The notes beneath the pieces are model-generated. The model did not search any database. It was not told where the DNA came from and was given only the letters and a program-made list of their open reading frames with translations. From positions 1-40,351 of the IMG/VR virus record IMGVR_UViG_3300031839_001818: a stretch of 40,351 nucleotides of DNA; one strand, written 5' to 3'. The position numbers and the translations under genes are program-made. Source of the DNA: a virus. Positions 1 to 40,351 of this stretch are shown here, in pieces. Numbering within the stretch: position 1 is the stretch's first letter; each line of letters opens with the position of its first letter.

Positions 1-90
1 CGCGACGTGCGCAGCGGGCCGGACGGCATGCTGTACCTGTTGACGGACGATGCGGCTGGCAAGGTACTGCGGGTGGTGCCCGCAGACTGA
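1..90 (+). CDS. PQQ-dependent sugar dehydrogenase, C-terminal end (host gene, partial)
   Basis: Only the last 29 codons lie in the window, ending in a TGA stop at 88-90. The peptide includes SGPDGMLYLLTDD followed by a short run ending VVPAD. This resembles the last beta-propeller blade of the soluble aldose/PQQ sugar dehydrogenase family (GSDH, YliI type), periplasmic enzymes that oxidise sugars with PQQ. With so little sequence the family call is an inference. The gene is host DNA: the prophage target duplication covers its stop codon, and the prophage begins two bases after the stop, so the reading frame is intact. Confidence 0.65.
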   Translation, partial: RDVRSGPDGMLYLLTDDAAGKVLRVVPAD

Positions 91-91
91 G
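87..91. repeat. Target-site duplication, left copy (CTGAG)
   Basis: CTGAG directly precedes the TGTA terminus of the prophage and is repeated at 40262-40266 just after the other terminus. A 5-bp duplication is what MuA-type transposition makes. The copy includes the TGA stop of the upstream dehydrogenase gene. Confidence 0.85.
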
Positions 92-140
92 TGTAGCGCG
101 CCACTTGGTTTGACCCATCGCGACAGATGGTTTGACCCAT
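92..140. repeat. Left prophage end with transposase binding-site repeats
   Basis: After the TGTA terminus come two direct copies of GGTTTGACCCAT at 107-118 and 129-140, 22 bp apart, like the multiple MuA sites at Mu ends. A 15-bp stretch at 122-136 (GACAGATGGTTTGAC) recurs inverted and exact at 40144-40158 near the other end. The first copy sits within the terminal inverted repeat. That these are MuA sites is inferred from position, spacing and repetition. Confidence 0.85.
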
Positions 141-163
141 GAATTTCGGCCATGCTTCGGGGC

Positions 164-823
164 ATGTGCTCCAACTACCGCCCACCTGGTGAACGTCAGC
201 TCCGTGATCGGGGCGTTCGTGCCTCTCGGCGGGAGCTGGGGTTTGAGGATTGTTGGCCCGGTGACCTAGCGCCGGTGATCACCAGCGCTGAACCTGGGGT
301 GGCTGTGATGGGGTGTTTCGGGCTTGTGCCGCCCTGGGCTGACATCACCAGCGCACGCCGATGCTACAACGCGCGGTCTGAGACCGTCGCCCAGCGCCCA
401 TCCTTTCGCCGCGCCTGGTCCCGTGGCCAGCTCGCCGTGATTCCGATGGTGGCCTTCTACGAGATGCATTACGGCGCGCCCGGCGTGGGTATCCGGCACC
501 GCATCGAGCGCCGGGATGGGGCGGTGTTCGGCGTTGCGGGGCTGTGGGAGCACCGCGAGGATGCCGGCGGGCCGGAGTGGTCGTTCACGCTGCTGACGAT
601 CGCGGCTGCTGGCCACCCGCTGATGGGGCGCATGCATGGGCCGGCGGACGAGAAGCGGAGCATCGTGATCCTCGATGCCGGCGCTTGGGGTGCCTGGCTT
701 GAGGCCAGGAGCGTCTCTGAGCGCTTGGCGCTGCTGAGGCTGTTTGATGCCGACCAGATGAGGGATGAGCCGGCACCACTGCCGCCTCGGAACGCGGACG
801 ACCGTCAGGGCTCGCTGCTGTAG
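164..823 (+). CDS. SRAP-family abasic-site DNA-protein crosslink protein (YedK/HMCES type)
   Basis: Proteins of this family cap abasic sites in single-stranded DNA by a covalent link through Cys2. The start is set at 164, not at the in-frame ATG at 152, because it places Cys at position 2 (MCSNYRPP), which the chemistry needs once Met is removed. Other family marks are FGLVPPWA near residue 52, NARSE at 69-73, the catalytic Glu of FYE at 100, GLWE near 126 and a His at 158. The usual RMP after that His reads GPA. The 219-aa length is normal. It is the first phage gene, runs opposite to its neighbours and stops 5 bp from the methylase stop. A role in protecting phage DNA during replication or repair is inference. 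Confidence 0.92.
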   Translation: MCSNYRPPGERQLRDRGVRASRRELGFEDCWPGDLAPVITSAEPGVAVMGCFGLVPPWADITSARRCYNARSETVAQRPSFRRAWSRGQLAVIPMVAFYEMHYGAPGVGIRHRIERRDGAVFGVAGLWEHREDAGGPEWSFTLLTIAAAGHPLMGRMHGPADEKRSIVILDAGAWGAWLEARSVSERLALLRLFDADQMRDEPAPLPPRNADDRQGSLL

Positions 824-828
824 GGGCG

Positions 829-1647
829 CTACCACTCGATCTGGGCCTGTTCGGTCAGTGACCTGGGCTCTGGCCACCCGTCGCGCCAGTTGCCGATGAT
901 CAGCTCTCGGCGCTCGACGCCCTCGCCGCCTCCCACCGTATAGGTGATCGGCACGCTGCGGAACGGTAGGTGGCCGAAGATCCTGCGCATTTCGGGGTGG
1001 TCATTGACGGTGATGATGATTGTGCCCGCCATGTTGTCGGCGGCGTCTGCAAGGGCTTGGTATTCCGCCAGGGGGAAGTCGACCCCGTAGCCTTCGGTCT
1101 CCCAGTACGGCGGATCTGCGAAGAACAGGCTGTGCGGCCGGTCATATCGCTGCAGGCAGGCATGCCAGGGCAGGTTCTCGATGGTGGTGTCGGCCAGCCG
1201 TTGCCAGGCGGCCGTGAGGTGTTGCTCCAGCCGCAGGATGCTGAAGCGGGCCGGGCCAGTGGTTGAGGTGCCGAAGGTCTGGCCGTCGACGCGCCCACCG
1301 AATGCCAGGCGCTGGAGATAGAAGAATCTCGCCGCGCGCTGGATGTCGGTCAGCGTGGCCGGCGCTTTCTGCTGCTCCCAGAGGTAGGTCTGGCGGCTGG
1401 TCAACGCCCACTCGAACTGCCGAACAAACTCAGCTAAATGGTGCTTCACGACACGGTAGAGGTTGATCAGCTCGCCATTGAGATCGTTCAGCACCTCGCA
1501 GTCACTGGGCGGCTTGGCGAAGTAAAGCGCAGCGGCGCCGGCGAACAGCTCGACGTAGCAGCTGTGATCGGGGAACAGGGGCAGGATCTGCGGTGCTAGG
1601 CGGCGCTTGCCGCCGATCCACGGAATAAGGGGTTGGGCTGGGGTCAT
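829..1647 (-). CDS. dam: D12-class DNA adenine methyltransferase (Dam-like)
   Basis: The enzyme should transfer a methyl group from S-adenosylmethionine to N6 of adenine. The 272-aa protein carries PWIGGKRRL at 9-17 and ELFAGAAAL near 33-41 (the AdoMet-binding FxG motif). DPPY at 178-181 is the catalytic motif of the MethyltransfD12 family. It lies at the promoter-distal end of the leftward late cluster, a place where Mu relatives carry DNA-modification genes such as mom. Protection of packaged DNA from host restriction is the likely purpose. Recognition of GATC is probable from the family but cannot be read from the sequence. A 131-bp gap containing a strong hairpin separates it from the next gene upstream. 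Confidence 0.93.
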   Translation of the reverse strand: MTPAQPLIPWIGGKRRLAPQILPLFPDHSCYVELFAGAAALYFAKPPSDCEVLNDLNGELINLYRVVKHHLAEFVRQFEWALTSRQTYLWEQQKAPATLTDIQRAARFFYLQRLAFGGRVDGQTFGTSTTGPARFSILRLEQHLTAAWQRLADTTIENLPWHACLQRYDRPHSLFFADPPYWETEGYGVDFPLAEYQALADAADNMAGTIIITVNDHPEMRRIFGHLPFRSVPITYTVGGGEGVERRELIIGNWRDGWPEPRSLTEQAQIEW

Positions 1648-1674
1648 GGGTGAGCGTTCCGGTCTGTTAGCCTC

Positions 1675-1701
1675 GGCCCTGCCTGTACAGGCGGGAGGGC
1701 C
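1675..1701. other. Strong hairpin upstream of the adenine methylase
   Basis: GGCCCT (1675-1680) pairs with AGGGCC (1696-1701), enclosing the 12-bp palindrome GCCTGTACAGGC (1681-1692) and a GGG bulge. It lies in the leader between 1779 and the methylase start. No T-run follows on either strand, so it does not look like a standard intrinsic terminator. It could tune methylase expression or bind a protein. The rest of 1648-1778 shows one smaller stem, CACCG/CGGTG, and no gene. Confidence 0.4.
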
Positions 1702-1778
1702 CTGGGCTGGCTCACCGGTGTGATCGGTGGGTTGGCGGCCTCTCGGTGTGTTGCTGCACGCCGGGGGGTCGCCCTCTC

Positions 1779-2180
1779 TTATTCGCTGTCGGGCTCCCTG
1801 AGCAATTGGCCGATTGCGTCAAGTAGAACGTAGGGGTCGCCCACTGCGGACCGCGCAGCTGTGAGTACGTCGACAGCGTCCTGCAGCGATGCCTCGACAA
1901 CAATGCCCTGCTGCGCGGCGCCGGCCTCGGCAGCGGCGAGGCACGCTGCGGCGCGTTGCTGTAGCTGCTCTGGAGTTTCTCCATCCGGTGACAGCATCAA
2001 TGCCGCAAACGCTGTATCGACCGGGCCTGAGCTGATGTAGCCTTCGACCGCTCCGGCGGGTGTAGACGACGTTTCGGTCCGCCACATTCCGTGACCTGTC
2101 GGGGCGCAGCAGGCAGCCAGGTGCCGCGCCACGGGCGCGACGGATGCCGGCACCCAGGCGGCGATGTCGGTGTTACTCAT
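1779..2180 (-). CDS. Hypothetical protein after the tail fibre gene
   Basis: This 133-aa protein matches no family I recognise. It has a Cys pair early (AACCAP) and an alanine-rich helical middle and C-terminus, with no signal peptide or membrane segment. It begins inside the last codons of the upstream tail fibre gene (8-bp overlap) and is the last member of the tail fibre group, so translational coupling is likely. By position it may be a tail fibre assembly protein or a small distal-fibre protein, but nothing in the sequence proves it. Confidence 0.7.
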   Translation of the reverse strand: MSNTDIAAWVPASVAPVARHLAACCAPTGHGMWRTETSSTPAGAVEGYISSGPVDTAFAALMLSPDGETPEQLQQRAAACLAAAEAGAAQQGIVVEASLQDAVDVLTAARSAVGDPYVLLDAIGQLLREPDSE

Positions 2181-3891
2181 CGATCTGCTCCAGCGTTGCG
2201 CCGGCGTCGTAGGCGATGACAGTGCGGACTGCCTGGAGTTCGGCGGGGGTCAGGTCGCGGTTGATGATCAACCCTGAAAAGTGGCCGGTGGGCGACCCGC
2301 CGCCACTGCTCGTCTGAATCGCGGCGACACCCACAAATTCGCTGGGCTCGTATGTGCCGACCCCGATACCGCCAGTCGATGATTGAATCTCCAATGCACC
2401 ATCTGCTTTACGCAATACCGGGACCAGCGGAGTATCGTGTGGAAACGCGCCGTTGCCCGCACTGGCCTGTATCAGTGGGCTGTCGTTAGATATGTCGCGC
2501 ATCCGCGCGAGCAATTGTCGGGCCGGCGGGTCTCGCCGGGACATGATTGTCAGGTAGTTGTTGCCCGTTACGATCCCGAACATCGGATTGACGCTGGTCG
2601 CAGAGGCAGCCCCCTGCAGTCCGGCGACCATCGTGTAGTCATCGCTCAGTGGTAGCGAGGCGCCAGTCAGCCGATCATCGACCCCATCGCCGAGTAGGTA
2701 GTAGCAGTCGCGCACGCCGGCTTCGGTGACGTCCCAATGATCTGCCGCGCGCTGATACGGCGTCAAAACTGCGCCGCGCTCGACCTGCCATCCACCGATG
2801 CGGAATGTGCGTAGCGAATTCGTGGCGTATCTGACAGCGCCGGTCACTGTCGCATGTGATCCAGTCGTGGCAGTCGCAGATACCCGGTAAATGCCATCGC
2901 CAAGAGCTTCGACGACATACGTCAGCGGGTCGATGACCTGCCCTTGCAGCGCCAGCGCGAAGTCATTTGCGACGGCGCCAACTGTTGCGCTCCCGAAACT
3001 CGGCGCTGCGCCGTCATCCATTGCAACGTAGGCGCTGATGGTGGCCTGCTCACCCGCTGGCAATGGTGAGGTGTGATAGGCAGCGAGTACTTCGGCGGCA
3101 TCGGAAAACGCGATCGTTGTGCCGATGTCGGCTGCGACCATCGGGCCGGCGTCTGATACGGGGCCCGTCGCTACGTGCAGCTGCTGCACTGTGGGCTCGG
3201 AGTATCGCAGCCTGTTGCGTCGCCCACCCGCAGGCTGGCGCGCAAGTACGGGCCGGGCGGTGGCGGTGATGGTGGACTGGTGATTGCCGTCGATCTCGGT
3301 GACGGAGAAGTTGCTGATCGTGACGTCGTCTGCGGCCTCGGAGAGGAATCGGACTGACACTCCACCGGCAACGCAGGGCACGATCCGTTGGAACGTACCT
3401 GAGCCGTGCACGTACGTGAACAATGTGTCTGCAGAGTCGATGAGATTGCGGATGCGGATGCGGGCACGCGAGCCGCTGTTGATTGTTTGCGTCCAGCGGA
3501 CACGGACGTGGCTTGCGGGTGTCGGATGGCCCTGCACCATCGAGCCGGCCTCTCCGGCAGGGCTGCGGGCACCTTGTGGGTCCCAGTACCAGGCATTTGG
3601 CGGTGTTTCTGTCGAGAGCGTACCGAACCAGCCCGTCAGTCCGTCGCTGAAATCGCCGTTGACGGCGAGGTCGTCGCCCCAGAGGCCGCGGGAGGTATCT
3701 AACTCCAGCCCGACGGGCTGCCCGATTGCGGTCACAGGCGTGGCGCCGGTGTATTCCTGGTAGAGCGTGCTGAAGTCCGCCGGGCGATAGAAGCCGCCAT
3801 TTTCGCCATTGAGGAACAAGCTCTGTGCCAACGCGACCACCGGCGTGCGATTGGGCAATGGGGCAACGCCGGCGCCGTAGCCCATGATCAT
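2173..3891 (-). CDS. Putative tail fibre / receptor-binding protein
   Basis: The 572-aa protein has mostly beta-rich sequence. An N-terminal domain around residues 70-190 has the look of a carbohydrate-binding jelly roll (NGDFSDGLTGW, then a segment ending in ISNFSV). A C-terminal region with YYLLGDGVDD and a later GLIINRDLT resembles concanavalin/LamG-like domains common in phage fibres. The start at 3891 is chosen over one at 3918 because it forms an ATGA overlap with the preceding gene, the pattern used throughout this cluster. It is likely the host-range determinant, recognising a surface polysaccharide; that is inference. Confidence 0.75.
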   Translation of the reverse strand: MIMGYGAGVAPLPNRTPVVALAQSLFLNGENGGFYRPADFSTLYQEYTGATPVTAIGQPVGLELDTSRGLWGDDLAVNGDFSDGLTGWFGTLSTETPPNAWYWDPQGARSPAGEAGSMVQGHPTPASHVRVRWTQTINSGSRARIRIRNLIDSADTLFTYVHGSGTFQRIVPCVAGGVSVRFLSEAADDVTISNFSVTEIDGNHQSTITATARPVLARQPAGGRRNRLRYSEPTVQQLHVATGPVSDAGPMVAADIGTTIAFSDAAEVLAAYHTSPLPAGEQATISAYVAMDDGAAPSFGSATVGAVANDFALALQGQVIDPLTYVVEALGDGIYRVSATATTGSHATVTGAVRYATNSLRTFRIGGWQVERGAVLTPYQRAADHWDVTEAGVRDCYYLLGDGVDDRLTGASLPLSDDYTMVAGLQGAASATSVNPMFGIVTGNNYLTIMSRRDPPARQLLARMRDISNDSPLIQASAGNGAFPHDTPLVPVLRKADGALEIQSSTGGIGVGTYEPSEFVGVAAIQTSSGGGSPTGHFSGLIINRDLTPAELQAVRTVIAYDAGATLEQIDE

Positions 3892-4454
3892 GGCTGCACC
3901 CCGTCGAGCTGGGCCCACAGGGAGTCGGCGGTGGCGTCCTGGACCAACAGTGTCAGGCGGTCACCGATGGCGATGGTGATGTCGACGGGGATGGTGCTGG
4001 TGCCGTCGACGGCCCAGGGCCCGAACACGGTGTCGTTGTGCTCAACCGACAGCAGGGCTTGGCCTGCGGTTTCGACGTAGAGGCGTGACAGGCTGCCGGC
4101 GAAGGATGCAGACCGTGCGATGGGATACCCGCCATCCGCCACCCCACCGAAGATGTGGACCCCGTACTGGTCACCGGGAATGCCGGGCACGCCCTGGATG
4201 CCTTGCATGCCGCGGATGTCGGTGGCTTCGGCGGCGGTTTCGACCAGGCCACCGCTGCTCAGGTAGCCGAGCACGGTGGGCTTTGTGCCTTGTCCGCCGG
4301 TCCAGTCGATGACGCGCAGTACGCTGCGATCGCCGTCGGCCGCGGCGGTGACGATGGGGCTCCAGCCGCGATAGCCCTGCAGCAGGTTGAGCAGCTCGAT
4401 GCTGGGCTGGGGGCCGCTTTCGACTTTGAGGGGGGCGACGGCTTTGAGGGTCAT
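3888..4454 (-). CDS. Tail fibre protein with collagen-like segment
   Basis: The 188-aa protein contains a short collagen-like stretch (GIQGVPGIPGDQ) in the middle, a trimerising motif frequent in phage tail fibres, followed by a beta-rich C-terminus. A longer frame runs to 4619, but ATG at 4454 makes a 4-bp ATGA overlap with the upstream stop. The extra N-terminus would also be an Arg-rich shadow of the neighbouring gene. It is probably a structural part of the fibre between the baseplate and the receptor-binding protein. Confidence 0.72.
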   Translation of the reverse strand: MTLKAVAPLKVESGPQPSIELLNLLQGYRGWSPIVTAAADGDRSVLRVIDWTGGQGTKPTVLGYLSSGGLVETAAEATDIRGMQGIQGVPGIPGDQYGVHIFGGVADGGYPIARSASFAGSLSRLYVETAGQALLSVEHNDTVFGPWAVDGTSTIPVDITIAIGDRLTLLVQDATADSLWAQLDGVQP

Positions 4455-4777
4455 AGCGTGCGGTCCTCGAGGACGTCGATTGCGATGGTCTCGCTGGACA
4501 TGACGAAACCGTCGGCGCTGGTGAACTGGATATCGAACTCGATGCGCTCGATGGGCCAGCCCTGGGTGTCGTCGGATGGCGCGCTCACTTTGTGCAGGCC
4601 GACCTCGGCGTCGATCCATTCACATGTGAAGGCCTGCACCAGCGCGGCGTTTCGCGGCTGACGGGCCTCGGCAGCGATGGCCCAGCCCGTCATGTTGGCA
4701 CCCTGGCCGCCCGCCATCTGCAGCACGCGTAGGGGGTGCTCGAAAGTATCGCCGCGCTTGTGGGTGATGCGAATCAT
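4451..4777 (-). CDS. Small tail fibre / baseplate-associated protein
   Basis: The 108-aa protein begins MIRITHKRGDTF and has alternating hydrophobic residues that suggest a beta-sandwich. Small proteins starting with a 'KRGDTF' motif often sit next to fibre genes in phages and resemble the N-terminal baseplate-binding domains of fibre proteins (BppU-like). I infer a linker role. Spacing to the upstream gene is 2 bp, and its stop overlaps the next start. Confidence 0.65.
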   Translation of the reverse strand: MIRITHKRGDTFEHPLRVLQMAGGQGANMTGWAIAAEARQPRNAALVQAFTCEWIDAEVGLHKVSAPSDDTQGWPIERIEFDIQFTSADGFVMSSETIAIDVLEDRTL

Positions 4778-4779
4778 GG

Positions 4780-5373
4780 CTAGGCAGTCCGGCGCCAGCG
4801 GCGCACGACGATGGAGGGCTGCATGATGAAGACGGCGTTCTCCGGGCCGCGGGCGATGCCGATCTCATCAACCGTCTGGGCAACAGGTCCGCCATGCCCC
4901 CAGCCGGAGCCGGGATCAGCGGTGTAGTACGGGTCCCATGTGGAGTTGGTTCGTGGGATGTGCTCGTTCTCCAGCGTAATGTACGAGGTGCCGATCTCAT
5001 TGCCGGTGGTGGCCAGCGCTTCCTGATCACTCAGCGGCGGTAGGTCAATTGCGCCTTCAGTGTCGCGGCCGACCGTGACGCGGCCCTGCCCGTATTCCTC
5101 CCAGGTCTGCCACGGGTAGCGCTGGTTGGGCGTGAGCGCATCGTTGGTGGTTTCGAGGATGTCGCCCACCCGGTACGTGAGATTGATGATGGCCCGGAAC
5201 AGCTGGTTGTAGGTGCCTGCCTCCGGCGTTGCTCCACTGGCCTCGATGAGGCCCACAAGCTCTTCCTGAATGCCATTGCACCATTCGGCATTGAGATAGG
5301 TGCCGGCAGCCTCGGGGGAAGCGTCGGCAAACTTGTTGTCGGGTGTCGCGTTGGACGTTTGGATGCGGTCCAT
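4780..5373 (-). CDS. Tail fibre / tail collar-like protein
   Basis: The 197-aa protein starts MDRIQTSNATPDNKF, a typical opening for phage tail fibre proteins placed just after the gp48 baseplate gene. The middle shows QEELVGLIEASG, then PEAGTYNQLFRAI, features common in proximal fibre proteins. The C-terminus, with MQPSIVVRRW, resembles the end of collar/microcystin-dependent-type domains (PYI-x4-W). It most likely forms the proximal part of the side fibre. The gene follows gp48 by one base. Confidence 0.78.
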   Translation of the reverse strand: MDRIQTSNATPDNKFADASPEAAGTYLNAEWCNGIQEELVGLIEASGATPEAGTYNQLFRAIINLTYRVGDILETTNDALTPNQRYPWQTWEEYGQGRVTVGRDTEGAIDLPPLSDQEALATTGNEIGTSYITLENEHIPRTNSTWDPYYTADPGSGWGHGGPVAQTVDEIGIARGPENAVFIMQPSIVVRRWRRTA

Positions 5374-5374
5374 T

Positions 5375-5920
5375 TCAGGTCTCCGAGTACACCAGTTCGT
5401 AGGTGCAGTGGGCGGGCTTGATGCGGTCGAGCAGGCAACGCAAGGTGCTGTCGTCGTCGACGAATTGGCCCAGGGAATCGCTGCAGGTGTCGTTACAGGT
5501 CATTCGGATGACGCCGATGCCGTCGACGTGGATATCGAGATCACTGGGGCCGGCGTTGACCACGTCGATCTCGAACCCCAGTGCTGCGGCTTCTGCTTCC
5601 AGGTAGACATCGGTGTTGCCGCCAACGGCTCGCAGCCGGCTGACAACAATGGCCCGGCGCTGCCCGAGCGTGCCGCCCAGCTCCGGCAGGCATCCGTCCG
5701 GCAGGCCGACGGTGGCCTCCCATTCGGGCAGCAGCTCGGTTGTGGTTCGCGGGTCGCCCTCCACCACCAGTTGCTCGATGCGCAGGTGCAGCCGCGCCAG
5801 GCCATCTGCGATTGCGGTCAACAGGCTGTTGAACACCGGGCCGCGGGCCAGTGCCCGCCAGAGGGCGCCGCGCGGCAGCAGCGCCTTGAGCTGGGCGACG
5901 TAGCGGGCGATCAGGTCCAT
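5375..5920 (-). CDS. Baseplate wedge protein, Mu gp48 family (YmfQ/DUF2313)
   Basis: The 181-aa protein matches the gp48 family in order and sequence: an N-terminal helix with LKALLPRGALWR, the segment LLPEWEATVGLPDGC, then QRRAIVVSRL. A Cys-containing C-terminal part (MTCNDTC...CLLDRIKPAHC) follows. The LPEWE and IKPAH marks are characteristic of this family, which sits at the baseplate edge where side fibres attach. It overlaps gp47 by 10 bp. Confidence 0.9.
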   Translation of the reverse strand: MDLIARYVAQLKALLPRGALWRALARGPVFNSLLTAIADGLARLHLRIEQLVVEGDPRTTTELLPEWEATVGLPDGCLPELGGTLGQRRAIVVSRLRAVGGNTDVYLEAEAAALGFEIDVVNAGPSDLDIHVDGIGVIRMTCNDTCSDSLGQFVDDDSTLRCLLDRIKPAHCTYELVYSET

Positions 5921-7008
5921 GTGATCTCGCCCATCACCAGTATCTCGTCGTCGTCGGCCTCGGGTGCTGTGGCGGGCACGCTCATGGTGAAGTCGACCAG
6001 CCCGGTACCGGCGCCGATGGCGACGATGAACCGGTTCAGCGGGATGGTGGCGCCGGGGACTGCTGCGGCTTTGAATACCTGCTCAAGCGCGGCCTGTACC
6101 CGCACCCGGGCGGCGGCGTCATCGGGGATATCGTTGATGCTGAAATCGACCGCCACCGGCGTGGGCGACATCACCTCCAGGCCGTTGATGTGCTCGCCTG
6201 GGTTCTCCGGGTCTTCAATGACCATGCCGACGGGAACTCGCGCATTGATGTAGTCAAACGCGGCGGTAACGTCTGCGGGCGCCGCTGTTTCGGCGCCGGT
6301 GTAGTTGTCGTCGACCACATAGACGCGCACCGAGCCCGGCCCGCGCCAGGCGGGCATGCACCAGGCGCGGGTGATGCTGGGGATGGCCAGCGCCCATCGC
6401 TCGTAGTCGCCCTTGTTGCCACCATGCGGAGGGTTCTGGATGCGCGACAGCAGCCGCTGCAGCAGTGCTGCTTCGGTTTCGGTGTCGGTGGCGCCCGCCA
6501 AGGCACCGGCTGCCACCGTCGCAACCGAGTCGACGCCGGCGGGCGGTGAAATGAAGGCCAGTGCTGCACCCGCCAGCTGGTTGCCGGCGCTGCCCGGTTG
6601 CTCGGCGGTGACATCGAGGTCGACGCTGCCGCCGCCGCCGATGTCATCGCCGGCGTCGACCGTATAAACCTGCCCCGCTGCTGACTGCAGTTTGGCGCCC
6701 GTGGCGATGCTGGATCCCGGTGCGCCGGTGACGGTGATGGTGCCAGCCGCGCGCGTGGCCTCACGCCGGGTGATACCCCAAAGCGAGGCCCAGCGATCGA
6801 GGTCATCCCCGCGCGCGGTGATGGGCACCGCTGCCTCGGCGCGGCGCTGCAGAAATCCGTACAGCAAATGCAGCGCCCCCGACAGCGCGGTGATCAGGCT
6901 GGTAAGGATGCCTCGGCGCAGCACTGGCGCTGCGCCCTGGACTCGGGTGGTGACATCGCTGCGGGTACGCGCATGCAGTTCTGTCAACGAGGGCCGGGAA
7001 AAGCTCAT
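5911..7008 (-). CDS. Baseplate J-like protein, Mu gp47
   Basis: The 365-aa protein belongs to the baseplate J family (P2 gpJ, Mu gp47, T4 gp6), the wedge protein that forms the outer baseplate ring. It opens MSFSRPSLTELHAR, the standard start of the family. The segment RWASLWGITRREAT is followed by GTITVTG, then a long beta region including PPHGGNKGDYERWA and a C-terminal SINDIPDDAAARV. Start and stop overlap its neighbours in the usual ATGA way. Confidence 0.95.
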   Translation of the reverse strand: MSFSRPSLTELHARTRSDVTTRVQGAAPVLRRGILTSLITALSGALHLLYGFLQRRAEAAVPITARGDDLDRWASLWGITRREATRAAGTITVTGAPGSSIATGAKLQSAAGQVYTVDAGDDIGGGGSVDLDVTAEQPGSAGNQLAGAALAFISPPAGVDSVATVAAGALAGATDTETEAALLQRLLSRIQNPPHGGNKGDYERWALAIPSITRAWCMPAWRGPGSVRVYVVDDNYTGAETAAPADVTAAFDYINARVPVGMVIEDPENPGEHINGLEVMSPTPVAVDFSINDIPDDAAARVRVQAALEQVFKAAAVPGATIPLNRFIVAIGAGTGLVDFTMSVPATAPEADDDEILVMGEITWT

Positions 7009-7466
7009 GGTGTGAAGATCCCGAAAGTTGGACGGGTGCTGGCATCCCAGAGGTCAGCCAGGCGATAGCGCTCTACCCCTTCTGGACGCTGCAAGGTGAT
7101 GGCGAGGTCGATCCGATCATTGGCGCTGACTTGGGCCGAGACCTGCACGCTCTGGGCGACGGCGTCATCCACCAGCCAGGCCAAGGCCTCGCGTGCGGAC
7201 TGCTCGGCTTCACGCACGGTGCCTTCAGACAGGCGGCGCCGCGCCAGGCGCCACAGGTGGGCGCCATCGCGATCATCGGGGTTGGCCAGCACAGAATCGC
7301 CCCACCAGCCGCGGCGGTCTCCGTCTGCCGCGGCCGCAAACTCGCGGTCGGTGAGCAGTGAGGCCATCACGGCGGGCAGCAGGCTGTCATCCGGCAGCAG
7401 CTCGCCGCCGGTCAGGACCAGGTCGAGGTCGGTATCGTTGATGGCGTGGATGGCGAGATCGGTCAT
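7005..7466 (-). CDS. Baseplate protein, Mu gp46 family (GpW/gp25-like)
   Basis: The 153-aa protein has DLVLTGGELLPDDSLLPAV, then TDREFAA and GWWGDS, the signature of the phage GP46 family. These proteins are related in role to T4 gp25, a lysozyme-fold wedge subunit linking the baseplate to the first sheath ring. Its position between gp45 and gp47 is the canonical Mu order. The stop overlaps the gp47 start. Confidence 0.93.
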   Translation of the reverse strand: MTDLAIHAINDTDLDLVLTGGELLPDDSLLPAVMASLLTDREFAAAADGDRRGWWGDSVLANPDDRDGAHLWRLARRRLSEGTVREAEQSAREALAWLVDDAVAQSVQVSAQVSANDRIDLAITLQRPEGVERYRLADLWDASTRPTFGIFTP

Positions 7467-7468
7467 GG

Positions 7469-8080
7469 TCAGGCCATCGGTGTCAGCGGCGGCGAAACAG
7501 GCGCACCGTCACCTTGCTCGGTATGGGAATGGCCGTTGTAGATGATCCGCATTTCTTGCATCGAACCCAGCGGGTCCAAAACCGCCGTAGCCGATTCGAT
7601 GACGCCGTCGACATCCAGTCGGCCGAAGATATGGACGTCCTGGGTGCATTCCACCAGCGGCGTCTCCATCACCACTTTGCTGGCGGCCTTGATGTGGATC
7701 TCGCCGCCCAGCTTGATGCGGAGGAAATCACCCTCGGCGTTGTACGCAACCCACTCCCCCGCCTCGAGGTCGCGGATGCGCGACGCCGGGTGGTCGACGG
7801 CGATGGCCACCGGGTGCGTGCGCGAGCCCCCCATGCACAGCACCACGCAGGTGCTGCCGACCGGGGCGTGGCCGCTGGTACCAAACAGCTGCACCAACTG
7901 CACATCGGAGATCCGCTCGCCCGAAAGCAGACTGACCTGAACGCGCTGCACCCCGCCGCTGTCGTCGACGGCGGTGATGCGGCCGCGGCTGGCCATCAAC
8001 CGCACCCGCTGCGCAAGCGGCCGGGTGAGCTGCTGGATGAGCCCGGTGACCAGGCGCTGGATTGACTGGCCGTCAGGCAT
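7469..8080 (-). CDS. Baseplate spike protein, Mu gp45 (gpV-like)
   Basis: The 203-aa protein is the membrane-piercing central spike family (P2 gpV, Mu gp45): an N-terminal OB-fold with GERISDVQLVQLFG and a beta-helical C-terminus with IKLGGEIHIKA and VDGVIES. The C-terminal HSHTEQGDG fits the His-containing iron-binding tip. The start at 8080 (MPDGQSIQ) is preferred to an upstream GTG at 8095 because it overlaps the gp44 stop and has a GAGGT-like ribosome site 8 bases ahead. Confidence 0.92.
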   Translation of the reverse strand: MPDGQSIQRLVTGLIQQLTRPLAQRVRLMASRGRITAVDDSGGVQRVQVSLLSGERISDVQLVQLFGTSGHAPVGSTCVVLCMGGSRTHPVAIAVDHPASRIRDLEAGEWVAYNAEGDFLRIKLGGEIHIKAASKVVMETPLVECTQDVHIFGRLDVDGVIESATAVLDPLGSMQEMRIIYNGHSHTEQGDGAPVSPPLTPMA

Positions 8081-9113
8081 CGGGGTCAACCTCACGCTGC
8101 TTGATCAGCTCGTAGGCCTTCGGCGGCACCACGTCGAGCTGGGTGATCTCGCCGGCATCGCTCAGACGGTGGGTAATGCCGGCGAGCAGGTACTCGCCAT
8201 CGAACCGCGCCCAGGGGTCTTGAACCACGACACGCTGATTGGGCTGCCAGGGTTTGGCGCCATCGAGCCAGCCGCGCACGGTGTAGCGCACCCGCTGGGC
8301 CTGGGCAGCGCGCATGGCGCTGGTCCATTCAGCCAGGCGGCGCGCATCGGCGGCGTTGCAGGGGTCGACGGGGTCGATGATGAGCAGGCGCCCGGCGCGG
8401 GCACCGAGGTCGGTCGCCTCGGCGCGGATCTGCTGGGCGGTGTCGGCGTTGCGGTCATCTTCGCGGTCTTGCCCGAGCACACGATAGGTGCGGAACCGGT
8501 CTGCGCAGCTGTCTTCAGCAGTCGCAGCGAGCACGTTGCGGCCCAGCACCAGTGGCGTGGCTGCGCGCCCGGTGCCGGCGCGGGTGATCTGCAGGCCCCC
8601 CAGGCCATCGCTGATGAGCAGGCAGCCGCGCAGCCGGGCCAGGCGGGCCAATGCGGCATGGCAGGTTTCGCCGATCTGCAGCTGCTGGTAGCGGAAGGGC
8701 TCGCCGGCGTCGGCCGCCACCGCGGCGTCGATACTGACGGCGATGCCGAGCGGGCTGCAGAGATCCTCCGCGATCTGTGTGAGCGATCGACCGACCCAGC
8801 CCTCACCGTCGGTGGTAGCACTGACGTCGACCAGATCGCCAGTGGCGTCGCGGCCGCGGACCACCAGCTCATGACCACGGGCGCTGTAGGTCGGCGCAGC
8901 ACCGTCCACGTGGCCGCGGATGACTACCTCGCCGTCGATCAGCACTTCGCAGGCCTGATTCTTCAGCTCCGGCAGCGGCTGGCCGCGAAGGGCCCAGCGG
9001 TCGGCACAGCGGATCTCGAAGATGCCCGCGAGCTGCTCGATGCCGCGGCTGATCTCGACCTGCAGCCAGCCTTCCAGCCGGTGGCCACCAACGCTGAGGG
9101 TGAGCGTGCTCAT
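8073..9113 (-). CDS. Baseplate hub protein, Mu gp44 (gpD/gp27-like)
   Basis: The 346-aa protein forms the hub ring holding the central spike. It begins with LTLSVGGHRLEGW and carries VEISRGIEQLAGIFEI, the standard family opening. Later ITHRLSDAGEITQLDVVPP is a typical end of this family. It lies between gp43 and gp45 with an ATGA overlap on its upstream side and an 8-bp overlap on its downstream side. Confidence 0.93.
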   Translation of the reverse strand: MSTLTLSVGGHRLEGWLQVEISRGIEQLAGIFEIRCADRWALRGQPLPELKNQACEVLIDGEVVIRGHVDGAAPTYSARGHELVVRGRDATGDLVDVSATTDGEGWVGRSLTQIAEDLCSPLGIAVSIDAAVAADAGEPFRYQQLQIGETCHAALARLARLRGCLLISDGLGGLQITRAGTGRAATPLVLGRNVLAATAEDSCADRFRTYRVLGQDREDDRNADTAQQIRAEATDLGARAGRLLIIDPVDPCNAADARRLAEWTSAMRAAQAQRVRYTVRGWLDGAKPWQPNQRVVVQDPWARFDGEYLLAGITHRLSDAGEITQLDVVPPKAYELIKQREVDPDA

Positions 9114-10396
9114 GCGGTGAGCGCCTCGACGAGGCTGCCGCCGCCAACGAAACCCGGGGCGGTGGCGTTATTGCGACCTGCGATGTCGTCGGCGTTGGCT
9201 GCCACATTGGCGGGGCCGTAGAGCTGGTGGGCGAGCACCAGGCTGGGCAGCGTTTCGTGGGCCGTGAGGCGGGCCACGCGCGCGAGATCGGCAGCACGCC
9301 GGGTCAGCGCCTCGACCACGACAGTCCGCAGGGCCTGCAGGCGGTCAAAGGTGGCGTCGTCGGCATGCTCGCCTGCGATGTCGATCTGCTCGGTGATGCG
9401 GCTGATGCCAGCGATCGCTGCGTCATACGACGGATACAGGCCACTACTGTCGCCGCGTGAGATTTCCACCAGTGCAACTTCCGCATGGCGGACGGCGATG
9501 GCGATGATGAACAGGCGCAACATGGCATCGCGGTTGGCGCGGTCACGTGCGGTCTCTGCCGGTGGAACCTCCGGCTCGCTGCGGGTTGCGGGTAGCGGCG
9601 CACCAGCGGCGTCGGTGGCAGGTTGCACCTTGACGCTGCTGCCGGCGCGGCGGGACACCGAGTGGTAGCCATCGAACAGCGTCGACAAATCGGCGGCGCG
9701 TTCAATGTTGCCCACCATCCCGGCGATGCGCTGGCCGAGATCGCCGGGCAGATCGATCAGGTCTTCAAGGGTGCGCTTGGCACCGGCCAGGGGATCGAGG
9801 ACTTCCTCGAGCACATCGTTGTAGATCGAGTCGGCCCCTTTGCGGATCGATTTAATGGCGTTTGATACCGGCTTTAGGGCCTCGGTAATGGCCGACAGGC
9901 CCCAGGCGCGGTCGCCGGCATCGGGGGTCTGGAACGCCTCGCCGAAGCGGCCTGCAGCAGTGCCATTGGCCTCGGCCGAGATCCGCGCGGTTTCGGCCTC
10001 TGCGTCGGGGACGGCGCCCGGCAGGACCGGGCTGGTGTCGAGCACGCACTCAAAGCGAAAGCTGGCGCAGTTGCCGCCTTCACGAGTGCCCTCCCGCACG
10101 CTGTACTGCTCGATGACCACACGCAGGTCGCCGCGAAACGGATGAATGAGGGTGCCGGCGCCGGGGGCATCCAGCGCGGCCTCAAGTGCGTCGCGACGGG
10201 TGGCGTAGTCGTCGCCGACAACAAATGCTTCCATCGCAAAGCGCCGCGGCCCCTGGCCGAGATCCTCGACTTCGTTGCGGTCTGACAGTGGGTATTCGTG
10301 GATGGCCAGCTTGCGGCCGCCACGGGTGTCGGCCGATTCCACTTCGAATGGCGCACCGCGAAACGAGGCTGGCAGCAGTGTGTCGCGCCAGCTCAT
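9110..10396 (-). CDS. DNA circularisation / tail protein, Mu gp43 (gpN)
   Basis: The 428-aa protein opens MSWRDTLLPASFRG, a hallmark of the 'DNA circularisation protein N-terminus' family (Mu gpN). It continues with RRFAMEAFVVGDDY and ALDAPGAGTLIHP. In Mu this protein is a tail/baseplate component needed for infection; the circularisation name is historical. The C-terminal half is helical and less conserved. A 79-bp gap separates it from the tape-measure gene; that gap holds a GC-rich CGCGCGCGCG run and no gene. Confidence 0.92.
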   Translation of the reverse strand: MSWRDTLLPASFRGAPFEVESADTRGGRKLAIHEYPLSDRNEVEDLGQGPRRFAMEAFVVGDDYATRRDALEAALDAPGAGTLIHPFRGDLRVVIEQYSVREGTREGGNCASFRFECVLDTSPVLPGAVPDAEAETARISAEANGTAAGRFGEAFQTPDAGDRAWGLSAITEALKPVSNAIKSIRKGADSIYNDVLEEVLDPLAGAKRTLEDLIDLPGDLGQRIAGMVGNIERAADLSTLFDGYHSVSRRAGSSVKVQPATDAAGAPLPATRSEPEVPPAETARDRANRDAMLRLFIIAIAVRHAEVALVEISRGDSSGLYPSYDAAIAGISRITEQIDIAGEHADDATFDRLQALRTVVVEALTRRAADLARVARLTAHETLPSLVLAHQLYGPANVAANADDIAGRNNATAPGFVGGGSLVEALTA

Positions 10397-10475
10397 GCAT
10401 CACTCCACGGGGACGGGGGACGGGCCATGTGCGCAGCTTCGCGCGCGCGCGGTTGCGATTCCCCCGCGAAATGCT

Positions 10476-12833
10476 TCAGCCGCCGAGCAACGGCAGCATG
10501 GGGCCAGACTGCACCTGCAGGTCGAGCCGGTCGCTCGCATCAATACGCGCTGGACGGGCGCGGCCTTGGGCGTCGATGACCAGCTCGACCCGGCCGGCCA
10601 ACGGTGCCGCTGGCGGGCCGGCTTCTGTGCGACGTTGGGCCTGCCGTAGTGCGGGCTCTGCTGCCGGCGCCGGCATTGGCAACGAGGCATCGACGCGGAC
10701 CAGTGGCGCGCCAGCGGGCTGCACCGGCGGCAGGTTGACGATGGGGGCCGCATAGTCGGCCGTCGGCGTTGCCACGTTGACTTGGGGTGCCGAGGCTGCG
10801 GCGGGTCGCGGCAGCTCGAGTGCCGGTGCTGCGAGGTCGACGCGGGGCGCGGGGACCAATGGCGCAGCCGGCGCGTTGACGTTGACCGACGGCGGCAGTG
10901 GCGACGGCAGTGCGGGATACGGCGGCAGGGCCGGTGCAGCGAGATCGACGCGAGGAGTCGGTATTGCGGGCGCGGGTGCCGGCGCTGCTGGTCGGCTGAT
11001 GTATTCGATGCGCTCGGATTGTTCGGCGGGCTGCGGCAGGCTCATCCCCGCTAGCGGATCGAGGTTGATGATGGGCGGCGCCGCTACCGGCCCGGCGGGC
11101 GGCGCAATGTTGATGCGCGGCGGCGCGGCATCACGCAGGGGGTCGAGGCGCGCATCCAGCGCGTGGCGGGCATCGTCATTGCCCAGCCGGGCGAGCACGG
11201 TGGCGATGGTGCCGCCCAGGCGGTCGGCGAATGCGGTGGTGTCGATCTTGTCGTAGAGGTAGCTGCCCGCGACATAGCCGCCACCGAATGCCAGCGCGGG
11301 TGCAACTGCGCCCATCGGATTGGTCGGGCTGATGCCCTTGAGCCCGGGCAGCTGGCGCGCCAACCAGCCGGTGGCTTTCTTGGCAGCCTCGCCGGCAACG
11401 ATGCCGCCCGCCACGTCGCCCATGCCGAGGCCGCCCGCACCACCGCCGCCGAGCCCACCGGCGGGCCAGTTGGTGATGAACACGGGCTGCACGCCGGTGA
11501 CCTGCTCCAGCGCCTTGCCCTGGGCAACGCCGGCGGCGGTACCGGCGGCGTCGCCCAGCACGCGGCCGGCGATACCGCTGATGGCGCTCGGCAGTTGGCG
11601 CATGAGGGTGGCCAGCACGCTGCCGCCCACCAGAGCAGCGCTGCCCCAGCCGATGACTTCGGCATTGGACAGCTCCATGCCGCCCTCGGCTTTCGGTGCC
11701 AGGCTGAAGCTGACGGCGTCGGCAAACGCCTTGTTGACCGGCTTGGCGAAGGTGTCGCCCACCTCGCGCATGACGGTCTTGAGGCGGGCGGCCTGGTCGA
11801 TTGCGTTGTCGAGGGCGATGTCGAGGTCGCGCTCGATGGTGCCGCCGGCGGAGCGGATCTCGTCCGCCATCTCGGTCCACTGTTCCAGTGTGTTGCCAGC
11901 GAGCAGCGTGCGCAGGCCACGCTGGGTGTCGAGGTCGGTCTGGCCGAAGGCATCGGCGATGAAGGTGTCGCGCGCCAGGTCTGACTGCAGCGCCTGGTAG
12001 GCGGTGGCGATGTCCTGGAGGACGTCGACGGGATCGCGTGCGCTGTCGTCGGCGTTATAGAAGGAGACGCCGGTGGCCTTGGCGGCTTCGGTCTTGTAGC
12101 GATTGTTGGTGAACAACCGCAGCGTGCTGTCCGCGAGCGTGGCCAGGCGTTCGGGGTTGCGCTCGATCTGGCTGAGGGCTTCGATGAAGCCGAGAGTGTC
12201 GGCAAACGCCAGGTTGGCGGACTTGGCGTTGACCCCGACCCGGGCAAAGATGCCGCTGAGGTCTTCCAGCTCGGCATTGCCGAGCCTGCCGGCGACCGTC
12301 ATCTGGTCGAGCAGTGTGGCGGCGATGCCCGGTTGCGCCAGGTCAAACCCGTAGCTGCGGGCGGCGACGGTGAGGCCGCCGGCCAGGACGTCTTCCGGTG
12401 CACCGGTAACGGCGCTGGCGGGGTTGATGGAGCGGATCGAGGCGAGCGCCTGCTCCCACTCGGCGCCCGCCTGGATGAGATTGTTGAAGCCGCCCTGCAG
12501 CGATTCCAGCGGCCGGCCGGTATCCCGCGCCATGCGGAAGATCTCGCCGCGCAGATCGCGCACCTGGGATGCGGTGCCGCTGGCAGTCAGGCGGATCTGC
12601 GTCAGATCCTTGTCGAGCTGGCCCGACATGCGCTGGTTGGCCAGCGCACCAATGCCGAGGCCCAGGCCAAGAATGGTGCGCTGGACACCGCCGACCACCT
12701 TGTCGAGCTGCAGGGCATCGCGCTGCATGCTGCGGGTGGTGCCGGTCCAGTTCTGGCCGGTGCGGCGGATGCCGGCATCGAGCCCGCGTGATTCGAGGAA
12801 CAGGCGGAGGGCGACGTCGAGGTTCTTGCTCAT
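10476..12833 (-). CDS. Tail tape-measure protein (Mu gp42)
   Basis: The 785-aa protein sets tail length and is threaded through the tube. It starts MSKNLDVALRLFLESRG and has a helical N-terminal region that fits the phage tail tape-measure TP901 domain, with glycine-rich hydrophobic segments in the middle (GGSVLATLM, GGGYVAGSYLY). From about residue 560 onward it is an unusual Pro/Ala-rich linker with two copies of PRVDLAAPAL (near 10815-10846 and 10927-10955). A compact basic end follows (GRVELVIDAQGRARP). It follows the tail chaperone frameshift product by three bases, the conserved order in contractile and siphoviral tails. Confidence 0.92.
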   Translation of the reverse strand: MSKNLDVALRLFLESRGLDAGIRRTGQNWTGTTRSMQRDALQLDKVVGGVQRTILGLGLGIGALANQRMSGQLDKDLTQIRLTASGTASQVRDLRGEIFRMARDTGRPLESLQGGFNNLIQAGAEWEQALASIRSINPASAVTGAPEDVLAGGLTVAARSYGFDLAQPGIAATLLDQMTVAGRLGNAELEDLSGIFARVGVNAKSANLAFADTLGFIEALSQIERNPERLATLADSTLRLFTNNRYKTEAAKATGVSFYNADDSARDPVDVLQDIATAYQALQSDLARDTFIADAFGQTDLDTQRGLRTLLAGNTLEQWTEMADEIRSAGGTIERDLDIALDNAIDQAARLKTVMREVGDTFAKPVNKAFADAVSFSLAPKAEGGMELSNAEVIGWGSAALVGGSVLATLMRQLPSAISGIAGRVLGDAAGTAAGVAQGKALEQVTGVQPVFITNWPAGGLGGGGAGGLGMGDVAGGIVAGEAAKKATGWLARQLPGLKGISPTNPMGAVAPALAFGGGYVAGSYLYDKIDTTAFADRLGGTIATVLARLGNDDARHALDARLDPLRDAAPPRINIAPPAGPVAAPPIINLDPLAGMSLPQPAEQSERIEYISRPAAPAPAPAIPTPRVDLAAPALPPYPALPSPLPPSVNVNAPAAPLVPAPRVDLAAPALELPRPAAASAPQVNVATPTADYAAPIVNLPPVQPAGAPLVRVDASLPMPAPAAEPALRQAQRRTEAGPPAAPLAGRVELVIDAQGRARPARIDASDRLDLQVQSGPMLPLLGG

Positions 12834-12836
12834 GCC

Positions 12837-13264
12837 TCAGCCCTTGGCCGTGAGCTGGCCGATGTAGTGGAGGTACTCGGCACGTGGCAGGTCGAGAATC
12901 TCCTGCCGCGACCAGCCGGTCTTGATGCCCAGCAGCAGGACGGCGTTCAGCTCCCGCCGTCTGCGCTGGGCGGTGCTTCCCCCAGGGCGATCAGCTCCAG
13001 CTGGGCGTTGCGGAGGATGGCGTAGTCCACCGGCTTGAGCTTGCGGATCATCCCCAGCGTGAACGGGCCCTGGAAAGTGCCGGCTCGCACCAGCTGCCGT
13101 GCCATCAGTGCGCCGTTATAGGCCAGTGGGTTGTCGTAGGGGGCATCGCGCTCGGCATCGAACAGGTCGCCGGTGCCGGCTTCGCGCAGCACGACATCCT
13201 TGAGCAGCTCCTCGCCCACCTTGAAGCCGTGCTTGAGGGTGCGGGTGACGGTGAGGCCGTTCAT
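12837..13264 (-). CDS. Tail assembly chaperone frameshift product (gp41-gp41', -1 shift)
   Basis: If ribosomes slip back one base near 12977-12985, the frame passes the gp41 stop and continues through RRELNAVLLLGIK and a stretch ending LPRAEYLHYIGQ to a TGA at 12837-12839, giving about 142 aa. That extension looks like the conserved second part of tail chaperones. It lacks a start codon of its own and ends just before the tape-measure ATG. Programmed frameshifting between these two parts is widely conserved in tailed phages. The -1 direction and location are inferred from the two open frames. Confidence 0.78.
12947..13264 (-). CDS. Tail assembly chaperone, short form (Mu gp41)
   Basis: The 105-aa protein begins MNGLTVTRTLKHGFKVG and carries RMI-like text MIRKLKPVDYAIL before a low-complexity end (APPSADGGS). 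Size and position, between the tube and the tape-measure gene, match Mu gp41. These chaperones coat the tape measure until tube polymerisation and are not in the mature virion. The start overlaps the stop of the tube gene by one base. Confidence 0.88.
   Translation of the reverse strand: MNGLTVTRTLKHGFKVGEELLKDVVLREAGTGDLFDAERDAPYDNPLAYNGALMARQLVRAGTFQGPFTLGMIRKLKPVDYAILRNAQLELIALGEAPPSADGGS
12977..12985 (-). promoter_or_regulatory. Probable -1 slippery site for the tail chaperone
   Basis: On the minus strand the coding sequence reads CTG GGG GAA GC: a five-G run in which the GGG codon can re-pair one base back. The -1 frame is open from here to 12837. It is the only homopolymer in the overlap between the two frames. 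It is not a textbook X-XXY-YYZ heptamer, so the exact slip position is uncertain. Confidence 0.6.
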
Positions 13265-13620
13265 CAGCCGTGCTCCTCGGCGGGCTCGCCTTCCATCACC
13301 AGCATGATCTCGCCGTCCTTGTCATCGAACTCGGGGGTTTCGGCGGTCCAGGCCTTGGGTACGGTGTAGATGCGGCCGTCGTCACCCTCGAAGGTGATGG
13401 CCACATCGCGCCAGGCGCGGATGTCGGCCACCGAGACATCGCCGGTCTTGACGATCTTGGCCTCCAGCCGCGAGGGCTGCAGCTTTTCGACCCGGTGCAC
13501 TGAACGGGAGCTGGTCTTGGTTTGGGCGATATCGCCACCGATGTTGAGCTTGGCGCCTTCCATCGTGTCGATGAGCAGGCCGTCAACACGGATGGTGGCC
13601 TTGCCGAGTGCTTGGGACAT
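13264..13620 (-). CDS. Tail tube protein, Mu gp40 (gpM)
   Basis: The 118-aa protein matches the Mu tail tube family: MSQALGKATIRVDG, then SVHRVEKLQPSRLEA with the Pro-Ser mark, then DIRAWRDVAITFEGDDGR. Copies stack to form the inner tube through which DNA passes. It directly follows the sheath gene, the normal order for contractile tails, with 28 bp between them. The length is typical. Confidence 0.93.
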   Translation of the reverse strand: MSQALGKATIRVDGLLIDTMEGAKLNIGGDIAQTKTSSRSVHRVEKLQPSRLEAKIVKTGDVSVADIRAWRDVAITFEGDDGRIYTVPKAWTAETPEFDDKDGEIMLVMEGEPAEEHG

Positions 13621-13648
13621 GGGGGTGACTCCTCAGATGGGTAGCGGC

Positions 13649-15115
13649 TTAGCCGACGGGCTGGACCAGGGCGGCGGTGACGCGCAGCTGGTTCATGAAG
13701 TCGGGCGGGAACAGGGCGTTGAGGCGGTCGGGATCGGTGGCGTCGATCTCGGTGCGCAGCTCGCGCTTGAACTGCTCGAAGGCTTCGCCGCCCTCGTACC
13801 AGCCGAGGTCCACATAGCTCTTGTAGAACGCAATCAGCTCGCTGGCTGCGAGTGCCGGCGTCATCACCCGTGGGCCGGTGGAGCCGTTCTTGCCCAGCTT
13901 GTACTGGGCGTACTTGGTGGAGAAGCGGCTGCGGATGCCAAAGCGGGTCTGCGCCCACAGGCGGGTGTGGCAGATGTCGAAGCGGCTGCGGTCCGGCACC
14001 CCAAACGGGTTGGTGCGGTAGGTGGTGACAAAGCGCTCGGCGCGCACCAGCCCGCCGCCGTCGACGATGGAGGTGGCCACGCCGCCGGCGAGCAGGGTTT
14101 GCCGATCGGTGATGCTGCGGCGCTCGGTTTCCGCCTTGGCGACCAGGCCGGGCATGACGGTGGTCTGCTCCGGCAGCGCGGGGTCAGTCTGCGCCAGGCT
14201 GGCTTGCACGCCGCAGGCGCTGGACGCCCACATGAACGCGGGGCTGAGGTAATCGCCGGCATCGCCGAGGCAAACGAAGGGGTTGTTGTGGCTGGCCGCG
14301 GCGGTGAGCAGGTTCTGCACGGTGTCGCTGACGGCGGTGAATGCCACGCCCTCGATCTGCGGAATGGGCCCGTTGCGGCGCTCCAGCTCGGCCACCACGG
14401 CAGCGACGTTGGTGGCGTCGGTGTAGGGCTGGGTGATGCTGGGGTACCAGATGTTGGTCAGCGCAGTGATGGCGCTCGCGAGATCCGGGTTGCCGGTGCC
14501 AGGGGTGAGCGCGCTGATGGTGAGCGTGAGGCTGGCCGGCAGGCGTTCGTCGCTGTAGCGATTCACGATGCAGCTGATGTTGCCGGCATCCACCCCCGCA
14601 TTGCGGGCGGTGAGCGTGACCTCGGCGGCCTCGGCGTCAGCATCAACATGACGCAGGTCGTCGGCGTTGACCGCCGCGGCAATGGCGGCGGCCACGTCGG
14701 CCTCTTCATCATCGCTGGCCACGCCCACCTGGTAGCGCCGACCGCCCACGTACAGGGCGATGGTGCCGGCCGCACTGGGTGCGGTGGCTACCGTGATGGT
14801 GCGGGTGCTGGCGGTGCCGGCGCCGTCATCTTCCAGCGGCATCATCCACACCGGAATGCCGGCGCTGGCCTGCAGGACGGTACGTACCATGTGGTGCAGC
14901 ATGCTGCCGCGCCCGGCGAGCTGGCCGGCCTGGTCGTCGCTGATGGCCAGCACGGGCACTTCCGGCGTGGCGGTGCCGGCATCGAGCATCTGCCCCAGCA
15001 CCAGGATCTTCTGCGGCAGCGCCGCAACTGCGCCGGCATTGCCGGCGTTGGAGTACTCGGCATAGATACCGGGCACATTGAAGTTGAGCGGGAACTGGGT
15101 GAAGGAAATGCTCAT
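13649..15115 (-). CDS. Tail sheath protein, Mu gp39 (gpL)
   Basis: The 488-aa protein is the contractile sheath subunit. It starts MSISFTQFPLNFNVPGIYAE, the family's standard N-terminus (FTQIP...RVPG.y.E type). It has the insertion domain through residues about 50-280 and the conserved C-terminal contact region with RFDICHTRLW and later VDLGWYEGGEAFEQF. Length and place, immediately before the tube gene, fit Mu gpL. Confidence 0.95.
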   Translation of the reverse strand: MSISFTQFPLNFNVPGIYAEYSNAGNAGAVAALPQKILVLGQMLDAGTATPEVPVLAISDDQAGQLAGRGSMLHHMVRTVLQASAGIPVWMMPLEDDGAGTASTRTITVATAPSAAGTIALYVGGRRYQVGVASDDEEADVAAAIAAAVNADDLRHVDADAEAAEVTLTARNAGVDAGNISCIVNRYSDERLPASLTLTISALTPGTGNPDLASAITALTNIWYPSITQPYTDATNVAAVVAELERRNGPIPQIEGVAFTAVSDTVQNLLTAAASHNNPFVCLGDAGDYLSPAFMWASSACGVQASLAQTDPALPEQTTVMPGLVAKAETERRSITDRQTLLAGGVATSIVDGGGLVRAERFVTTYRTNPFGVPDRSRFDICHTRLWAQTRFGIRSRFSTKYAQYKLGKNGSTGPRVMTPALAASELIAFYKSYVDLGWYEGGEAFEQFKRELRTEIDATDPDRLNALFPPDFMNQLRVTAALVQPVG

Positions 15116-15124
15116 GGCGGGTTC

Positions 15125-15658
15125 CTATGGGTTGATCGTGACGGTCTGGCCGCGGCTGTCGTCGCCATCCGGCGGGAGGGCGTCGTCGGTGGTGAACAGG
15201 GTGTTGAAGTCGGCCAGCGCCTCGGGGGCGAGGTCCTGGTCGAGCTCGAGCTGCTGGTGCCAGCTGACGGCACCCAGGGCGATGCCCTCCTGGTCGGCGT
15301 AACCGGAATAGAGGTTGTCCCAGGTGAGTCTGCTGGCTTTGCCGGCGTCGGGTAGCGCGGAACGGCGCAGCAGCTGCATGAGCCGGTCAGCCAGCAGCAG
15401 ATGGGCGGCATCGCGCACTTCGTCGCGGGTGTCTTTGATGACCAGGTAGGCGGCGCAGCGCACCTCGGCACGTGCCTGGGTAGTACGGGCCTCTTCGGCG
15501 CGCAGCACTGCGATCAATACGGCCGGCGCGCGGGTGCTGTAGCGCTTGAGCTCGGCGAGGTCGAACTTGCCGCCGTGGGCTTCGATATGAATGCGCCCTG
15601 GCAGCACCTGGCGCAGCGACTTCACCAGCTCGGCGCGGTGGGTGAGCAGGCCGGCCAT
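15125..15658 (-). CDS. Head-tail joining / tail terminator protein, Mu gp37 family
   Basis: The 177-aa protein starts at ATG 15658, overlapping the TAA of the upstream gene (TAATG). A longer frame to 15991 is an Arg/Pro-rich shadow and is discarded. The pattern LLTHRAELVKSLRQVLPGRI at the N-terminus and RCAAYLVIKDTRDEVRDAAH in the middle is that of the phage Gp37 family, found between gp36 and the sheath in Mu relatives. It likely works at the head-tail joint or tail end; the exact role is not settled. Confidence 0.82.
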   Translation of the reverse strand: MAGLLTHRAELVKSLRQVLPGRIHIEAHGGKFDLAELKRYSTRAPAVLIAVLRAEEARTTQARAEVRCAAYLVIKDTRDEVRDAAHLLLADRLMQLLRRSALPDAGKASRLTWDNLYSGYADQEGIALGAVSWHQQLELDQDLAPEALADFNTLFTTDDALPPDGDDSRGQTVTINP

Positions 15659-16101
15659 TACGGCAGCCTCCGCAGCGGCCCGCGTCCGAACAGGCGCGGC
15701 TGGCTGCTGATGAGGATGTCGCCGCCCTTCACTTCGCCGCTGTCGCCGGTGGGCTGTTCGCTGGCTGCAAGGCCGAGGCCGGCGTTGCCGCGGGCGACCT
15801 GCTTGAGGAAGTCCACGGCGTCTTCGTAGCGGGCGCGCAGCTCGTTGGTAAGGGCATCGGCGCTGCGGGCGCCGCGGTAGATGCCGATGTCGATGCAGAT
15901 CTGTTTGCCCCAGCTCGGCGGCGTGGCCAGCGGCAGGCTGTGCCGCTGGCCGATGTAGCCGTCCATTTCGCCACTGGCATCCGCCAGGCACTGGTCGATG
16001 GCCGGCTCATCGAGTAGGCCGTCGCGGTCGCGGTCGAAGACCGAATGAATCAGATCTTCGCTTTCGCGGTCCAGCATGTCCTGGCGGGTGGCGTAGGGCA
16101 C
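15658..16101 (-). CDS. Head completion protein, Mu gp36 family (DUF1320)
   Basis: The 147-aa protein starts at a GTG and reads PYATRQDMLDRE, the invariant opening of the DUF1320/gp36 family ('.YaT..D...r.ge..l'). A helical bundle with ASGEMDGYIGQRHSLPL follows, the other hallmark. These proteins act at the head-tail connector. It is followed by gp37 with a TAATG overlap, matching Mu order. Confidence 0.92.
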   Translation of the reverse strand: MPYATRQDMLDRESEDLIHSVFDRDRDGLLDEPAIDQCLADASGEMDGYIGQRHSLPLATPPSWGKQICIDIGIYRGARSADALTNELRARYEDAVDFLKQVARGNAGLGLAASEQPTGDSGEVKGGDILISSQPRLFGRGPLRRLP

Positions 16102-16108
16102 GAGGGGA

Positions 16109-16549
16109 TCAGGCCTCGGTGAGCACGCGGCCGGGGCCGATGCCGATGTGCTTGGCAGCCTCCGGCGTCAGGGTGATGGAGTCGCCCTGCTCGTACTTGC
16201 GCTTGCCGCGCCAGAGCGTCCAGTTGACGGTGTACTTGCGCTCGCCTTCGGTGTCAGCCGGGGGCTTCGCCGCCGGGTCGTCACCCGGCGGCTGGGCCTT
16301 TTCCGCATCGCTCTCAGGGTTATGGGGGGCAGCGCCTGTGGGCGCCGCAGCCGCGGGGGCCTGCCCGTCAGCCGGATTGCTGACGGGGGCATCTGCTGGG
16401 CCGGTAGCCGCGGCCGGGGGCGAACCCCCGGCGTTGGCATTCGACCCGTTCTCTCCGGGGCGAGTCTGGGTGTCGGCGTCGGTGGTCTTCTGGGCGGTGC
16501 CCAGAGGCGGACGAGACGCGGGGTTCTTGCGGGATTTGGCCTTGGCCAT
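16109..16549 (-). CDS. Small head protein with Ala/Pro linker (gp35-like)
   Basis: The 146-aa protein has a basic N-terminus (MAKAKSRKNPASRPP) and a long low-complexity Ala/Pro/Gly/Asp stretch over residues about 20-100. A compact C-terminal domain follows (YTVNWTLWRGKRKYEQGDSI, then LTPEAAKHI) of the kind found in the small FluMu/Mu gp35 proteins. It lies between the major capsid and gp36, as gp35 does in Mu. Function is unknown in the family; a minor head role is inferred. Confidence 0.75.
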   Translation of the reverse strand: MAKAKSRKNPASRPPLGTAQKTTDADTQTRPGENGSNANAGGSPPAAATGPADAPVSNPADGQAPAAAAPTGAAPHNPESDAEKAQPPGDDPAAKPPADTEGERKYTVNWTLWRGKRKYEQGDSITLTPEAAKHIGIGPGRVLTEA

Positions 16550-16573
16550 GTGAGCGCTCCAGCTCGGGCTTGC

Positions 16574-16600
16574 AAAAGCGCCCGGCGAACCAGGCGCTTT
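16574..16600 (-). terminator. Terminator-like hairpin after the major capsid gene
   Basis: On the minus strand AAAGCGCC (complement of 16593-16600) pairs with GGCGCTTT (complement of 16575-16582), an 8-bp stem with a 10-base loop ending in TTTT. It sits 23 bases past the capsid stop and could reduce read-through, giving more capsid than tail transcript. That effect is inference. Confidence 0.65.
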
Positions 16601-16623
16601 GACCAGCCTTGAGCGACGGCGGC

Positions 16624-17727
16624 TTATTCGCCGCCGCCGGAGTCGTCGCCGGCGTTCTGGAAGAAGTAGCCGACGTCGGGGGCACAGACCTTTTCACCGA
16701 CACACTCGCCGGTACGGGCGCGGATGCCGCCCTCGACGCCGATGTCCTTGTCATGCCATTGGCCGGCGACGCTACGGCCCACTTCGGCGGTAAAGCCAAA
16801 GGTGATGCCGCCGATGGTGCTGGCCGACCGGTTGCGATGCAGGAAGGCGGCGTGCTCGCCCCAAACCCGCACCATGTTCGGCGCCTGGCCGGGCTTGGCG
16901 AGGTTGACCCAGCCTTCGCCGATGTAGAGATCCTCCAGCTCGAACAGCTCGGCCACGGCGCGGCGGGAGGCAATGCCGGCGTCCCCGTCGTTCTTGTGGA
17001 TGGCCTTGAGGATCTGCGGGTGGGTGCGCAGGTAGCGCCAGGTCTTGCGGCCGAGCACACCGATGTTGGGGCGCATGATGAGGCCGTCCTTGGCTTCCTC
17101 GATCTTCTCGATGGGCTTGGAGGCGGGGTCGCTCCAGCGGTCGCTGCCGCTGAGGGTAGCCTTGCGCCCGACAGGATAGGTGTTGGCGTTGAACACCAGA
17201 TCGGCCACCCGCTTCTCACGCTTGAGAGCAATGAGGTCGCGGTTAAGCATGACGTGCTGGTTGACCGGGTTGTGCCCCGGCGGCGCCTCGTTGATGTCGG
17301 CGCTGGGGATTTCGGCATCCAGCGCCTCCCAGTTGCAGACGCCGGTGGCTTCGGTGCCACCGAACTCGGTGGTGTTGGGCCGTCCTCGGCGCCCCACCCG
17401 GGTCTCAGGCAAGGTAAAGCCGTCGGCCATCGCGTACTGCATGTAGCGATACTCGCGGCGCGAGACGGGCACGCGGGGCAACACTTCGTCGGCAATGAGT
17501 GCGTCGTTGCGGTAGGCAATGACGATGCCGGTGAGGACCGGATCGGTGGGGAACGGCGCAACGGTGGGGACACGTGAAACCACCCCTGCCCCGACGATGA
17601 GCCCGAGGCTGTGCTCGGGTGACAGGCCGTTGGCGAGGGCATCGGGGAGCACGCCCACCAGGGCGGCGATGGCGAGTGCGGCGACCAGCAGCAGCTGCAG
17701 GCCGTGAGCTTTGAGGTAGTGGGTCAT
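16624..17727 (-). CDS. Major capsid protein (Mu gp34-equivalent) with hydrophobic N-terminus
   Basis: The 367-aa protein is placed as major capsid by position (after decoration protein and protease, before gp35/gp36), size, and capsid-like segments. Those segments include FPTDPVLTGIVIAYRND, VSRREYRYMQY, PNTTEFGG and GRKTWRYLRTHPQIL. The first available ATG is at 17727; a longer frame to 17994 is a low-complexity shadow. The first 45 residues are odd: LQLLLVAALAIAALVGVLP is a membrane-helix-like or signal-like stretch before the capsid fold begins. The prohead protease could remove it. Alternatively the real start is a GTG near residue 49, leaving the hydrophobic part untranslated or as a separate peptide. 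Confidence 0.85.
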   Translation of the reverse strand: MTHYLKAHGLQLLLVAALAIAALVGVLPDALANGLSPEHSLGLIVGAGVVSRVPTVAPFPTDPVLTGIVIAYRNDALIADEVLPRVPVSRREYRYMQYAMADGFTLPETRVGRRGRPNTTEFGGTEATGVCNWEALDAEIPSADINEAPPGHNPVNQHVMLNRDLIALKREKRVADLVFNANTYPVGRKATLSGSDRWSDPASKPIEKIEEAKDGLIMRPNIGVLGRKTWRYLRTHPQILKAIHKNDGDAGIASRRAVAELFELEDLYIGEGWVNLAKPGQAPNMVRVWGEHAAFLHRNRSASTIGGITFGFTAEVGRSVAGQWHDKDIGVEGGIRARTGECVGEKVCAPDVGYFFQNAGDDSGGGE

Positions 17728-17770
17728 GTCAGGTCTCGGGTATGAGCGGGCGTTGGGGGTGCGAGGCGGC

Positions 17771-18160
17771 TTACTCGTCGTCGCCGTAGATGACGCCGGG
17801 GCGCACATCGATGCTGCCGATGTCGCCATCGGCACCGGCGACCTCGGCGGTGCCGATGGTGCGCACCAGGGCGCCGGCAGCGGGCTTGGCGGCGGGCACG
17901 GCCTTGCCGTCTGAGTCGGCGGTGAGCAGTGCACCGGCGGCAACATCGTCGCCGTATTCCACCGGCGTGATGCCGTTCCGGCAGATGTCGACACGGTCGC
18001 CAGCCTCGGCGGCTGGCACGTCGACGTTGACGCCCATCAGTGCCTCGGTGGCGGCGGTGGCCTGGGCGACACCGCCATCGGCGGCGCCGAACTTGGCGAT
18101 GCGGTACTTGCCGATGGCGCCTTCGGCATCGTGGGTGGTGATGAGGCCACGGTAGTTCAT
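17771..18160 (-). CDS. Head decoration / capsid cement protein (DUF2190-like)
   Basis: The 129-aa protein is rich in Ala, Gly and Val with a beta-barrel-like pattern. It includes NGITPVEYGDDVAAGALLTAD and a C-terminal DIRPG-like SIDVRPGVIYGDDE. Small proteins of this kind (capsid stabilising, DUF2190 type) commonly lie between the protease/scaffold and the major capsid gene. AAGGAG lies a short distance ahead of its ATG, a strong ribosome site. Confidence 0.78.
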   Translation of the reverse strand: MNYRGLITTHDAEGAIGKYRIAKFGAADGGVAQATAATEALMGVNVDVPAAEAGDRVDICRNGITPVEYGDDVAAGALLTADSDGKAVPAAKPAAGALVRTIGTAEVAGADGDIGSIDVRPGVIYGDDE

Positions 18161-18167
18161 GGTGCGA

Positions 18168-18707
18168 TCACTCCTTGTTGCGGGTGATGTGGGTCATCGC
18201 CTGGGCGATGGAGATGGAGCGGCCGAGGTCGGCCTGCGCCTTCTGGTAGTTGAGGGCGCGCTCGGCCAGGGCATCGGGGTCCTGGTTGTCAGCGCCTGCG
18301 CCGCGGGCGCCGGTGGCGGTGGCGTCGTCATCCACCACCTGCGGCGCCACTTTCACGAACTGGCGGAACTTTTCGAGCCCGCCCTCCTGGGAGCAGATGC
18401 TGCGGTGATACTCCTCGCTGGCCGGGGTGATGCGGCCGGCCTTGAGGGCGGCGGCGATCTCGCCGTCGATCTCCTTCTTGAGCTGGGCGTCCGCGCTGTC
18501 CTTCAACTTCTGCTCGGCGGCGGTGGCGCGCTCGATGGCGGCATCGTGGTCGGCGCGCGGCACGTAGCGGTTGAGGTCCGGCGTTTTGGCGGCGTTGGTG
18601 GCGCGCTCCAGGTCGGCCTGTTTAGCGTTGATGGCGCGGACGGCTTCGTCCTCGGTCGCGTCTTCCTTGAGGTTGAGCGCGTCGAGGATCGACTTCGGGA
18701 TCTTCAT
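18168..18707 (-). CDS. Nested scaffold protein from an internal start (Mu gpZ-like)
   Basis: An internal in-frame ATG at 18707 begins MKIPKSILDALNLKEDA and has GGAG eight bases ahead. It would yield 179 residues made only of the helical scaffold part. In Mu the scaffold is likewise made from an internal start within the protease gene. Production of the separate protein is inferred from the ribosome site and the family. Confidence 0.75.
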   Translation of the reverse strand: MKIPKSILDALNLKEDATEDEAVRAINAKQADLERATNAAKTPDLNRYVPRADHDAAIERATAAEQKLKDSADAQLKKEIDGEIAAALKAGRITPASEEYHRSICSQEGGLEKFRQFVKVAPQVVDDDATATGARGAGADNQDPDALAERALNYQKAQADLGRSISIAQAMTHITRNKE

Positions 18708-19226
18708 ATCAGGATCTCCAGCAGGGTTGGCACCCGCGCGGTTGAGCGCCGGCAGGGTCGTGAAATTGGGGTGATTGACGAGAGAGGCGCCGGCGTAGCG
18801 GACGATGACGCCTGCCTTGTTGTGATCGAACGCGGGGCTGATGAACCCGTAGTCACGCCCGCGCAGGGCATTGAGGCCGCGCTCGTTCCAGTCGACGCGC
18901 GCCCAGGTGGTGTTGTCGTCGCGGACCTCGAACTCGAGGATCCAGCCAGTGGCGGGCGACTCGCCGCCCAGCGGCGCCACCAGGTCATTGCTGTGGTTGA
19001 AATCCACGGGCAGCTTGCGGCTGACTTTGCCCGCCAGGGCGCGGGGGTTCGGCAGGCGCCAGCGGCGGCCGTCTTCACCGGTGACCCAGCCGTCGGCATC
19101 CGGCGCGGGCATGTAGGGGGCCCACTCGGGCGCGGCGGCGCCGCCCTGGATGGCGGGCAGCTCCAGGCAGATGGAGCGGACGGGGGTGTCGGTGTCGGCG
19201 GTGGCGTTGAGGGCGCGGATAAGCAT
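18168..19226 (-). CDS. Prohead protease-scaffold protein, Mu gp32 (gpI)
   Basis: The 352-aa protein is the Mu I-type prohead protease. N-terminal features are EWAPYMPAPDADGWVTG, LPVDFNHSND with a conserved His, GWILEFEVRDD and the ...YGFISPAFDHN... segment with Ser. This fits the His-Ser protease core of the family. The C-terminal half is a charged helical scaffold. The start at 19226 (MLIRALN) is preferred to one at 19388: an AGGA lies just ahead and the extra 54 residues do not resemble the family. It heads the leftward capsid/tail cluster. Confidence 0.92.
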   Translation of the reverse strand: MLIRALNATADTDTPVRSICLELPAIQGGAAAPEWAPYMPAPDADGWVTGEDGRRWRLPNPRALAGKVSRKLPVDFNHSNDLVAPLGGESPATGWILEFEVRDDNTTWARVDWNERGLNALRGRDYGFISPAFDHNKAGVIVRYAGASLVNHPNFTTLPALNRAGANPAGDPDMKIPKSILDALNLKEDATEDEAVRAINAKQADLERATNAAKTPDLNRYVPRADHDAAIERATAAEQKLKDSADAQLKKEIDGEIAAALKAGRITPASEEYHRSICSQEGGLEKFRQFVKVAPQVVDDDATATGARGAGADNQDPDALAERALNYQKAQADLGRSISIAQAMTHITRNKE

Positions 19227-19284
19227 GTGCTCATCCTGTGGGGCGCCACTGCCAAATTGCTCGTAAGGGCCGCAGGCTGTGTGC

Positions 19285-19308
19285 GGCGCACTGCGGGGCG
19301 CCTTTATT
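19285..19308 (+). terminator. Terminator-like hairpin on the strand opposite to the protease gene
   Basis: GGCGC (19285-19289) pairs with GCGCC (19298-19302) and TTTATT follows on the plus strand. Nothing is coded on plus just upstream, so it may stop antisense transcription through the protease leader. The stem is short. Confidence 0.4.
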
Positions 19309-19380
19309 CCACACGCAGAGCCGCTTGCGAGGCCCTCATATTCAGGGTTCACATGGCGGTCACCAGGGCTGTCTTTGCGG

Positions 19381-19399
19381 ATGTCCATTACACGGACAT
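19381..19399. promoter_or_regulatory. Perfect dyad ATGTCC-N7-GGACAT, possible operator
   Basis: The inverted repeat ATGTCC/GGACAT with a 7-base spacer lies between a weak -35-like TTGCGG (19375-19380) and a -10-like CATACT (19397-19402) reading plus, toward the cargo gene at 19519. It is also upstream of the protease gene on minus. It could bind the repressor, the Mor-like activator or a host regulator; which one is unknown. Confidence 0.45.
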
Positions 19400-19518
19400 A
19401 CTCATTCAGCCGCGCCCCGCAAGGCCCCCTGAAATGCTTCGCCGCGCTTGGGGCGGGGCTGAGATCAATCTAGCAGGGGACCGCAGCCGGTGCTACCTGC
19501 TTAAGCCGGAGGAATTTA

Positions 19519-19965
19519 ATGCCAGACAGTCATGGAATATTGAGTGGCCGACTTCGAGGCCATGCCACCCGCATCATTCAATCGATCGGTCATCGGAGTT
19601 CGCCATACAGTGACGAAGAGTTCGTCTCGGAGTTGCGGACGTCGCTCAAACAGGCTGCGGAATGGGGGCTCGCAAAGGGCGTGAACGGCATGCGCACCTT
19701 TGATGACAAGAAGTTTCAGGATGAGCTGTTATCTCAGGCACATAGCACTCGCGGGATCCAAGAGTCCTACGCCGCAATGCGTACGCGGTACGAATTGATG
19801 TGCACTGAGAGGGCCAACGAGGCCTGGGCGGCATTCACCGACAGAGTGCAAGCTCTCTGCTTCCGAATGGCCACTGGCATCGGCATTGCCGCCATCATCC
19901 TTGCCACGGGCTGGCTGGCGCAGCACTGGAACATCCCGATCCCCCTTTTGCGAATCATCCCCTGA
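19519..19965 (+). CDS. Small membrane-anchored protein of unknown function (moron)
   Basis: The 148-aa protein matches no family I know. Residues 1-110 are mainly helical and charged (SELRTSLKQAAEWGLAKG, then a basic helical stretch). One membrane helix lies near the C-terminus (ATGIGIAAIILATGWLAQHW), so the bulk should face the cytoplasm with a C-terminal anchor. GGAGG seven bases before the ATG is the best ribosome site in the region. It points against both flanking minus-strand operons and has its own likely promoter and terminator. Those are marks of an independently expressed cargo gene; superinfection exclusion or defence is a guess. Confidence 0.75.
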   Translation: MPDSHGILSGRLRGHATRIIQSIGHRSSPYSDEEFVSELRTSLKQAAEWGLAKGVNGMRTFDDKKFQDELLSQAHSTRGIQESYAAMRTRYELMCTERANEAWAAFTDRVQALCFRMATGIGIAAIILATGWLAQHWNIPIPLLRIIP

Positions 19966-20014
19966 ACGCCGCTGTACGGCCTTGCGGGGCGCCAGTGCCA
20001 TCGCTATACCCCTC

Positions 20015-20044
20015 CGGCCGGCAAATGGCCGTCACGGCGTTTTT
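20015..20044 (+). terminator. Probable terminator of the plus-strand cargo gene
   Basis: CGGCC (20015-20019) can pair with GGCCG (20027-20031), and GCCG/CGGC (20028-20038) gives an alternative stem. Both are followed by a T5 run at 20040-20044. A longer-range pairing of ACGCCG (19966-19971) with CGGCGT (20035-20040) is also possible. The element stops transcription heading into the 3' end of the early operon. Confidence 0.55.
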
Positions 20045-20063
20045 AAAGGGCTATTAAACGGGT

Positions 20064-20543
20064 CTATGCCCGGCCCGGCCCGCCGGAATGGGTACCGAGG
20101 GCGGGAAACAGCTCGAATTGGTTGGTTGCACGCCGCACCTGGCCCTTGCGGGCCGCCTGCTCGCCTTTGCGGCGGATGTTCTGGATCTGGCGGGTGGTGA
20201 GCCGGTAGTGCAGTGCCTGGTCTCGTACTGACATCTCGTCGGCCGCGTCGCAGATCTCCTGGTCGCGGAGCTGCAGCAGCAGCTTGTCGGCCTTGGGCAA
20301 CAAGATGCGCCGGCTGCCATCTGCAAACTCGGCGTGAAATGCATCAGCAGCGGTTTCACCGATCAGCTCGGCGAGCGCGCCGCGCGCCTTGCGCCACAGC
20401 CGGCCCTGGGGCAGGTAGAGATAGGTGCCGCCCCAGGTCTCCAGCAGCAGCAGTGTGTTGGGTAGGCCGATGGCGGCGATCATGCGCCGCACGACGGCGA
20501 TGAGCAGCTGCTCATCAATGCGGGAGAGGTCGCGGGCTTTCAC
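20064..20543 (-). CDS. Mor-like transcriptional activator of late genes
   Basis: The 159-aa protein ends in a helix-turn-helix (ALHYRLTTRQIQNIRRKG) and has the upstream GGTYLYLPQG segment, both marks of the Mor/C activator family of Mu. Mor binds a dyad near late promoters and recruits RNA polymerase. The start is taken as GTG 20543, which overlaps the GemA stop as GTGA; an ATG at 20558 is possible. It is the last gene of the early operon, so it is made after the replication proteins. Targets are inferred to be the lysis/head and capsid/tail promoters. Confidence 0.88.
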   Translation of the reverse strand: MKARDLSRIDEQLLIAVVRRMIAAIGLPNTLLLLETWGGTYLYLPQGRLWRKARGALAELIGETAADAFHAEFADGSRRILLPKADKLLLQLRDQEICDAADEMSVRDQALHYRLTTRQIQNIRRKGEQAARKGQVRRATNQFELFPALGTHSGGPGRA

Positions 20544-21220
20544 GCCGGCCGTCCCCACTTTCCAACCGGCTGCCCCAGCGCCACCTCGGCCGGCGCCAGC
20601 TGCCCGCGGTGACTGTGTAGCGGCAGACAGACGCAGCTGGGGATCAGCCCGCGGCGCCAGCGCAGGGCGAGCGACATCGGCTCCGGATAGCGCTCGACGT
20701 TCTGATTGCGGGCGTCGAAGCCAAAGCAGTGTGCTGCGACGCGGGCGGCTTCGATCTCCCAGCCGTCACCGGCCTCGGCGTGCCACTCAGCATGCAGCCG
20801 CTTCAGCGCGGCGTTGTGCAGGGCGCTGACGATGCCGACCAGCTCGCCGCCGCCACAGAACGCCAGGCGCTCCTTGCGGTACATGCGCTTGGCCATCGCC
20901 TCGGCATACGCCCAGGGCAGCCCGGCGTCGGTGAGCAGCCCTTCAATCTTCTGCAGTTCTTTGCGCTTCGACGTGTCGGCGTTGTGCGGACGCCGTCGTG
21001 CGCGTGCCAGAACCGGGTGTTGCGGGTGCTGCCGCGCCAGTGTCGCTTCCATGTGACTGATCACCATCTTCCTTCCGTGCTCATCCAGCGATGCCGAGCT
21101 CTCGACACGGCCCTGCACCCAGAGGATGTCTTCATAGATCGCGCGGTCCAGCGCCAGCGCAGCCTTGAGAATATGGATGCGCGCCAGATCCCGCTTGCGG
21201 CTGTCGGCCTTGGTCTTCAC
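20540..21220 (-). CDS. gemA: GemA regulatory protein (Mu gp16 family)
   Basis: The 226-aa product begins at GTG 21220, which overlaps the previous stop as GTGA. Its N-terminal half has ARIHILKAALALDRAIYEDIL and then KKIEGLL-like text QKIEGLLTDAGLPWAYAEAMAKRM, the signature of GemA/DUF1018. In Mu, GemA affects host gene expression and DNA topology early in infection. The C-terminal part after residue 140 is specific to this phage. An upstream extension to 21388 is a Pro/Arg-rich shadow and is rejected. Confidence 0.88.
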   Translation of the reverse strand: MKTKADSRKRDLARIHILKAALALDRAIYEDILWVQGRVESSASLDEHGRKMVISHMEATLARQHPQHPVLARARRRPHNADTSKRKELQKIEGLLTDAGLPWAYAEAMAKRMYRKERLAFCGGGELVGIVSALHNAALKRLHAEWHAEAGDGWEIEAARVAAHCFGFDARNQNVERYPEPMSLALRWRRGLIPSCVCLPLHSHRGQLAPAEVALGQPVGKWGRPA

Positions 21221-21444
21221 CGCAGCTCGCTCCCCTTTGGAGGGCGGCTCGACAGGTGCCAGCCACCGCACTGCTCGCAGTAGTACGGCCGCTGCAGGCT
21301 GCGGTAGGCACGCGCGTAACGGCTCCGCGCGATCCATGCCTTCTGCTCGCTCGGATATCGGCGTTTGCTGAGGCAGCTGCGCAGCCATTCGCGGATCCGC
21401 TGCTCGCGCAGGAACCGGTCGACCACCTGGCTGTCGGCGCTCAC
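21217..21444 (-). CDS. Small basic protein with a CxxC...H zinc motif
   Basis: The 75-aa protein starts at GTG 21444 (GTGA overlap with the gene before). It is rich in Arg and Tyr and contains YYCEQCGGWHLSS, a C-x2-C-x3-H pattern suggesting a small metal-binding knuckle. Such proteins recur in early operons of transposable phages with no known function. The stop overlaps the GemA start. Nucleic-acid binding is a reasonable guess from charge and motif. Confidence 0.78.
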   Translation of the reverse strand: MSADSQVVDRFLREQRIREWLRSCLSKRRYPSEQKAWIARSRYARAYRSLQRPYYCEQCGGWHLSSRPPKGSELR

Positions 21445-21782
21445 GTGGGCAGCCTCAATTGCCCGCGCAGATCCGGCAGCGAGACGCGGCGCATCGCCGC
21501 CGCCTGGGCCAGGCTGGTCATGGCGCGGTCGTGGAGGAACTGCACCGTGCGTTGCAGCTCCAGCTCATCGGCGGCGATGTAGTAGCCCGTCGAGGGGTGG
21601 CCGCAGATGTGCTCGCCCTCGCGCCGCAGCTCCTCGATGACATGGCGGAGCTGGCGCTCCAGCGCCGGGCTGCTGTCCCCCGTGATCTCCATCACCAGGC
21701 CGCGGGCACTGACGCCGAGGTCGGCGCCGATGTGCATCGCCAGGCCGAACAGCACCGAGTCGCGGGTGATGGGGGTGGTCAT
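21441..21782 (-). CDS. Early-operon protein with winged-helix character
   Basis: The 113-aa protein has the pattern of a DNA-binding winged helix: ALERQLRHVIEELRREGEHICG followed by HPSTGYYIAADELELQ (the wing). It resembles small regulators common in phage early operons that encode a helix-turn-helix then a 'GYYla' wing. No specific family name can be given. Its start is two bases after the stop of the upstream gene, and its stop overlaps the next gene. Confidence 0.75.
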   Translation of the reverse strand: MTTPITRDSVLFGLAMHIGADLGVSARGLVMEITGDSSPALERQLRHVIEELRREGEHICGHPSTGYYIAADELELQRTVQFLHDRAMTSLAQAAAMRRVSLPDLRGQLRLPT

Positions 21783-21783
21783 G

Positions 21784-22407
21784 TCAGCTGCCCTCGAAGT
21801 GGCGCGCGAGCGCCTGCTGGATGACGGGCTCAGGGATGCCGACCGCCTGCAGCCGGGCGCGGCCTTGGTCGGGTGTCATCGTTTCGCTGAAGCGGGCGGA
21901 CAGCGTTGCGGCCTCGCTACGCAGCAGCGTGACGGCGTTGAGCACCTGGCTGGCTGTGATCTGCTCGGCAGCCGGTGCCGGCGCAGATCCGTGGCGGCGC
22001 TGTGTCTCGCTCGCCGTCTCGGCCTGGGCCTCAGCCTTGTCGGCGTGGCCAGCGATGACGGACAGCAGGTAGGCGTGGTCGGCCAGTGGCAGATCGAGCT
22101 TGTCGCGGCGCGCCAGCACGGTGTCGATTGCGGCGCGCAGTGAGGTCGGCGTGACGGGCCAGTCGCGACCGTGGCGGCGGATGCTGCCGGCCTGCAGCCA
22201 TGCCAGGACTTCGAGCAGCAGCTTGTTGGCGCGTGCCCAGCGCAAGCTCTGCTGCGCCGGCCGGAACAGGCCGAGATAGCGCAGCACCACCGGGCCCACC
22301 TCCGCCGGCAGCTCGGCTGCGGCGGACATGGCCAGGCGCGCGTCGGCGTCGTTGAGCCACGCATCAATCGAGTGGTGGGCGTGGCAGCTGGGGCAGATGA
22401 GGCGCAT
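21784..22407 (-). CDS. Early protein with N-terminal zinc ribbon
   Basis: The 207-aa protein starts MRLICPSCHAHHSIDAW, a Cys-x2-Cys/His-x-His cluster like half a zinc ribbon. A helical region follows with LRYLGLFRPAQQSLRWARANKLL and, after an Ala/Gln linker, a C-terminal helical segment (FSETMTPDQGRARLQAVG). Proteins of this layout occur in Mu/B3-like early regions, but I know of no assigned role. Its ATG overlaps the previous TGA by one base. Confidence 0.75.
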   Translation of the reverse strand: MRLICPSCHAHHSIDAWLNDADARLAMSAAAELPAEVGPVVLRYLGLFRPAQQSLRWARANKLLLEVLAWLQAGSIRRHGRDWPVTPTSLRAAIDTVLARRDKLDLPLADHAYLLSVIAGHADKAEAQAETASETQRRHGSAPAPAAEQITASQVLNAVTLLRSEAATLSARFSETMTPDQGRARLQAVGIPEPVIQQALARHFEGS

Positions 22408-23102
22408 CAGCCGCCCTCCAATGCCCGCGACCTCTGATCGGCGCCTACCGGGCGATCCAGCCGCACATCCCTGCCAGCCAGCAGGCCGTGCAGTGCGTCG
22501 TTTGTCGCGCGAGTGGGGGTTCGCGAGCGTGCGCTACCCGTTTCGAGATCCGGGTGCTGGATCGCACAGTGGGCCTCAATTGCGGCCGTCTGCTGTTCTC
22601 CCCGTGCGAACTCCGAGACGTTCAACTTCACCGCGTACAACCACCCGCGGCAGAACTCATCTGCTCGAGCCGCACGGTTCTTTGGCTTGCAACGGCGCAG
22701 GTGCTTGTCGATGAATTCTGCACGCGCCTTTTTCAGTTGCCGCAGCACAACCAAAAACGCGAACTGGCAGATCTGCGGAGCACTGTCGCAGCCGATGAAG
22801 AGCCACTCGCCCTTGCCGGCCCACGACGGCCTGGACAGAAAGACCAGATTGCATCCAAAGGCGCCTGCGCAAACCTGCGCCAGGCCCGCTTCCCAGTCGG
22901 TCGGTTTCATTGATGCGCCACTGGCAGCCCGGTGCTCCTGGACATCAGCGGCCAGTACCTCGCGGTCACTCACCTGGTGCTGCTGCATGAGCTTCTGTGC
23001 CTGCCGCATCGCAGCTGCGGCTTCGTGCTCATTCGCGCTGCTGGCGAGCCGTAGGCATGCCTTGATCTTGCGGAGAATGCGGTCGCGATCAGTCTTGTCC
23101 AT
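22407..23102 (-). CDS. DUF2786-domain protein
   Basis: The 231-aa protein begins KTDRDRILRKIKACLRLA, then NEHEAAAAMRQAQKLMQQHQV, the clear DUF2786 signature at residues 3-45. A second domain with FGCNLVFL and later FCRGWLYAV follows. The family is widespread in phages and plasmids without a known function. ATG 23102 is preferred over a longer frame to 23210 because the domain begins directly there. It overlaps the preceding gene by 14 bp. Confidence 0.85.
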   Translation of the reverse strand: MDKTDRDRILRKIKACLRLASSANEHEAAAAMRQAQKLMQQHQVSDREVLAADVQEHRAASGASMKPTDWEAGLAQVCAGAFGCNLVFLSRPSWAGKGEWLFIGCDSAPQICQFAFLVVLRQLKKARAEFIDKHLRRCKPKNRAARADEFCRGWLYAVKLNVSEFARGEQQTAAIEAHCAIQHPDLETGSARSRTPTRATNDALHGLLAGRDVRLDRPVGADQRSRALEGG

Positions 23103-23295
23103 CGGCCACCTCCTCGACATCAATCGGCGGCTGGTTGAACTGCAGCCCGTTGGCCTTGGCGGCATCGCCGTCCAGGAACGCAAGCACCGTGGTCTGGATG
23201 CGGTCGGCATCCTCCCGGCCCTGGATGTGCTGGGCGAGCGCGCGCAGCAGCTGCTCGCGGTTGAACAGGTAGGCGGCTTGACTGGTGATCTTCAT
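23089..23295 (-). CDS. Small early protein
   Basis: The 68-aa product starts MKITSQAAYLFNREQLLRAL, with ATG at 23295 overlapping the previous stop as ATGA. It is helical and acidic toward the end (IDVEEVADGQD). I do not recognise a family. A longer frame to 23454 is a basic, low-complexity shadow and is discarded. Confidence 0.72.
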   Translation of the reverse strand: MKITSQAAYLFNREQLLRALAQHIQGREDADRIQTTVLAFLDGDAAKANGLQFNQPPIDVEEVADGQD

Positions 23296-23537
23296 GCCAC
23301 CGCCTCCGGCAACGCCCTGGCGCTGACAGGCTCGAACCCGATCTGCACCTTGAAGTGCATAGCGTCGCAGTGCGGGCAGGTGCTGAGGGTGTCCCACACG
23401 TCGTCGGCACGGGCCGGCGAGAACGTTTCGATATCGCTGCTGCAGGACGGGCACTTGTAGGTGCGGAGGCGCTTCCCATCACCACTGGCGCGGATCTGCT
23501 CAACCCAGGCGAGGTACTGCTGTTTGCGGGGGCTCAT
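23292..23537 (-). CDS. Zinc-ribbon protein
   Basis: The 81-aa protein has two Cys pairs, KCPSCSSD near residue 29 and TCPHCDAMH near 54, spaced like a rubredoxin-type zinc ribbon, so it probably binds one zinc. The N-terminus is basic and helical. It may bind nucleic acid or serve as an adaptor; the role is unknown. It overlaps the next gene as ATGA and follows the DUF3164 gene by one base. Confidence 0.8.
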   Translation of the reverse strand: MSPRKQQYLAWVEQIRASGDGKRLRTYKCPSCSSDIETFSPARADDVWDTLSTCPHCDAMHFKVQIGFEPVSARALPEAVA

Positions 23538-23538
23538 G

Positions 23539-24153
23539 TCACGCCCCCGCGATATCGAGGCTGATCGGCTCGTAGCGGTCGGTGTCGCCGACGCGCTTGT
23601 AGAGCCGGATGTAGGTGCTGCTGCTGGTGCTCATCACGCTGTCAGCGATGGCCTGCATGGCTTGCGCCCACTGTTCGTCGTTGATGTCCAGGCGCTTGAG
23701 GCCCAGCACGCGGCCGGTGCTGATCTTGCCGGCCTTGTCGACCTGGAAGGCATCGTTGATGAGCACCCGCACCTCGGGCTTGCCGCCATCGGTCCAGCGG
23801 TTGATGCACTCGTCGATCAGTTGCTTGGCGACCTGCAGACGCTCATCAAACGCCAGGGAATCCTGCACCTGGCGGATGACCCGGTAGCGGCCGTCAAAGC
23901 TGTTGAGCGTGACGTTGCCCTTCTTGCCGCCGACGGTGATGCCGTACTGCTCCGCCGACAGCTCGACGAACGCGGCGATATCGGCGAAGGCGGCGCGTTT
24001 GTAGCTGGCAATCTGTCCGGCCAATGCCTCGCCCTTGCTGATGAGATCGCGCACCAGTTCGTCGCGTGCACGGTCGATGGGCTTGACCATGCTCGGAGGC
24101 ACGAGGCGACCGGCGGCGTCTTGCCAGTAATCCTTGTTGGGTTGGGTGCTCAT
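23539..24153 (-). CDS. DUF3164 family protein
   Basis: The 204-aa protein opens with KDYWQDAAGRLVPPSMVKP and has YGITVGGKKGNVTLNSFDG and KISTGRVLGLKRLDI, all standard for DUF3164. The family is found in almost every Mu-like early region and is sometimes misnamed a sulfate transporter; there are no membrane segments here. Function is unknown, with a link to replication or host takeover inferred from position. A 56-bp gap precedes the next gene upstream. Confidence 0.9.
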   Translation of the reverse strand: MSTQPNKDYWQDAAGRLVPPSMVKPIDRARDELVRDLISKGEALAGQIASYKRAAFADIAAFVELSAEQYGITVGGKKGNVTLNSFDGRYRVIRQVQDSLAFDERLQVAKQLIDECINRWTDGGKPEVRVLINDAFQVDKAGKISTGRVLGLKRLDINDEQWAQAMQAIADSVMSTSSSTYIRLYKRVGDTDRYEPISLDIAGA

Positions 24154-24209
24154 TCGTGGTTACTCCTGGTGGCAGCCCCCTCGGCCCCACGGCCGAAGGG
24201 GCTGGGGGC

Positions 24210-24479
24210 TTAGAAGAAGCTGGGCTTTGCGACAGAGCGCGTGAGCGCCATCAGGCCCTGCTGGAAGTGGGTCGTGGCGATCTGGCGCCAGCGCGCGGCC
24301 TCGTCGAGTACTTCGTCGTGCTCGCGGTCGCCGTTCTTGCCTTCCTCGACGTCCACGGCGCGGCATTCCACGATCAGTCCATTGAGTTCCGGGCCCATTT
24401 CCTTGATGCGGTTCATCAGGTCGATCTCGGCCTGAGTCAGTTCGCGATAGCCCTTGATTTGGCGGTGCTGGTTTTCCAT
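24210..24479 (-). CDS. acb2: Acb2-like anti-CBASS cyclic-nucleotide sponge
   Basis: The 89-aa protein begins with QIKGYRELTQAEIDLMNRIK and ends with a helix RWRQIATTHFQQGLMALTRS. This two-part pattern is that of the Acb2/Vs.4 family, small helical hexamers that bind cyclic di- and trinucleotides and stop CBASS effectors from firing. Tyr11 and Lys26 are both in place; as I recall, these are the residues reported as needed for ligand binding in the Pseudomonas phage protein. It sits in the early operon, so it would be made before the defence acts. Sequestration of CBASS signals by this copy is inferred from family resemblance, not shown. Confidence 0.85.
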   Translation of the reverse strand: MENQHRQIKGYRELTQAEIDLMNRIKEMGPELNGLIVECRAVDVEEGKNGDREHDEVLDEAARWRQIATTHFQQGLMALTRSVAKPSFF

Positions 24480-24485
24480 CTGCGG

Positions 24486-24710
24486 TTACCTCTCTTCGGT
24501 GGTGGAGCCAGCCGCGGCGAGCTGGTCGACGCGCTGACGGATGAGTTCGGCGAATGCGGCCGAGGCGGGCGGCCGAGACACGGGCGCATAGCCCGAAATC
24601 ACGGCAGCGAGATTGAGCGCGAGCGCGGCACCGGCAACGTCCAGCGGTTCGTCCTGGACGAGACCGCTGACGCGCGCGGCGAGCAGCTCGGTGGCGGCGG
24701 GGTCAGTCAT
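24486..24710 (-). CDS. Small alanine-rich early protein beside the Acb2 gene
   Basis: The 74-aa protein is alanine-rich and helical, with AARVSGLVQDEPLDVAGAAL and a C-terminal helix (FAELIRQRVDQLAA). No family is recognised. Its ATG overlaps the preceding stop as ATGA and it ends six bases before the Acb2 start, so the two are probably co-translated. Given its neighbour it is a reasonable candidate for another anti-defence factor, but there is no direct evidence. Confidence 0.68.
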   Translation of the reverse strand: MTDPAATELLAARVSGLVQDEPLDVAGAALALNLAAVISGYAPVSRPPASAAFAELIRQRVDQLAAAGSTTEER

Positions 24711-24913
24711 GGCGACAGGTGCGCCAGGCCGGCAATGGAGAAGTCGTGGAATTCGCGTCTATCGCGGGTCACGTGGATCTGTATCTGCACGCCGGACGCG
24801 AGTTCAATGAGGCAAAACGAATCAGATTCGATCCGAGGGCTGAAACGAACTGCCTTCACCGAACCTTCGATCTGAGCCGCGAGCGCCTCTGCGTTGATGA
24901 TGATCGTTGGCAT
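24707..24913 (-). CDS. Small early protein of unknown function
   Basis: The 68-aa product starts MPTIIINAEALAAQIEG with AAGGAG about seven bases upstream, which settles the start over a frame from 24937. It is a mixed alpha/beta protein with a beta-rich middle (CLIELASGVQIQIHV). No family is recognised. Confidence 0.68.
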   Translation of the reverse strand: MPTIIINAEALAAQIEGSVKAVRFSPRIESDSFCLIELASGVQIQIHVTRDRREFHDFSIAGLAHLSP

Positions 24914-24924
24914 TGCTCGCTCCT

Positions 24925-25236
24925 TCAGTGGACACACGGCCAGCGGATATCGACGTCGAGCAAGGTGCCGACGAAGTAGCGCTCGCGGGTGTCGATATCG
25001 ATGCGCAGCCGGATCAGCGGGCAGCGGGAGCGCAGGGTGTCGTTCGGCGTGCTGATGAGGATTAGCGGCCGCTCGGATTGGCCGAGCCGCAGGTCCTGCC
25101 AGTACGGGTTCAGGCCCATCTTGATCAGCAGGTTCCAGACGCTGATGACGCGGGTGAGGCGGTCATTGAGATCGGCGTTCAGCACACGGAGGGGCTGTTG
25201 GCGTTGAGATGTGAAAGCGGATTCAATCGGCAGCAT
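24925..25236 (-). CDS. Small early protein of unknown function
   Basis: The 103-aa protein has a helical N-terminus (LNDRLTRVISVWNLLIKMG) and a beta-rich C-terminus with RPLILISTPNDTL and DIDTRERYFVGTLLDV. No family is recognised. It overlaps the preceding HTH gene by 14 bp and belongs to the same polycistron. Confidence 0.68.
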   Translation of the reverse strand: MLPIESAFTSQRQQPLRVLNADLNDRLTRVISVWNLLIKMGLNPYWQDLRLGQSERPLILISTPNDTLRSRCPLIRLRIDIDTRERYFVGTLLDVDIRWPCVH

Positions 25237-25561
25237 CAGTGCGCTCCGGTGGGATGAGTGAGTTGTGGCAGCCGTTGCGGCAGGCGTGGTACAGCGCCAC
25301 GGCCATCGGGTTGGTTTGCCGGCGCTGCGCGCGCTGGTGTTCGACGCACTTCTGGCGGGGCATGTCGCCGACCACGGGGCAGTCGACGGTCTGCGCCATC
25401 AGCGCCTCCTCGACAGCCGCTTGAACGCGGCGCACGTCGCCGGGATAGGTGCCGGACAGAACTTGGCTGACGACGGTGGCGCTGTAGCCGATGCGACGGC
25501 CGGCGACGGTCTGTGATGTCGCGGCAGCAGCGGCGCGGAGGGTTTCGAGCCAGGCAGTCAT
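25223..25561 (-). CDS. HTH protein with C-terminal Cys/His motif
   Basis: The 112-aa protein has an XRE-like helix-turn-helix at residues about 12-55 (AGRRIGYSATVVSQVLSGTY). A C-terminal tail with KCVEHQ and YHACRNGCHNS follows, Cys/His spacing that suggests one bound metal. Proteins with this two-part layout are frequent just downstream of MuB-like genes in transposable phages. It may regulate the early operon. The start overlaps the previous stop (ATGA). Confidence 0.8.
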   Translation of the reverse strand: MTAWLETLRAAAAATSQTVAGRRIGYSATVVSQVLSGTYPGDVRRVQAAVEEALMAQTVDCPVVGDMPRQKCVEHQRAQRRQTNPMAVALYHACRNGCHNSLIPPERTDAAD

Positions 25562-26019
25562 TGGCCCTCCGCGATGCGGTTGAGGATCTCCAAACCGGCA
25601 GCGGCTTTCTTGTCGACCCCGTCACCGGTGTCGATGGCGTCTACCAGCTCGCGAAGCGCTTTGTGCATGGCGTGCGCGTGCCGGCACAGGCTTTTGTTGG
25701 GCGGCAGCTGGTAGGGGTCCGCAACGTTGGCGTCGTACACGCCCAGGTTGCCGAGGCGCGGAGCAACGGGGCCGGTGTTGCGGCGCAGCCTGTAGTGGGC
25801 CGGCAGCTGACGCGCCGGGTTGGCAGGCGTGGTGATGACGACGTAGCCCACGGCTACCAGGCCGCGCAGGTAGCGCCGCACGTTGTCGGCACCCACCTCT
25901 GCGGTGGCCACCAACGTGGGTTGGTTGAACTCGCGCAGGATCCGCATCGCTTTCCACATGCGGTCCCGGTCATTTGAGACTGCAGTGGTCTGCTTTTGCA
26001 TGCGTGCAACGCCGGCCAT
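25558..26019 (-). CDS. Winged-helix-like early regulator
   Basis: The 153-aa protein has a segment RMWKAMRILREFNQPTLVA followed by VRRYLRGLVAVGYVVIT and YRLRRNTG, which reads as a winged helix. The C-terminal part is helical (MHKALRELVDAIDTG). It starts inside the MuB-like stop (TAATG). It may be a DNA-binding partner of transposition or a regulator; no family name is certain. Confidence 0.78.
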   Translation of the reverse strand: MAGVARMQKQTTAVSNDRDRMWKAMRILREFNQPTLVATAEVGADNVRRYLRGLVAVGYVVITTPANPARQLPAHYRLRRNTGPVAPRLGNLGVYDANVADPYQLPPNKSLCRHAHAMHKALRELVDAIDTGDGVDKKAAAGLEILNRIAEGQ

Positions 26020-26753
26020 TACGCGGCCACCGGCATGGGCACGCCAGCCGGCGCTTCGCCCGTGAACAGGGCGGCCTTCTTGCCGAGGTCAGCCATACCG
26101 ATGGACCCCAGCCCGCGGCTGCGGGCCATCTGCTCGATGCGCGCCAGGGCGACGACGATCAGCCGCACGCTGCCGCGGGCCTGGCCGTGCAGGTGTTCGA
26201 TCAGATCCGGCTGCACGGTGACCTCGGCCAGCTCGCGGGCCAGCAGCGAGGTGTCGTCCAGGTCCATCTGCTCGAATGTCACGTGCTGCGCCAGGCGCCC
26301 GGTGAGCTGCTTGCGCTGGCTCAGGCGCTGGCTGATGCCGGCCATGCCGATCAACACGACCGGCACGGTGGCCACGTCGTGCAGATCGCGCAGGGTTTCG
26401 GTCATGCGCGTGCTGTTGACGATGTAGTCGGCCTCGTCGACGAACACGGTCTGTCGCCCTTCGGCCAGCGCTTCGATGATGCGCTCCACCTGGGCGGCGC
26501 AGCTGCCGCCCACCGGCAGGCGCAGCTCGCGCGCCATCGCCCCCAGCATGGCGCTGGGCGTCCACACCGCCATCGCGCGGACGTAGATGCTGGGCGACTG
26601 GTTGGCGAGCCAGGCAATGGCTGTCGATTTGCCGTAGCCGGTTTCGCCTTCGACCAGCCCCATGCCGGGGGCGTTGGGTGCGCGGTTGGTGAGGGCCTTT
26701 GACGCCGCGCTGAGGCGCGCGATGTTCTTCACGGGGACGATGCGACTACGCAT
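26019..26753 (-). CDS. AAA+ ATPase transposition protein (MuB/ExeA type)
   Basis: The 244-aa protein has a Walker A motif GETGYGKST at residues 36-44 and Walker B QTVFVDEAD at 101-109. It belongs to the AAA+ group that includes MuB, TnsC and ExeA-like ATPases. MuB binds DNA with ATP, delivers target DNA to the transposase and gives target immunity. ATG 26753 sits two bases after the transposase stop; the longer frame to 26837 would overlap the transposase. The closeness to ExeA-like ATPases suggests a BcepMu-like branch rather than classical Mu. Confidence 0.93.
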   Translation of the reverse strand: MRSRIVPVKNIARLSAASKALTNRAPNAPGMGLVEGETGYGKSTAIAWLANQSPSIYVRAMAVWTPSAMLGAMARELRLPVGGSCAAQVERIIEALAEGRQTVFVDEADYIVNSTRMTETLRDLHDVATVPVVLIGMAGISQRLSQRKQLTGRLAQHVTFEQMDLDDTSLLARELAEVTVQPDLIEHLHGQARGSVRLIVVALARIEQMARSRGLGSIGMADLGKKAALFTGEAPAGVPMPVAA

Positions 26754-26755
26754 TG

Positions 26756-28630
26756 TTATGCCTCCTGGTGGGGATTGGGGTCGGCGACGCCGGGGACGTA
26801 GCCGAAGGATTCGTGGATCTCGACAAAGCCCTCGCACTCGGCGCTGCGGGCATATGCGTCGGCCCAGGCGAGCTGGCTGGGCGGTACGGGCTGGTCGGCG
26901 GCGATATCGGCCCGGAGTTGCAGCCAGCGTCCGTACCGGTGCTCGGGCGTCTCCTCAGCTGCTTCGGCGGCGGCGAAAGTCTGCTGCACCTCTGCCAGCT
27001 CGGCTGCGTCGACGGGGCGCGGCGCGGTTGGCGTGGGGATGTGTACGGCGGGGATGTGGATGCTGTGGCCCAGTGCCAGCGGCGCCGATGGCGGCGCCTC
27101 AACGGCTGGCGCCTGGTCGGCGTCGAGCGCCTCCACCATCGCAGCGGCGGTCAGCGGCTGGCGGGCGCGGGCGCCGGCTTCGTCCAGGTGCGCCTGCAGG
27201 CGCCTTTGCTGCCCAGCCAAGCGGCGCTGCTGCCCCTCTTCGATGCGACTAGAGGGCAGCCAGGGCGTCTTCTCGACGAGATGGGCGATGCACACCAGTC
27301 GGCCGTCCTGGTCATTCACCCAAACGTGGGCGTCGTCGTGGATGGAGTACTCGACCACCACCTTGCGAGCCTCGTAGGCCCGCAACTCGGCGGCGCGGTA
27401 CCAACGGCCATCCAGCTTCACGCCCCAGCGCTGTACGGTGCGCTCCACGCGCGGCCGCAGGATTGCCTCGGCCGGGGTATGCAGAGGGGTGCGCTCCAGC
27501 TGGGCCCACAGGTCGGCTGGGCGGCATCCCAATGCCGTCTGAGGATTGATGTTGTAACGCTCGAAGTACCGGCGCACGGCGTGTATGTATTCCTCCAGCG
27601 TCGGCAAGCGAATCTCGCCACGGCGCACCTTGGTAGTCAGAGCGCGCAGGAAATCGTCGGATCGGTCATGCCCGCAAAAGGTGTTGAACTCTTTGCCGCA
27701 CCGCTCTTCAAACCAGCGGAACCAGCCCTCGGTGAGCCCCTTGCCCTTGGCATTGCCGGGCAGCGCCAGCATCGGCTCGATGCTGAACCGGGCGCAGTAG
27801 CCGGTGACTTCGTCGCTGATCATCCGGTTCTTGAAGCCGCTGCCGGGGTCGGTATGCACGGCGGCCGGCACGTGGTCGTGGTCGATCAGGGCGCGGCTAA
27901 GCGAGAACAGCGTGGTGTGCGCGCTCTCCGCCTCGCTCATCCACCAGCCGACGACGTACTGGCTGCGCACGTCGATCCACACCGTGATCTCGGGGCGGAA
28001 CGGTTTGCCGGTGGCCGGGTGCGCCACATAGACGTCGCAACAATGTCCGTCGGCTTGGTACACGTAGCCCACCGGCAGCACCGTGTTGTCGCGGATGACG
28101 AAGGGCCGCACGTTCTGGTTGTAGTAGTGCTGGCCGAGGCGTGCCGGTGATGTCTCGCAGGCATGCGACGGCATGCTCTTCAGGTAGCGCTCGACGGCCT
28201 TGTTGTTGGCGTCGTCGTACCCCTCACCGCGTAGCCAGAATGCGACCGTGGCGTAGGCTGGCTTTGTGGGGCGGTTGTACAGCTCCAGCGCACGTGCCTC
28301 CCAGCCGCGCTCCTTTCGCTGCCTGCCGCTGTACTTCGTCGCCAGCCCGATCACGCCCTCGTTGAGATACGCGCGGATCCACCGCTGCAGCGTACTCACG
28401 CTGGGCATGCCATCGGCCGTGGTCGCCAGCCATTCCGCTACCGCCCGTACGGCCACGCCTTGCTGCACCCGCATGATGGCGGGGCGGATCATCGCGCTGC
28501 GGCGCAGCGCCTGGTCGCGAGCGTGCTGCGGCAGTTGCTGCAGCGGGTCGACCGGGATTGTGACTGCCGGGATCGGCAGCGCGGCGGTGGACCGGCGGGG
28601 TGCGGGGAGCTGGCGTGCGGTGGCGGGCAT
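26756..28630 (-). CDS. DDE transposase (MuA/TnsB type)
   Basis: The 624-aa protein catalyses strand transfer of phage ends. It has N-terminal helix-turn-helix segments (VRAVAEWLATTADG, STLQRWIRAYLNEG), then an RNase-H-like core. The likely catalytic triad is D194 (YQADGHCCD), D261 (HTDPGSGFKN) and E301 (GLTEGWFRWFEE), with spacings of 66 and 39 residues between them, normal for the family. A Mu-type C-terminal beta-barrel (YRAAELRAYEARKVVVEYS) and an Ala/Gln-rich tail that may contact the ATPase follow. Its substrate should be the repeats at 92-140 and 40144-40261. Confidence 0.95.
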   Translation of the reverse strand: MPATARQLPAPRRSTAALPIPAVTIPVDPLQQLPQHARDQALRRSAMIRPAIMRVQQGVAVRAVAEWLATTADGMPSVSTLQRWIRAYLNEGVIGLATKYSGRQRKERGWEARALELYNRPTKPAYATVAFWLRGEGYDDANNKAVERYLKSMPSHACETSPARLGQHYYNQNVRPFVIRDNTVLPVGYVYQADGHCCDVYVAHPATGKPFRPEITVWIDVRSQYVVGWWMSEAESAHTTLFSLSRALIDHDHVPAAVHTDPGSGFKNRMISDEVTGYCARFSIEPMLALPGNAKGKGLTEGWFRWFEERCGKEFNTFCGHDRSDDFLRALTTKVRRGEIRLPTLEEYIHAVRRYFERYNINPQTALGCRPADLWAQLERTPLHTPAEAILRPRVERTVQRWGVKLDGRWYRAAELRAYEARKVVVEYSIHDDAHVWVNDQDGRLVCIAHLVEKTPWLPSSRIEEGQQRRLAGQQRRLQAHLDEAGARARQPLTAAAMVEALDADQAPAVEAPPSAPLALGHSIHIPAVHIPTPTAPRPVDAAELAEVQQTFAAAEAAEETPEHRYGRWLQLRADIAADQPVPPSQLAWADAYARSAECEGFVEIHESFGYVPGVADPNPHQEA

Positions 28631-28635
28631 GGTGC

Positions 28636-29688
28636 TTACCCCTTGCGCTTCGCGCCGCGCTTGCCGGGGGTGGCGTTTTCTCGGGCCGTCTCTCGCTGTC
28701 GCGTCTTGGCCTCATGCGTGGCGAGGAGCTGGGCGCGCTGTTCCTGGAACCGGGTGATCTCCGCTGGGCGCAGCTGCACCTCCGCAGTGAGGTGGTGGTC
28801 CGGATAGGCCTCGCGGATCCGCTCAAGCAGGGCGTGGCCGCGGGCCAGCGCGCCGGCCAGGGCATAGAAGCAGGTGCTGGCGGAGACCGGCTGCCAGCGA
28901 TGGGCTTCCGGGTGTTTCACCTCCCGCAGCAGGTTCTCTTCGACCACCGTGTCGAGGTTGTCGATAGCCCAGCCGATCTGCTCGGTCAGTGCCAGGGATT
29001 CCTGCCGCACCGTGAGGGCGAACCGCGGCAGGTCCGCTTCGTCCAGCAGCGTGGCGCCAGCGCGGGCGAGCAGGTTGGCGCGGTTGCGCTCGGTGTCGAG
29101 CTGGTTGTGGAGCTTGATCTTCTCCATCTCAAGCTTTGCGATGCGGTCTGCCTGGTCAGCATCCCGCCATTCGCGCAGCTGCTCTGGCGTCAGCTCTTGC
29201 ACGCGCTCGTAGCTGAGGCCGCGTGCTTCCTTGTTGTGCGCCAGTGCCTCCAGGTCATCGTTGGTCCACTGCTTCAGGGCCAGCGTCTTCTTCGCGCCCA
29301 TGTCGACGAGGAGCTGAATGACTTCAAGGTCTTTCGCGCGCTGGTACTGCGCGAACAGGTCCATCATTTCGTATGCGCTGCTGCGCGGGATGCGGCAGCG
29401 TCCACAGATAACGCTGAAGGCCTCAGCACCCATGCTCTTGATCGACGCCAGCTGCCAGCCCTGAATGATTCGGCCCGTGGTCTCCAGGCGCTTGGCGTTT
29501 TCGATCACTCCAGCTGCATCAGCCAGCGTGCCAGCTGTCAGCGAAGTCGGCGGCGCCACTGCCTCCATGTAGGCCTTGAGCCCCACGTTCAGATCCAGCA
29601 TGCGGACGGGCGTTGCATCGAGCGTGACGAGCTGTCCGCCGTTCTGGACAGTGTCCGCGGCGCGGACAGTTTTCGTGGATCGGCTCAT
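28636..29688 (-). CDS. Early coiled-coil protein preceding the transposase (DUF3102-like)
   Basis: The 350-aa protein has a helical segment with RIIQGWQLASIKSMG and the peptide CGRCRIPRSSAYEMMDLF, which reads like the 'kSssYY' turn of DUF3102-type phage proteins. A coiled coil (IAKLEMEKIKLHNQLDTE) and a basic tail (KRGAKRKG) follow. The start at 29688 has GGAGG ten bases upstream. Proteins of this kind precede the MuA-like gene in related phages. A DNA-binding or transposition-accessory role is inferred. Confidence 0.75.
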   Translation of the reverse strand: MSRSTKTVRAADTVQNGGQLVTLDATPVRMLDLNVGLKAYMEAVAPPTSLTAGTLADAAGVIENAKRLETTGRIIQGWQLASIKSMGAEAFSVICGRCRIPRSSAYEMMDLFAQYQRAKDLEVIQLLVDMGAKKTLALKQWTNDDLEALAHNKEARGLSYERVQELTPEQLREWRDADQADRIAKLEMEKIKLHNQLDTERNRANLLARAGATLLDEADLPRFALTVRQESLALTEQIGWAIDNLDTVVEENLLREVKHPEAHRWQPVSASTCFYALAGALARGHALLERIREAYPDHHLTAEVQLRPAEITRFQEQRAQLLATHEAKTRQRETARENATPGKRGAKRKG

Positions 29689-29921
29689 TTGCCACCTCCG
29701 CAGTGCGGGCATGGCAGCACGTAGCAGCCGGTGGCGCTCTCCCAATGCACAAGGCCATAGCTTGAGAGCCGGCGCAACGCGTTCCTCACCTCCCGGATAG
29801 TCGGGGCGACGCCGTCCTCATACAGGTCATATGCAGATACCGCCGAGCGCGGGGCTGGATTCGACACCCGGTTCAAGATCTTCGATTCAAGCGCCGTCAG
29901 ATCCGCCTTTGCCTTAGCCAT
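29685..29921 (-). CDS. Small winged-helix protein with terminal CPHC motif
   Basis: The 78-aa protein has a helix-turn-helix/wing (TIREVRNALRRLSSYGLVHW, then SATGCYVLP) and ends CPHCGGGK. The layout is typical of a small phage DNA-binding regulator. It overlaps both neighbours by 4 to 8 bp, so translation is probably coupled. Confidence 0.78.
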   Translation of the reverse strand: MAKAKADLTALESKILNRVSNPAPRSAVSAYDLYEDGVAPTIREVRNALRRLSSYGLVHWESATGCYVLPCPHCGGGK

Positions 29922-30144
29922 TGGCGCGACCCCCGATCACACGGGTCATGGCGCCCGCGCTCGGCGCGATGATCAACCGCTTTCGCGCCTTGCGGAATTC
30001 ATCAGCCTGGAGGTGATGGCCCTTGATCTCGGCAACGAGCTGCTCGGCCACCTTCGTCTTTGCAGAGGCGCTCATCATTTCGGCCTGGATCTTCTTGTCC
30101 AGGTCGTCCAGCAAGAGAGCCCGGCGCGCACTGACTGATTTCAT
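29914..30144 (-). CDS. Small early protein downstream of the Ner-like gene
   Basis: The 76-aa product starts MKSVSARRALLLDDLDKK, with GGAG ahead of ATG 30144. It is helical and basic (ARKRLIIAPSAGAM near the end). No family is recognised. A longer frame to 30270 would cross the preceding hairpins and is rejected. Confidence 0.72.
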   Translation of the reverse strand: MKSVSARRALLLDDLDKKIQAEMMSASAKTKVAEQLVAEIKGHHLQADEFRKARKRLIIAPSAGAMTRVIGGRANG

Positions 30145-30167
30145 CTGTTGATCTCCAGATGGTTGGG

Positions 30168-30223
30168 AATAGAAAGCCCGGCCCGATGGCGACAAGCCGG
30201 GAATGCTCGTTCTGTCGAACGAG
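30168..30223 (-). terminator. Attenuator-like hairpin pair after the Ner-like gene
   Basis: Reading the minus strand, a perfect hairpin CTCGTTC-GACA-GAACGAG (30206-30223) is followed by a second stem CCCGGC/GCCGGG (30177-30201) and then CTTTCTAT. The second is a terminator candidate. The pair sits in the 92-bp gap between the first early gene and the rest of the operon, a place where read-through control would separate the regulator from transposition genes. Confidence 0.55.
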
Positions 30224-30236
30224 TGGAGGAGAGGGG

Positions 30237-30446
30237 TCATGCGGCGCGACGCCGTGTGGGCGCCGGCCACAGCTGGGAGATGGGGTGACCGATGGCGCGG
30301 CTGATGGCGAGTCGAATCCGGTCGCTTCGATAGCGGCCGTGAATGACGCTGCTGACGCTTGTGGGCGTAACGCCGAGCGACCTGGCGATCTCGGCCTGGG
30401 TGACCGCTGCCTTCTTGAGGTGCGCCTGTATATCCGCGGGATGCAT
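30237..30446 (-). CDS. Ner-like early regulator (Nlp-type winged HTH)
   Basis: The 69-aa protein has the Ner/SfsB signature: MHPADIQAHLKKAAVTQAEI, ARSLGVTPTSVSSVIHGRY, then RLAISRAIGHPISQLWP. In Mu, Ner represses both the repressor and early promoters during lytic growth. ATG 30446 is chosen because the family begins here; a frame to 30515 would cover the operators. GGGGAG lies about ten bases ahead. It is the first gene of the leftward operon, divergent from the repressor. Confidence 0.9.
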   Translation of the reverse strand: MHPADIQAHLKKAAVTQAEIARSLGVTPTSVSSVIHGRYRSDRIRLAISRAIGHPISQLWPAPTRRRAA

Positions 30447-30462
30447 CGGGTCTACACTCCCC

Positions 30463-30487
30463 TTCACTTGTGACTGCAATAAGTGAA
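30463..30487. promoter_or_regulatory. Operator dyad 1 of the lysis/lysogeny switch
   Basis: TTCACTT (30463-30469) and AAGTGAA (30481-30487) form a perfect 7-bp inverted repeat with an 11-base spacer, between the divergent Ner-like and repressor genes. It is probably bound by the repressor or the Ner-like protein. Confidence 0.75.
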
Positions 30488-30515
30488 GCATGGTGCAGGA
30501 TGCTGCACCTGTCAA
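30487..30515 (-). promoter_or_regulatory. Likely early promoter with overlapping operator dyad 2
   Basis: On minus, TTGACA (30515-30510) is a consensus -35 box; 17 bases later CATGCT (30492-30487) is a weak -10. The spacer is filled by the perfect dyad GGTGCA-N6-TGCACC at 30492-30509, so a protein bound there would block transcription of the early operon. A partial copy of the same half-site, GTGCAGGAT, recurs at the repressor start (30525). Confidence 0.65.
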
Positions 30516-30524
30516 GGGGGTTTT

Positions 30525-30995
30525 GTGCAGGATTCGTTACCCGCTCGATTGAGGGCGGTTCGTGAGGCCTCGGGCCTCAACCAGACCGATTTCGCAGCGC
30601 TGGGGGGAGTCTCCAAGCGTTCGCAGATCATGTACGAACAGGGGAAGGCCGACCCGGCCGCCACTTACCTCGCGCAGCTGCTCGAACAGGGTGTGGATGT
30701 GATGTTCGTGTTGACCGGTACGCCTGCGACCACAACCCCGGCAGGCCCTGCCGTTTCAGCTGCCGATGCGGTGCAGATCACCATCGAGCTGATTGATGAG
30801 TTGGGGCTGCAGGGAAAGTTGCCGATGGAAGCGATACGGCTGCTGACGGCTTGGGTAGTCGAGCAGCGGGCCACGAAAGACCAGGCGCGTGCATTTCTAT
30901 CTGCCGGGCTTTCTATCGGACAATCAGACAAGGATGGGAGCGCACGCTCTGCGCAACCTATTCCGGCGCGGAGAAGAAAGAAGCACACAGAGTAG
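30525..30995 (+). CDS. Phage repressor with N-terminal HTH
   Basis: The 156-aa product starts at GTG 30525, right after an AAGGGGG ribosome site. Its helix-turn-helix covers residues about 7-45 (LRAVREASGLNQTDFAALG, then SKRSQIMYEQG), followed by TYLAQLLEQGVDVMFVLTG, typical of phage Xre repressors. The C-terminal half is helical and lacks the Ser-Lys peptidase of LexA/CI types. Induction by RecA self-cleavage is therefore not expected. It is the rightward side of the switch and should silence the early promoter. Confidence 0.88.
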   Translation: MQDSLPARLRAVREASGLNQTDFAALGGVSKRSQIMYEQGKADPAATYLAQLLEQGVDVMFVLTGTPATTTPAGPAVSAADAVQITIELIDELGLQGKLPMEAIRLLTAWVVEQRATKDQARAFLSAGLSIGQSDKDGSARSAQPIPARRRKKHTE

Positions 30996-31023
30996 TTGGT
31001 GGCTTTATTGCCAGGAGGCGTTG

Positions 31024-31575
31024 ATGTCTGAACAAGAGTGGTTCTATGCATGGCTGGCCGCGTGGGGTGTGTGCGGTGGCCTGATCGCGGCGATCTTCAG
31101 AACGTGGAACCCGTTCCACCTGGTGGGCGGTGGGTTTATTGCGTCGCTGGTGGTGGGGATCGGCGTTTTCGAGTGGCAGGACTGGAGAGGCGCATCCGAG
31201 AGTTCCGCCACTAAGGCGGCAGTCACTGAGTCGGCCCCATCGGTCGCTACGACGGCGCCGATCTCGCCGTCCGAGATGACGTTCGCACACAAGGTCGCCA
31301 TCGTCAGCGCGGGCACATATCTGCCGCCGGATCACCTCAAGGTGAAAAGGACACGGTACCTACTGCAATCGCTGTCAGAGAAGTCGGGCGAGCCTGAGGA
31401 GCGTGTGGGCGATATGGCAGCCACAACACGCAATCTGATCGAAGAACGATATGGCAAGCGCTACACGGTGATTCAACTGCTGGAGTTGGCGAACAGTGAG
31501 GAGACGGTGCGGGATGGAACCATCGGCCTTCAGCAGTATTGGGCGCTGGTCGCAACCCTGGCAGCAGACCTGTAG
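31024..31575 (+). CDS. Two-helix membrane protein in repressor transcription unit (candidate lysogenic cargo)
   Basis: The 183-aa protein has two membrane helices (WFYAWLAAWGVCGGLIAAIF, then LVGGGFIASLVVGIGVF), a Ser/Thr/Ala linker (residues about 60-85) and a soluble helical domain. That domain includes DHLKVKRTRYLLQSLSEKSG and TRNLIEERYGKRYTVIQLL. CAGGAGG lies ahead of ATG 31024. No family is recognised. It lies 28 bases behind the repressor on the same strand and is separated from the lysis genes, so it may be expressed in the lysogen. Immunity against other phages is a plausible but unproved role. Confidence 0.75.
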   Translation: MSEQEWFYAWLAAWGVCGGLIAAIFRTWNPFHLVGGGFIASLVVGIGVFEWQDWRGASESSATKAAVTESAPSVATTAPISPSEMTFAHKVAIVSAGTYLPPDHLKVKRTRYLLQSLSEKSGEPEERVGDMAATTRNLIEERYGKRYTVIQLLELANSEETVRDGTIGLQQYWALVATLAADL

Positions 31576-31587
31576 CGGAGCTGAGTG

Positions 31588-32358
31588 ATGTCGATACCCG
31601 CCAGCAAGCCCACCGCAAACCACCGTCCCCCAGCCTGGGTGATTCTCGTCACCGTCGCATGGCTGGCGCTTATAGCTGGGGCTGCCTGGTGGAAATGGGA
31701 CAGCCTCTGCCAGATGGGCCTGAACGAGCTGGGCGATTTCGCCGCTGGTGCGGCGGCGCCGCTGGCGTTTTTCTGGTTGATCGCCGGGTACTTTCAGCAG
31801 GGGATCGAGCTGCGGCAGAACACTGAAGCGCTGCGCCTGCAGGCGGAAGAGTTGGCGAGGTCGGTTGAGCAGCAGAAGGCCTTGGCAACGGTCGCAGCTG
31901 AGCAGGCGACGGTAGCCAAGAAAGCGTGGGAAGAACAAAGAAGGGAGCTGGAGCGATCGCACCAACCGCGACTAGCCTTGGCGAAAGAATTTATGAAGGG
32001 AGATCGTGCCGGGAACTTGGTTCTTTTCGACATTGAGATCAAGAATCTTGGCAGCCCTCTCTTTGAAGGAGAATTCCACTTTGATCGCGTGGCAACAGGG
32101 CCCACACCACGGATGTCTGGAGACACTTACGGACGATTTGTCATCCCAGCGGCTGGAAGCGCTCACTTTCGATTCGTGACCGATATCAATGATCCTGAAG
32201 ACAGTCATGCCACGCTCCATTATCTCGATGGAATGGGAGAGCGCCAGGAGATGCACCTTGCACTTCATCGTTACGATACGAATAAACTGAAGGCACTACT
32301 CCTACATTGGGTAGAAGTTCACGCTGCAGAGCTTGAACTGGGCGACTGCGACATTTAG
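31588..32358 (+). CDS. Membrane protein with coiled coil and C-terminal beta domain (candidate lysogenic cargo)
   Basis: The 256-aa protein has two membrane helices (residues about 17-34 and 50-68), then a coiled coil (EALRLQAEELARSVEQQKA and onward to about 120). A beta-rich C-terminal domain follows (NLVLFDIEIKNLG, then FEGEFHFDRV). GGAG eight bases ahead of ATG 31588 sets the start. Base composition shifts visibly toward A/T over the last 350 bases compared with the phage genes, which suggests recent acquisition. The layout recalls membrane proteins found among phage and defence cargo, but I cannot name a family. Confidence 0.75.
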   Translation: MSIPASKPTANHRPPAWVILVTVAWLALIAGAAWWKWDSLCQMGLNELGDFAAGAAAPLAFFWLIAGYFQQGIELRQNTEALRLQAEELARSVEQQKALATVAAEQATVAKKAWEEQRRELERSHQPRLALAKEFMKGDRAGNLVLFDIEIKNLGSPLFEGEFHFDRVATGPTPRMSGDTYGRFVIPAAGSAHFRFVTDINDPEDSHATLHYLDGMGERQEMHLALHRYDTNKLKALLLHWVEVHAAELELGDCDI

Positions 32359-32392
32359 CGAAGCGTTTCAGGGGCTTTTCACCGGGTTGACC

Positions 32393-32409
32393 TGCCGACA
32401 CTGTCGGCA
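32393..32409. promoter_or_regulatory. Dyad TGCCGAC-ACT-GTCGGCA at the head of the lysis/head operon
   Basis: A perfect 7-bp inverted repeat overlaps the first base of the lytic enzyme ATG. A TTGACC lies just upstream at 32387-32392, but no -10 box follows. The position suggests a binding site for the Mor-like activator or another late regulator. The 50 bases from 32359 otherwise hold no gene. Confidence 0.55.
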
Positions 32410-32930
32410 TGGACACCGGCATCCACATCATCCTCCGCCACGCGGCACGCAAGCACGGCGTGCCCGCAGCATTGGCTGTAGCCATTGCGGTCGTTGAGAG
32501 CCGCCTCAATGCGTGGGCGCACCGTGCGGAGCCGGCATATCGCTATCTGTGGGATGTGCGGCACAACGCACCATTCCGTCTCACGGGTGTCCAGGCTGCT
32601 GAGAAGCGACCACCGCCGGGCTTCCCTTCACCTGCTGGCATCTCTTCACTTTCCGAGTGGCAGGCCCAGCAGGCGAGTTGGGGCCTGATGCAGGTGATGG
32701 GCGCAGTTGCTCGCGAGTACGGGCTGCAAGGTCCGATTCCGCAGCTGCTGGACCCAACCCTCGGCGCCGACTACGGCTGCCGGCACCTGGCGGTGCTGCG
32801 CAAGCGGTTCCCATCTGCTGGCTGGCGCGGTGTCGCGCAGGCCTACAACTCCGGCAGCCCCAGTGCGGCGAACGGCTACCCCGACAAGGTGGCGGCGGCT
32901 GGCTATTCGTTTTCACAGGGAGGTGAGTGA
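32409..32930 (+). CDS. Lytic transglycosylase (SLT-type endolysin)
   Basis: The 173-aa protein has the soluble lytic transglycosylase layout: AVAIAVVESRLNAWAH with the catalytic Glu at position 30, then SWGLMQVMGAVAREYG (the GLMQ motif), and AYNSGS near the end. It cleaves the peptidoglycan glycan strand at lysis. There is no signal peptide, so release depends on the holin encoded next. No good ribosome site precedes the ATG, which lies in the dyad above. Confidence 0.9.
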   Translation: MDTGIHIILRHAARKHGVPAALAVAIAVVESRLNAWAHRAEPAYRYLWDVRHNAPFRLTGVQAAEKRPPPGFPSPAGISSLSEWQAQQASWGLMQVMGAVAREYGLQGPIPQLLDPTLGADYGCRHLAVLRKRFPSAGWRGVAQAYNSGSPSAANGYPDKVAAAGYSFSQGGE

Positions 32931-33163
32931 TGAAGCTACGGCTGCCGGAGCTGGTTGAGGACTGGCGCGATGCCTGGCGCTGGTTCAGCGTTCGGGCGAT
33001 GACGCTGGCGCTGGCACTGCAGGGTGCGTGGGCGATGGTGCCGACCGACTTGCGTGCCCAGGTGCCCGAGCAGGCGGCGCTGATCCTCACGCTGCTGCTG
33101 CTGGTTGCTGGCATCGCCGGGCGTCTGGTCAAGCAACCGCCGCCGGCATCGGGGGCGCAGTAG
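32930..33163 (+). CDS. Holin
   Basis: The 77-aa protein begins KLRLPELVEDWRDAWRWFSV, then a hydrophobic stretch (AMTLALALQGAWAMV) and a second helix (AALILTLLLLVAGIAGRLV). This matches the small two-helix holins that follow the lytic enzyme in Mu/B3-like phages. It should permeabilise the inner membrane. ATG 32930 overlaps the enzyme stop (TGATG). Confidence 0.85.
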   Translation: MKLRLPELVEDWRDAWRWFSVRAMTLALALQGAWAMVPTDLRAQVPEQAALILTLLLLVAGIAGRLVKQPPPASGAQ

Positions 33164-33165
33164 TG

Positions 33166-33267
33166 ATGCGAATGCTCATGCTGATTGCGGCGATGGCGAT
33201 CATGGGCGTGTGCCTGCAGATCGTCGGTGTGTTCGACCGCCCGGCTCAGACCGAGGTGTCGGCGTGA
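33166..33267 (+). CDS. 33-residue single-pass membrane peptide in the lysis cassette
   Basis: This short frame encodes MRMLMLIAAMAIMGVCLQIV and then a polar tail (GVFDRPAQTEVSA). It starts 3 bases after the holin stop and its TGA overlaps the start of the next gene as GTGA, so the coupling pattern supports it as real. Its single membrane helix and position suggest an antiholin or auxiliary holin; this is inference. Confidence 0.65.
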   Translation: MRMLMLIAAMAIMGVCLQIVGVFDRPAQTEVSA

Positions 33268-33563
33268 TCTCGCGGATCCGCAATGCAATGGCATGGGTGG
33301 GGGCTGCGGCGCTGGCGCTGTTCTGGCTGCTCATCTACGCCCGCAGTCGCTCCGTCGAAGCCAAGGCAACGGCGCGAGCTGATGCTGCCGATGCGCGCAA
33401 TGACCTCGATGCGGCTGATCGTCACATTGCAACGGCAGTGGATGCTGCGGCGCGGGCGGAAGAGATCGGGCTCAAGTTCGAGCGCCAGGCGCAGGTCGCG
33501 AAAGCCGCTGGGACGCCGGCAGCCGCAGACGTGCTGGAGAGGCTGAACCGCCATGCGAAATAG
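33264..33563 (+). CDS. i-spanin-like protein (Rz type)
   Basis: The 99-aa product starts at GTG 33264. It has one N-terminal membrane helix (WVGAAALALFWLLIYA) and a long charged coiled coil rich in Ala, Asp, Arg and Glu, the usual shape of an inner-membrane spanin. Spanins join inner and outer membranes at the last step of lysis in Gram-negative hosts. It overlaps the lipoprotein gene at 33553 by 11 bp, as Rz and Rz1 often do. Confidence 0.75.
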   Translation: MISRIRNAMAWVGAAALALFWLLIYARSRSVEAKATARADAADARNDLDAADRHIATAVDAAARAEEIGLKFERQAQVAKAAGTPAAADVLERLNRHAK

Positions 33564-33963
33564 CCTGGTCATTCTCGCTTCTCTGGCGTTGGCAGCCTGT
33601 GCGTCAACTTCAGGCGCGCCCCCTGCGCGAGTGCCGGTTTCGGTTCCGGCGCCGATCTCGGTACCGGCTCCGCCTCGCGCGACGTTGGTGGCCACTGATG
33701 CCGCGCCGCTGCTCTGCTACTCGGTACCTGCTGGTGAGCAGCTGGCGGACACGATAGACGCTGCGATGGCGCTCAATGCGCAGGCGCCGGAGATCCACGC
33801 CGCTGCAGTTGCTCTAGATGCCGAAGCGGGCCGCCTGGCAGCAGCCCTGCAGGCGACCGAGGCTGCACGCGAGGCGGAGGCTGCGGGATTGCGCTGGCAG
33901 TTGTGGAGTTGGCGCATCGGCGTTGGCCTGGGCGGCGTGCTGCTGCTGGGGGTGGCGCTGTGA
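33553..33963 (+). CDS. Outer-membrane spanin / u-spanin-like lipoprotein
   Basis: The 136-aa protein has a lipoprotein signal ending LAAC (C16), a Pro/Val-rich stretch (residues 24-42) as in Rz1, and a helical middle. It also has a hydrophobic C-terminus (IGVGLGGVLLLGVAL) that looks like a membrane anchor. An N-terminal lipid plus C-terminal helix is the plan of a unimolecular spanin, which spans both membranes by itself. Beside a separate i-spanin-like gene this is unusual. Alternatively the C-terminal stretch is only a hydrophobic end of an o-spanin. Confidence 0.78.
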   Translation: MRNSLVILASLALAACASTSGAPPARVPVSVPAPISVPAPPRATLVATDAAPLLCYSVPAGEQLADTIDAAMALNAQAPEIHAAAVALDAEAGRLAAALQATEAAREAEAAGLRWQLWSWRIGVGLGGVLLLGVAL

Positions 33964-34295
33964 CGGTGCAGGTGGAGCTGTGGCAGTTGATGGGGTTCCT
34001 GGTCGCACTGGTGGCGGCCATCGTTGGTGCGGTGTGGAAGATGGGCAGCCTGCTGATCGCGCAGATCGACAAGCGCATTGAGGAGCGCTCGCTGTCGCAG
34101 AGCAATGCCATTGCCAATCTGCATGCGCTGGCCAACAAGACGGACCGGGACCTGCTGTTGCTGCGGGCGGAGCTGCCGAATCAGTACGTGCTGCGCGAGG
34201 ACTGGATCCGCTTCAGCGGGACCATCGACAAGAAGCTGGACGGTGTGCACCAACGGCTGGACACCCTGAACGAGAAGATCCATGCACGAACTTGA
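33960..34295 (+). CDS. Membrane coiled-coil protein, Mu gp25-like (DUF2730)
   Basis: The 111-aa protein starts at GTG 33960 (GTGA overlap). It has one membrane helix (LMGFLVALVAAIVGAVWKMG) and then a coiled coil with TDRDLLLLRAELPNQYVLRED, the DUF2730 signature ('LP..Yv.r.d'). Proteins of this family lie between lysis and terminase genes in Mu relatives. The role is unknown. Confidence 0.82.
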   Translation: MTVQVELWQLMGFLVALVAAIVGAVWKMGSLLIAQIDKRIEERSLSQSNAIANLHALANKTDRDLLLLRAELPNQYVLREDWIRFSGTIDKKLDGVHQRLDTLNEKIHART

Positions 34296-34596
34296 TATGC
34301 AACGGGCCAACCGTGAAGAGGCCCGCTGGCGCATTCTTCGGGCGCTGGACGCAGGCCGACCTGGGCCGGTGTCGGAGCCCATCCTGTATCGCCTGCTGAG
34401 CGGTGATCTGGCGTTGCCCATTACGCCCACCGGGCTGCGGCGTGAGCTGGACTATCTGCGCGACCGCAAGCTGATCGAGATTACTGGCGAAGACACGCCG
34501 GTGTGGCTGGCGGAGCTGACCCGCTATGGGGTGGATATCGTGGAGTACACGATTGCCTGCGAGCCCGGCATCGCGCGCCCGAAGCAGTGGATCTGA
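34282..34596 (+). CDS. Mu gp26-like winged-helix protein
   Basis: The 104-aa protein has ARWRILRALDAGRPGPVSE, then LRRELDYLRDRKLIEI and WLAELTRYGVDIVEY. These are the standard features of the gp26-type winged helix found just before the small terminase gene in Mu-like phages. It may bind phage DNA or regulate late genes. It overlaps the preceding gene by 14 bp. Confidence 0.85.
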   Translation: MHELDMQRANREEARWRILRALDAGRPGPVSEPILYRLLSGDLALPITPTGLRRELDYLRDRKLIEITGEDTPVWLAELTRYGVDIVEYTIACEPGIARPKQWI

Positions 34597-34597
34597 C

Positions 34598-35119
34598 ATG
34601 GGCGCGCGCAGTGCCGTGGAGCGGCTGCCGGACGATACGCAGAAGGAGCTGAATCGTCGTCTGATCAGCAACGCATTTGGCGACTACGACGGGCTGACGG
34701 CCTGGCTGGCCGAGCAGGGCTTTGAGATCAGCCGGTCGGCGGTGCATCGCTACGGCCAGAAGTTTGAGGAACGGGTGCGGGCGCTGCGCATTGCCACCCA
34801 GCAGGCCAAAGCCATTGTCGAGGAAGCGCCAGACGACCAAGGCACCATGAGCGATGCCCTGGTGCGCCTCACGCAGGAAAAGCTGTTCGGCGTGCTGATG
34901 GACCTGCAGGTGGACCCCGAGACCATCGAGCTGCCTAAGCTGACGCGCGCCATCGCGGACCTCGGTCGGGCGAGCGTGCAGCAGAAGCGCTGGATGACCG
35001 AGGTTCGGGAGAAGGCCGAGGCGGCTGCCAGCGCGGCCGAGAAGATCGCGAGCAAGGGCGGCTTGTCGGCGGACTCCGTTGCCGAATTGCGTCGTCAGAT
35101 TCTGGGGATCGCAGGATGA
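34598..35119 (+). CDS. Terminase small subunit, Mu gp27 family (DUF3486)
   Basis: The 173-aa protein begins GARSAVERLPDDTQKELNRR and has FEISRSAVHRYGQKF, the DNA-binding helix-turn-helix of the DUF3486 family, followed by a long helical oligomerisation region. It should recognise the packaging site near a phage end and hand DNA to the large subunit. The start at 34598 follows the previous stop by one base. Confidence 0.93.
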   Translation: MGARSAVERLPDDTQKELNRRLISNAFGDYDGLTAWLAEQGFEISRSAVHRYGQKFEERVRALRIATQQAKAIVEEAPDDQGTMSDALVRLTQEKLFGVLMDLQVDPETIELPKLTRAIADLGRASVQQKRWMTEVREKAEAAASAAEKIASKGGLSADSVAELRRQILGIAG

Positions 35120-36711
35120 AGGGCGACCCGCTTTTGGAGGCGATTCCCTCTACATCGAAACTGGCGCGTGCGCCAGAGGCTGTGCTGCTGGGCTACCAGC
35201 AGCGGTGGGTGGCAGACCCTGCCCCATTCAAGGTGGCTGAGAAGGGCCGCCGCACCGGTTTGACCTGGGCGGAAGCCTCGGATGATGTGCTGATCGCGGC
35301 GTCGGACAAGGCGGCCGGCGGGCAGAACGTGTACTACGTCGGCACCGACAAGGAGATGACCGAGGAGTACATCGACGCCTGCGCCATGTGGGCGCGAGCG
35401 TTCAACTACGCGGCCACTGAGATCGGTGAGGGCGTGTGGGACGAGGGCGATGATGATGAGGTGATCAAGACCTTCACCATCCGTTTCCCCAAGAGTGGGC
35501 ACAAGATCATTGCACTGGCCTCGCGACCGAGAAAGCTGCGCGGGCGCCAGGGCGTGCTGGTAGGAGATGAAGCGGCGTTCCAGGACCAGCTGGATGAGCT
35601 GATCAAGGCGGCGATGGCGTTCCTGATCTGGGGCGGCAAGGTGCGGTTGATCAGCACCCATGACGGCGCTGAGAGCCCGTTCAACGAGCTGTTGAAAGAC
35701 ATCCGCGCTGGCAAGCGAAAGGGGTCGATCCACCGCATCACGTTCCAGGACGCGGTTGCCGACGGCCTGTACCGGCGGGTGTGTCTGCGCCTGGGCAAGC
35801 CCTGGTCGGCGGCTGAAGAGGCGGAGTGGGTTCAGGGCATCTACGAGTACTACGGCGATGGCTCCGACGAGGAGCTGGACTGCATCCCCAGCAACAGCGC
35901 CGGCAAGTACCTGCCGGTCGCACTGCTGGAGCAACGCCAGAACCCGGCGGTGCCAGTGCTGCGGCTGACGCTGTCGGACGAGTTTGTGGTGATGCCGAAG
36001 TCGGTGCGGGAAGCTGAGGTGGATGACTGGCTGCGGGAGCATGTGTTGCCCCTGCTGGCGACCCTGGATGAGCGGTTGACCAGCTACTACGGCCTGGACT
36101 TTGCCCGCAGCGGAGACCTCTCGGTGTTCTGGCCGCTGCTGCAATCCCAGGACCTGGTGTGTCGCACGCCGTTTCTGCTGGAGATGCGCAACGTGCCGTT
36201 TGCCCAGCAGAAGCAGGTGATCTTCTGGATTCTCAATCGGCTGCCGAACTTCTCGTCTGGCGCGAACGATGCCCGTGGGAACGGGCAGCAGCTGGCAGAG
36301 GAAACGATGCAGGAATTCGGTGCGGACCGCATCCATATGGTGATGCTGACCGAGGGCTGGTACCGGGAGAACATGCCGCACTTCAAGGCCTCGCTGACCG
36401 ACGGCACCTTTTCCGACCTGCCACGCGACAAGGATGTGATGAACGACCTGCGGGCCTTCGAGGTGGTGCGTGGCGTGGCACGCGTGCCGGACCGCCGGGC
36501 GAAGGGCAGCGATGGCAAGGACCGACACGGCGATGCCGGCATTGCTGCCGCGCTGGCGGACTTTGCGGCTGCCCATGATGTGTACCAGCCTGCTGCCTAC
36601 CACAGCGCGACGGTGGCAGCGTTGCAACGCGATGCCCGTGATGGCATGGCGGACTGGGATGACCAGGTGCGGACGACGGCGGGCTTTGGCACGCGGACGG
36701 GAGTGTGGTGA
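35116..36711 (+). CDS. Terminase large subunit, Mu gp28
   Basis: The 531-aa packaging motor has a Walker-A-like EKGRRTGLTW near residue 42 and Walker B VLVGDEAAF with D151-E152. The nuclease domain begins near residue 325 with YYGLDFARSGDLS, containing the first metal-binding Asp, and reaches a later Asp/His-rich segment (DRHGDAGIAAALADF). This order matches gp28. It starts four bases before the stop of the small subunit (ATGA). Confidence 0.95.
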   Translation: MKGDPLLEAIPSTSKLARAPEAVLLGYQQRWVADPAPFKVAEKGRRTGLTWAEASDDVLIAASDKAAGGQNVYYVGTDKEMTEEYIDACAMWARAFNYAATEIGEGVWDEGDDDEVIKTFTIRFPKSGHKIIALASRPRKLRGRQGVLVGDEAAFQDQLDELIKAAMAFLIWGGKVRLISTHDGAESPFNELLKDIRAGKRKGSIHRITFQDAVADGLYRRVCLRLGKPWSAAEEAEWVQGIYEYYGDGSDEELDCIPSNSAGKYLPVALLEQRQNPAVPVLRLTLSDEFVVMPKSVREAEVDDWLREHVLPLLATLDERLTSYYGLDFARSGDLSVFWPLLQSQDLVCRTPFLLEMRNVPFAQQKQVIFWILNRLPNFSSGANDARGNGQQLAEETMQEFGADRIHMVMLTEGWYRENMPHFKASLTDGTFSDLPRDKDVMNDLRAFEVVRGVARVPDRRAKGSDGKDRHGDAGIAAALADFAAAHDVYQPAAYHSATVAALQRDARDGMADWDDQVRTTAGFGTRTGVW

Positions 36712-38273
36712 TGGGCAGTATCGTGGACGTCTACGGCCGGCCGATTGAGATGGATGTGCTGACACAAGAGCTGGCGTTGCCGGACGTGGGCGGCGTTCGA
36801 CCACCCTGGCAGCCATCGGTGGCAGCTGGGCTGACGCCCGAGGAGCTGGTGCACGTGCTGGAAAGCTCGGTCCACTACGACCCCGCGCGGTATCTCACGC
36901 TGTCCGAGGATATGGAGGAACGCGAGGGCCACTACTACTCGGTGCTGTCGACCCGGCGGCTGGGGGTGGAGTCGGTGCCGGTGCAGGTGGAGGCGGCGAG
37001 CGATGACAAGCACGACATCCGCATCGCGGATTTCACGCGGGAGCTGATGCGGCTGGACTGTGTTGAAGAGACGCGCTCGGACCTGTTGGATGCCCTGGGC
37101 AAGTCGTTCTCGGTGTGCGAGATCGTGTGGGACCGGTCTGGCCGGCAATGGATGCCGGAACGCATCGAGCACCGCGACCCGCGCTGGTTCGTCTTTGACC
37201 AGGCAACGCAGACCGAGCTGCGGCTGCGAGACCAGGAGGCGCCGACGACCGGGCTGGCGCTGAAGCCGTACAAGTACATCATCCACCGGCCCAAGCTGAA
37301 GTGCGGTTTGCAGGTCCGCAATGGTTTGGCGCGCATCGCGGCGTTTTCGTGGATCTGCAAGGCCTACGCACTGAAGGATTGGTTGGCGTTTGCCGAGGTT
37401 TTCGGCATGCCTGTGCGGATCGGCCGGTACCCACGCAATGCGTCGCCGAAAGATATTCAGATCCTCCGCCGGGCGGTGGCGAACATCGGTACCGATGCGG
37501 CGTGCGTGATCCCGGAGTCGATGAAGATTGAGTTTCAGCAGGCCGGGAATATGTCCGGGGCCAGCGACGTCTTCAAGGAGCTGTGTAACTACCTGGACCG
37601 GCAGATCAGCAAGATCGTGCTGGGCCAGACGATGACGGCGGATGCGCAGTCGGCCGGGCTGGGCAGTCGCAATGCGGAGGTGCACAACGAGGTGCGTGGG
37701 GATATCCGCGATGCCGATGGCCGGCAGTTGGCGATCACCTATAAGCGCGACCTGGTGCGTGCGGCAGTCGACCTGAACTTTGGGCCGCAGCGGCACTATC
37801 CGCGGCTGATCATCCAGAAGCCGGATGCGGAGGACCTGAAGCAGCTCACGGACAGCCTGAAAGTGCTGGTGCCGATGGGCATGCGGGTGAGTCAGAGCGA
37901 GATCCGCGACAAGCTGCGGCTGGAAGACCCGGCGGAGGATGATGAGCTGCTGCAGGCGCCTGGCACTGTACAGCCTATCGAGGACGACCCTGCTCAGCGG
38001 TCATTGAATCGTCGGCAGGATACGCCTGCGCCCGTGTCTGTGGTGGACCTGCAGGTGGCCAGGTTGGCCGCCGATGCCGGGCGAGCAATCGAGTCGGACC
38101 TGCTGGACCCGATTCAGCAGATTGTGGAGGCGTCGACGTCGTTCGAGGAACTGCGGGAGCGATTGATCGAGGCCTATCCGGCGATGGAGACGGCGGCACT
38201 GTCGGAGCTGCTGGCTGATGCGATGGCGGCAGCGCACATGGCGGGCCGGTATGAGCTGCTGATCGGGCGATAA
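36711..38273 (+). CDS. Portal protein, Mu gp29 (DUF935)
   Basis: The 520-aa protein forms the portal ring. Recognisable are IVDVYGRPIEM at the start, SEDMEEREGHYYSVLSTRR, WDRSGRQWMPERIEHRDPRW and LGQTMTADAQSAGLGSRNAEV, all characteristic of the DUF935 portal family. The start at 36711 overlaps the terminase TGA. The C-terminal region (after about 430) is helical. Confidence 0.95.
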   Translation: MGSIVDVYGRPIEMDVLTQELALPDVGGVRPPWQPSVAAGLTPEELVHVLESSVHYDPARYLTLSEDMEEREGHYYSVLSTRRLGVESVPVQVEAASDDKHDIRIADFTRELMRLDCVEETRSDLLDALGKSFSVCEIVWDRSGRQWMPERIEHRDPRWFVFDQATQTELRLRDQEAPTTGLALKPYKYIIHRPKLKCGLQVRNGLARIAAFSWICKAYALKDWLAFAEVFGMPVRIGRYPRNASPKDIQILRRAVANIGTDAACVIPESMKIEFQQAGNMSGASDVFKELCNYLDRQISKIVLGQTMTADAQSAGLGSRNAEVHNEVRGDIRDADGRQLAITYKRDLVRAAVDLNFGPQRHYPRLIIQKPDAEDLKQLTDSLKVLVPMGMRVSQSEIRDKLRLEDPAEDDELLQAPGTVQPIEDDPAQRSLNRRQDTPAPVSVVDLQVARLAADAGRAIESDLLDPIQQIVEASTSFEELRERLIEAYPAMETAALSELLADAMAAAHMAGRYELLIGR

Positions 38274-38274
38274 C

Positions 38275-39510
38275 GTGGCCACCGAATACGGCAGCCTGCC
38301 GTTTTCTGAGCAGATCGCGTTCTTCCGCTCGAAGGTTTCGATGCCGACGGCGTCTTGGGCGGACGTTTATGGCGCCCAGCATGATCGGGCCTTCATGGTG
38401 GCCGGTGCGGCAAAGGAGTCGCTGCTGGGCGACTTGCGAAGCGCCATCGACCATGCCGTTGCAGATGGTCAGAAGTTCGAGGACTTCAAGGCGGGATTCA
38501 GGGATATCGCCGCACGGCATGGCTGGGCCTACAACGGCGGCGAGAACTGGCGTGCCCAGGTCATCTACGAGACCAACCTGAATCAGAGCTACCACGCGGG
38601 CCGTGAGGCGCAGATGGCGGACCCGCGCCTGCGCCGCAGTCGGCCCTACGGCATGTACCGGCACTACGCCAGCGAGCATGAGCGACCTGAACACAAGGCA
38701 CATGACGGGCGGGTGGTGCCGCTGGATGATCCCTGGTGGGACATCTGGAGCGGTCCGAATGGTTGGGGCTGCAAGTGCAAGAAGTTCGCAATTGGTGACC
38801 GTGATGTTCAGCGTCTGGGGCTGAAGGTTGAGGCGGGTCCGCCGATCCAGTACGAGACGCGCACGGTTGGCGCACGGAGCGGCAACCCGATGCAGGTGCA
38901 GGTGCCGGTGGGTATTGACCCGGGTTTCGAGTACCGGCCGGGAGCGCGGCCGCTGGCGGGGCTGGTGCCAGAAGAGCGTGATGCGGCGGTTGGTGATCTG
39001 CTGAAAGGGGTGGTCCGACGCAACAGCCGCGTTCCGTCAGACCCATTGCCGACGGTAAGAGCGGCGCCCGCCGATTCGCTGTTGCCAGCGGGGCTCGCGG
39101 ACTCGGATTACGTGCAGGCGTTCATGCGTGAATTCAGCAGTGATGGCTCGGCAACCGTGTTCCGGGACAAGGCTGGCGCGCCGGTGCCGATCACCGACGA
39201 CCTGTTCCGGCGTAGAGATGGCCGTATGAAGGCCACAAAAAGAGGCCGTGAACGCTACTTGAAGCTGTTGGCTGCGACCATCCGCGACCCTGACGAAATT
39301 GTCCTGGTCGAGGCTGAGTTCGGGGGGAAGGTGGTGGTGCGCCGCCGCTATATCGCGAGATGGTCGGTACAGGGTCAGGCAAAACCCGCGATGGCCATTT
39401 TCGAGCTGTGGCCTGACGAGTGGGCGGGTATCACCACCTTCGCCCCAGATGATCTGGCGTATTTGGAGGCTATGCGTGAGGGCTTCCGCATCTACCGGCG
39501 GGACAAATGA
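38275..39510 (+). CDS. MuF minor head protein (gp30) with C-terminal toxin-like nuclease domain
   Basis: The 411-aa protein starts at GTG 38275. Residues about 1-190 are the MuF/SPP1 gp7 head morphogenesis domain, with YETNLNQSYHAGREAQM and the NGWGCKCKKF Cys motif. After a linker, residues about 260-411 form a second domain with RERYLKLLAATIRDPDEIVL, then VVVRRRYIARWS and ITTFAPDDLAYLEAMREG. This resembles the PBECR class (phage barnase/EndoU/colicin/RelE-like) found at the end of MuF proteins. Such domains may be injected with phage DNA to attack host RNA or rivals. No immunity gene is evident nearby. Confidence 0.88.
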   Translation: MATEYGSLPFSEQIAFFRSKVSMPTASWADVYGAQHDRAFMVAGAAKESLLGDLRSAIDHAVADGQKFEDFKAGFRDIAARHGWAYNGGENWRAQVIYETNLNQSYHAGREAQMADPRLRRSRPYGMYRHYASEHERPEHKAHDGRVVPLDDPWWDIWSGPNGWGCKCKKFAIGDRDVQRLGLKVEAGPPIQYETRTVGARSGNPMQVQVPVGIDPGFEYRPGARPLAGLVPEERDAAVGDLLKGVVRRNSRVPSDPLPTVRAAPADSLLPAGLADSDYVQAFMREFSSDGSATVFRDKAGAPVPITDDLFRRRDGRMKATKRGRERYLKLLAATIRDPDEIVLVEAEFGGKVVVRRRYIARWSVQGQAKPAMAIFELWPDEWAGITTFAPDDLAYLEAMREGFRIYRRDK

Positions 39511-39570
39511 AAAACCCCGACGCTGTTACGCCGGGGCAAGTCCGCGCGTAGGAGTTGAGGCTGTAACAGC
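39510..39570. promoter_or_regulatory. Competing hairpins between MuF and gp31
   Basis: CCCCG.CG (39515-39522) pairs with CG.CGGGG (39529-39536); with the A5 run before it, this is an intrinsic terminator when read on minus. Separately GCTGTTAC (39522-39529) matches GTAACAGC (39563-39570) inverted, and that pairing excludes the first. In the sense RNA the two structures could switch. The 92-bp gap is long for this operon and contains no gene. Confidence 0.5.
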
Positions 39571-39602
39571 AGCCGCTCGCGCGATGACAGGAGCATCATA
39601 AT

Positions 39603-40088
39603 ATGGCCGGGGCAATCGTCAAGTTCACGTTGGATGACCGCGAGTGGGGTAAGGCCCAGCGCAATCTCGACCGTCTGCTGGCCGACCCCTACGATCTGCT
39701 GGTCGATATCGGCGAGCACCTGCTGCTGTCGACGGATGAGCGATTCGAGCGGCAGATCGACCCGGAAGGCCGGCCGTGGGAGCGGGTGTCTGACCGGTAT
39801 GCGTCGCGGAAGGAGCAGCGCAAGGTCACCCGACGTGCTGGCGCGGTGAGCGACTCGAAGAAGGTGCTGCAGCTGACTCGGGACATGCGCCGTCTTGTCC
39901 GATACCAGGTAGACGGCCATGAGCTGCTGCAGGGCAGCGACCGGATCTACGCGGCAACTCACCAGTTCGGCGACCCGAGCAGGAATATCCCCGAAAGGGG
40001 CTGGCTGGGCCTGTCGACAGACGACGATGAGGCGATTGAGGAGTTGCTGGTGGACCACCTGGAGCGCGCAGTCGAAGCGCCTTGGTAG
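39603..40088 (+). CDS. Virion morphogenesis protein, Mu gp31 (gpG)
   Basis: The 161-aa protein belongs to the phage virion morphogenesis family. It has LDRLLADPYDLLVDIGEHLL, then RQIDPEGRPWERVSDRYA, and near the end PERGWLGLSTDDDEAIEE, all typical. It acts in joining head and tail. It has a good ribosome site (AGGAG). In Mu the gp32 protease follows; here it is the last gene before the prophage end. Confidence 0.93.
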   Translation: MAGAIVKFTLDDREWGKAQRNLDRLLADPYDLLVDIGEHLLLSTDERFERQIDPEGRPWERVSDRYASRKEQRKVTRRAGAVSDSKKVLQLTRDMRRLVRYQVDGHELLQGSDRIYAATHQFGDPSRNIPERGWLGLSTDDDEAIEELLVDHLERAVEAPW

Positions 40089-40141
40089 CTGGGTGCCGCC
40101 GAATTATTCCGGTCAACCCCCGCTTTTCAGCCCGGAATTAC

Positions 40142-40261
40142 GTGTCAAACCATCTGTCCGACGCCAACCCCAGCAGATTCGACCCAAACCCCCGTGGTTA
40201 CTGGCTATCCCGGCCAATCCCACTTGATCCCGGCCCATCCCAGACCATGTGTCTCAATACA
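40142..40261. repeat. Right prophage end with transposase binding-site repeats
   Basis: Read inward from 40261 the end starts TGTATTGAGACACATGGT, matching the left end. The inner copy GTCAAACCATCTGTC (40144-40158) is an exact inverse of 122-136. A diverged copy lies near 40181-40192. Two tandem 20-bp units (40207-40226 and 40227-40246) share ATCCCGGCC and AATCCCA/CATCCCA. Sites lie farther from the terminus than at the left end, an asymmetry also seen in Mu. The remaining bases from 40089 hold no gene. Confidence 0.85.
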
Positions 40262-40266
40262 CTGAG
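40262..40266. repeat. Target-site duplication, right copy (CTGAG)
   Basis: CTGAG directly follows the CA terminus at 40260-40261 and equals 87-91. Joining the flanks through one copy restores a short intergenic gap between the dehydrogenase stop and the tRNA gene. Confidence 0.85.
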
Positions 40267-40277
40267 CGTCGTGTTGG

Positions 40278-40351
40278 TGGTGCCCGGGGAGAGACTCGAA
40301 CTCTCACGAGGGGTTGCCTCGGGGGATTTTGAATCCCCTGCGTCTACCGAT
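40278..40351 (-). tRNA. tRNA-Leu(CAA), 5' end cut by the window
   Basis: The complement gives an encoded CCA at 40278-40280, an acceptor strand and T-arm with GTTCGAG, a long class II variable arm, and an anticodon arm GGGGA-TTCAAAA-TCCCC with anticodon CAA. The D-arm begins GGTAGACGC, as in bacterial leucine tRNAs. About the first dozen bases are outside the window. It is a host gene facing the prophage. Confidence 0.93.

What the first reader, a model, noticed from the sequence alone, without database searches (positions are those of the whole stretch)
31024..32358. Two membrane proteins behind the repressor: candidate lysogen-expressed defence pair
Both genes follow the repressor on its strand, both have two N-terminal membrane helices and soluble C-terminal domains, neither is a known phage function, and the second is A/T-shifted. 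They are the best candidates here for an undescribed two-gene system, for example superinfection exclusion.
Basis: inference. Interest (0 to 1): 0.7.

Follow-up and report, generated by a model that had tools for sequence, protein, structure and literature searches.

The report
Prophage membrane protein with swappable domain
Next to its silencing gene, a Mu-like phage carries two membrane-protein genes; one is unique, and the other belongs to a large unnamed prophage family that keeps the same membrane anchor but exchanges the immunoglobulin-like domain on its end, as expected of a recognition protein, although its function has not been tested.

Summary
In detail: two genes (31024-31575, 31588-32358) follow the XRE repressor, each with two N-terminal membrane helices. 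The window is a KS10/TJ1-like transposable phage.

In relatives, the slot between repressor and lysis genes holds variable cargo, enriched in membrane proteins (19/41 against 74/507). One relative carries a two-gene PADLOC defence candidate there.

A conserved palindromic late-promoter-like element sits at the second gene's stop codon, before the head operon (19426-19442), and ahead of the lysis genes in 24 of 27 relatives. So the pair lies in the repressor's transcription unit, not the late one (inferred).

The pair is not a conserved system: the first gene is an orphan. The second belongs to a large family with no Pfam entry, found as single accessory genes in unrelated prophages and at chromosomal sites. 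Its anchor is constant; its cytoplasmic Ig-like C-domain is hypervariable. Pairs with at least 90% identical anchors share a detectable C-domain in only 40% of cases. In two Acinetobacter genomes flanks and anchor match while the C-domain is replaced.

Best reading: a lysogen-expressed, membrane-tethered recognition protein, probably for phage exclusion. Exclusion itself is untested.

The parts
30525..30995 (+). XRE-type repressor (156 aa), first gene of the inferred lysogenic transcription unit
   Evidence: PF01381 E 6e-6; 49% identical to the syntenic L173 protein and 40% to KS10 gp13 over the HTH
31024..31575 (+). P0001: orphan gene, two TM helices, S/T/A-rich linker, helical C-terminal part (183 aa)
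   Evidence: translation, hydropathy, low-confidence all-helical model, pLDDT 54; no relatives
31588..32358 (+). P0002: membrane-anchored Ig-like protein (256 aa), member of a large unnamed family (PHROG 9267)
31633..31962 (+). P0002 constant module: TM1 (res 16-34), periplasmic loop, TM2 (51-69) and continuous coil to res 125; G+C about 63%
   Evidence: AlphaFold helices 16-35 and 45-125; 59% mean pairwise identity over res 40-97 in 133 relatives
31972..32316 (+). P0002 variable cytoplasmic Ig-like beta-sandwich (res 129-243), G+C about 50%
   Evidence: strands at 129-243; adaptin-ear/ApaG-like beta-sandwiches, Z 6.5-7.7, rmsd 2.7-4.6 over 87-102 residues; G+C step at codons 101-121
32358..32374 (+). 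Late-promoter-like palindromic element GCGAAGCGTTTCAGGGG, overlapping the P0002 stop codon
   Evidence: 17/17 match to the copy at 19426-19442 under the pattern GCGAAGCRTTTCAGGGG; same position in 24 of 27 relatives against 7.6% of random stretches
32397..32402 (+). -10-like hexamer GACACT at about the conserved spacing from the palindrome (one base further than the consensus); SLT ATG follows 6 nt later
   Evidence: column conservation over 38 sites
32409..32930 (+). SLT-type lytic transglycosylase, first gene of the lysis/terminase operon
   Evidence: PF01464 E 1e-10; 55% identical to L173
19426..19442 (-). Second copy of the late-promoter-like element, before the head operon
26756..28630 (-). 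MuA-type transposase (phage identity)
   Evidence: phrog_310 E 3e-101; 45% identical to KS10

Best explanation
The two genes are accessory cargo in the lysogenic (repressor) transcription unit of a KS10-like transposable phage. They end exactly where the late lysis/terminase promoter seems to begin, so they are most likely made in the lysogen (inferred). P0002 is the interpretable one: an inner-membrane protein, N-in and C-in, with a constant TM hairpin and coiled-coil stalk carrying an exchangeable cytoplasmic Ig-like domain. Most likely mechanism (inferred): the anchor holds oligomers at the inner membrane, the variable Ig-like domain binds a variable protein of an incoming phage that arrives at the inner membrane or cytoplasm early in infection, and binding blocks genome entry or triggers membrane failure. 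Lineages change specificity by swapping the Ig-like domain. P0001 is a separate orphan cargo gene of unknown role; a P0001-P0002 partnership is possible only in this phage lineage.
For: Slot: in relatives the repressor-to-lysis interval carries 1-4 mostly unrelated genes, 19/41 with a TM against 74/507 of other genes, p 4e-6; L187's slot holds PADLOC PDC-M41A and B, E 3e-74 and 2e-119. Transcription: late element at 32358-32374, same 17-base pattern at the head operon, ahead of the lysis genes in 24/27 relatives against 7.6% of random stretches, with a -10-like hexamer at near-fixed distance; precedent in the Fc02 lysogen transcript. Family: single accessory genes antisense to early operons, between Rz and terminase, inside other Mu-like prophages, and at the parE 3' end or the Acinetobacter icd/pseudouridine-synthase locus. 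Topology: N-tail net charge exceeds loop charge in 99% of 141 members. Variability: anchor 59% against C-domain 14% mean pairwise identity; of 96 pairs with at least 90% identical anchors only 40% share a detectable C-domain; in L045/L069 flanks and anchor are mostly 80-97% identical, the C-domain is at random level, and identity returns right after the stop codon; L045/L063 shows the reverse, with a C-domain more similar than the flanks.
Against: No expression or phenotype data. P0001 is an orphan, so partnership cannot be tested by conservation. No family member has a known function and none matches a validated defence system. A variable Ig-like domain could serve anything under diversifying selection, such as competition or envelope signalling. 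The family is patchy on chromosomes outside prophages too (8/197 genomes of the order of G009). It was retrieved with anchor patterns, which overstates anchor conservation in the set as a whole (not in the same-locus pairs).
Confidence: 0.42

Rival explanations
1. Non-defence lysogenic conversion: P0002 is a fitness cargo gene of the host envelope (for example regulation, stress or rivalry between bacteria), with the Ig-like domain binding a host or competitor protein.
For: Family members also sit at fixed chromosomal sites: behind parE in Rhodobacterales and near icd/pseudouridine synthase in Acinetobacter. No neighbour-level link to known defence genes was established.
Against: Prophage cargo positions dominate among the viral loci, and C-domain replacement at a fixed locus suggests an arms race rather than a housekeeping role.
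Confidence: 0.28
2. P0001 and P0002 form a two-gene defence system, with P0001 as effector or immunity partner of P0002.
For: 12-nt spacing, same strand, similar architecture; a relative carries a two-gene defence candidate in the same slot; tandem P0002-family genes exist (L033, L043, L163).
Against: No P0001 relative near any P0002 relative or elsewhere; P0002 relatives are mostly alone.
Confidence: 0.15
3. The genes belong to lysis (an antiholin-like or lysis-timing membrane protein), being next to the lytic transglycosylase.
For: Adjacency to the lysis cassette here; ten relatives lie beside lysozyme/Rz genes.
Against: The late-promoter-like element separates the pair from the lysis genes; a complete holin follows (PF25612 and the PHROG holin family); many relatives are antisense to lytic operons.
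Confidence: 0.05
4. Neutral or decaying cargo without current function in this phage.
For: P0001 is an orphan; low-G+C recent acquisition.
Against: Open frames with good ribosome sites, invariant anchor residues kept (G49, D50, G54 in all 133), confident fold.
Confidence: 0.1

Closest known systems
PHROG 9267 (function unknown)
   Same: P0002 matches over residues 40-159, E 7e-31; same anchor and coil
   Different: PHROG gives no function; the Ig-like C-domain falls mostly outside the match
Lysogen-expressed superinfection exclusion genes at the repressor of B3-like transposable phages (Fc02 olg1/sie1; PMC9936078)
   Same: Transposable phage; accessory genes next to the repressor in the lysogen transcript; exclusion shown there
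   Different: Olg1 is a 7.9-kDa soluble protein encoded upstream of the repressor; its described features (small, soluble) differ from P0002, sequences were not compared here
SNIPE (PMC13190303)
   Same: Inner-membrane N-terminal anchor with cytoplasmic C-terminal part acting at genome entry; N-terminal and recognition parts diversify
   Different: SNIPE has DUF4041 and a GIY-YIG nuclease; P0002 has neither, only an Ig-like domain without enzyme signature
PDC-M41 candidate (PADLOC) in the same slot of L187
   Same: Same position between repressor and the lysis genes in a KS10/TJ1-like phage
   Different: Different proteins: P0001 and P0002 match no PDC-M41 model
KS10 gp11/gp12 and TJ1 thermonuclease/hypothetical
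   Same: Same slot, same orientation relative to repressor and late element
   Different: No sequence similarity to P0001/P0002

Membership tests
PHROG 9267 / P0002 family | Anchor motif LNExGDFxAGxxxPxAxxWLxxGYxQQGxEL | tested here: met
Superinfection exclusion protein | Made in the lysogen | tested here: inconclusive
   Position between repressor and late element only; no RNA data
Superinfection exclusion protein | Excludes other phages when expressed | not testable with these tools
   Needs plaquing assays
Superinfection exclusion protein | Located at the cell envelope (common, not universal) | tested here: met
   Two TM helices, charge bias N-in/C-in; by prediction only
Two-gene defence system | Partner genes conserved together | tested here: not met
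   No P0001 relative beside any P0002 relative; P0001 orphan
Known or candidate systems in PADLOC 2.0 | Match to a system protein model | tested here: not met
   None for P0001/P0002 beyond chance; only weak scattered coil hits in 133 relatives
SNIPE | DUF4041 and GIY-YIG nuclease | tested here: not met
   No such Pfam match in P0002 or relatives
Phage holin/spanin/lysis protein | Match to lysis families and late transcription | tested here: not met
   No PHROG lysis match; the genes lie upstream of the late element
KS10-like transposable phage | MuA, repressor/early divergence, and terminase-portal on the strand opposite to head and tail genes | tested here: met

The most novel reading that the evidence does not exclude
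P0002 typifies an unrecognised class of prophage-borne innate recognition receptors in bacteria: a constant inner-membrane anchor and stalk with a recombinationally exchanged cytoplasmic Ig-like domain that sets which invader is excluded.
Probability: 0.27. Interest if true: 0.82.

Novelty: new variant of a known kind. Interest (0 to 1): 0.5.

Why it matters
Prophages are a main source of new phage-exclusion genes, and the slot behind the repressor of KS10-like phages is now a defined, bounded place to look. The P0002 family has no Pfam entry, is almost absent from the 50,697 records of the public phage collection, and shows whole-domain replacement at a fixed locus, which gives natural allele pairs that differ mainly in the Ig-like domain. 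That makes specificity directly testable.

Tried and rejected
Two-gene partnership by conservation: P0001 has no relatives in phages, viral contigs, PDB sequences or 398 Lysobacterales genomes; the few E about 0.002-0.01 hits are chance-level. Abi/CBASS-type membrane effectors: single weak Pfam hits in the family (S_4TM E 0.002, PspB, DUF4212) are few, weak and scattered and are not counted. ZorB hits (7 of 133, best E 9e-5) are best read as TM-plus-coil resemblance. P0001 structure: pLDDT 54, not searched. PDB fold hits for P0002 are generic Ig-like sandwiches (Z below 8), no functional inference. Own-promoter test by a sigma70 consensus upstream of family genes: 13% against 11% in shuffles, uninformative. 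The L143/L161/L162/L163/L046/L081 context, first labelled P2-like in my notes and script, is Mu-like by its portal (PF06074). The KS10 paper was searched for its slot genes and late promoters and nothing on them was found.

Full report
What is there. The window is a whole IMG/VR virus record of 40,351 bases, a transposable phage with a MuA-type transposase whose nearest named relatives are Burkholderia phage KS10 and Curvibacter phage TJ1. As in those phages, the repressor, lysis, terminase, portal and MuF-like genes run on one strand and the early, head and tail genes on the other. The finding's coordinates are exact: P0001 31024-31575 and P0002 31588-32358, 28 and 12 nt behind the preceding stop codons, each with two N-terminal hydrophobic segments. 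P0002 has the lowest G+C of the called genes, and the drop lies in its second half.

The slot. Loci around MuA homologues of relatives show the interval between the repressor and the lysis genes filled with one to four mostly unrelated genes: KS10 gp12/gp11, a thermonuclease and a hypothetical protein in TJ1, and four genes in L173, the closest syntenic phage. None resembles P0001 or P0002. Of 41 slot proteins 19 have a membrane segment, against 74 of 507 other genes in the same loci (odds ratio 5, p 4e-6). In L187 the slot holds both proteins of PADLOC candidate PDC-M41. So this is a cargo slot with a leaning to membrane proteins and at least one defence candidate. That is shown by sequence; function is not.

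Where late transcription starts. A palindrome with consensus GGTGAAACGTTTCACC lies between the last cargo gene and the lysis genes in 24 of 27 relatives with a called lysis gene, against 7.6% of random stretches of equal length. It recurs before the head operon and sometimes before tail genes. In the window the two main copies, 32358-32374 (+) and 19426-19442 (-), match the same 17-base pattern exactly; 0.27 matches with up to three mismatches are expected. About 36 bases into the element comes a -10-like hexamer with A at its second and T at its sixth position; in the window it sits one base further on, and the SLT start codon follows 6 nt later. This looks like an activator-dependent late promoter (inference). 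Because it begins at P0002's stop codon, P0001 and P0002 belong to the repressor's transcription unit and not the late one (inference). In the transposable phage Fc02 RNA-seq of the lysogen shows such a transcript, with repressor and flanking accessory genes, one of them an exclusion gene (PMC9936078).

P0001. No relatives were found in the phage collection, viral contigs, PDB sequences or Lysobacterales genomes, nor beside any P0002 relative. Its model is poor. The pair is therefore not a conserved system.

P0002 family. An alignment seeded from five viral contigs drew 80 loci from genomes and 79 from viral contigs. The family is unknown to Pfam and PADLOC and nearly absent from the phage collection. 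Contexts: antisense within the early/recombination region of lambdoid prophages, between Rz and terminase, antisense between portal and terminase-side genes of Mu-like Acinetobacter prophages, directly behind parE in Rhodobacterales, and near the icd/pseudouridine-synthase genes of Acinetobacter. Presence is patchy: 6 of 398 Lysobacterales genomes and 8 of 197 genomes of the order of G009, a Rhodobacterales genome. These are the placements of autonomous accessory genes.

Architecture. AlphaFold2 (133 sequences, pLDDT 84) gives TM1, TM2 continuous with an 80-residue helix, then an Ig-like beta-sandwich resembling adaptin ears and ApaG at Z up to 7.5, a generic level. Charge distribution in 141 relatives puts the N-terminus and the Ig-like domain in the cytoplasm.

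Constant anchor, exchanged domain. Residues 40-97 average 59% pairwise identity, the Ig-like part 14%. Among 96 pairs with at least 90% identical anchors only 40% have detectable C-domain similarity. Retrieval by anchor patterns inflates the first number but not same-locus pairs: between A. tandoii (L045) and A. kanungonis (L069) the flanks and the first 210 bases of the gene are mostly 80-97% identical (one upstream insertion apart), identity falls to random from base 300 to the stop codon and returns at once behind it; L045 and L063 show the opposite, a C-domain more alike than its surroundings. This is replacement by recombination at the coil (the pattern is shown, the mechanism inferred).

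Interpretation. A membrane-tethered, cytoplasm-facing, rapidly exchanged binding domain made from the lysogenic transcription unit fits a recognition protein that excludes incoming phages, and I give this 0.42. Non-defence lysogenic conversion is the main rival. No step beyond sequence, position and predicted structure is shown.

Noticed in passing
32358-32374 (+), 19426-19442 (-), 10468-10477 (-) and loci L171-L212: Late-promoter-like signature of KS10-like phages: palindrome GGTGAAACGTTTCACC, about 26 nt, then a -10-like xAxAxT hexamer, often with ATG 6-10 nt later (possible leaderless late mRNAs). Its core TGAAACGTTTCA equals, from memory, the enteric Cra/FruR operator; whether a phage Mor-type protein or a host regulator binds it is open.
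   Followed up: partly
L187:2688-4292 (-): PADLOC candidate defence pair PDC-M41A/B in the repressor-lysis slot of a KS10/TJ1-like phage.
   Followed up: partly
32393-32409: Perfect palindrome TGCCGACACTGTCGGCA overlapping the -10-like hexamer and the SLT start codon; no second perfect copy in the window.
   Followed up: partly
L015, L026, L050, L051, L053-L055, L058, L066-L068, L078, L083 near position 10000: In Rhodobacterales P0002-family genes sit directly behind parE (usually overlapping by a few bases or within about 70 bp), a fixed but patchily occupied site.
   Followed up: partly
L033:1068-3262, L043:9237-10663, L163:4212-5763: Tandem copies (two or three) of P0002-family genes.
   Followed up: no
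Upstream of family genes in L031, L094, L098, L113, L119, L121, L125, L128, L131: Related leaders (GTTTTCTGTGGGCATGGGGAGTCCTC...GGTAAACTC) precede the gene in lambdoid Pseudomonas prophages; a possible own promoter or RNA leader travelling with the anchor.
   Followed up: no
Agrobacterium phage Atu_ph08 MF403009.1:13931-14209: A distant family match annotated as 'methyl-accepting chemotaxis protein', probably a misannotation from the TM-plus-coil architecture.
   Followed up: no

Follow-up and report, generated by a model that had tools for sequence, protein, structure and literature searches.

The window analysed here, the 40,351 nucleotides of IMG/VR virus record IMGVR_UViG_3300031839_001818, belongs to a Mu-like phage, as shown by a Mu transposase C-terminal domain, a Mu portal and a Mu gp27-like terminase small subunit. 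The lysis cassette lies on the plus strand and begins with an endolysin of the lytic transglycosylase type with an SLT domain (32409..32930, Pfam PF01464, E 1.1e-10), followed by a holin (32930..33163) that matches DUF7940 (Pfam PF25612, E 6.5e-22) and the PHROG holin family phrog_1356 (E 6.7e-21). Further downstream are the gene for a 99-residue i-spanin-like protein (33264..33563), with a GTG start at 33264 overlapping the preceding stop, and that for a lipoprotein of 136 residues running from the ATG at 33553 to the stop at 33963. The two genes overlap by 11 bases (33553-33563), and the earlier note, which described an i-spanin-like gene and an overlapping lipoprotein gene as a lysis cassette, is correct in placing both here. 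The lipoprotein gene of an o-spanin lies within the i-spanin gene or overlaps or follows it, and in the Mu-like phage it overlaps. The order SLT endolysin, holin, i-spanin-like protein and lipoprotein counts in favour of a spanin role. The cassette is bounded by a gp25-like gene (33960..34295, plus strand; phrog_462, E 3.3e-18) with its GTG start at 33960 overlapping the lipoprotein stop. The phrog_462 family carries the label "lipoprotein", yet the gp25-like protein has an N-terminal hydrophobic segment without a lipobox and the label looks wrong for this gene. The holin gene is followed by a 33-residue hydrophobic ORF (33166..33267, plus strand) with no Pfam match and a weak PHROG match. Its last 4 bases are shared with the start of the i-spanin-like gene, and it may encode an antiholin or an accessory holin.

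The 99-residue protein has a single N-terminal TMD formed by residues 8-27, with a dG of -1.91 as calculated with the DGpred formula and parameters, for which T1 gp11 (-4.24) and TMDs of the Rz type were the only checks. A second TMD is absent, and the remainder is a predicted helical, Cys-free part that would lie in the periplasm, so that on its sequence the protein has the N-terminal TMD and periplasmic helical domain by which an i-spanin is recognised. Searches of Pfam, PHROG and other databases give no convincing family match, and no close relatives were found among the phage genomes searched.

The lipoprotein has the lipobox LAAC with the cysteine at C16 (codon 33598..33600, plus strand) and an alanine at the +2 position, an N-terminal signal predicted to direct it to the outer membrane as in u-spanins. 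Beyond C16 there is one more cysteine, C55, then a Pro-rich stretch and a helix. In the AlphaFold2 model, built on a 15-row alignment, a signal helix is followed by a pair of short strands around C55, and residues 78-135 form one helix, with pLDDT values of about 87-93 across residues 81-136. The last 15 residues are uncharged with a mean Kyte-Doolittle value of 2.39, which only 32 in 20000 shuffled versions of the mature lipoprotein attain, and the best tail segment, residues 117-136 (33901..33960, plus strand), has a dG of -0.72 and forms a helix continuous with the coil. The lipobox at C16 and the C-terminal hydrophobic helix that had been noted from the sequence are therefore both recovered. 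In a weaker test the same dG is reached anywhere in the protein by 3.1% of 1000 shuffles; alanine is abundant in the mature lipoprotein, so the chance of a hydrophobic segment at some point along it is not especially low, and composition alone explains it in part.

The surroundings of related genes were collected using the neighbouring gp26-like gene as anchor, giving 69 loci from named genomes and, out of 451 in IMG/VR, the best 80. Together with earlier loci, 158 contain the anchor, several of which are the same contig twice and one of which (L001) is the Mu-like phage itself. A lipobox scan yields 96 candidates in 83 of the 158 loci, the 75 loci with no candidate being uninformative. Within the 83 loci with candidates, a hydrophobic-ended lipoprotein at the spanin position is found only in the Mu-like phage itself; most of the other lipoproteins look like ordinary Rz1-type o-spanins, and the i-spanins are often longer. 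Five other proteins exceed the hydrophobicity limit and appear by eye to be multi-TM and holin-like, lacking a convincing lipobox. The closest gp26 relative (L079, 3578-5002) has a 180-residue ORF and a membrane protein with no lipobox candidate before gp25, and may be spanin-less or built on another plan. Close relatives of the Mu-like lipoprotein are absent among phages searched by tblastn, viral contigs and genome contigs. A prophage search of 398 genomes from the order of genome G001 gives two weak matches to the profile, covering the front of the model only. The single-protein search of the same genomes gives weak matches in 48 of the 398, mostly partial and in long or unrelated frames, which were judged compositional; one of these (G326) was dismissed after inspection of its sequence.

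A second set of 92 loci was reached through relatives of the holin and endolysin and contains 28 lipobox candidates in 23 loci; it partly repeats the gp26 loci, holds five fewer loci than were fetched and may include overlapping contigs. Septimatrevirus cassettes, reached via the holin, have ordinary Rz/Rz1-type genes. The lipoproteins of loci L199 and L238 have hydrophobic ends with no overlapping N-anchored coiled-coil gene upstream, and in L217 and L244 a hydrophobic stretch is present but not at the protein end. Locus L236, from a different IMG/VR phage, has a 94-residue N-anchored coiled-coil protein overlapped by a 151-residue lipoprotein with a hydrophobic tail. The coiled-coil protein matches a PHROG of Rz-like spanins (E 3.7e-6), and the lipoprotein has no periplasmic cysteine.

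The L236 lipoprotein leads to Erwinia phage pEa_SNUABM_5 gp076 and through it to 57 GenBank jumbo phage records, with Erwinia (48), Dickeya (8) and Yersinia (1) as hosts. The jumbo lipoprotein (phrog_23384, with phrog_35764 as its partner) is annotated as a lipoprotein, membrane protein or hypothetical protein and never as a spanin. A gene encoding about 93-104 residues lies directly upstream of it in all nine annotated jumbo records opened, and all 20 jumbo IMG/VR loci have an N-anchored gene of 92-104 residues sharing a 4-base overlap with the lipoprotein start. The hydrophobic tail is likewise present on the lipoprotein in 20/20 of these loci, periplasmic cysteines are absent from both proteins in all 20 pairs, and hydrophobic residues occupy the last 11 positions in 15 of 15 aligned sequences. 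The AlphaFold2 model of the Yoloswag lipoprotein has one helix, residues 68-157, running into the tail. Purifying selection acts on both genes, omega being 0.04-0.23 in the lipoprotein and 0.08-0.41 in the partner (each finite in 8 of 10 jumbo pairs). In the jumbo phages opened with annotation (L264-L283) a membrane protein of ~100-138 residues, holin-like by eye, precedes the pair.

No endolysin is recognised beside the jumbo pair, and Pfam, PHROG and other database searches match the Mu-like lipoprotein to no family of tested function. Both observations would suit a lipoprotein that does not act in lysis, for example a surface-exclusion lipoprotein with an incidental position in the cassette, which we consider very improbable given that the gene sits between the holin/endolysin genes and the head genes, where relatives have Rz/Rz1-type genes, and that an i-spanin-like partner accompanies the lipoprotein in three different phage types. 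Dickeya phage PDS1 is 98.5% identical to JA11, which carries the jumbo lipoprotein, and the lysis genes published for PDS1, in the part of PMC12886445 covered, consist of "Endolysin" only.

The Mu-like lipoprotein and pEa_SNUABM_5 gp076 align with a BLASTP E of 4e-6 as a single comparison, and against the jumbo profile hhalign gives a probability of 80 (E 1.4e-5), compared with about 1 for the controls, an Ala-rich lipoprotein and T1 gp11. In a ranking of 92 lipoproteins by similarity to the jumbo family, the Mu-like lipoprotein is first and that of L236 second with a mean z of 5.9 each, the next being 4.1 and the median 1.05. The third-ranked sequence (L099, mean z 4.1) is a tail-less, otherwise ordinary o-spanin candidate located 1230 bases upstream of gp26, and could mark a tail-less relative of the jumbo lipoproteins. 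Shuffles that preserve the composition of signal, middle and tail separately (300 each, nine jumbo members) never reach the full-length score against the Mu-like lipoprotein for eight of the nine members, and reach it in 4/300 for JA29. The similarity is strongest at the front and in the tail pattern (LW..RI, then a Gly/Ala/Leu run). Taken by itself, the middle shows weak similarity, its score being reached by 0-22 of 300 shuffles for eight of nine jumbo members and by 147/300 for Yoloswag, and for fHe-Yen9-02 the tail alone is without similarity to the Mu-like tail. The L236 lipoprotein matches the jumbo family with an E of 7e-9, while its direct comparison with the Mu-like lipoprotein gives no alignment. 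Sequence similarity is absent between the Mu-like and jumbo i-spanin-like partners. Taken on these comparisons, the Mu-like, L236 and jumbo lipoproteins are probably of common ancestry, the partner gene having diverged or been exchanged.

We propose, with a probability of roughly 0.5, that the pair represents a third spanin layout in which an i-spanin and a tail-bearing o-spanin reaching the inner membrane form one module that disrupts the outer membrane as the last step of lysis. The behaviour of the tail is central to this reading. Ordinary o-spanin candidates from related loci (59 distinct sequences, after removal of identical and very short sequences and, by eye, of L112, L118, L132, L136 and L006 as not o-spanin-like) have a median dG of +5.77 with none below +2.57, far above the -0.72 of the Mu-like segment. 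Predicted values are -0.0 to 0.91 for the tails of the jumbo relatives and 0.99 for that of L236. Topology prediction, which the earlier note had put forward as one check on its claim, is thus favourable for the Mu-like tail, whereas the tails of the relatives are short and marginal. An ordinary two-component spanin whose tail is a surface motif, docking onto the partner or acting in the manner of a fusion peptide and not crossing the inner membrane, seems to us the less likely reading but has to be taken seriously, and several features fit it. The tails are short and Gly/Ala-rich, those of the jumbo phages having a conserved Arg and then 11-13 uncharged residues, and no positive residues follow them in the Mu-like lipoprotein or its relatives; their likeness to a fusion peptide is our assumption. 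The single periplasmic cysteine of the Mu-like lipoprotein is also usual for two-component systems, 507 of 528 of which have one in the part of PMC6139136 consulted. The low dG of the Mu-like segment compared with the 59 candidates argues for an anchor instead, as does the position of the tail at the end of one continuous predicted helix of sufficient length.

The lipobox and C-terminal helix in one protein follow the u-spanin plan, and T1 gp11 likewise combines an N-terminal lipobox with a C-terminal hydrophobic segment. A complete one-protein spanin acting alone, with the upstream 99-residue gene as an antiholin, holin accessory or remnant, would account for this plan, and the lack of periplasmic cysteines in the jumbo and L236 lipoproteins agrees with u-spanins, 0 of 58 of which have one according to the same part of PMC6139136. 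It is nevertheless improbable, since all 20 jumbo loci retain the upstream gene, always with the 4-base overlap and under purifying selection, and the lipoprotein, helical and not beta by prediction, has no similarity to T1 gp11. T1 further differs in having no i-spanin-like partner, with the endolysin gene directly upstream, and in its strong TMD (dG -4.24), which is followed by a positive tail. The periplasmic part of the T1 family is reported to be beta-rich (PMC6139136, in the passages covered), and the AlphaFold2 model of the Mu-like lipoprotein has two short strands and is otherwise helix. A u-spanin has no i-spanin partner, and an overlapping i-spanin-like gene is present here and in all 20 jumbo loci; it has no periplasmic cysteine, and the Mu-like lipoprotein has C55, with none in the jumbo and L236 relatives. 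The PB1 u-spanin was not located within the stretch examined for it.

As in the Rz/Rz1 and P2 LysB/LysC types, the lysis cassette ends with the gene of an N-anchored coiled-coil protein and, overlapping it downstream, that of a lipoprotein. The arrangement differs from these types in the tail, the 59 ordinary o-spanin candidates having no second membrane segment (dG at least +2.57). C55 supplies the one or more periplasmic cysteines expected of a two-component pair, which are missing from the 20 jumbo pairs, and the predicted C-terminal hydrophobic segment of the Mu-like lipoprotein may depart from anchorage in the outer membrane only. The phrog_23384 and phrog_35764 pair shares the two-gene plan, a lipoprotein similar over its length and the same kind of tail, but its lipoproteins lack periplasmic cysteines, its tails are shorter and its partner is not recognisably related. 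Because several u-spanin features are lacking and one two-component feature is blurred, the Mu-like pair is filed as a variant and as a member of neither class.

The combined layout draws its direct support from the anatomy of the two proteins, the conservation of the pair, the purifying selection on both genes among the jumbo relatives and a predicted helix that continues into the tail. In the proposed mechanism the N-terminal TMD would anchor the 99-residue protein in the inner membrane in an N-in orientation, its coiled coil lying in the periplasm. The lipoprotein would be lipidated at C16 and sorted to the outer membrane, as expected from the alanine at +2, a position occupied by Ser, Gly or Asn in the relatives and never by Asp. 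From there the Pro-rich linker would lead into the long helix, whose uncharged end would enter the inner membrane, next to the partner or in one bundle with it. Removal of the peptidoglycan by the endolysin would then allow the bundle to collapse and the membranes to fuse. With its tail in the inner membrane the lipoprotein alone would span the periplasm, the partner forming a second inner-membrane anchor, and the fact that the partner is strictly kept speaks for a need for both proteins. A third spanin class, a heteromer with three membrane attachments that consists of a bridging lipoprotein and an obligatory i-spanin and is common to Mu-like phages and many jumbo phages with no spanin recognised so far, is offered tentatively as something short of an even chance.

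The overlapping i-spanin-like gene, lipobox and helix plan had been taken as a possible intermediate between two-part and unimolecular spanins. The plan itself stands, and it is the intermediate status that finds less support: as the tail is kept in 20/20 jumbo loci, the layout would appear to be a stable one carried between phages and not an o-spanin caught gaining a tail, and on the sequences compared a conserved combined layout describes the pair better. Kongari et al. 2018 (PMC6139136), in the passages covered, suggest that u-spanins may stem from an o-spanin gaining a C-terminal TMD and call this origin speculative, given the lack of resemblance between any u-spanin and any o-spanin. A tailed lipoprotein still paired with an i-spanin makes the idea directly testable. 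If the proposed layout is right, the o-spanin and u-spanin plans are combinable in one working system, and the pair offers a spanin candidate for jumbo phages of plant-pathogenic bacteria, where it was hitherto unrecognised. A description of the combined layout was not met with in searches of the open-access PMC literature or in the passages covered from PMC7760394, PMC5295617, PMC7830690, PMC8705779, PMC12886445 and PMC6143709.

At the end of the phage a SRAP-domain protein (152-823, plus strand; PF02586, E 2.4e-25) is encoded beside a D12-class adenine methyltransferase (829-1647, minus strand; PF02086, E 4.4e-25), and an SOS-response peptidase of the SRAP type is noteworthy as phage cargo.
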